From Rhodospirillales bacterium (GTDB lineage Bacteria > Pseudomonadota > Alphaproteobacteria > JAJFIK01): a stretch of 37,460 nt of DNA. The notes beneath the pieces are model-generated. The model saw only the letters and a list, made by a program, of their open reading frames with translations, ran no database searches and had not been told where the DNA came from. The position numbers and the translations under genes were made by a program. Positions within the stretch are counted from its first letter, which is position 1, and each line of letters opens with the position of its first letter. Positions 1 through 37,460 of the stretch are shown piece by piece. Where the stretch lies: positions 1-37,460 of the forward strand of contig JAJFIK010000017.1 of the NCBI GenBank assembly GCA_021775005.1, given 5' to 3'.

Positions 1-1
1 C

Positions 2-721
<720 letters not shown>

Positions 722-724
722 GCC

Positions 725-1537
725 ATGAAGCCTCTGGCTGGAGTACGCATCCTTCTAACCAATGATGACGGTATACATGCGCCGGGACTGGAAACATTGG
801 AGGAGATGGCGCGCGCCTTGTCGGACGATGTTTGGATCGTGGCACCAGAATCCGAACAAAGCGGTGCCTCCCATTCACTCACCCTGCATGAACCTTTGCG
901 CATAAGGGAGATGGGTGAGCAGCGCTATGCGGTACTGGGCACGCCGACCGATTGTGTCGTCATGGCCGTGCATCACATAATGAAAGATCACCCGCCGCAA
1001 CTTGTTTTGTCCGGCGTCAACCGCGGTGCCAATGTCGCGGATGATGTAACCTATTCCGGCACCGTAGCGGGCGCGATGGAAGGTACCGTGCTGGGCATTC
1101 CTTCGATTGCTCTCAGCCAGAGCTATGACTGGGAAAACGGTCGTACACCGCCATGGCAAACCGCCGCCTGTCATGGACCGGGTTTGATAGAACGGCTTTG
1201 GTCCAGCGGGTGGCCTGATCCTGTGCTGCTCAACATCAACTTCCCTGGCTGCGCACCTGAGAAGGTATCGGGCGTTGAAATTACCCGCCAAGGCAAACGC
1301 GACGCGTCTGCCCTAAGATTGATTGAGCGTGTGGACGGGCGAAACATGCCGTATTTCTGGTTGGGGTTTCAGCCGCCGGCAGTGTTTGCGCCCAAAGAAG
1401 GGACAGATCGACATGCCCTGTGGCATCGCCGCGTTTCTGTAACACCGCTTCACATGAATCTGACAGAGCCAAGTGCCAACCTGCAGTTATCTGAAACATT
1501 GGACGCATTACCCCCAGAACTTGGCAAACCAAAATGA
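725..1537 (+). CDS. surE: 5'/3'-nucleotidase SurE
   Basis: Metal-dependent nucleoside-monophosphate phosphatase (survival protein E), 270 residues, the usual family length. The N-terminus shows the metal-binding NDDG (Asp14-Asp15) followed by HAPG. Next come VAPESEQSGASHSLT, GTPTDCV, and the active-site loop SGVNRGANVADDVTYSGT. The gene begins 3 bases after the serS stop and ends in an ATGA overlap with pcm. The surE-pcm-nlpD order is widely conserved in proteobacteria and links nucleotide and protein damage control to envelope maintenance. Assignment rests on motifs seen directly in the translation. Confidence 0.97.
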   Translation: MKPLAGVRILLTNDDGIHAPGLETLEEMARALSDDVWIVAPESEQSGASHSLTLHEPLRIREMGEQRYAVLGTPTDCVVMAVHHIMKDHPPQLVLSGVNRGANVADDVTYSGTVAGAMEGTVLGIPSIALSQSYDWENGRTPPWQTAACHGPGLIERLWSSGWPDPVLLNINFPGCAPEKVSGVEITRQGKRDASALRLIERVDGRNMPYFWLGFQPPAVFAPKEGTDRHALWHRRVSVTPLHMNLTEPSANLQLSETLDALPPELGKPK

Positions 1538-2187
1538 CAGCTGAAGACAAGATTGATACGCGCAAGATCGAGCTCGTAATGCAGCTCCGAAAGCGCGGCA
1601 TATCGGACCCGCGGGTCTTGGCTGCGTTAGAGCGCACACCGCGCGACGTCTTTGTACCTGATCAGTTTGAGGAACAAGCCTATGATGATCACGCGCTGCC
1701 GATCGAATGCGGCCAGACAATCTCGCAACCATTTGTCGTAGCATTCATGACCCAAGCGCTTGGTGTCGGCCCGCGCATGAAGGTCCTGGAAGTTGGCACC
1801 GGCTCAGGGTATCAAGCCGCTGTTTTAGCGCGCCTATGTCGCCGCGTTTACTCTCTGGAAAGATATCGCACTCTTTTGAGCCAAGCGGAGGCGCGCTTTC
1901 GCGCATTGGACCTCACAAATATCACTACAAAAACTGGTGACGGAACAAAGGGTTGGCCCGAACAAGCGCCGTTTGATCGGATAATTGTGACCGCAGCAGC
2001 TGAATCCGTACCAGACGAACTAATTCATCAACTGAAAATTGACGGTTGGATGATTATTCCTGTGGGGCGGTCAGTAGAAGACCAGACCCTGATGCGGATC
2101 AAAAAGACTGAAGACGGGCTCACGCAAGAGCCTTTGTTGCCAGTCCGGTTCGTACCATTGGTGGCGGGACGCCCCAACGAGGCCTGA
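1534..2187 (+). CDS. pcm: Protein-L-isoaspartate O-methyltransferase
   Basis: Cytosolic repair enzyme that uses S-adenosylmethionine to methylate isoaspartyl residues in damaged proteins. It has 217 residues, normal for the family. The family signature GQTIS lies at residues 60-64. The SAM-binding glycine-rich loop LEVGTGSGYQ is near residues 85-94, and a later DRIIVTAAA segment matches the methyltransferase fold. The ATG overlaps the surE stop as ATGA (1534-1537), implying translational coupling. No unusual residues seen. Confidence 0.97.
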   Translation: MTAEDKIDTRKIELVMQLRKRGISDPRVLAALERTPRDVFVPDQFEEQAYDDHALPIECGQTISQPFVVAFMTQALGVGPRMKVLEVGTGSGYQAAVLARLCRRVYSLERYRTLLSQAEARFRALDLTNITTKTGDGTKGWPEQAPFDRIIVTAAAESVPDELIHQLKIDGWMIIPVGRSVEDQTLMRIKKTEDGLTQEPLLPVRFVPLVAGRPNEA

Positions 2188-2250
2188 CCTTCTACACAAA
2201 GGACCGCACCAATGGCGCAATCTTATAATGCGCTGAGAAGGAAGGGTTCG

Positions 2251-3243
2251 ATGGGTCGGCAGGTACAGATCAAACAGCTGACAAAGATTGCACTGATCGC
2301 TTTGGTGGCGACGGGCTTGCAAAGCTGTGGCCGGGCATTTTATGCCGATTGGCCAAGCACACATCGCAATACGCAAGTGCAAGATCATGCGCGCGCCAAC
2401 GGGCCTCAAGAAGTTCGCGTACGCCGAGGTGATACATTGTCTGAAATCGCCTTACGCAACGATGTGCCGTTTCGTGCCCTTGCCAGCGCCAATAACATTC
2501 GCGCGCCTTATACGATTTTTGTTGGCCAGGAGCTGACGGTTCCTGGTCCGCCCACCCACACTGTGCGCCGCGGCGAAAGCCTGTCGGTGATCGCAGCCCG
2601 CTATGATGTATCAACGCGTCAGCTTGCACGTCAGAACCGCATTCGCCGTGCTGATCACATTGATGTGGGTGATCAAATTACTTTGCCTTGGACGGCGGCA
2701 ACCCCGGCGACCAATGGCATCAGCCGAAATGTGGCAGCGGCACAGCCGCGCTCAACAGCGACGTCGCGGCCTCAAGAGCGCACTGCACCGCAGCCGCGCC
2801 GGATCACACCGCAACCCGCCAATGTGGTATCGGCTCGCGAGCTTGCGCCGCCGCCTCGGTCGGGCCAGGGCTTCCGGTGGCCGGTGGATGGGCAGGTCAT
2901 CTCAGACTTTGGCCCCAAGGATGGCGGCCAACACAATGATGGCATCAATATCTCAGTTCCCGTGGGCACGCCGGTCCATGCCGCCGATGCGGGGGTGGTA
3001 ATTTATTCCGGTAATGAAGTGCCTGGTTACGGCAATTTGATCCTGATCCGCCACGACAGCGGATATGTCACGGCCTATGCCCACAATTCAAGGCTCAACG
3101 TCGCCCAGGGTGCAGTGGTGACCCAGGGCCAGGTTCTGGCACTTTCTGGCCGCTCAGGGCGGGTGAGCGAACCTCAGGTGCATTTTGAGGTCCGCCGCAA
3201 CAGCCGCGCCGTCAATCCAGCCCAATTTCTTGCCGGGGCCTAG
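2251..3243 (+). CDS. NlpD/DipM-like lipoprotein: two LysM domains plus degenerate M23 (LytM) domain
   Basis: Envelope lipoprotein probably acting in septal peptidoglycan splitting by activating amidases. From the chosen ATG there is a lipoprotein signal with Cys26 (lipobox LQSC). LysM domains lie at about residues 55-98 (RRGDTLSEIA) and 103-147 (RRGESLSVIA). A Pro/Arg/Thr-rich linker follows, then a C-terminal LytM/M23 domain at about 207-328. Catalytic positions are altered: the canonical HxGxD reads NDGIN (229-233), and the HxH pair reads QVH (309-311). This points to a non-hydrolytic activator, as in NlpD, EnvC and DipM. An in-frame ATG at 2212 also has an AAAGGA-type ribosome site and would add 13 residues; 2251 gives the better signal peptide and has GGAAGGG upstream. 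Position after surE-pcm supports nlpD identity. Confidence 0.88.
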   Translation: MGRQVQIKQLTKIALIALVATGLQSCGRAFYADWPSTHRNTQVQDHARANGPQEVRVRRGDTLSEIALRNDVPFRALASANNIRAPYTIFVGQELTVPGPPTHTVRRGESLSVIAARYDVSTRQLARQNRIRRADHIDVGDQITLPWTAATPATNGISRNVAAAQPRSTATSRPQERTAPQPRRITPQPANVVSARELAPPPRSGQGFRWPVDGQVISDFGPKDGGQHNDGINISVPVGTPVHAADAGVVIYSGNEVPGYGNLILIRHDSGYVTAYAHNSRLNVAQGAVVTQGQVLALSGRSGRVSEPQVHFEVRRNSRAVNPAQFLAGA

Positions 3244-3286
3244 GCAAACCACCACTTAAATCCTATCTGGAACCCTCAGGGGACGC

Positions 3287-3314
3287 TTGCAAAGGGCGGG
3301 CGCGCGGCTATAGT
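3287..3314 (+). promoter_or_regulatory. Probable sigma-70-type promoter for yajC-secD-secF
   Basis: TTGCAA (3287-3292) and TATAGT (3309-3314) are separated by 16 bases in the 131-base gap between nlpD and yajC. Both hexamers are close to consensus and the distance to the yajC ATG (61 bases) is reasonable. This is seen in sequence only; no transcription data support it. Confidence 0.45.
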
Positions 3315-3374
3315 CCGCGCCGAAACGTTTCGTGGCCGATTTGCGCCACCAACAGCTTCAGGGATTGAAGAAAA

Positions 3375-3671
3375 ATGGACCAAGGACTTACCACCATTCT
3401 GATGATGGGCGCGATATTCGCCATCATGTACTTCCTGCTTATCCGCCCTCAGAACAAACGCATGAAAGAGCACCAAACCATGGTCGCCGCCATTCGCCGC
3501 GGTGACACGGTGGTGACCTCTGGCGGGATCATCGGCAAAGTCACAAAAGTTGTGGATGATACTGAAGCCGTGGTTGAGATCGCTGAAAATGTCCGGGTCC
3601 GTGTGATCAAGCAAACCGTGACAGATGTCCGCGCCAAGGGCGAACCCGCCCCAACAGCTGCCAACGACTAA
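3375..3671 (+). CDS. yajC: Preprotein translocase subunit YajC
   Basis: Small single-span inner-membrane partner of SecDF and YidC at the Sec holotranslocon, 98 residues. One transmembrane helix occupies about residues 6-22, directly followed by the family hallmark LIRPQNKRMKEH. A basic/beta cytosolic part follows, with RRGDTVVTSGGIIGKV. It precedes secD by 26 bases in the standard yajC-secD-secF order. Confidence 0.97.
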   Translation: MDQGLTTILMMGAIFAIMYFLLIRPQNKRMKEHQTMVAAIRRGDTVVTSGGIIGKVTKVVDDTEAVVEIAENVRVRVIKQTVTDVRAKGEPAPTAAND

Positions 3672-3697
3672 TCCGCTAACACACCGGACACCCTTAC

Positions 3698-5299
3698 ATG
3701 CTCTATTTTCAGACTTGGAAAACTCTGCTGATTCTCGGCGTCTGCGTGCTGGGGTTCATCTTCGCGATTCCCAATGCGGTGCCCGAGAATATGCGGGACC
3801 AATTGCCTCAGTTTATGAGCAACACGCTCAACCTGGGGCTCGATCTCAAAGGCGGACAGCATTTGCTGTTGCAAGTTGAGATCAGCGAGATTTTCGAGCA
3901 GCGCCTTGAAAACCTTGAAGATCAAGTGCGCACAGGATTGCTGAGCAATAATATTGGCTATACCGGCCTTGATGTGGTGGACCAGCAGCTGCGCGTGCGT
4001 GTGCGAGACCCGGCCCAATTGTCACTGGCAGAGCAGGTCATCAACGACCTTGGTGAACCCATCACAACCGGCAACTTTGCCATCGGGGCGGGCGGCGGAA
4101 CTGATATTCTAGTTTCAAGCACCGATGATGGTCTCATATCGGTGGTTCTGACCGAAGAAGCACAAACCGCATTGACCACTCAAGCCGTCAATCAATCCAT
4201 CGAAGTGGTAAGACGGCGCGTTGATGAGTTCGGCACCAACGAGCCGACCATTCAGCGGCAGGGCCGTGATCGTATAATCGTGCAAGTGCCCGGTGGCCAG
4301 ATTGATACCGATATCCTCAATACCACCGCACGGCTTGAGTTCCGTATGCATGACTTCGAAGTGCCAATCAGTGTGGCGCTCGATGGCAATGTGCCGAGCC
4401 GATCTGAGGTCTTGCCCACGTCAAACCCGGGTGAGCCCTATATTGTTGTGCGCAACGCGGTACTGATCGACGGCGACAATCTGGTCAATGCGCAGCCAGG
4501 GTTTAGCCAGCGGACCGGCGAACCCATCGTGTCCATTCGGTTCAATACCCAAGGGGCGCAAATATTCTCGCGGATCACACGTGACAACGTAGGCCGGCGC
4601 TTTGCCGTGGTTCTTGATGACGTTGTCATCACCGCGCCCAACATTAACGAGCACATTCCAAGCGGCAATGCCGAAATCAGCGGCAACTTTACCCCCGAGG
4701 CGGCGAACAACCTCGCCATCTTATTACGGGCGGGCGCATTGCCGGCATCACTCACCATTATTGAAGAACGCAATGTGGGACCGGATCTGGGTCAGGATTC
4801 CATCAACGCTGGTCAATATGCGTCGATGATCGGGTTTGCTTTGGTGATCATTTTTATGATTGCCGCATATGGTCTTTTCGGCGTTTACGCCGATATCGCA
4901 CTGGTGGTGAATTTGGTTCTCATCACCGGGGCTTTGTCATTGTTCCAGGCCACGCTGACACTGCCGGGGATTGCCGGGATTATCTTGACCATTGGTATGG
5001 CGGTGGATGCGAATGTGCTCATCTTTGAGCGCATTCGTGAAGAAGTCGCCGCAGGAAAAACGCCCATCAACGCCGTTGAGACCGGCTATAGCCGAGCGCT
5101 GGGCACCATCTTGGACGCCAATATAACGACGCTCATTGCAGCGGTAATCCTGTTCCAATTGGGCGCAGGCCCAATCCGCGGTTTTGCCGTCACCCTCGGC
5201 ATCGGTATTATTACCTCGGTCTTTACCGCCTTTACATTCACTCGGCTTTTGGTCGCTACGTGGTTGCGCACCGCCAAGCCAAAACATCTTCCCATTTAG
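3698..5299 (+). CDS. secD: Protein translocase subunit SecD
   Basis: Inner-membrane RND-like subunit that uses the proton gradient to help pull exported proteins through SecYEG; 533 residues. An N-terminal TM helix (residues 6-24) is followed by the periplasmic P1 region with the GLDLKGGQHLLL motif. VVRRRVDEFGTNEPTIQRQG and VQVPGG follow. The C-terminal block of TM helices begins near residue 370 and contains GMAVDANVLIFERIREEV, the conserved charged TM4 region. No strong Shine-Dalgarno is evident before the ATG. secF follows after 15 bases. Confidence 0.98.
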   Translation: MLYFQTWKTLLILGVCVLGFIFAIPNAVPENMRDQLPQFMSNTLNLGLDLKGGQHLLLQVEISEIFEQRLENLEDQVRTGLLSNNIGYTGLDVVDQQLRVRVRDPAQLSLAEQVINDLGEPITTGNFAIGAGGGTDILVSSTDDGLISVVLTEEAQTALTTQAVNQSIEVVRRRVDEFGTNEPTIQRQGRDRIIVQVPGGQIDTDILNTTARLEFRMHDFEVPISVALDGNVPSRSEVLPTSNPGEPYIVVRNAVLIDGDNLVNAQPGFSQRTGEPIVSIRFNTQGAQIFSRITRDNVGRRFAVVLDDVVITAPNINEHIPSGNAEISGNFTPEAANNLAILLRAGALPASLTIIEERNVGPDLGQDSINAGQYASMIGFALVIIFMIAAYGLFGVYADIALVVNLVLITGALSLFQATLTLPGIAGIILTIGMAVDANVLIFERIREEVAAGKTPINAVETGYSRALGTILDANITTLIAAVILFQLGAGPIRGFAVTLGIGIITSVFTAFTFTRLLVATWLRTAKPKHLPI

Positions 5300-5314
5300 G
5301 GATAGGACAAAAAA

Positions 5315-6262
5315 ATGTTACTGCGCTTGATTCCACAGAAGACCTCCTTCCGGTTCATTCACCTGCGCTTTGTGAGCATGACTGTGTCGGCATTCCTAAT
5401 GCTTGCCTCAATGGGGCTGTTCTTTGTGCAGGGGTTGAATTACGGCATTGATTTTCAAGGCGGCACTCTGGTGGAGGTTTCAACAGAAGACGCTGCCGAT
5501 CTGAACGCCATCCGGAGCGTTGTTGGGGCATTGGGACTTGGCGATGTTCAAGTGCAGGCTTTTGGCAATATCAATGACGTCCTGATCCGCGTGGAAGCCC
5601 AAGCCGGCGAAGGCCGCGAGGGCGAACTTGCTCAACGCAATGCGGTTGAAACCGTTCAAGCCGCGCTGACCGAAGCATTTCCAAATATTACATTTCGGCG
5701 CACCGAAGTTGTCGGGCCCAAGGTCAGCGGAGAACTTGTGACAGCGGGGGCCACCGCCGTCATTGTTGCCGTGCTGGCAGTGCTTATCTACATCTGGTTC
5801 CGCTTTGAGTGGCAGTTCTCCCTCGGCGCAGTGGCCGCATTGGTCCATGACGTGGTGCTGACCATTGGTGTGTTTTCACTTTTGCGCCTGGAGTTCAATC
5901 TCTCCATCGTCGCTGCGCTACTCACTATCGTCGGGTATTCCTTGAACGATACAGTGGTGGTCTTTGACCGCGTGCGAGAGAACCTGCGCAAGTACAAACG
6001 AATGCCGCTGCCGGAGTTGCTGGATACATCTATCAACGACACCCTGTCACGCACATTGATGACCTCGTTGACAACCCTGTTGGCGCTCATTGCGCTCTAT
6101 ACATTTGGCGGTGAAGTGATCCGTGGATTTACCTTTGCTATGATCTGGGGCGTGATCGTGGGGACGTACTCTTCGATTTTCATCGCCTCTCCCGTACTCC
6201 TGATGCTTGGTGTGAAGCGCGACTGGAGCGGCGTGAATGAGGCCGCTACGGCGCGGCCCTAA
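5315..6262 (+). CDS. secF: Protein translocase subunit SecF
   Basis: Partner of SecD in the inner membrane, 315 residues, six predicted TM helices. Landmarks are GIDFQGGTLVEV after TM1, TEVVGPKVSGEL before TM2, and GYSLNDTVVVFDRVRENL in the TM4-5 region. The C-terminus ends in a short cytosolic tail. An AGGA ribosome site sits 8 bases before the ATG. The end overlaps the next gene by 26 bases if that gene uses its first ATG. Confidence 0.98.
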   Translation: MLLRLIPQKTSFRFIHLRFVSMTVSAFLMLASMGLFFVQGLNYGIDFQGGTLVEVSTEDAADLNAIRSVVGALGLGDVQVQAFGNINDVLIRVEAQAGEGREGELAQRNAVETVQAALTEAFPNITFRRTEVVGPKVSGELVTAGATAVIVAVLAVLIYIWFRFEWQFSLGAVAALVHDVVLTIGVFSLLRLEFNLSIVAALLTIVGYSLNDTVVVFDRVRENLRKYKRMPLPELLDTSINDTLSRTLMTSLTTLLALIALYTFGGEVIRGFTFAMIWGVIVGTYSSIFIASPVLLMLGVKRDWSGVNEAATARP

Positions 6263-7088
6263 CCCGGTGACACAATTTTCCGAAACGCGACTTGAGTCGG
6301 TTCGGACAAATGATCCTGATCGTTATCTTGCCGCACTGATGGCACCTTTACCGCTGCGCGATTACCTTATTTCTCTCTATGCCTTTGCAAATGAGATCGC
6401 CCGCGTGCGCGACGTAACAACCGATCCGATGGTTGCCGCCGTCCGCTTGCAATGGTGGCGCGATCTCGTTACGACCGCGGCAGCAAGCGACCCGCAAGAC
6501 CCGGTGGGCGAGGGGGTCGCAGCGCTTTTGAAGGGCAATCTTCTTGCGCCCACAGACCTCATGACCATGATCGATGCCCGTGAGCGTGATCTTGAGGACC
6601 ACGTGATCTCCACTTGGGATGAGCTGGATCACTACTGCGATGGCACCGCGGGTCTCGTCATTCGCGCAGCACTCAAACTCGGCGGCGCGCCTAATGATGA
6701 GTTGGCAACCATGGCCGGGCGCTGCTGGGGCATCACCGGCCTTGTCCGCGCCTTCCCGTTTCATGCCGGGCAAGGGCGGGTCTACATGCCTGCAGAAGCC
6801 TTTGATGATGTGGGTTTGGACCCGCACGCCGTCTTTCAGGGGCAAGAGTCACAAAAAGCGTTTGCGATCCTGTTCGCCGCCTCAGCTCGCGCCGTTGACT
6901 ATTGGCAAGACATGAAACCCCTTATGGCCCGCCTGCCAAAGGCGGCGCGTGCGGCGGTCAGCTATGTAGGGTTTTATGATCTCTATGCGCGGCAACTCAG
7001 AAGTCGCCCGGGCGAGGCGTATCTGATCCACCCGGAGATCCCGGCGTTTCGCAAACAGTTCAAATTTATCATGGGCGGGCTTGGTTAG
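6237..7088 (+). CDS. Squalene/phytoene synthase-family protein, NDUFAF6-like
   Basis: All-helical protein of 283 residues resembling the trans-isoprenyl synthase fold. The first motif region reads FANEIARVRDVTTDP and is followed by VRLQWWRDL. The aspartate-rich DXXXD metal sites of true squalene or phytoene synthases are not present in canonical form. The arrangement resembles mitochondrial NDUFAF6, a complex I assembly factor, and its alphaproteobacterial relatives that sit beside secDF. I infer a non-catalytic or respiratory-assembly role and would not call it a carotenoid enzyme. The ATG at 6237 has GGAG eight bases upstream and overlaps secF by 26 bases; a GTG at 6267 just after the secF stop is an alternative start (273 residues). 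Its stop interleaves with that of the convergent VOC gene. Confidence 0.8.
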   Translation: MRPLRRGPNPVTQFSETRLESVRTNDPDRYLAALMAPLPLRDYLISLYAFANEIARVRDVTTDPMVAAVRLQWWRDLVTTAAASDPQDPVGEGVAALLKGNLLAPTDLMTMIDARERDLEDHVISTWDELDHYCDGTAGLVIRAALKLGGAPNDELATMAGRCWGITGLVRAFPFHAGQGRVYMPAEAFDDVGLDPHAVFQGQESQKAFAILFAASARAVDYWQDMKPLMARLPKAARAAVSYVGFYDLYARQLRSRPGEAYLIHPEIPAFRKQFKFIMGGLG

Positions 7089-7467
7089 CCTTCGTCCTTC
7101 AGCCGCCACGGCGGGTTGAGCCTGTTTTCCCCCGCCCAGTAGAGCCGGATGCGATTCCCATCCGGGTCGCGTAGGTGCGCCTCCCGCCAAAGGTATGGCT
7201 GATCAAAGGGATCACGCTCGAACACAACGCCTTTTGATTTTAGTTTGGCCACGGTTTGATCCAGGTCCTCGCACTCAAAGAAAATAGTTGTCGGATGGTC
7301 GGGAATGGGACCGTCTTCCTTATCGAGAGAAAACGTTGCCCCGCCCGGACATTCAAATCGCGCGTAGCCATGTTTGGCATAGACGATCAACTTAAGACCC
7401 AGTGCATTGTAGAACGCCACCGACCGATCAAGTTCGTGATGGGGATCGTTACTTGGTTGAGATTCAT
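7085..7467 (-). pseudogene. VOC (glyoxalase/bleomycin-resistance fold) protein with N-terminal frameshift
   Basis: A small VOC-fold protein is encoded in two frames. The ATG at 7467 gives MNLNQVTIPITNL, a typical first beta-strand of the fold. The frame then shifts by one base near 7428-7434 into DRSVAFYNALGLKLIVYAK and continues to the stop at 7085. One missing base accounts for the break, because 383 bases is one short of 128 codons. The in-frame GTG at 7420 would yield only a 111-residue fragment lacking the first strand. Usual metal ligands are also absent: Gln for the N-terminal His, and Arg for the Glu after DPDGNRI. So even the intact protein was probably a binding protein and not a lyase. 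It lies 5 bases after trmFO and is likely co-transcribed with it. A sequencing or assembly error is possible. Confidence 0.75.
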
Positions 7468-7472
7468 GGGCG

Positions 7473-8870
7473 CTACTCAGCCGCTGCTGCTGTTACGCTT
7501 CCAACCCAGGTATCGATTTCTCCAAGGGCTCTTGCGGACTGGGCGCGTTTGCGCGCGCGACCTTTTTCCTTGCCGCGCAGGCGCGTGCCATCCGCAGGCT
7601 TTGGCACCTCAATATCTGGAAAAAGGCCGAAGTTGATGTTCATAGGCTGAAACGATTTCTTGCCGTCCGACATATGCCCCCCAGTGATGTGTTCCACCAA
7701 GGCGCCGAGAGCCGTGGTAACGGGCGGCGCAGGCAACGCGCTTCCCAATCGTTCAACCGCTGCCATGCGCCCGGCCAGAAGGCCAATGGCGGCGCTTTCC
7801 ACGTAGCCCTCAACGCCGGTGATTTGCCCGGCAAACCGAAGCCGCACATCAGCCTTGAGGCGTAGCTGATTATCTAGGACTTTGGGAGAATTGAGAAAGG
7901 TATTGCGATGCAGCCCCCCAAGGCGCGCAAAACGCGCGTTCTCAAGGCCGGGGATCATACGGAATACTTCCGTCTGCAAGCCGTGGCGCAGCTTGGTCTG
8001 GAATCCAACCATGTTGTAGAGCGTGCCCAGGGCATTGTCCTGGCGCAGCTGTACGATGGCATAGGGTTTTACTTGTGGGTCATGCTCATTGGTCAGGCCC
8101 ACGGGTTTCATGGGGCCAAAGCGCAAGGTTTCGCGGCCCCGTTCCGCCATCACCTCAATAGGCAAGCAGCCCTCAAAATAGGGCGTACCCTCCCATTCTT
8201 TGAAGTCGGTCTTTTCGCCAGCCAGTAGCGCGTCAATGAAGTTGTTGTACTGCTGCTCAGACATGGGGCAGTTGATGTAGGCCGCCATTTCGCCCGAGGG
8301 CCCGGGCTTGTCATAGCGGGATTGCATCCAGGCTTTATCCATATTGACACTGTCAGCATAGATAATTGGGGCAATAGCATCGAAAAACGCCAACTCTTCC
8401 TCGCCGGTCAGCGCACCGATGGCTTCAGCCAAAGCAGGCGAGGTGAGCGGACCTGTGGCCACGATGACGCTGTCCCAGTCTGCGGGAGGCATGCCGGCGA
8501 CCTCAGCGCGGTCAATGGTCACCAAGGGATGCGCTTCGAGCTTTGTGGTGACAGCTTGCGAGAAGCCATCACGGTCAACTGCCAGCGCGCCGCCAGCGGG
8601 AACCTGATGCGCGTCGCCGCACGCCATAATCACAGAACCACAGCGGCGCATTTCCTCATGCAGGAGCCCGACCGCATTGTTTTCCGCATCGTCGGAACGG
8701 AAAGAGTTCGAGCACACAAGCTCAGCCAACCCACCGGTTTTGTGGGCGTCCGTGCAGCGGGTGGGGCGCATCTCATGGAGCACCACGGGCACGCCAAGCT
8801 CAGCCGCCTGCCACGCGGCTTCGGACCCCGCGAGCCCGCCGCCAATAATATGGATGGGTTTCATGGTCAT
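7473..8870 (-). CDS. trmFO: tRNA (uracil-54-C5)-methyltransferase, folate-dependent, TrmFO
   Basis: FAD enzyme that makes ribothymidine at tRNA position 54 using methylene-tetrahydrofolate and NAD(P)H. The N-terminal dinucleotide-binding loop is [23 protein letters not shown] and [15 protein letters not shown] carry the two cysteines that TrmFO uses in catalysis. GPMKPVGL and [12 protein letters not shown] follow. From the ATG at 8870 the protein has 465 residues (a second ATG at 8864 is equally likely); a TTG at 8906 would add an unconserved extension. It follows the amidase gene by 36 bases on the same strand. The GidA-like MnmG enzyme is excluded by length and by the cysteine motifs. Confidence 0.95.
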
Positions 8871-8906
8871 AGGGCGGAACCTAGGTCGAGAGATCCTTAA
8901 GTTCAA

Positions 8907-10340
8907 TCACCCCCAGATGGGTGGGCGCTTGTCGGCCCACGGCATTGCTTGTTCCAGCTGCCCGGCAAGGCGATAGAGCGTGCCTTCATCGCCATAGGCT
9001 CCCGTGAACATCATGCCGATGGGCAGGCCCTTGCTATCCCACGCCAGCGGCAGGGAAAGCGATGGTTGGCCGGTGAAATTGTAAGGCGGCGTAAAGGGGA
9101 ACGTCTTGGCTTGGTTGCGATCCACGGTGGCGGGGTCCTGGTTCACCGGATCGCAAAAGCCGATTTCAGGCACTGAGGTGCCGAGCACCGGGCAAAGCAT
9201 CACATCGACGTCCGTCCAGGTCTTGAGAATTTCGCGGTTCAGCACCCGCAAGGCGCGGTGACCGCGTCCCACATCGGCCGCCGTAAGGCGCGATTCAGAG
9301 CCCTTCCAATTACGCCAGGTCAGTGGCTCTAGCTCATGTTCTTCCGGCTCACGGCCCATGCGCGCCACCCGGTCCCGCATCGCCGCGGCAAAATTACCGC
9401 CGGAGACCGCGCGGCTTGCCGCATAAAGGTGGCGATAATTGATATTCAGCCCACGCTCCTCCACATGATGCCCAAGGCCTTCCAGCTCCTTCGCCACCTT
9501 TTCCACCGCACCGCGAATCTCAGGGTCAATAGGATCGCCGCTGGGAGTTTCCGTATAAAAGCCGATCTTGAGCTTGCCGGGATCGCGAGAGACTTCTTGC
9601 AGATAAGCGCGTTCCTTCCGAGGCGGCGCGTAAGGGCTGTCGGGTTCTGGGTTGCCGGTCCAATCGAGCATCGCGGCGCTGTCGCGCACGGTGCGGGAGA
9701 CCACATGATCAACAGAAAACCCGATGACACGATCTGCATCATCGGGCCCTTGAGGGTTGCGATCACGGGTGATCTTCATGCCCACAAGGCCGCAACAGGC
9801 GGCAGGAATACGAATGGAGCCCAACCCGTCAGAGGCGTGGGCGAGGGGAACAATACCCGCCGCCGTGGCGCCCGCCGCACCGCCCGATGATCCCCCCGTA
9901 ATATGATCGGTATTCCAAGGATTGCGGCAGGGGCCCAGCCGCGCGCTTTCCGTCGTCCCGGTAATGCCAAACTCCGGCGTGTTGGTTTTGCCAAGAAACA
10001 CCATACCGGAGTCCCGATATCGGGCGGCGAGGCGATTATCCTCCGTGTCCGGATCATTGGAATTAAAATGGGTGCCGTCGGTGCGCGGCATGCCGCGTAC
10101 CGTCACGCCAAGGTCTTTGATTAAAAATGGAACACCTTTGAACGGACCGTCCGGCAGCTCGCTAGCGGCCTGAGCACGGGCATCGGCATAAGCCTTGTAG
10201 ACCACCGCATTGAGGGCACCGTTGTGCTTCTCAATCCGGCCAATGGCTTCTTCGGTAAGCTCAGCGGGCGAGACGTCACCCTTTTTCACCAGAGCGGCCA
10301 ATCCAAGACCATCAAAATTGTCGTATTCCGCAAAGCCCAT
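8907..10340 (-). CDS. Amidase-signature family hydrolase (copy 1)
   Basis: Cytosolic Ser-cisSer-Lys amidase of 477 residues; substrate unknown. The triad is visible: Lys75 in PFLIKDLG, the cis-Ser in GGSSGG (149-154) and nucleophile Ser175 in GSIRIPA. The start at 10340 is set by GGGAGGA seven bases upstream. An in-frame ATG-less extension to 10460 has no ribosome site and no homology to its paralogue. It ends [15 protein letters not shown] clear paralogue lies at 14548-15936 on the same strand, with the TPR/TonB-C cassette between them. It is probably the first gene of an amidase-trmFO-VOC transcript. It could hydrolyse aryl or fatty amides; the sequence does not say which. Confidence 0.93.
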
Positions 10341-10477
10341 GCTCTCATCCTCCCAAGGTTTCCAAGAGCTTAGGCATTCTGACAGTTTGTCGTAAAGCCG
10401 TCTGAGCCCGAAACTTGACCAACCCGCGCGCTGGCGGGCACCATAGCGGATAAGTTGCACCAGGTTTGGGGGGGCTC

Positions 10478-11611
10478 ATGGGTCGATTTGTATTTGTTGC
10501 GGCATTTTTGATGTCACTCCAGCTGATCCCTGTAGCAGCTAATGCCTCAGTCACCAGCGATGTTTTTGCTGCTTACCAGGCCGCCTCAGAAGCGGGGGAT
10601 TACCGGGAAGCGCGCGACGCCTCGCGGCGGGCCTATAACGCAGCGCGCGACGCTTCCGGCGAGATGAGTTCTCAAGCACTCCAATTCGCAGCGGTCCATG
10701 CGAGCGTTCTGAATGATCTCTTGGCGTTTCGCGAGGCCGCAGACTTTTTAAGTCGCTATATAGAGGTCCCAAATACTGAATTTGCAGATCAACAAGTGCT
10801 GCCTTACCAGATTTATCTGCAAATGGGCCGGGCATTGTTGAGTTTGCGAGAAACGGACGAGGCACATGAGCTATTTCTAATGGCACTCAACGCGGCAATT
10901 GACCACCACGGCACCGCAAGTGTTGAGGCAGGATTGGCGCATCTGGAGTTAGCCAGGCCAGGTTGGAGCAACAGCACCACTATGACCGATCCAGCCCAAC
11001 TGCGCATGATCGGAACCGGGCAGTCTGCGCTGGCAGGCTCAATAGATTCGCTTGAAAGTGCAGAAAGAATATTCTCAAACCACCCTGATCGCCGCATTGA
11101 ACGCGCACTTCTCAAAGTCATGCGCGCAGGAAACTTTATGGCCAATGATGACCGAGACGGGGCCGAGCCCATACTCTTGAGTGCAATCGCTGATCTTGAA
11201 GATATCGGCTACATGGACGATTTTGTGCTCACGCTCTACATCAACTGGATCGAAATGCACTACGGCGAATGGTCTATTACACGCATACAGAATGGACTCA
11301 ATCATGCAATAGATTTGGCGCGCACCCGCGTCGAGGGAGATGCTCTTCCCGTCGTACGCAATATCCGCTACCGCCATCCGCGTGCGCGCTCCTTTACTTA
11401 CAGCGGAGTAATAACCGTCGAATACCGAGTAAATGAAGAGGGATTGATTCGGCGGACACGAGTTACCGATTCAACAGAGCCAGGGGTTTGGGACGAAGGC
11501 ATTCGAGCCATGGTGCGGGGATGGATTTACATTCCGGCACAAGAACGAGGGGAGCCTGTCGCCCGTGACGGCTTGACGACGCAATTTCAGTTAGATTTGG
11601 AACCGCGGTGA
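10478..11611 (+). CDS. Exported TPR-like protein with C-terminal TonB-C domain (cassette gene 1)
   Basis: Function unknown; 377 residues. A signal peptide covers about residues 1-24 (cleavage after ANA). A region of helical pairs rich in Ala/Tyr/Glu follows, resembling TPRs (for example AAYQAASEAGDYREAR and AYNAARDASGE). Residues about 292-377 match the TonB C-terminal fold: a TYSGVITVEYRVNEEG strand pair, DEGIRAMVRGWIYIPA, then GEPVARDG. There is no proline-rich linker and no retained N-terminal anchor as in classical TonB. The start is the ATG at 10478 preceded by a G-run; the TTG at 10466 lies inside that ribosome site. It overlaps the next gene by GTGA and is the first of four related genes. 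Confidence 0.85.
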   Translation: MGRFVFVAAFLMSLQLIPVAANASVTSDVFAAYQAASEAGDYREARDASRRAYNAARDASGEMSSQALQFAAVHASVLNDLLAFREAADFLSRYIEVPNTEFADQQVLPYQIYLQMGRALLSLRETDEAHELFLMALNAAIDHHGTASVEAGLAHLELARPGWSNSTTMTDPAQLRMIGTGQSALAGSIDSLESAERIFSNHPDRRIERALLKVMRAGNFMANDDRDGAEPILLSAIADLEDIGYMDDFVLTLYINWIEMHYGEWSITRIQNGLNHAIDLARTRVEGDALPVVRNIRYRHPRARSFTYSGVITVEYRVNEEGLIRRTRVTDSTEPGVWDEGIRAMVRGWIYIPAQERGEPVARDGLTTQFQLDLEPR

Positions 11612-11631
11612 TACGGATGGGTGGATCTGCT

Positions 11632-12834
11632 ATGGCGAAACTTTCACAGCTGTTCCTTGCCTTGGCCTTGGTAGCGCAATTCCTTGCCGCGCCAGTGCTC
11701 GCACAGGATAACGCAAAGACCGCTGGTTTTAATTCTGAAACCAGCTTTCCACCAGAACTTGACTCATTTCGTGACGACTACCTCTCCGCTCGCGAAATTT
11801 ATGGCGCCCAAAGCGCTGAGTTTGGTGAGGCGGCGCGGCGCTTTGGGAGCGAGCTTCTCAGAGTTCATGAGTACCGCAGCGCTGCGCAGGTTTACTGGGA
11901 GGCCATCGGGGCGATGGAGATGGCCGGAGCTACCGCTGACGAGTGGTATACGACTCTCATAAATGCAGCCCGCGCGGCGTCTCTTTCCAATGACTATCGG
12001 GTTGCTGATGGCTATGCGCAACAGGCATTGGGTGTTGCGCAGGACCGATATGGCGAAACCTCCAGAGAGGTCGCCATGGCTCACTATGAACTTGCCTATG
12101 TGCATCTCAGGCGCTCACCGGATGCGCTGGAAGGGTTTGGCCGCGTGCGTAATCAGGTCACATCGGAATCGCTCTTTATCAATCGCCAGGTCCGTGGAAC
12201 GTCCATTGAGGCACTTACAGACCTCATAGACCTGCACCTACGCTCTGCCGAGCGGATGCTTCGCGATGTCGGCCTGCGCGACACTATGGATTATGCATTG
12301 GTCCAAGCGCTCCGAGGACGATTCCACGCCGCGCGGCAAGACAATCTTCGCGCAGAGGAAGCTCTGGAAGCCGCGATTGCGCAACTTGAAACGCGCGGTT
12401 TTGTCGATGACGATTTGATTCACACTTATGCTGCTCTCATCCACGCCATGCAAAGTCGCTCTCTGCGTAACAGAGCGCGCGCCTGGCGCAGCCTCATTGA
12501 ACATGCCCGTGAGCAATCGCTGCGGCGCACCTATGGCGAATACATTCATGTTGCGCGCATAGATGCCGAAATGCCGCGCAATATTAGGGGTGGATTTTCC
12601 ATAGGAATAATTAGCTACCGTTTCGACATCTCAGCTGAGGGGCGGGTGGAAAACCTAGAGACGACGACATCAATCACAGATCAGACGGCATGGGCCGCAT
12701 CAACACGCGATGCGATGGAGGGCTTTGCTTTCGCCCCGCGCGTTCGCAATGGCATCGCTGAGGGGCTCCAGAATCAGGGCGTGGGATTTTCCATGTTCGC
12801 CTACAGATTCATGGTTGTTAGAGAGGCACGATGA
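11632..12834 (+). CDS. Exported TPR-like protein with divergent TonB-C domain (cassette gene 2)
   Basis: 400 residues, unknown function. Signal peptide MAKLSQLFLALALVAQF..., probable cleavage after VLA before QDN. The middle region has repeated helical hairpins (EYRSAAQVYWEAIGAM, DGYAQQALGVAQDRYGE, AEEALEAAIAQLETRG), consistent with TPRs. The last ~95 residues keep the TonB-C beta-beta-alpha-beta pattern (ISYRFDISAEGRVENLE, TRDAMEGFAFAPRVRNG, VGFSMFAYRFMVV) but lack the usual YP motif. GGTGGA lies six bases before the ATG at 11632. A GTG at 11608 overlapping the previous stop (GTGA) is an alternative start that only lengthens the signal peptide. It overlaps gene 3 by ATGA. Confidence 0.8.
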   Translation: MAKLSQLFLALALVAQFLAAPVLAQDNAKTAGFNSETSFPPELDSFRDDYLSAREIYGAQSAEFGEAARRFGSELLRVHEYRSAAQVYWEAIGAMEMAGATADEWYTTLINAARAASLSNDYRVADGYAQQALGVAQDRYGETSREVAMAHYELAYVHLRRSPDALEGFGRVRNQVTSESLFINRQVRGTSIEALTDLIDLHLRSAERMLRDVGLRDTMDYALVQALRGRFHAARQDNLRAEEALEAAIAQLETRGFVDDDLIHTYAALIHAMQSRSLRNRARAWRSLIEHAREQSLRRTYGEYIHVARIDAEMPRNIRGGFSIGIISYRFDISAEGRVENLETTTSITDQTAWAASTRDAMEGFAFAPRVRNGIAEGLQNQGVGFSMFAYRFMVVREAR

Positions 12835-14108
12835 TACAATTCAGGCAACTAATTTTGCCATTCGGTTTGGGCGCAAGTGCCGACCTTGTCCCGCTCCCCA
12901 TGGTCGTGCTCCTTTTTGGATTGATGCTCAATCCCGCCCATGCCTCCCAAGCTGAACTGCAGGCGGCCTATGGTGCCTACCAGGAAGCAGCCGAGGCGGG
13001 CGATGTACGCGCGGCACTGCCTCATGCACAGCGCGCCTATGAGTTGGGGCTGGAACTCTATGGGGCCGACAGTCGGAATACAGGGCTTTTGGCGTTTAAC
13101 TACGGCGCGGCGCTTAATGAGGTCCACAGATTTGAAGAAGCGTTACCCATTTTGGAAGAAGGGCAATTGGCATTGGAGGCCGCGGGTGGCAGCGAAGCAT
13201 CCTCGCTCTTTGATATGAATATCGAGATTGCGCGGAGCCATATGGGCATCTGGCATGGCCTCGACGCGCTTCCCTACTTGCGCGCGGCATTGCAACTTGC
13301 TCAAGCCGAATTTGGGCCGGAATCAATCGAGGTCGCACAATCGCATTATCTCATCGCCACTATACCGTTTCGGCAAAGGGGCGTGGATGAGTTCGGCGTG
13401 GTGGGGTACGTGCCGCGCATAAGTGGCGTCACTATAACAGAGCGTGCGCGCACAACCCAGGAACATAGGGAAATTGCCAGCCATTCGACGGCAAGGGGAT
13501 CAAGTTTTATGGCGTGGCTTGCTGAGCTGCGTGAGGTGCGTGCAGCCCATATCGAGCCTGCGGAGCAAATTCTGTCCACACATCCTGAAGCAGAGCTTGA
13601 GAATGCTAAACTGAGCCTCCTTTCCGCCATGTACGACATCGAGCTTGATGAGCGGAACCCGCATCCTCGATTTGCCGCAGCAATAGAAGCGCTGAATCAG
13701 CTGCACTATGCCGATATGATTACGTTTCGTCTGGCAGTAGATTGGCTAAGCCATCCTGATCGTCATACATGGTCACAACGTACCCTTGAGCACTATTGGG
13801 ATATCAGCATAGAGCATGGATACTACCGGCAAGAGGGCAACCATGTCTTTATGCTTCGTCTTCCGCCGAGTTATCCTAGAAGCGCGGCCGTTAGCGGCCA
13901 AGAGGCCAGAGTCTGCGTTCAGTTCAATCTCACCAACCGCGGACAGACTGAAGACATTGTGGTCTATGAATCCGAGGGGCTCAGAATTTTTAATCAATCC
14001 GCAGTAGAGGCAATCGAGAACTTCGTCACAGCCCCCAGAATTGAAAATAGAGTGCCCGTGCCCACAGCGGGTGTCCGAAACTGCTTTGATTACCAAATGC
14101 AACGTTAG
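12831..14108 (+). CDS. Exported TPR-like protein with TonB-C domain (cassette gene 3)
   Basis: 425 residues, unknown function. A long N-terminal hydrophobic stretch ends in NPAHA/SQAE, a likely signal peptidase site near residue 38. TPR-like helices follow: AAYGAYQEAAEAGDVRAAL, HAQRAYELGLELYGAD and EEALPILEEGQLALEAAG, closely matching the first repeats of gene 1. The C-terminal ~90 residues form a TonB-C domain: YPRSAAVSGQEARVCVQFNL, then SAVEAIENFVTAPRIENRVP, then NCFDYQMQR. Two cysteines in this domain, one in the VCVQF strand and one in the NCFDY strand, could form a periplasmic disulfide. It starts in an ATGA overlap with gene 2 and is followed 8 bases later by gene 4. Confidence 0.83.
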   Translation: MIQFRQLILPFGLGASADLVPLPMVVLLFGLMLNPAHASQAELQAAYGAYQEAAEAGDVRAALPHAQRAYELGLELYGADSRNTGLLAFNYGAALNEVHRFEEALPILEEGQLALEAAGGSEASSLFDMNIEIARSHMGIWHGLDALPYLRAALQLAQAEFGPESIEVAQSHYLIATIPFRQRGVDEFGVVGYVPRISGVTITERARTTQEHREIASHSTARGSSFMAWLAELREVRAAHIEPAEQILSTHPEAELENAKLSLLSAMYDIELDERNPHPRFAAAIEALNQLHYADMITFRLAVDWLSHPDRHTWSQRTLEHYWDISIEHGYYRQEGNHVFMLRLPPSYPRSAAVSGQEARVCVQFNLTNRGQTEDIVVYESEGLRIFNQSAVEAIENFVTAPRIENRVPVPTAGVRNCFDYQMQR

Positions 14109-14116
14109 AAACGGCC

Positions 14117-14509
14117 ATGGTTATGAAACAACAAATATTTAGATGCGCTGGAATACTCCTGGCGGCGGCCTTTATTTGCTTCCCACTCGCCTCAGCGACA
14201 ATGGCACAAACGGATGAGACGACTGAGGTTGCGCCGAGGTATCCTTCACCCACCACCCGCGCGATGCCCCAATATCCCTATTCCCTGCTCTCGCAAGGCA
14301 TCGAGGGCCGAGTCATGTTGGAATTTGATATCAACCGGCGCGGCCGACCCATGAACATCGAAGTTATCGAGTCAGAACCTCCTGGGGCGTTTGACAGAGT
14401 CGTCATAGATGCGCTGCGCCGCTTCCGATATGAACCAGTCTTGGAAGACGGGGAACCCGTAGTTTTTGAAAATGCTCGAAACGGTTTCGATTTTAGAATT
14501 CAGCGCTAG
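14117..14509 (+). CDS. Small exported stand-alone TonB-C domain protein (cassette gene 4)
   Basis: 130 residues. The signal peptide runs to about ATMA/QTDE (residues 30-31). The remainder is a single, best-conserved TonB C-terminal domain: QYPYSLLSQGIEGRVMLEFD, then NRRGRPMNIEVIESEPPG, FDRVVIDALRRFRYEP and EDGEPVVFE. It has neither the membrane anchor nor the proline-rich span needed for ExbBD-driven energy transduction, and no exbB or exbD is nearby. The start may be ATG 14117 or ATG 14123; neither has a strong ribosome site. Its TAG (14507-14509) overlaps the ancestral stop of the facing amidase gene. Role unknown; likely works with genes 1-3. Confidence 0.85.
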   Translation: MVMKQQIFRCAGILLAAAFICFPLASATMAQTDETTEVAPRYPSPTTRAMPQYPYSLLSQGIEGRVMLEFDINRRGRPMNIEVIESEPPGAFDRVVIDALRRFRYEPVLEDGEPVVFENARNGFDFRIQR

Positions 14510-14547
14510 CCCCAAATGGCGGGCTTGCGATCTATACAGGGTGCGGC

Positions 14548-15936
14548 TTAATCAAGCTGCCCGGCATGGCGCAGCAGCATGTCCTCGCGGCCTAAGTCGG
14601 CGGTGAACATAATGCCCAGGGGCAGCCCGGCATCATCATGGTGGAGCGGCAATGATATGGATGGATTGCCTGTGGCATTGAACAGCGGCGTGAAGGGCAG
14701 ATAATCCAGCAACGGTTCAAAGGCCTTTTCCACATCACCTTCGCCGGTTGAGAATTGCCCCACCTTGGCAACCGGCTGGCCCAGTGTGGGCGTTAGCAAC
14801 AAATCATACCCTTGGAAGAAGGCACCAATGGCGCGCCCTGTGATTTGCAATATCATCATAGATTGTTGGTATTGCCCGCCGGTCAGCGTCTTGCCAGCTT
14901 CATAAAGCCCCCAGGTCATGGGCTCAAAATCCTGCTGCCGAAGCTCGCGGCCGGTCATGAATGCCAAGGTATCAAGCAGCGCCGTTGCACTTGCCGCCCA
15001 AATCGCTGTGAAGGCCGGTTGGAACATGGCGAAGTCCACCCTCTCAAGCGCGACCGGTTCAACTTTGTGGCCGAGGCTTTCAAGCAGTTTCGCCGTTGCT
15101 TCAGTTGCCGACACCATTTGCGCATCAACCGGTTCGCCCGTGCGCATGTTGTTGGTGAACATGCCGATTTTCAGACTGCCCGGGTCGGTCTGTGACTCCT
15201 TCAGATAACTTTCCGCTTGAGGCGGCGCGAAATAAGGGTCGCCCACTTCCGGCCCCGCCGTGCAATCAAGCATGGCAGCTGTATCGCGCACGGTGCGAGA
15301 GACCACATGTTCTTCGGCAAGGCCGCTCATGGCGTCGCCAACAATGGGGCCTTTAGGATTTCGTTGCCGGCTTGGCTTAAGGCCCACCAAGCCACTGCTT
15401 GCGGCGGGGATACGAATTGATCCGCCACCATCATTAGCATGGGCGAGGGGCACACAGCCCGCCGCCACCATGGACGCCGAACCCCCTGAGGATCCGCCCG
15501 GAGTGTAGTCCGGATTCCAGGGGTTGCGGCAGGGGCCATAGGCAATGGACTCGGTGACCGGCATAGAGCCGATCTCCGGCACATTGGTTTTGCCCAGGGG
15601 AATGCAACCAGCATTCATGAAGCGCTGCGTCAGGGTAGAGGTCACCGGGGCAGGGATGCCTTGCATGAACCGCGTGCCTTGGGTCGTGGGCCAGCCTTCG
15701 CGATCCCCCATGATGTCTTTGAGCAAAAACGGCACACCGGCGAAAGGCCCATTGGCAACGCCATTTTTCGCTTCATCACGGGCCTGATCAAAGGCGCTGA
15801 AAATGACAGCATTCAAAGCGGGATTGTGTTTCTCAATCCGCGATATGGCGGCATCCACCAGCTCAAGTGGTGTCACATCTTTGTTGCGCACCAATTCGCC
15901 CATGCCAAGGCCGTCGTAATCCTGATAGTTGTCCAA
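14548..15936 (-). CDS. Amidase-signature family hydrolase (copy 2), C-terminus lost to a nonsense codon
   Basis: 462 residues, paralogous to the amidase at 8907-10340. The triad is intact: Lys73 in [14 protein letters not shown] at 147-152 and Ser173 in GSIRIPA. GGGAG seven bases upstream supports the TTG at 15936 as start, aligning with the paralogue's start; a GTG at 15957 is possible. The protein stops at HAGQLD, but the same frame continues past the TAA as AAPCIDRKPAIWG and then TAG, matching the paralogue's end [14 protein letters not shown]. The TAA occupies the codon of a Gln (CAA). The catalytic core is complete, so activity may survive the loss of 14 residues. Confidence 0.9.
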
Positions 15937-16071
15937 TGCGAATCTCCCGTATTTCACGCCCGATTTTGCACGTCTGACGGAAAGTCACAATCCGCCGGAA
16001 ACGTGTGCTGGGTTGTGAGCCGACCATGAGTCGCGTAGCCTGATTGGCGAAACTTGAGGGGAATCATTCTT

Positions 16072-17034
16072 ATGAGCGATCGAATAACTGTCAGTTCAAC
16101 CATCGGCGAAGCGTTCAATTTTGCCTTTGGGAATATTAGTGCGGTGTTTCGTATTGGCTGGTTTCCAGTGAGCCTGATGATGGCTTTGCTCGCTTTGATC
16201 GGCTGGATCTTCTTTCAGCCGATTATCATGGTCTATGGTGAACTCCTCACCAACATAGATGCAATGTCCGATGCTGATGCACTGACCCAGATTTTGGCAC
16301 AGTACAATGAGAATATGCTCGCGGCGGTGGAGTCTATCGGATACCAGACGGTTTCGCTCGGTTACTTGCTTTTTCTTGTGGTGGGACTAGCCGGTTCGGC
16401 CATCCCCATGACCGCCTATTCACGCATGATTGTGAATGGTGATCGCTATAGAGGACTGATCTATTTTCAGTTTGGCGGGCGAGAAGTCTCAGTCGCTATA
16501 ACGTACTTCGCGGTAACGGTTCTCGTCACCATAATCTATATTGCCGCGGTCCTCGTTGCGGGAATTGTAGTGGGCATTGTCGGGGCCATTGCCGCAGCAG
16601 CATTGGGGGATGCAGGAACCGCTGTGTTAGGATTGCTAATCATTGGCACGGTAATTGTAGCGATGATCTTTATGCTTTGGCTCTTTGCCCGGCTCCTTAT
16701 CGCAATCCCCGCCTCAGCAATCGAAGGGGGTGCCCCCATTGGTAAGGCCTGGACCATGACGAAAGGCCATGGCGCGACCCTGACGCTCGCACTGTTGCTG
16801 GGATACATCCTCCTGATCTTTGTATGGATCGTCTTCTTTGTGGCGCTGGACTATGTGGTGGACGCCATCAGCATGGTCCTCGGCGACCCGGGTTCACAGC
16901 TCGGCATGTACGTCACAATGGCGCTTGGTGCAGTGGCCTATGTGGCCATGGTTTGCGTCGGGAATGCCTTCTTCATTGGGTTATTTGCTGGACCCTATAA
17001 GCGCCTGACAGCGGGCGACCCAAGCCCACAATAG
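16072..17034 (+). CDS. Multispanning membrane protein, GPDPase membrane-domain-like
   Basis: About 320 residues with six or more hydrophobic helices. There are two spans in the first ~60 and ~110 residues, then two adjacent long spans rich in Val/Ile/Ala (about 150-215), then two to three more near the C-terminus. The loop IAIPASAIEGGAPIGKAWTMTKG resembles the conserved loop of the membrane domain found with glycerophosphodiester phosphodiesterases and in orphan alphaproteobacterial proteins. No catalytic domain is attached. I choose the ATG at 16072 (GAGGGG upstream) over the TTG at 16054. It converges on uvrA with a single base between stop codons. Function unknown. Confidence 0.75.
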   Translation: MSDRITVSSTIGEAFNFAFGNISAVFRIGWFPVSLMMALLALIGWIFFQPIIMVYGELLTNIDAMSDADALTQILAQYNENMLAAVESIGYQTVSLGYLLFLVVGLAGSAIPMTAYSRMIVNGDRYRGLIYFQFGGREVSVAITYFAVTVLVTIIYIAAVLVAGIVVGIVGAIAAAALGDAGTAVLGLLIIGTVIVAMIFMLWLFARLLIAIPASAIEGGAPIGKAWTMTKGHGATLTLALLLGYILLIFVWIVFFVALDYVVDAISMVLGDPGSQLGMYVTMALGAVAYVAMVCVGNAFFIGLFAGPYKRLTAGDPSPQ

Positions 17035-17035
17035 C

Positions 17036-20008
17036 CTAAGCCGCTTTAACGCGGCGCTTGGCCAAAGTCTTTGTTTTGGTTTTCGTCTTAACTTTGGCCT
17101 TTGCCTTCGCTTTGGGACGAGCTTTAGGTTTCGGCGCGGGCTTTCGCTTCGCAGGCGCTTGTCCTTTGAGGAGCGGCTTGAGGTACTGGCCCGTATAAGA
17201 AGCTTTGACGCGCGCCATGTCTTCCGGCGTGCCTGCAGCAACAATCTCACCGCCGCCATCACCGCCTTCAGGACCAAGGTCAATGATCCAGTCGGCGGTC
17301 TTGATGACTTCCAAATTGTGCTCAATGACCACAACCGTATTGCCCTGATCCACCAACTCGTGGAGCACCTCAAGCAGCTTGCGCACATCCTCAAAATGAA
17401 GCCCCGTGGTGGGCTCATCAAGAATATAGAGCGTCTTGCCGGTGGCTTTGCGCGCGAGCTCTTTGGCGAGCTTCACGCGCTGTGCTTCACCGCCCGACAG
17501 GGTCGGGGCCTGCTGGCCCACTTTGATGTAGCCAAGGCCCACGCGCTCCAGTGTTTCAAGCTTGTCTCGCACGGAGGGAACGGCTTTAAAAAACTGCGCG
17601 CCTTCTTCCACATTCATGTCCAGAATGTCAGCGATGGATTTTTCTTTGAAGGTAACTTCCAGGGTTTCGCGGTTGTAGCGCTTGCCCTTGCAGACATCGC
17701 AGGTGACATAGACGTCTGGCAGAAAGTGCATTTCGATCTTGATGACGCCGTCACCTTGGCAGGCCTCGCAGCGGCCGCCTTTGACGTTGAAGGAAAACCG
17801 CCCGGGCTTATATCCCCGCGCGCGCGATTCTGGCAGTTCCGCGAACCATTCCCGAATGGGGGTAAAGGCACCGGTATAGGTGGCCGGGTTTGAACGGGGC
17901 GTGCGCCCGATGGGCGACTGGTCGATGTCGATCACCTTGTCCACAAGCTGCAAGCCCAAAACTTCTTCATGGCTGCCCGGGTGCTGCCGCGCACTCATAA
18001 TCTTGCGCGCCGCTGCCTTGTAAAGCGTCTCAATCGTGAGGGTGGATTTCCCGCCGCCCGACACGCCGGTGACACAGGTAAATGTGCCGACGGGGAAGTC
18101 TGCCGTGACATTTTTGAGATTGTTGGCGCTCGCCCCTTTTACGCGAATGGAGAGGCCATCTGTTGGCGTGCGCCGTGTGGCCGGCACATCGATCTGCCGG
18201 AAGCCAGTAAGATATTGCCCCGTTAGGCTCGCTTGGGTTTGCATGATCTTCTCAGGCGGGCCTTCGGCGATCACCTTGCCGCCGTGAACACCCGCGCCGG
18301 GGCCAATGTCAATCACGTGATCGGCGGTGCGAATGGCTTCCTCATCATGTTCAACCACAATAACCGTGTTGCCCAGGTCGCGCAGGCGCCGCAGGGTTTC
18401 GAGCAAACGCGCATTGTCGCGTTGGTGCAAACCAATGGACGGCTCATCCAGTACATACAAAACTCCAGTCAGCCCCGATCCGATCTGTGAGGCAAGACGA
18501 ATGCGTTGGCTTTCCCCACCCGACAAGGTGCGCGAGCCCCGCGACAGGGTGAGATACTCAAGCCCCACATTGTTGAGGAAATAGAGTCTGTCTTGAATCT
18601 CTTTCAAGATGCGAGCGGCAATCTCGTTCTGTTTCTTGGTCAGCTTCTTAGGCAGCGCCCCAAACCACTCAGCGGCTACTTTGATGGACATCCTGCCGAC
18701 TTCACCGACATGAAGCTTGGCAATTTTTACTGCCAGCGCTTCAGGTTTCAAGCGATGGCCGCCGCAGGATTCGCAATCAGTAATGCCCTGAAACTTTTCC
18801 ATCTCTTCACGAACCCAACTGGAGTCGGTCTCGCGCCAACGTCGCTCCAGATTGGGAATGACCCCCTCAAACGACTTGGTGGTTTCATAGCGGCGCAAGC
18901 CATCATCATAGACGAAGCAAATCTCCTCGCCCTTTGAACCCCACAAAATGACGTCGCGCACTTTCTTGGGCAGCTTGTTCCACGGCTTGGTGAAGGAAGC
19001 TCCATAGTGATCGGTGATCGCCAATAGAGTCTGAGTGTAGTAGGGCGAAGTGGAGCGCGACCAAGGGGCCACAGCGCCATCCTTCAGCGACAGCGCGCCT
19101 TCGGGGATCACCAACTCATCATCAAAGAAGTGCTGCGTGCCAAGGCCATCGCAAGTGGGGCAGGCACCAAACGGATTGTTGAATGAAAACAACCGCGGCT
19201 CAATCTCTTCGATCGTGAACCCCGAAACCGGGCAGGCAAATTTCTCAGAAAATATCAAACGTTCAGGATTGCCGTCTGCATCTTTCTTGTCAGCCAGTTC
19301 CGCAATGGCCAAGCCATCGGCAAGCCGCAGTGCCGTTTCAATGGAATCCGCCAAGCGGGGTTCCAACCCTGCTTTAACCACAAGGCGGTCGACCACCACT
19401 TCAACATCATGTTTGAGTTTCTTGTTCAGCGTTGGCGGGTTGTCGAGATCGTAAAACTCCCCATCGACTTTGATGCGTTGAAAGCCGCGTTTTAGAAGCT
19501 CGCCAAATTCTTTGCGATACTCCCCCTTGCGACCGCGCACGATAGGCGCGAGCAAATAAAGCCGCGTACCACTTTTAAGCGCCTGAACCTTGTCCACCAT
19601 CATGCTGACAGTCTGCGCTTCAATGGGCAGACCCGTGGCGGGAGAATAGGGGACACCGACCCGCGCCCACAAAAGACGCATGTAGTCATAGATCTCCGTC
19701 ACCGTGCCTACGGTGGAACGCGGATTACGCGAGGTGGTTTTCTGCTCAATGGAAATGGCCGGCGAAAGCCCGTCGATGTGATCCACATCGGGCTTTTGCA
19801 TGAGCTGCAGGAATTGCCGCGCGTAGGCCGAGAGGCTTTCCACATAGCGCCGCTGGCCCTCCGCATAGACCGTATCAAAAGCCAGCGAAGACTTGCCCGA
19901 GCCAGACAGCCCGGTGATCACCACCAGCGAATCCCGCGGGAATTCGACGGTAATGTCTTGAAGATTATGTTCGCGCGCACCAACGACACGAATCGATTTC
20001 TGGCTCAT
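17036..20008 (-). CDS. uvrA: Excinuclease ABC subunit UvrA
   Basis: DNA-damage recognition ATPase of nucleotide excision repair, 990 residues. The first Walker A is GLSGSGKS (33-40), followed by [25 protein letters not shown]. The second is GVSGGGKST near residue 650. ABC signatures [12 protein letters not shown] and [15 protein letters not shown], both Walker B DEP motifs, and the C-terminal zinc module CEACQGDG...CDVCKGKRY are present. The first zinc module reads CPVSG in place of CPxCG, a variant I associate with alphaproteobacteria. The last ~37 residues form an unusual Lys/Ala/Pro/Arg/Thr-rich tail. A LexA box lies 80 bases upstream, indicating SOS induction. Confidence 0.98.
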
Positions 20009-20087
20009 ACGCTTTGCCTACAGGTCGAATTGGGGGTTTCAGCCGGTTGATGAGCAACATAGAGCCCGGAGTCGCAATTGACAGCAA

Positions 20088-20102
20088 GAACAAAATATGA
20101 AC
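20088..20102 (-). promoter_or_regulatory. LexA (SOS) box, alphaproteobacterial type
   Basis: GAACAAAATATGAAC on the plus strand, read on the minus strand as GTTC-N7-GTTC. This is an exact match to the direct-repeat operator known for alphaproteobacterial LexA. It sits in the 117-base divergent region between uvrA (80 bases from its start) and the GST gene (24 bases from its start). It can therefore control uvrA and possibly the rightward GST-ssb transcript. A TTGACA hexamer (20078-20083) overlaps its left flank and could be the -35 of a rightward promoter, though no good -10 follows. Confidence 0.8.
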
Positions 20103-20125
20103 ATTAGCAGTTGGGAGGAAGCAGC

Positions 20126-20752
20126 ATGACCTATGCGCTTTATGCTAGGAAAGGCTGGGGCTCGGCGATCACCGAGGCCGCGCTCACCTGTGCAGAAGTG
20201 GACTTCGAACTTCTGGGCGCACGAGGCGATCCGAGCAAGGGCTTTCCGCCACTTAAAGAGGCCAATCCCCTTGGCCAGTGGCCGACACTCCTTTGCGCCG
20301 ACGGAACGGTGATGACCGAGACTGCCGCGATTTTGTTCCATCTGGATGATGTGGCGCCCAAGGCGGGTCTCGTCCCGCCCAAGCGTGCGCGAGAGAGACG
20401 AGCATTTCTGCGTTGGCTACAAGTGATCGTGGGGGCGATCTATCCCACTTTCACCTATGCGGATTATCCGGGGCGCTATGTCTCGGCCAAGGTCGCGCAA
20501 AAAGAACTTGTGGATAACATCGCCCAGCGGCGTAAGACCATTTGGATTCAAATCGAAGGTGAGTTACAGCCTAGTCCATGGTTTTTGGGCGCTCGATTCT
20601 CAGGGCTTGATATTTATGCCGCCGTCATGACCCGTTGGGGTCCGCGGCGAAAATGGTTCGCGGCTCATTGTCCAAAACTGATGTCGGTAGCAAAACAGGC
20701 GGATGCCATTCCGGCGCTCGTGCCCATATGGAAGCGAAATTTCGGAAGGTGA
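20126..20752 (+). CDS. Glutathione S-transferase family protein
   Basis: 208 residues. The N-terminal thioredoxin-like half has YALYARKGWGSAITEAAL, NPLGQWPTL with the cis-Pro, and MTETAAILFHLDD, which is the gamma-Glu-binding TE/SA position. An all-helical C-terminal half follows. The start is fixed by GGGAGGA six bases before ATG 20126; the TTG at 20111 overlaps that site. The substrate cannot be told. It sits between uvrA and ssb, which are usually direct neighbours in alphaproteobacteria, and its leader contains the LexA box, so SOS induction is conceivable. Confidence 0.87.
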   Translation: MTYALYARKGWGSAITEAALTCAEVDFELLGARGDPSKGFPPLKEANPLGQWPTLLCADGTVMTETAAILFHLDDVAPKAGLVPPKRARERRAFLRWLQVIVGAIYPTFTYADYPGRYVSAKVAQKELVDNIAQRRKTIWIQIEGELQPSPWFLGARFSGLDIYAAVMTRWGPRRKWFAAHCPKLMSVAKQADAIPALVPIWKRNFGR

Positions 20753-20776
20753 GTAAACTCACGGAAGGAGAGAAAA

Positions 20777-21244
20777 ATGGCCGGTAGTGTCAACAAAGTA
20801 ATTTTAATCGGTAATCTGGGGGCAGACCCTGAGATTCGCCACACCCAGGACGGGCGACCCATTGCCAATCTGCGCGTGGCGACTTCAGAAAACTGGCGCG
20901 ACAAAAGCACTGGTGAGCGGCGTGAACGCACCGAATGGCACCGTGTGGTGATCTTCAGCGAGGGGCTGGCAAAGATTGCCGAGCAATACCTCAAGAAGGG
21001 CTCAAAGGTTTATCTCGAAGGCCAGCTGCAGACCCGCAAGTGGCAAGACAATACCGGCAATGATCGTTATTCCACGGAAGTCGTGCTGCAAGGCTTTAAC
21101 TCGACCCTGACCATGCTTGATGGCCGTAGTGACAATGCAGGTGGCGGGGGGGGCGATTACGGCGGCTCGCGCTCTTCAGGCAGCAGCGGCGGCGGCGGTG
21201 GCCAAGATTTCAAGCAAGAACTCGACGACGAAATCCCGTTCTAA
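20777..21244 (+). CDS. ssb: Single-stranded DNA-binding protein
   Basis: 155-residue SSB that coats ssDNA and recruits replication and repair proteins. The OB-fold occupies about residues 1-110 ([17 protein letters not shown], then [19 protein letters not shown]). A Gly/Ser-rich linker follows at about 120-145. The acidic interaction tip DDEIPF ends the protein. A strong GGAAGGAG ribosome site precedes the ATG. It lies 24 bases after the GST gene, and its own stop overlaps the ribosome site of the SDR gene. Confidence 0.98.
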
Positions 21245-21256
21245 GGAGCGCATTTC

Positions 21257-22558
21257 ATGCGCCTTCTGATCACCGGCGCTTATGGCTTCCTTGGTGCCCA
21301 TATTGCGAATTATCTAAAGGCCCAGGGCCACGACATTGTCGGGGCCGGGCGTGATGTTGTCTATGGGCGCAAGCGATTTCCGGACTTTGAATGGCTGGCA
21401 TGCGATTTCAATCACGACACCGACATAAGCGACTGGCTGCCGCGCCTTGAAGGCATTGATGCTGTCATCAACTGTGTCGGCATCTTGCAGGGCACTGCGA
21501 GAGACCGCGCAAAGGCGGTCCATGTCGACGCCCCAAAAACCCTGTTCGCGGCGAGCCAAAAAGCAGGCATCAAACGCGTCATTCAAATCTCGGCGCTCGG
21601 CGCGGGCAGTGAGGCCGGCACCATATATGCCAGCAGCAAAGCATCTGGCGACGCAGCGCTGTCAGAGCTTGATCTGGAATGGGTGATCCTGCGCCCGTCA
21701 TTGGTCATTGCCCGTGATGTATTTGGCGGCACAGCGCTGGTCAGAAATCTTGCCGCCATCCCGTTTGTAACGCCGCTCATCGCCGGGGAACAGCGCTTCC
21801 AGCCGGTGCATGTGGATGACCTATCGGAAGTGATCAACCGCTTGCTGGTGCCGGGGGCCTCCTCGAAGGTAACGCTCAACATTGTCGGCCCGGGCGAGAT
21901 GACACTGGCAGAGATCGTCCGCGCTTACCGGACATGGCTACGCTTTCCCAAAACGGCAGAAATTGCGATCCCCCGTGTGCTCGTAAATATTGCCGCGCGA
22001 CTGGGTGACGCTGCAGGGTGGCTCGGCGCGCGTTACGCCTTGCGCACTACGGCCCTTAAACAAATGGACATCCCGATTGTTGCGCCCGTTGAGCCAATGA
22101 TTGAGGCCACAGGAGTTCATCCGCGCACTTTGGAATATGCCCTGCGCGCAGAGCCCGCTGAGCTGCAGGATCGCTGGCACGCGCGCCTTGGTCTTCTCAA
22201 GCCCGTTGCCCGAGCTATTCTTGCCTTGTTCTGGATTGTCAGCGGGTTGGTGCTGCTCGACCCCGTGTCCTTCAGCTATGCCGCTGGTGTTCTTGTCCAA
22301 ATGGGGATGCCAGTTGATTGGGCGGCACCACTGACCACTGCCAGTGGAATTGTTGATGTCATCCTGGGAACATTACTTCTGATGCGATGGCGCGTGCGCG
22401 ATGTGATCCTCGCGCAACTTGCGGTCTCTGCCTTCTACATTGTTGTGCTGAGCATATCACTGCCTGGCCTGTGGCTTGATGCCCTTGGCGTCTTAACGAA
22501 AGTCATTCCCATCATGGTGTTCTCGCTGATGGTGCTGGCCATTGAGGATGATCGCTAG
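21257..22558 (+). CDS. NAD(P)-dependent SDR/epimerase fused to C-terminal DoxX-like membrane domain
   Basis: 433 residues. The N-terminal Rossmann domain (about 1-300) begins MRLLITGAYGFLGAHIA, with GxxGxxG. VINCVGILQG and a YASSKASGD segment correspond to the YxxxK region of atypical/extended SDRs related to complex I NDUFA9. The C-terminal ~120 residues contain four hydrophobic helices typical of a DoxX-like module. A fusion of these two parts is known in proteobacteria, but substrate and role are not established. AAGGAG eight bases upstream fixes the ATG. Its TAG shares one base with the GTG of the next gene. Confidence 0.85.
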   Translation: MRLLITGAYGFLGAHIANYLKAQGHDIVGAGRDVVYGRKRFPDFEWLACDFNHDTDISDWLPRLEGIDAVINCVGILQGTARDRAKAVHVDAPKTLFAASQKAGIKRVIQISALGAGSEAGTIYASSKASGDAALSELDLEWVILRPSLVIARDVFGGTALVRNLAAIPFVTPLIAGEQRFQPVHVDDLSEVINRLLVPGASSKVTLNIVGPGEMTLAEIVRAYRTWLRFPKTAEIAIPRVLVNIAARLGDAAGWLGARYALRTTALKQMDIPIVAPVEPMIEATGVHPRTLEYALRAEPAELQDRWHARLGLLKPVARAILALFWIVSGLVLLDPVSFSYAAGVLVQMGMPVDWAAPLTTASGIVDVILGTLLLMRWRVRDVILAQLAVSAFYIVVLSISLPGLWLDALGVLTKVIPIMVFSLMVLAIEDDR

Positions 22559-23028
22559 TGGATCTTTATTTGACCCTCAGGTTGATCCATATCCTCAGCG
22601 CGGCCGTGCTGCTGGGAACCGGTCTCGGCATAGCCTTCTTCATGTTCATGGCAGAGCGGAGCGGAGACGTGCGCCACATCGCGGTAACAACACGCCATGT
22701 GGTTTTGGCCGACGCCCTTTTTACCGCTGTCGCTGTTGTCGTTCAGCCCATATCAGGTGTCTGGCTCGCAATCATTGTGGGCTACCCACTGATGAGCGGG
22801 TGGTTGCTTGCCACCTATGCGCTCTACGCTGTCGCAGCTGCGGCCTGGTTGCCGGTTGTCTGGATTCAAATGCAGCTGGCGCATATGGCGTCGGACGCCG
22901 CCGCGTCAGATGCTCCTTTGCCGCCGCGCTTTGCACAGCTTTATCGGATATGGTTTTGGCTCGGTTGGCCGGGCTTCATGTCCGTATTGGCCATCTTTGT
23001 TTTGATGGTGTTTAGGACAGCGCTCTAA
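22558..23028 (+). CDS. DUF2269-family integral membrane protein
   Basis: 156 residues with four TM helices (about 4-26, 45-72, 80-104 and 132-152). The pattern LRLIHILSAAVLLGTGLGIAF and the loop around QPISGVWLAIIVGYPL match DUF2269. The GTG start overlaps the SDR-DoxX stop (TAGTG), so the two are translationally coupled and probably work together at the membrane. The function of the family is unknown. The stop codon interleaves with the stop of the convergent LytTR gene. Confidence 0.85.
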   Translation: MDLYLTLRLIHILSAAVLLGTGLGIAFFMFMAERSGDVRHIAVTTRHVVLADALFTAVAVVVQPISGVWLAIIVGYPLMSGWLLATYALYAVAAAAWLPVVWIQMQLAHMASDAAASDAPLPPRFAQLYRIWFWLGWPGFMSVLAIFVLMVFRTAL

Positions 23029-23864
23029 GTAGGGACGCCCACTGTCACGCCATCTCTGTACCTCCGGCTAACAGGGACCTGGACATCGCCGGACAGTTTC
23101 GCCACATAATCACCACTGCCTGTGGGTTCAAGTGCTGCAATTGCTGATCGGCGTACAACATATGACCGGTGGGTACGAACGAAACGCGCTTTGTCCAGCT
23201 CGCTCTCAAGCCTTGAAAGGGTTTGGCGCAATAAGCGCGACGACCCGTCGGCCAAATGTAATTCCACATAATTGCCCGCCGCTTGCGCGTAGTGGATTTC
23301 TTCTGGCGTAACCCAGAAAGTGGAACTGCCACTGCGAAACGAAAGGCGCGCGGGGGCGGGCGCTTCGCGCGCCTCATTACCGTTGGTGGCAAGGGCGGCG
23401 CTATGGGCTTCAATCAAGGCGCTCCACAGAACCACAATGGCAACAATTGTGGCGTAGCTCATTGCGTCCTTGCGAACTTCATAGAGCAGCAGTTCTGCAA
23501 GCGGGCCGGGTGTAAATGCGGCCCCGAACAGCGGATAGATGAGCCAGCGAAGCAGCATCATTCCGCCAATATGAATGGCTGAGAACAAAGCCCCACCGGC
23601 GACCAACAAGCCCAAGAACTGGCTCCAATGGCGCGACATTTTGCGCGCGCCGGCAATCGCCCAGATGACAACGGGAATGAGCAGTAAGATCACAAAGACG
23701 CTGGTGAATTCACCCACATAAACTGGCCAGGCGGCCCGCGTGATGCCTGAGCGAGAGGCCTCCATCATAGTGGAGCTGGCATTGACCAATGCGGAAATCA
23801 GCACAACTGAGATCCAGAATACCAGCACAATGACCCGTTCCCATTTTACCAGCCAGCCCCACAT
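23025..23864 (-). CDS. Membrane-anchored LytTR-type transcriptional regulator
   Basis: 279 residues. Four TM helices cover the first ~165 residues (for example VIVLVFWISVVLISALVNA and FVILLLIPVVIWAIAGA). A LytTR DNA-binding domain follows at about 176-275: EEIHYAQAAGNYVELHLADG, then LLRQTLSRLESEL, then FVRTHRSYVVRRSAI. There is no receiver domain, so it should sense a membrane or envelope signal directly and bind DNA while tethered. It is divergent from the acyltransferase gene, with two CCGTTYATC direct repeats between them that look like LytTR sites, suggesting control of that gene and of itself. Confidence 0.9.
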   Translation of the reverse strand: MWGWLVKWERVIVLVFWISVVLISALVNASSTMMEASRSGITRAAWPVYVGEFTSVFVILLLIPVVIWAIAGARKMSRHWSQFLGLLVAGGALFSAIHIGGMMLLRWLIYPLFGAAFTPGPLAELLLYEVRKDAMSYATIVAIVVLWSALIEAHSAALATNGNEAREAPAPARLSFRSGSSTFWVTPEEIHYAQAAGNYVELHLADGSSRLLRQTLSRLESELDKARFVRTHRSYVVRRSAIAALEPTGSGDYVAKLSGDVQVPVSRRYRDGVTVGVPT

Positions 23865-23914
23865 GCGTCGTCTTTCTCCTCAAAAGCGCCGGGCCGCTCG
23901 CCAGCCTTTGCGCT

Positions 23915-23954
23915 CCGTTCATCCTTAAGCGCCCAAGGGGGCTTGCCGTTTATC
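23915..23954. promoter_or_regulatory. Direct repeats CCGTTYATC, candidate LytTR operator
   Basis: CCGTTCATC (23915-23923) and CCGTTTATC (23946-23954) recur in the same orientation, 31 bases start to start, about three helical turns. They fit the core of LytTR sites, in which a GTT is flanked by A/C and purine-T. They lie in the 190-base gap between the divergent LytTR regulator and the acyltransferase. Assignment is by pattern and position only. Confidence 0.4.
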
Positions 23955-24054
23955 ACTGGCCCTTGCCGCTCAGCCCAAAACTATAGCATTTCTACGCACC
24001 ACACCCGACATCTCATTCAAATCGATGGCAGAACAAAGATGGGGTGCGCCCACC

Positions 24055-25233
24055 ATGACCAATCCAACCATAGCGCAAGATGGGCGCAGATATGACCTCG
24101 ATTGGCTCCGCGTCATCGCTTTTGGCCTGCTGATCTTCTACCACATCGGCATGTTTTACGTGACCTGGGGGTGGCACGTGAAAAGCCAGTATTCGGGCGA
24201 GCTCATTGAGCCGTTGATGCTGCTAACGAACCCCTGGCGTATTTCGCTGTTGTTCCTGGTCTCCGGGGCCGCGTTTCGGTTTGCTACTGACCGGATTACC
24301 CTGGGCACCGTGGCCGGCAAGCGTTCCGTGCGCCTGCTCGTGCCGCTCATCTTCGGCATGTTCGTGATTGTTGTGCCGCAGGTTTATTTCGAGGTTGTCC
24401 AATCAGGCGCGTTCACGGGAAACTACATTGAGTTCTATGGCCATTATCTGACCTTTGATCAAACCCTCAATACGCCCATCCCGACCTGGAACCACCTTTG
24501 GTACATTGTCTATCTGTGGGCCTATTCCATGGTCCTGCTGCCGTTTATTCCACTGCTGCGCCGTGTCAGCGCCCCATCTACCAGTGATGCGAAGTTCCCC
24601 GCCTGGTTGGTGCTGGTTGTGCCAGCACTTCCGCTGGTGGTTTTCCTTGTGCTTTTGCGGCAGAGCTGGCCGGAAACCCATGCGCTTGTTGATGACTGGT
24701 GGAACCACGCGCGCTACTTCTACGTTTTTGTGCTCGGATTTATTATCCCCAAGCAGCAATGGTTTTGGGATGCGGTGCGGCGCTTAACCTGGCCCGCCGT
24801 TGGCCTTGCGCTTGTTAGCTACGCCATCTTCATTGTGCTGCGCCAAAGCGGCGCCTTTGATGGCGTGACGCTATTGCAGGCGACTGCCATTCGCTCAGCC
24901 ATGCAATTCGAAGCGTGGCTCTGGATCGTGGCCATTCTCGGGTTGGGTTACCGCTTCCTCAATGTGCCTAGTCGCGCGCTCAGCTACCTTAATGAGGCGG
25001 TCTACCCGTTCTACATATTGCACCAGACTGTCATTATCGTGCTCGGGATGACGCTGACCACTTACCAGCTTGGACCGACCCGAGAGGCAGGCTTGCTTGT
25101 CGCAGGTACATTCCTGGGCTGTTGGGCGCTTTATGAATTCGCAATCCGGCGCGTCGCAGCCTTGCGGTTTTTGTTCGGGATGCGCATTGGGCAGAGCTTT
25201 AAAGCGCCCACCGCCAATCCGCAGCAGGTCTAG
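24055..25233 (+). CDS. Acyltransferase 3-family membrane protein
   Basis: About 392 residues with roughly ten TM helices. The N-terminus YDLDWLRVIAFGLLIFYHIGMF carries the Arg and His positions typical of acyltransferase-3 proteins (OafA/OpgC relatives), which O-acylate sugars or other envelope molecules. A later WNHLWYIVYLW segment and VYPFYILHQTVII near the end also fit. The acceptor is unknown; OpgC-like succinylation of glucans is one option. ATG 24055 gives the standard short cytosolic lead; ATG 24025 is in frame but lacks a ribosome site. The stop interleaves with that of the convergent channel gene. Confidence 0.87.
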   Translation: MTNPTIAQDGRRYDLDWLRVIAFGLLIFYHIGMFYVTWGWHVKSQYSGELIEPLMLLTNPWRISLLFLVSGAAFRFATDRITLGTVAGKRSVRLLVPLIFGMFVIVVPQVYFEVVQSGAFTGNYIEFYGHYLTFDQTLNTPIPTWNHLWYIVYLWAYSMVLLPFIPLLRRVSAPSTSDAKFPAWLVLVVPALPLVVFLVLLRQSWPETHALVDDWWNHARYFYVFVLGFIIPKQQWFWDAVRRLTWPAVGLALVSYAIFIVLRQSGAFDGVTLLQATAIRSAMQFEAWLWIVAILGLGYRFLNVPSRALSYLNEAVYPFYILHQTVIIVLGMTLTTYQLGPTREAGLLVAGTFLGCWALYEFAIRRVAALRFLFGMRIGQSFKAPTANPQQV

Positions 25234-26048
25234 GTGTCGTCTTTGTCCCGAGCAAAGCGATCCTCAAGGTCATCAAGATCGCGCCCGGTCTCTTTGCGGA
25301 AGCTGTCCAGTTCGGCGCGCAGGGCCTGAATTTCAGCCATCAGATTTTCCTGCATTTGCACCGTTGCCTTGTTCTCAAGCGCTTCGGCCTCCATGGCGTT
25401 GACGATCACCGCCACGAAGAAGTTCAGCACCGTGAGCGCCGTAATGAGAATGTAGATGAGAAAGAATATCCACGCACTGGGGTAAACCGCCATCACCTGG
25501 TCGGCCACATCAGGCCAGCCTTCCAGCGTCATCACTTTGAACAGGGTGAACATGGAGGTCCAAAGATCACCAAAATAATGCGGCACGCCGGTGCCATAGA
25601 GGTTGGTGGCAAGGATAGCTGCTACAAAGACAAACAGCAGCAGCAGCAACGCCACGGCGGCAATCCCGGGAATGGACTTCAGAAGGCCGCTGACCACCGA
25701 GCGCAAGCGGGGGAAGGCGGATATGAGCCTAAGGACCCGAAATACCCGAAACGCTCGCAGAGCCTGGAATCCGCCTGCGGCAGGCACAAAAGAAATCGCC
25801 ACCACCGCAAAATCAAACATGTTCCAGGGATCAGAAAAGAATTTCTCCCGGTAAGCAATCAGACGCAGCGTCAATTCAGCAACGAAAATCCATAGAATGA
25901 AGCCGTCAATGGCCATCAAGATATCGCCATAGGCCAGGCTCGTAGACGGAATCGCGTCCATCGCCAGTACCACCGCATTGATCGCAATGATGACAATGAT
26001 GCCCCAATGAAAGACCGGATGATCAACCACCGCTCGTAATCCGCGCAA
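25230..26048 (-). CDS. Voltage-gated cation channel, NaChBac/BacNav family, with calcium-like filter
   Basis: 272-residue single-domain six-TM ion channel, expected to work as a tetramer. S1 begins near residue 13. S4 shows four arginines spaced by three (98, 101, 104, 107: LRAFRVFRVLR). The pore has FKVM then filter TLEGWPD (174-180), followed by S6 with NFFVAVIVNAM. The C-terminal ~50 residues are a charged neck and coiled coil (ENLMAEIQALRAELDSFRKE). Bacterial sodium channels usually have TLESW; here Gly and a trailing Asp suggest different selectivity. GAGGGGG seven bases upstream supports TTG 26048; TTG 26054 is possible. Physiological role unknown, possibly motility or pH-related. Confidence 0.92.
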   Translation of the reverse strand: MRGLRAVVDHPVFHWGIIVIIAINAVVLAMDAIPSTSLAYGDILMAIDGFILWIFVAELTLRLIAYREKFFSDPWNMFDFAVVAISFVPAAGGFQALRAFRVFRVLRLISAFPRLRSVVSGLLKSIPGIAAVALLLLLFVFVAAILATNLYGTGVPHYFGDLWTSMFTLFKVMTLEGWPDVADQVMAVYPSAWIFFLIYILITALTVLNFFVAVIVNAMEAEALENKATVQMQENLMAEIQALRAELDSFRKETGRDLDDLEDRFARDKDDT

Positions 26049-26183
26049 CGTCAAACCCCCTCAAATTCGCCCCTAAATAAAGCCCAGAAAACAGCGCCGA
26101 ATCAGGCCGATTTCCGACCCTATTAGATTTGCCCATTAGGCACCAAAATGCTACCTAATAAGGGCAATTATCCGCCGACTCAG

Positions 26184-26204
26184 CGAGGGCCATTTTGGCC
26201 CTCG
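26184..26204 (+). repeat. Perfect 9-bp hairpin in the gyrA leader
   Basis: CGAGGGCCA (26184-26192) and TGGCCCTCG (26196-26204) flank a TTT loop, ending 24 bases before the gyrA start codon. No T-run follows on either strand, so it is not a standard intrinsic terminator. It could influence gyrA translation or mRNA stability. The other part of this 174-base gap holds a weaker inverted repeat (ATTAGG at 26135-26140, CCTAAT at 26154-26159) and nothing else I can name. Confidence 0.55.
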
Positions 26205-26228
26205 TGCCGCTAGAAAAAGACCAAAAAA

Positions 26229-28991
26229 TTGAGCGACACAACCGACATCCCCCCAGGTGACGAGCCGCCGCCGGACCCTACCGCCAGCAGCCCCTCGGAC
26301 ATAACGCCGATCACCATCGAAGCGGAAATGCACCGCAGTTATCTCGATTACGCCATGAGCGTGATTGTGAGCCGCGCGCTGCCCGATTTGCGCGATGGTT
26401 TGAAACCTGTCCATCGCCGCATCCTTTATTCGATGCATGAGAATGGCTACGACTGGAACAAGCCGTACCGTAAATCAGCGCGGGTCGTGGGCGATGTCAT
26501 CGGTAAGTATCACCCCCATGGGGACCAATCGATCTACGATGCCCTGGTGCGTATGGCGCAGGAGTTTTCCATGCGCTTGCCGCTGTTGGATGGGCAAGGC
26601 AACTTTGGCTCCATCGATGGCGATAATGCCGCTGCCATGCGGTACACGGAAATCCGTATGGGCAAGTCGGCTCATGCGCTGCTGGAAGACATCGACAAAG
26701 ACACCGTTGATTTTAATCCAAACTACGACAGCTCCGAACATGAACCAGCCGTGTTGCCAGCACGCTTTCCAAACATATTGGTCAATGGTGCGACCGGCAT
26801 TGCCGTTGGTATGGCAACGAATATTCCGCCTCATAACCTGGGCGAAATATGCGACGCCAGTATTGCCGTTATCGATAATTCAGAGATCACATTTGAAGAG
26901 CTTCTTGAGATCGTACCGGGGCCTGATTTCCCGACGGGAGCTCAGATTATTGGGCACGCCGGGGCGCGGGCCGGCCTCTTCAAGGGCCGCGGATCGGTTC
27001 TCATGCGCGGTCGTACCGACATTGAGGAAACCAAAAACAGTCACGCCATAATTGTCACAGAAGTGCCGTACCAGGTGAACAAGGCGAACATGATCGAGAA
27101 GATCGCCGAGCTTGTTCGCGAAAAACGCATCGAAGGTATTTCCGACATCCGCGACGAAAGTGATCGGCGCGGTATTCGCGTGGTTATTGAGCTTAAACGC
27201 GATGCGGTGCCGGATGTCGTGCTCAATCAACTCTATCGCTTCTCCCAACTGCAAACGAGTTTTGGCGTAAATATGCTGGCGCTCAATCGCGGCAAGCCTG
27301 AGCTTCTTTCGCTCAAAGAAATTCTTCAGGCTTTTATTACGTTCCGCGAAGAAGTCATTACGCGGCGCACAAAATTCCTGCTCAACAAAGCGCGCGACCG
27401 GGCCCATGTCTTGGTGGGTCTGGCCATTGCCGTTGCCAATATTGACGAAGTCATCAAGATGATCCGCAGCGCGCCTGACCCCGCCACCGCTCGCAGCCGC
27501 TTGATGGAGACAGATTGGCCTGCCGGTGACATCAAACCGTTGCTCGAATTGATCGCCGATCAACGACACAGGCTCGCCGAAGACAGCACCATTCGCATGT
27601 CCGAAGAACAGGCACGGGCCATTCTGGACTTGCGGCTGCAACGGCTAACCGCCCTGGGGCGGGACGAAATCGGTGAAGAGCTAAAGGGTCTCGGCGGCAA
27701 GATTGAAGAGTATCTTGAGATTTTGCGTTCTCGCAGCAAGCTTCTGGAGCTCATCCGCGAAGACTTGGTCACGGTGAGGGAGGAATTTGCCACGCCGCGT
27801 CGGACGGAGATCGTCGAGGCCGCCCTTGATGTGGAAGATGAAGATCTGATCCAGCGCCGCGACATGGTGGTGACCGTTTCCCACACGGGCTACATCAAGC
27901 GGGTGCCACTCGACACCTATCGCACCCAGCGCCGCGGCGGAAAAGGCCGCGCAGGCATGTCCACAAAGGACGAGGATTTTGTCACCCGCGTCTTTGTCGC
28001 CAATACGCATACGCCAGTGTTGTTTTTCTCATCCACCGGTATGGTCTACAAAATGAAAGTGTGGCGCCTGCCAGAAGGGACGCCCACGTCACGTGGTCGC
28101 GCCATGATGAACCTGTTGCCGCTCAAGCAAGGGGAGACCATCACCACGGTGCTCGAATTGCCTGATGACGAAACCACATGGGGCGATCTCAATGTGATGT
28201 TTGCCACGAAGTCCGGTCATGTGCGTCGCAATGAGCTTTCGGATTTCGTCAATGTCATGGCGAATGGCAAAATTGCCATGAAGATTGAAGACTCCGAGGA
28301 TGGCATTGTTGGCGTGCATGTGTGTGCGCCCGCCGACGATGTTCTTCTAATCACACGCAATGGCAAGACGATCCGCTTCCAGGTGGACAACGTGCGGGTC
28401 TTCAAGGGCCGCGCCTCCATGGGCGTGCGGGGCATCAAATTGCTCGGCGATGACCGCATTATGTCGATGTCGATTCTGCGCCATGTTGATGTGACCACGG
28501 CTGAGGCGCAGGCCTACCTTAAACAAGCCGCAGTTATTCGCCGCGCGGCGGGTGAGGAGGGCGATGAGCCCCCTGAGGCCGATGACGTTGTAGCAACGAC
28601 GCTTTCAGCGGATCGCTTTGCTGAATTGGGTGCCCACGAGCAATTCATTCTGACGCTAACCGACAAAGGCTTTGGCAAACGCAGTTCAGCCTATGACTAT
28701 CGCACCGCGGGTCGTGGCGGGCAGGGCATTGCCGCCATGGATATGACCGACCGAAAAGGCAAGTTGCTGGCGTCATTCCCGGTTGAAAGCGATGACGAGA
28801 TCATGCTGGTGACCGACAAAGGCAAGCTGATCCGCGTGCCCGTCGGCGGTATTTCCATGCGCCGCCGTTCAACCCAAGGGGTAACGGTATTTGTTACGGC
28901 GAAGGATGAAAAAGTGGTCTCGGTCGAGCGTATTGAAGAACGCTCTGATGACGAAGACGCCGACGGCAATGATCAGGGAGGCGGAGAATAG
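26229..28991 (+). CDS. gyrA: DNA gyrase subunit A
   Basis: Breakage-reunion subunit of gyrase, 920 residues. The winged-helix CAP region has [20 protein letters not shown] and KYHPHGD; the catalytic Tyr139 is in [11 protein letters not shown]. The C-terminal beta-pinwheel contains the GyrA-box QRRGGKG (567-573), which separates it from ParC. It ends in an acidic tail. The position equivalent to E. coli Ser83 is Gln100 ([10 protein letters not shown]), and Asp87 is conserved as Asp104. The only sensible start is TTG 26229, with no clear Shine-Dalgarno. It is followed 3 bases later by coaD, whose ribosome site is inside the gyrA end. Confidence 0.97.
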
Positions 28992-28994
28992 GCC

Positions 28995-29495
28995 ATGACA
29001 CGCACAGGGCTATATCCTGGAACCTTTGATCCGCTCACGAATGGGCACGTGGATATCATCCAGCGTGCCGTTAAGCTGGTGGACCATCTCGTCATTGGGG
29101 TCGCCATTAATCGCGATAAGGGCCCTTTATTTGCCCTCGAAGAGCGGGTCGCCATGGTGCAACAAGTTGCCGATAGCCTGGACGGCAACGGCAGCGCCAC
29201 CATTGAGGTGCGGCCTTTTGAATCGCTGCTGATACATTTTGCTGAAGAAGTAGGTGCCAATATCATCATCCGGGGGCTGCGGGCGGTCTCAGATTTCGAA
29301 TATGAGTTCCAAATGGTGGGAATGAATCAGCACCTCAACACCGATATTGAGACCGTGTTTTTGATGGCTGAAGCAAGGCACCAAGCCATTGCTTCCAGGC
29401 TGGTCAAGGAAATCGCCAGATTGGGTGGCGATGTCTCCGCATTTGTGCCAGAAGACATCCGCCTCAAACTTGCCGAAAAGTTCGGCTCAGCTTAA
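28995..29495 (+). CDS. coaD: Phosphopantetheine adenylyltransferase
   Basis: Penultimate step of coenzyme A synthesis: ATP plus 4'-phosphopantetheine gives dephospho-CoA. 166 residues. The nucleotidyltransferase signature GTFDPLTNGHVDI (TxxH type) is at residues 9-21. The substrate-binding stretch NIIIRGLRAVSDFEYEFQM and a final SRLVKEIARLGGDVSAFVP segment are canonical. GGAGGCGGAG from the end of gyrA serves as its ribosome site. The gyrA-coaD-cyclophilin-queA-tgt order is common in alphaproteobacteria. Confidence 0.97.
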   Translation: MTRTGLYPGTFDPLTNGHVDIIQRAVKLVDHLVIGVAINRDKGPLFALEERVAMVQQVADSLDGNGSATIEVRPFESLLIHFAEEVGANIIIRGLRAVSDFEYEFQMVGMNQHLNTDIETVFLMAEARHQAIASRLVKEIARLGGDVSAFVPEDIRLKLAEKFGSA

Positions 29496-29542
29496 GGCAC
29501 GCCCTAGGCGGGCATATCGGAAGCACCAAAGGACATCCCCTC

Positions 29543-30262
29543 ATGCGTTTTACTGCCCTTGCCCTTTTGATGGGCACCATGGTTTTTGCTGACGTTGCCG
29601 TCGCCCAAGATGCGACAGCGCCAGTGGTAACAATTACACCGGAAAATGTACTTCTGGTGGATTTCGACAACGACACCTCAATTGTCATTGAGATGTTCCC
29701 CGATATCGCGCCGCTGCATGTGGAACGTATCCGCACGTTGGCGTCACAAGGGTTCTATGACGGGGTGATTTTTCACCGCGTGATCGACGGCTTTATGGCG
29801 CAGACCGGCGATCCGACCGGAACCGGACGTGGCGGATCTGATCTGCAGGATCTGCCGGCGGAATTTTCACCTATCGCACATCAACGCGGCATTGTTTCAA
29901 TGGCGCGTGCGCAGGAGCTCGATAGCGCCAATAGCCAGTTCTTTATCATGCTGGCTGATGGGCCAAGCGGGTCATGGTCGCAATTAGATGGTCAATACAC
30001 GGTTTGGGGCCGCGTCATCGACGGCATGGAACACGTTGACGGCATTCGCAAGGGCGAGCCACCAGCAAACCCAACACGGATATTGCGCATGCGTACCCTT
30101 GCATCGGAATACCCTGACTTCGCCGGCATGGATAGCCCAGGGCCGGTTCCCGGCCGCACAGCGTTTGCACAGGAACGCGCAGAACAATTTGATTCCCTGT
30201 TTGAAACGGATGTGCAGATCGATATTCTGACCCCCGTTCTTGCCAACCCAAACCAAAGGTAG
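29543..30262 (+). CDS. Periplasmic cyclophilin-type peptidylprolyl isomerase
   Basis: 239 residues. Signal peptide MRFTALALLMGTMVFADVAVA with Gln next. The cyclophilin core is FYDGVIFHRVIDGFMAQTGDPTGTGRGG, then GIVSMARAQELDSANSQFFIM and LDGQYTVWGRVIDGMEHVD. A ~60-residue extension after the core has no recognised domain. It should catalyse Pro cis-trans isomerisation on exported proteins. AAAGGA lies upstream. It is followed 5 bases later by a cytosolic relative, the usual tandem pair in this neighbourhood. Confidence 0.94.
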   Translation: MRFTALALLMGTMVFADVAVAQDATAPVVTITPENVLLVDFDNDTSIVIEMFPDIAPLHVERIRTLASQGFYDGVIFHRVIDGFMAQTGDPTGTGRGGSDLQDLPAEFSPIAHQRGIVSMARAQELDSANSQFFIMLADGPSGSWSQLDGQYTVWGRVIDGMEHVDGIRKGEPPANPTRILRMRTLASEYPDFAGMDSPGPVPGRTAFAQERAEQFDSLFETDVQIDILTPVLANPNQR

Positions 30263-30267
30263 CTCAC

Positions 30268-30747
30268 ATGGCTCGGCCCGACCCCACCCCGGAAGACACG
30301 CTTCTGCTTGATATCGATCATGGACGCGTGGTGATTCAACTTCGCCCTGACCTGGCGCCAGGTCATGTTGCGCGCATCAAAGAGCTTGCGCGCGACGGCT
30401 TCTATGATGGCATCGTCTTTCACCGCGTGATTGACGGCTTCATGGCCCAGACCGGCGATCCGAACGGCACCGGCACCGGCGGTTCTGGCAAGAACCTGGA
30501 TGCGGAGTTCAATGATGAACCTCATGTCCGCGGGACCTGCTCCATGGCGCGTGCCGCCAGCCCCAATTCCGCAGATAGCCAATTCTTTATCTGCTTTGGC
30601 GATTCAAAATTTCTTGATCGTCAATACACCGCCTGGGGCCATGTGGTTGAAGGCATGGAGCATGTGGATAAAATCAAGCGCGGTGAGCCGGTCCAAAACC
30701 CCGACAAGATTGTCACCATGCGCGTCGCAGCCGACGTCGACGCCTAA
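30268..30747 (+). CDS. ppiB: Cytoplasmic cyclophilin-type peptidylprolyl isomerase
   Basis: 159 residues without a signal peptide. FYDGIVFHRVIDGFMAQTGD is followed by the alphaproteobacterial insertion NGTGTGGSGKNLDAEFND. RGTCSMARAASPNSADSQFFIC and QYTAWGHVVEGMEHVDKIK complete the active site. It arose by duplication with the preceding exported gene, judging by the shared motif spacing. Cytosolic folding helper. Confidence 0.95.
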   Translation: MARPDPTPEDTLLLDIDHGRVVIQLRPDLAPGHVARIKELARDGFYDGIVFHRVIDGFMAQTGDPNGTGTGGSGKNLDAEFNDEPHVRGTCSMARAASPNSADSQFFICFGDSKFLDRQYTAWGHVVEGMEHVDKIKRGEPVQNPDKIVTMRVAADVDA

Positions 30748-30765
30748 CCGGGTGTAGCCGCGCCC

Positions 30766-31848
30766 ATGCGCGTAGACCTGTTCAATTTTGACCTGCCCGA
30801 AGATCGCATAGCGCTGCGCCCTGTGCAGCCGCGCCATGCGGCAAAACTTTTGCGCGTTAACGGCGCGGGATTGAGCGATCATATCGTCCGCGATCTACCA
30901 AATCTCTTACGGCCCGGCGATGCTTTGGTGGTCAATCGCACCAAAGTCATACGCGCGAGACTGAAGGGAACGCGCGGACCACGACAAGCGACCTCCCTTG
31001 GCACCCACGCAACAATCGGCGGCCCGCGCATCGAAGTGACGCTGCATCAGCAGCTCGGGCCCAATACATGGGCGGCCTTTGCCCGACCTGGGAAAAAGTT
31101 AGCGGTCGATGATCGCATCACATTCAAAGGCGGATTGACCGCGCGCGTGCATGAAAAGCGCGATGGCGGTGAGCATATTTTGGCCTTTGATCTCGACGGT
31201 ACTGCCCTTGATTGTGCCATCGCAGATGCCGGTGAAATGCCGCTCCCGCCTTATATCGCAAGCAAGCGAGAAATTGATGCGCAGGACGATGCTGATTACC
31301 AAACTTACTTTGCCAAGGAGCCTGGTTCTGTCGCTGCTCCCACTGCTGGCCTCCATTTCACAGCGGAGCTTCTGGAGGCGTTAGCGGCGCGCGACATCTT
31401 TGTGAATCAAGTGTGTTTGCATGTGGGTGCAGGCACTTTTCTTCCCGTCAAAGTCGATGACACCGCAGACCACAAGATGCATTTCGAATGGGGTGAGGTG
31501 GATGAGTTTACCGCCGCCGCCCTCAACCGCACCCGCGAGGCTGGTGGGCGCATCATACCGGTCGGCACGACCTCGATGCGTATTCTGGAGACCGCGACCA
31601 GCGACGACGGCATCGTTACCCCTCACGCTAGTGAAACCGACATCTTCATTACCCCAGGGTACCAATTCAAAGCGGCGGACGGATTAATCACCAATTTTCA
31701 TTTACCAAAGTCAACGCTCTTCATGTTGGTATGTGCCATGAGCGGCACCGATCAAATGAAAGCCGCATATGCCCACGCCATCGCGACCGACTACCGGTTT
31801 TACTCATATGGGGACGCGTGCCTCTTATTGCCTGGAGATGATGCATGA
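30766..31848 (+). CDS. queA: S-adenosylmethionine:tRNA ribosyltransferase-isomerase
   Basis: Transfers and rearranges the ribosyl part of SAM onto preQ1-tRNA to form epoxyqueuosine. 360 residues. It begins [23 protein letters not shown], followed by [44 protein letters not shown] and [10 protein letters not shown] are family signatures, and [15 protein letters not shown] lies near the C-terminus. It overlaps tgt by ATGA, coupling two steps of queuosine synthesis. Confidence 0.97.
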
Positions 31849-32972
31849 CCGGCATCCGCTTTGTGACCCATGCCCGCGATGGCGCAGCAAGAACGGGTGT
31901 GCTGCACACGCCGCGCGGCGACATTCGCACCCCGGCGTTCATGCCAGTGGGCACGGCGGGTACAGTCAAAGCGATGCTGCCCGAAATGGTTCGCCAGGCC
32001 GGTGCGGATATTGTTTTGGGCAATACCTATCATTTGATGCTGCGGCCCGGCGCAAAGCGTGTGGCAAAGCTCGGCGGCTTACATGAATTCATGCAATGGC
32101 CACGACCCATATTGACAGACTCCGGCGGGTTTCAGGTGATGTCACTTTCGGGACTTCGGGAACTCACTGAGGATGGCGTGACCTTTCAGTCGCATATCGA
32201 TGGGTCTAAGCATCATCTAACGCCGGAACGCTCGATTGAGATTCAATCAGATCTTGGGTCGGACATCATCATGGTTCTTGATGAATGCACGCCGTTTCCG
32301 GCCACAGAAGATCAAGCCAAGTCGTCGATGAACCTTTCCATGCGTTGGGCCGAGCGCAGCAAAGCGGCATTTGGATCACGCGATAGCCAGGCGCTGTTCG
32401 GTATTGTGCAGGGCGGGGTCTATGGCGATTTGCGGCGGCAATCCGCAGAGCAATTGATTTCTATCGGGTTTGATGGCTATGCCGTGGGCGGGCTCGCCGT
32501 GGGGGAGGGGCAAGACTTGATGTTCGATGTTCTTGATCAAACGCTACCACATCTTCCCGCAGACAAACCACGTTATCTCATGGGGGTGGGTAAACCAGGC
32601 GACATCGTCGGTGCCGTGGAACGCGGCGTGGATATGTTTGATTGCGTTCTACCGACCCGATCAGGTCGCAACGGGCAGGCCTTCACGCGCAACGGCACTA
32701 TCAATCTTAGGAACGCGCGACACGCAGAAGATTCACGGCCTCTCGACGTAGAGAGCGATTGTCCCGCAGCCCGGGACTATTCCCGCGCTTATCTTCACCA
32801 TCTTGTGAAGTCCAAAGAGATTTTGGCTTCCATCCTGCTGACTTGGAACAATCTCGCGTACTACCAGTCCCTCATGGCGGGCCTTCGCGCGGCCATTTCC
32901 GACGAGCGGCTTCACGAATATGTGAGTGAAATCAAAGCTCTATGGCAAGCAGGTGACATTGCACTGCAATAG
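31845..32972 (+). CDS. tgt: tRNA-guanine transglycosylase with degenerate zinc site
   Basis: Exchanges guanine-34 for preQ1 in tRNAs with GUN anticodons; 375 residues. [60 protein letters not shown] and [16 protein letters not shown] are intact, including both catalytic Asp residues. The C-terminal zinc site is not: the CxCxxC...H pattern reads Ser304, Cys306, Ala309 and Asn335, so only one of four ligands remains. Spacing is otherwise exactly conserved, and the flanking [10 protein letters not shown] is normal. It likely still acts with QueA, with the fold held without zinc. Confidence 0.95.
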
Positions 32973-33155
32973 AACCGCAAGCCATCCCGTCGCCCGCAAG
33001 CTGTATTTCCATTCGTCACAAAACCGCTGATTTTGCGAAACAATCAAAAACGCCGCATTGCGGATTTTAAAATTTTGTTCCACTTTTCGCCGAGAAACTA
33101 ATAGCCCTCATTAGGTCTGATCAACACCCGCGTGAGGGAATAGGGTTTAGGTTAG

Positions 33156-33179
33156 GGGGACTGAGCAAAATCAGTGCCC
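33156..33179 (+). repeat. Imperfect hairpin in leader of the large protease gene
   Basis: GGGGACTGA (33156-33164) pairs with TCAGTGCCC (33171-33179) around a GCAAAA loop, with one internal mismatch, 28 bases before the protease ATG. The rest of the 235-base gap after tgt (32973-33207) is A/T-rich around 33046-33085. It holds a weak CCGC-ATT-GCGG stem followed by an A/T tract, which might end the tgt transcript. No small gene is visible there. Confidence 0.4.
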
Positions 33180-33207
33180 TGCGGATTATTTATGCTTGGA
33201 GCAACTA

Positions 33208-36200
33208 ATGCCATTTGATTTTGAGAACCACGAATTCGCTAGATTCATTTCGTTTTCACCAATCGCTGAGGACGGTCTATCGCGTATTCGTTGGGTGATC
33301 CCCACCGATGATCGGTTCACAGATCAATGGCATCTTTTGAACACCGGCCAGGAGGGTGGGCTCGCAGGATTTGATCTCAATGTCACGGGCGTATGGGACG
33401 ATTATACCGGTGAAGGGGTCATTGTCGGTGTGGTTGACGACGGTGTCTCGTATGTCCATCCGGATTTGGATGACAACTACGATACCAGCCTCGACCGCGA
33501 TGGCCCGGAAGGCGATGATGATGCCTTCCCGACCTTTGGCGGGGCGTTGAGTGGCGACAATCATGGCACAGCAGTTTCCGGAGTAATTGCTGCAGAAAAT
33601 AACGGGTCGGATGTCGTCGGTGTTGCTTATGATGCGACGCTCGTGGGATTGCGCATTGGGTTTACCGAATCCGATGGCCCCGAACAACCCGCCGCCCATT
33701 TCAATTATGCGGTCACTGCTGGAATCGACATCCTCAATAATTCTTGGGGCTATGGAGGATTCTTTTCTGATTCTGATGACCTCAGTGATCCGTTCTTCGC
33801 TGACTTGGCCGCCGCCATCGAAAATGCTGCGGATAACGGTCGCGGCGGATTGGGCACATTGCTCTTCTTTTCCGCTGGCAATAGTGGTGCCGAGGGACAA
33901 GACACCAACGCCCATAACCTCGCCAATGCGCGCCAGTTATTTGTTATTGGAGCTACAAACCGAGACGGCTTCCTAACCGACTTCAGCACCCCTGGGGCAT
34001 CTGTGTTGGTGGTTGCGCCTGGCGAAGAAATCAGAACAACGGATCGGCAGGAAGGTACACGCGCCACCAATGGATATAACGGCGGCAGCTTCACGACATC
34101 TATTGATGGCACGTCGTTTTCGTCACCGGCCGCGGCTGGCGTGGCCGCATTGGCGCTAGAGGCCAATCCGGACCTTGGATGGCGTGACATGCAGAAAATC
34201 TTCGCCATGTCGGCCAATTTTACAACTGACACGGCGATTCCCTTCCCGGAGCTGGGAGGTACAACAGTTGATCCAGGTTGGCAGATCAATGGGGCAACCA
34301 ATTGGAATGGCGGCGGCATGCACACCAGCCGTTGGTATGGCTTTGGCATGTTGGATGCGCACAACGTAGTGCGTTTTGCGGAAACATGGACAGAGCAGGG
34401 TACCTCCGCCAACGAAGTTTCGGTTTCGGGAACAAACTCAACATCCAAAGCCGTAGCAGACTTGGCAACTGTCACCAGCACAATCACCATTGGCTCCGGT
34501 GTGGAAATTGGAAACGTTGAAGTCGCGCTCAATCTTTCGCATACCGCGCCAGTAGATTTGATCATCACCTTGATCTCACCGGACGGGACCGAAAGCATTC
34601 TTGTTTATCAGCCCGGCGTTGTCCCCGGCACGGGAGACGGCAACAACCCCACTGCCGGGGATGATGGGGTGCCCAGCGCTGATATTGTCTTCACGCTGAC
34701 AAGCAATGAATTTCTTGGTGAAACCGGCGAAGGCGTCTGGACCCTGCGCATTGAAGATACCTTTAGCCAAGACTCCGGCACCCTCAACGATTGGACCCTT
34801 ACGCTCTACGGCGACCCCATCACAGATGATGATACCTACTTCTTTACGGACGAATATGCCTCCTATGCCGGTCAGGATGCGTCCCGGCAAACGATCAATG
34901 ATGCCTTAGGTACAAACACGATCAATGCCGCGCCGGTTACGACGGATCAGGTTATCGACCTTTCTGGTGCAGGCGCGAGTACGATCGCTGGCACGACGTT
35001 GAATTTGGGCGTCGGCACAATCATGCATCATGCTTTTGGTGGCGACGGAAACGACACCATCACCGGCAATACACTCAACAACAATCTTTATGGTGGTCGC
35101 GGCGATGACATAATTGAAGGCGGATCAGGCGCTGACACCGCAATCTTTTTAACCAACGTCAGTGAATTCACCGTCACTGTTATCACCGCAACAAATGTCA
35201 TCATTTCATACACCGGGGCAGCCGGGATTGATGAGGGCACCGACAATATCAAGGATGTCGAGTTCTTTGACTTTGGCGGGACCATTCTGACACTCAGCGA
35301 AGTCCTGGTGCTGGGCGGTGGTTCGCCCAATGAAGTACCAGTCTTCACATCCGGCACGACCGCGAATTATGCCGAGAACGGTGTTGGTGTCGCATATGAC
35401 GCTAACGCGACGGACGCCGACAGCGCCGCTCCGACGTTCTCAATCACCGGCGGCGCGGATTCAGCGCTATTCACGATCAATTCAACCACGGGCGAAGTGA
35501 GCTTTGCTGCCAGCCCAGACTTTGAGGCTCCCGGCGATGTGGGCGGCGACAACGACTACGAGGTGGAAGTCACTGCCTCCAGCGCCGGAGATGACACGGC
35601 GCAAACTGTGACCATCTCTGTGACTAATGAAAACGATAATTCCCCGGCATTTACATCTGGAACCACCGCGAATTTTGCTGAAGCGGGTACCGGTACAGCC
35701 TATGACGCCAATGCCACCGATGCAGACGGCACAAGCCCCACCTTTGCCATCACAGGCGGTGTCGATTCAGCACTGTTTTCTATCAACTCAGCGACTGGCG
35801 AAGTTACATTTAATACTGCGCCTGATTTTGAAGCGCCGGATGATGCCGGCGGCAACAATGTCTACGATATCGAGATCACGGCTTCCGATGGGGTAAACGA
35901 TACGCCTCAGAACGTGGCGATCACGGTGGATGATGTTAGTGGACCGCCTGTTTTTTCAAGTGGGACCAGCGCCAACTTCGCAGAGAACGGGAATGGTATC
36001 GCCTATGACGCCAATGCCAATGCAGCGGACGGCCCGGCACCGACGTTTGCTATCACCGGCGGCGCAGACGCTGCAGACTTCACCATCAACTCGGCCACAG
36101 GTGAGGTAAGCTTCGTAACACCCCCGAATTTTGAGGCACCAGCGGATGCGGGTGGCGACAATAATTACAACATCACCATTGAAGCAGACTCTGGCGGTCT

Positions 36201-37460
36201 CACCGCCACGCAAGATGTCACAATATCGGTGACAAATGAGAACGACATTGCGCCTGTCTTCACCAGCGGAACAACTGCCAATTTTGCTGAGAACGGCACG
36301 GGCGTTGCCTATGATGCCAGTGCAACCGACGGCGACGGCACAAGCCCGACCTTCTCTATCACCGGCGGTGCAGATTCCGCGCTGTTCAGCATCAATTCGG
36401 CTACCGGCGAGGTGAGCTTCGTATCCTCCCCGAATTTCGAAGCACCAGCAGATGCTGGCGGCGACAACGTCTATGACATCGAAGTCACGGCCTCAGATGG
36501 CGTCAATGACACTGCTCAAAACGTCGCCATCACGGTGACGGACATCGCCAACGAATTCAATGTCATCAACGGCGATGGCGGCGATAACGAACTCGATGGA
36601 ACGTCGGGTGCTGATCAAATCAATGGGCTTGGCGGCGCTGACCGTATCGACGGTATGGGCGGTATTGACGAGCTCAATGGCGACGGCGGCGATGATATTT
36701 TCCTCGTTGGCCTTGGCGACGGCCCCGATGATTTCAATGGCGGCACCGGAACGGACACCATCGCGGCAGTTGAAGCCGATACTGTGATCTCATTTGCAAG
36801 CGGATTTGGCCCAGGAAATTCAATTGAGCTGATTACAAATAGCGACCCGGATGATGTGCCATCTCTTATCGTTCTCACCGGCACACCTGGGGCGGATACA
36901 TTGGACGTATCTGGGCTCACCGATCCCCATCAGTTGGAAGGTTTGGGTGGTAACGACACCCTGATTGGTGGACCGGCAGATGACATAATTATTGCTGGCC
37001 AGGATCGAGATACGCTCACCGGCAACGGCGGCAGCGACATTTTTCGATTTAGCACAGGCGATAGTTTTAATACCATCACCGACTTCGCGCCGGGAACCGA
37101 TATCATCGACTTCTCTGGCGTTGCCGGGCTTGATGACTTTGCAGATGTTCTCGCTAATGCACGCGAGCGTGCTGGCAACGTGACGATCAACCTGCCAGGC
37201 GGCGGCAATGTGAAACTGCTTGGTGTCTCACTAGCAGCGCTTTCTGGAGCAGACTTCGACTTTGGTGCAGGGCCCTCAATCGCTCGAGCAGCGGAGGTGA
37301 GCGGCGTCACAATTGGCGGCACCTCCGGGAACGACAATTACGATTTCTCGGCGACCGAACTTGTTGGCATCGGTTCCATCGATATGGGCGCGGGCAACGA
37401 TACTGTTGTCGGGTCGGATCAAGCGAATGTCATCAACGGGGACGCAGGTGATGACACTGT
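33208..37460 (+). CDS. Giant kexin-like S8 protease with P-domain, cadherin-like and RTX repeats (3' truncated by window)
   Basis: Open for 1417 codons to the window end. There is no signal peptide. The subtilisin/kexin catalytic domain comes first: Asp77 in VVDDGV, His119 in NHGTAVSG, NNSWG (177-181), the oxyanion Asn225 in SAGN, and Ser303 in DGTSFSSPAAAG. A proprotein-convertase P-domain lies at about 418-535. Then come RTX-type GGxGxD repeats (about 610-650), four cadherin-like repeats (711-1114), and further RTX blocks (about 1122-1176, 1243-1305, and 1370 to the end). Calcium-binding RTX repeats with no signal peptide indicate type I secretion, with the signal expected beyond the window. 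GGAG precedes the ATG. No type I transporter gene is in the window. Confidence 0.92.
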   Translation, partial: MPFDFENHEFARFISFSPIAEDGLSRIRWVIPTDDRFTDQWHLLNTGQEGGLAGFDLNVTGVWDDYTGEGVIVGVVDDGVSYVHPDLDDNYDTSLDRDGPEGDDDAFPTFGGALSGDNHGTAVSGVIAAENNGSDVVGVAYDATLVGLRIGFTESDGPEQPAAHFNYAVTAGIDILNNSWGYGGFFSDSDDLSDPFFADLAAAIENAADNGRGGLGTLLFFSAGNSGAEGQDTNAHNLANARQLFVIGATNRDGFLTDFSTPGASVLVVAPGEEIRTTDRQEGTRATNGYNGGSFTTSIDGTSFSSPAAAGVAALALEANPDLGWRDMQKIFAMSANFTTDTAIPFPELGGTTVDPGWQINGATNWNGGGMHTSRWYGFGMLDAHNVVRFAETWTEQGTSANEVSVSGTNSTSKAVADLATVTSTITIGSGVEIGNVEVALNLSHTAPVDLIITLISPDGTESILVYQPGVVPGTGDGNNPTAGDDGVPSADIVFTLTSNEFLGETGEGVWTLRIEDTFSQDSGTLNDWTLTLYGDPITDDDTYFFTDEYASYAGQDASRQTINDALGTNTINAAPVTTDQVIDLSGAGASTIAGTTLNLGVGTIMHHAFGGDGNDTITGNTLNNNLYGGRGDDIIEGGSGADTAIFLTNVSEFTVTVITATNVIISYTGAAGIDEGTDNIKDVEFFDFGGTILTLSEVLVLGGGSPNEVPVFTSGTTANYAENGVGVAYDANATDADSAAPTFSITGGADSALFTINSTTGEVSFAASPDFEAPGDVGGDNDYEVEVTASSAGDDTAQTVTISVTNENDNSPAFTSGTTANFAEAGTGTAYDANATDADGTSPTFAITGGVDSALFSINSATGEVTFNTAPDFEAPDDAGGNNVYDIEITASDGVNDTPQNVAITVDDVSGPPVFSSGTSANFAENGNGIAYDANANAADGPAPTFAITGGADAADFTINSATGEVSFVTPPNFEAPADAGGDNNYNITIEADSGGLTATQDVTISVTNENDIAPVFTSGTTANFAENGTGVAYDASATDGDGTSPTFSITGGADSALFSINSATGEVSFVSSPNFEAPADAGGDNVYDIEVTASDGVNDTAQNVAITVTDIANEFNVINGDGGDNELDGTSGADQINGLGGADRIDGMGGIDELNGDGGDDIFLVGLGDGPDDFNGGTGTDTIAAVEADTVISFASGFGPGNSIELITNSDPDDVPSLIVLTGTPGADTLDVSGLTDPHQLEGLGGNDTLIGGPADDIIIAGQDRDTLTGNGGSDIFRFSTGDSFNTITDFAPGTDIIDFSGVAGLDDFADVLANARERAGNVTINLPGGGNVKLLGVSLAALSGADFDFGAGPSIARAAEVSGVTIGGTSGNDNYDFSATELVGIGSIDMGAGNDTVVGSDQANVINGDAGDDT
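35338..36549 (+). repeat. Four tandem cadherin-like repeats within the protease gene
   Basis: Copies begin at 35338, 35644, 35947 and 36253, each 101-102 codons. Each starts PVF(T/S)SGT, then ANFAENGxGxAYDANATDADG, then ITGGADSALFSINSATGEV and PDFEAPADAGGDN, and ends in a TV.VTNEND linker. The protein repeats are close to identical while the codons differ widely, so the array is old or selected at protein level and not a fresh duplication. Confidence 0.85.

Follow-up and report, generated by a model that had tools for sequence, protein, structure and literature searches.

Four consecutive genes at positions 10478-14509 of the window (the whole stretch of 37,460 nucleotides analyzed here) encode proteins with an N-terminal signal peptide and a C-terminal TonB domain (TonB-C), and in the first three of them a TPR region lies in between. 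The parts of these proteins are known and their architecture is recurrent and annotated; the variant is the placement of TonB-C in TPR proteins that are not anchored in the membrane. The cassette in the window, which diverges rapidly and has a bare fourth domain, is one of many such cases. A TonB-C domain is commonly taken for the terminal part of a rod that transduces energy, and the protein that carries it is labelled 'energy transducer TonB' or 'TonB family protein'. For a recurrent family of exported TPR-TonB_C proteins with neither anchor nor motor, such annotation can mislead.

Gene layout and domain content

All four genes are open reading frames on the forward strand. Gene g1 (10478-11611) consists of a signal peptide, a TPR-like region and a C-terminal TonB_C domain (11381-11587). 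It is followed by g2 (11608-12834), with a signal peptide, a TPR solenoid and a strongly diverged TonB_C domain (12604-12756), and by g3 (12831-14108), with a signal peptide, TPR and TonB_C (13866-14072). The last gene, g4 (14117-14509), lacks the TPR part and encodes a signal peptide and a bare TonB_C domain (14267-14497). The first-pass annotation had described four consecutive genes with signal peptides at these positions, and both the reading frames and the N-termini bear this out. It had also described the genes as joined by GTGA and ATGA overlaps and an 8-base gap. The g2 stop is indeed overlapped by the g3 start (ATGA) and 8 bases separate g3 from g4, but the GTGA overlap of g1 with g2 is doubtful. 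It is because an in-frame ATG at 11632, with GGTGGA upstream, gives a better signal peptide than the GTG at 11608 and appears to be the likelier start of g2. Thus, the gap between g1 and g2 may be about 20 bases, with no overlap.

Amidase genes flank the cassette on both sides, on the strand opposite to g1-g4. The left amidase (8907-10340, reverse strand) borders the variable site and is 77 % identical in both congeners; its start was set by alignment with congener G002, in which the match begins at residue 41. The right amidase (14548-15957, reverse strand) is 73-75 % identical in the congeners. The intergenic region from the divergent amidase start to g1 (10341-10477) is presumed to hold the cassette promoter. 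The region upstream of the cassette is poorly conserved between the congeners, and a simple scan gave no sigma-70-like match upstream of g1 and no convincing promoter or terminator in the cassette. No Rfam match was found inside the cassette. A multi-pass membrane protein (16054-17034) that adjoins the cassette has no Pfam match and is itself fast-evolving (44 % and 31 % identity to the congeners; congener loci L026, 14212-16270, and L036, 7921-8862); in congener G001 it is represented by two neighbouring genes.

When the four proteins were searched with PF03544 (TonB_C; Pfam cut-off 24.6 bits), g4 (59.5 bits) and g3 (45.7 bits) passed. The g1 match was marginal, at 21.8 bits in hmmscan (under the cut-off) and 25.2 bits in the genome search, and g2 reached 14.5 bits at 12604-12756, under the cut-off. 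Profile comparison with hhalign against a TonB/TPR-TonB_C profile gave a probability of 96.5 % for g1 and of 62.8 % (E = 7e-5, 75 columns) for the last 97 residues of g2; a TPR stretch of g2, used as a negative control, gave 0.2 %. In the AF2 model of g2 (mean pLDDT 78), a helical solenoid at residues 49-305 is followed at residues 330-399 by a C-terminal beta-beta-alpha-beta domain. The model of g3 (pLDDT 70) is built alike, a solenoid with a beta-beta-alpha-beta tail. Structure prediction had been put forward as a check of the TonB-C fold, and both models agree with it. The 50 matches listed by Foldseek for the g2 model were all TPR proteins, including kinesin light chain and BtubC, since the solenoid dominates the model; the structure search thus did not confirm the TonB-C tail. 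From the genome HMM match, the profile comparison and the AF2 model, we concluded that the C-terminal domain of g2 is a diverged relative of TonB-C, so that a TonB-C domain is present in all four proteins, as first proposed.

TPR repeats in three genes and a bare domain in the last had likewise been read correctly. The TPR_12 model was passed by g3 (43.8 bits), and the TPR assignment of g1 and g2 is based on homology and the model. All three match the full TPR + TonB_C profile, which was built partly from them; a BLASTP comparison of the window with members from other families, independent of the profile, supports g1 and g3.

Against the PDB, the top match of the family profile was Vibrio TonB2 (2k9k), with Pseudomonas TonB (6fip, 6i97) close behind and E. 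coli TonB lower. The top matches of g4 were TonB C-terminal domains, and g4 alone retrieved E. coli TonB. Across the family, mean pairwise identity was 29 % in the TonB-C part versus 19 % in the TPR part, and the TonB-C part was the more similar one in 252 of 276 pairs. In addition, the TonB-C parts of the family mostly retain YP and RYxP, the motifs seen in true TonB domains. This conservation suggests that binding of a partner strand is retained. The YP motif is lost in g1 and g2, so the copies need not all bind alike.

Two further matches were noted on the way. The third gene of an array in genome G664 (L124, 10538-11641) has kept its length while its TonB-C domain is unrecognised by Pfam, which parallels the diverged g2. 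A weak partial TonB_C match (16 bits) lies in a 79-residue frame close to a contig end (L005, G000:C42:325-432) in the genome of the window.

Membrane anchor, motor and the Ton system of the genome

The N-termini of g1-g4 all fit a signal peptide of the cleavable type, as judged by simple rules and not by a trained predictor, and the proteins would presumably be cleaved. No later hydrophobic segment was found after residue 60 in g1-g4 (19-residue mean KD at most 1.06), and the maximum number of prolines per 40 residues was 3-6 in the cassette proteins, compared with 9-11 in true TonBs. The same picture was obtained for 25 family members: each has an N-terminal hydrophobic stretch, mostly followed by an AxA-type site, and none has a later hydrophobic segment. 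In five true TonBs the hydrophobic stretch spanned at least 19 residues, was not followed by an AxA site and was accompanied by a Pro-rich span. No histidine signature of motor binding was seen within the N-terminal hydrophobic stretch of g1-g4; nor does it stand out in the TonB of the genus itself.

A TonB transducer is expected to have an uncleaved helix with a motor-binding motif, a proline-rich span and co-encoded ExbB/ExbD, and none of these was recognised in the cassette. Comparison with this genome's own copies found no relative of ExbB, ExbD or a TonB receptor in the window, although four TonB-dependent receptors are encoded in the genome. The first-pass annotation had seen no anchor, proline-rich span, ExbBD or neighbouring receptor, and in g1-g4 and the window none was detected. 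The cassette is not part of a tonB2 operon. An operon of that type lies on another contig (C35) of the same genome, where the order (L027, 3493-8666) is ExbB-like, ExbB, ExbD, ExbD, a normal anchored TonB and a TPR gene, arranged like the Vibrio TonB2 system. Thus, as an ordinary TonB2-type system is encoded elsewhere, the cassette is not the TonB of the cell. Two ExbD genes in a row are also found in congeners G001 and G002. We also considered whether the TPR part of the family derives from TtpD of TonB2 operons; no specific similarity was found.

Homologues routinely encoded as ordinary TonB beside ExbBD had been named as a finding that would count against a free periplasmic assembly. ExbB/ExbD were found beside none of the 21 family loci tested and at all five true TonB control loci, so this objection does not apply. 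In G664 and G765 the contig with the cassette amounts to an entire or almost entire chromosome, and the distance from the cassette to the closest ExbD is >170 kb in G664 and about 950 kb in G765. Among the loci examined, only L125 and L130 have a TonB receptor within a few genes, which we provisionally judged unremarkable.

Distribution of the family and history of the site

Four tandem genes with the same architecture were found in a metagenome-assembled genome of another alphaproteobacterial family (JANQQJ010000034, IP29b_bin.24). When the survey was extended to the phylum, full-length relatives were observed in several families and in another class; in Gammaproteobacteria they are single genes, such as WP_152441902.1 of Pseudoalteromonas sp. 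THAF3, annotated as 'TonB family protein'. Of 80 genomes sampled from one further alphaproteobacterial order, 23 had a match over both parts and nine had at least two tandem copies. Both figures were counted from the match table; eight tandem loci were then read and the arrays confirmed. The array of G765 consists of four consecutive genes with the last one shortened, and the number of genes per locus varies between 1, 2, 3 and 4. Exported TPR-TonB_C proteins are therefore fairly common in Alphaproteobacteria and Gammaproteobacteria. Some arrays contain broken or truncated copies (L150, 2378-3525; L152, 5769-6029; L081 in G390), and copies may often be gained and decay again. Within the literature library searched, no publication on TPR-TonB_C proteins or their function turned up, and no experiment on any member.

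Among the congeners, G001 carries three TPR-TonB_C genes in the corresponding position, with the same genes on either side, and lacks the bare fourth gene. In G002 only 57 bp separate the two amidases and there is no cassette, while the order of secD, secF, trmFO, both amidases, the membrane protein and uvrA is kept. The idea of a special, undescribed four-gene system is not supported, as the architecture is widespread and already annotated, the number of genes runs from one to four, the cassette of G001 has no bare gene and G002 does without the cassette. G002 retains TonB, ExbD and four TonB-dependent receptors, so the Ton system itself does not depend on the cassette.

The cassette proteins are 25-36 % identical between the carriers, in comparison with about 68-86 % for most flanking genes (the membrane protein, with its lower identity, is the exception), and the GC3 of the cassette is 0.53-0.56 versus 0.61-0.67. 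The cassette is fast-evolving and dispensable. In the phylogenetic tree, the window and congener genes group together (support 98/97). A clear orthologue in G001 was observed for g1 (G1p1, 36 % identity), and the orthology of g2 and g3 is less certain. The cassette consists of duplicated copies of one architecture, in line with the duplication first suggested. A gradient from divergent (g2) to canonical (g4) copies had been proposed as well, but the genes do not form an ordered series: g1 has its clear orthologue, g2 is the longest branch and the domain of g4 resembles a true TonB.

SecD and amidase 1 are more similar between G001 and G002 than between either of them and the genome of the window (G000); the other genes do not resolve the branching. 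A recent gain in the window lineage is disfavoured, since G000 and G001 share the site and the cassette while G001 groups with G002. Loss in G002 is simpler than gain, and the cassette is probably ancestral and was lost in G002, with the branching resting on few genes.

Possible role and comparison with known systems

We consider the chances about even that the cassette is an operon of tandem, rapidly evolving paralogues that act as soluble periplasmic adaptors and bind partners through a TonB2-like domain and a TPR region. A signal peptide would direct the export of each protein and then be cleaved off. At the C-terminus, the TonB2-like domain would bind an extended peptide of an envelope partner by beta-strand addition, as TonB does with the TonB box, and the TPR solenoid of g1-g3 would hold a second partner. 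Without an anchor or an ExbBD-binding helix the proteins could not pull, which points to a role as accessory binders, probably around the TonB2-type system of the chromosome or outer-membrane proteins. A second surface in the TPR part, together with no contact to the motor, makes a soluble periplasmic adaptor the best fit. TonB is known to bind the TonB box by beta augmentation (PMC11658791). In Vibrio vulnificus, TonB2-dependent transport and siderophore uptake require TtpD2, a TPR protein whose gene lies next to that of TonB2 (PMC6957404). The most reasonable reading of TonB-C in these proteins is a putative binding module. The domain is what suggests a link of the cassette to the Ton system, and we infer cleavage, localisation, co-transcription, strand addition, the identity of the partners and the connection with iron or nutrient uptake in the same conditional sense.

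Among the alternatives, self-assembly is the strongest, although we regard it as unlikely. In this case, TonB-C domains would serve only to pair the paralogues, by domain swap or strand addition, and the resulting TPR scaffold would have nothing to do with receptors. Crystals of TonB C-terminal domains can contain strand-exchanged dimers, and co-oriented, partly overlapping tandem paralogues, with tandem arrays recurring elsewhere, would suit such a scaffold. However, single-copy relatives in other genomes and in another class imply that a paralogous partner is not required, and a copy number of 1 to 4 also speaks against it.

Somewhat less probable is titration, in which soluble TonB-C proteins occupy TonB boxes or TonB and so damp receptor-mediated uptake. 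The bare exported domain of g4 would be the simplest possible competitor, and soluble TonB fragments without the membrane helix do bind FhuA and BtuB (PMC11658791). But titration leaves the TPR part unexplained, g1 and g2 are without the YP motif, and the cassette of G001 has no bare domain.

A little further down we place a more specific form of the adaptor reading, in which the paralogues are receptor-specific, unanchored adaptors, each recognising a different outer-membrane receptor or envelope partner and coupling it through its TPR part to the one energised TonB2-type machine. We think it improbable; if true, it would be a form of indirect TonB coupling not described so far.

More doubtful still are true TonB-like transducers, with the signal sequence as the anchor, the TPR part in place of the proline-rich span and ExbB/ExbD borrowed from elsewhere. 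Such genes do exist elsewhere in the genome and every member has an N-terminal hydrophobic segment, but in most members an AxA site follows this segment, which is absent from the true TonBs of the same genus. The window genes also have no histidine signature, none of the tested loci has ExbBD beside it, and the short g4 protein could not reach across the periplasm. The least probable reading is that of drifting duplicates without an important function: the 25-36 % congener identity, the lower GC3 and the clean absence in G002 would fit, yet the frames have stayed open and the architecture and signal peptides persist in spite of the divergence, tandem arrays occur in several families and the family is present in many genomes.

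Under the reading as soluble adaptors, TPR-TonB_C proteins become accessory components of outer-membrane transport that can be put to the test, which would matter most if they modulate the contact between receptor and TonB.

The closest known proteins are the relatives annotated as 'TonB family protein' (WP_152441902.1; L124 in G664; L067/L091 in G340; L148 in G765). They have the same length as the cassette proteins (~360-420 aa) and share with them the signal peptide, the TPR part, the C-terminal TonB_C domain and a neighbourhood without ExbBD, and several lie in arrays of 2-4. Their identity to the window genes is only about 20-33 %, and, in contrast to the window, a bare TonB-C gene is absent from the examined arrays, although the fourth copy in G765 is shorter. 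The N-terminal part resembles kinesin-light-chain-type TPR solenoids (KLC, BtubC) in fold by Foldseek and HMM, from which no function is inferred. The C-terminal domain of classical TonB (E. coli, Pseudomonas) is matched in the cassette by sequence, whereas its uncleaved helix, proline-rich span and ExbBD neighbours have no counterpart there. The Vibrio TonB2-TtpC/TtpD system resembles the cassette in combining a TonB2-like C-terminal domain with a TPR partner. In that system, TonB is anchored, Pro-rich and accompanied by ExbB/ExbD, and the TPR protein is separate; in the cassette, TPR and TonB-C make up a single unanchored protein that is encoded on its own.
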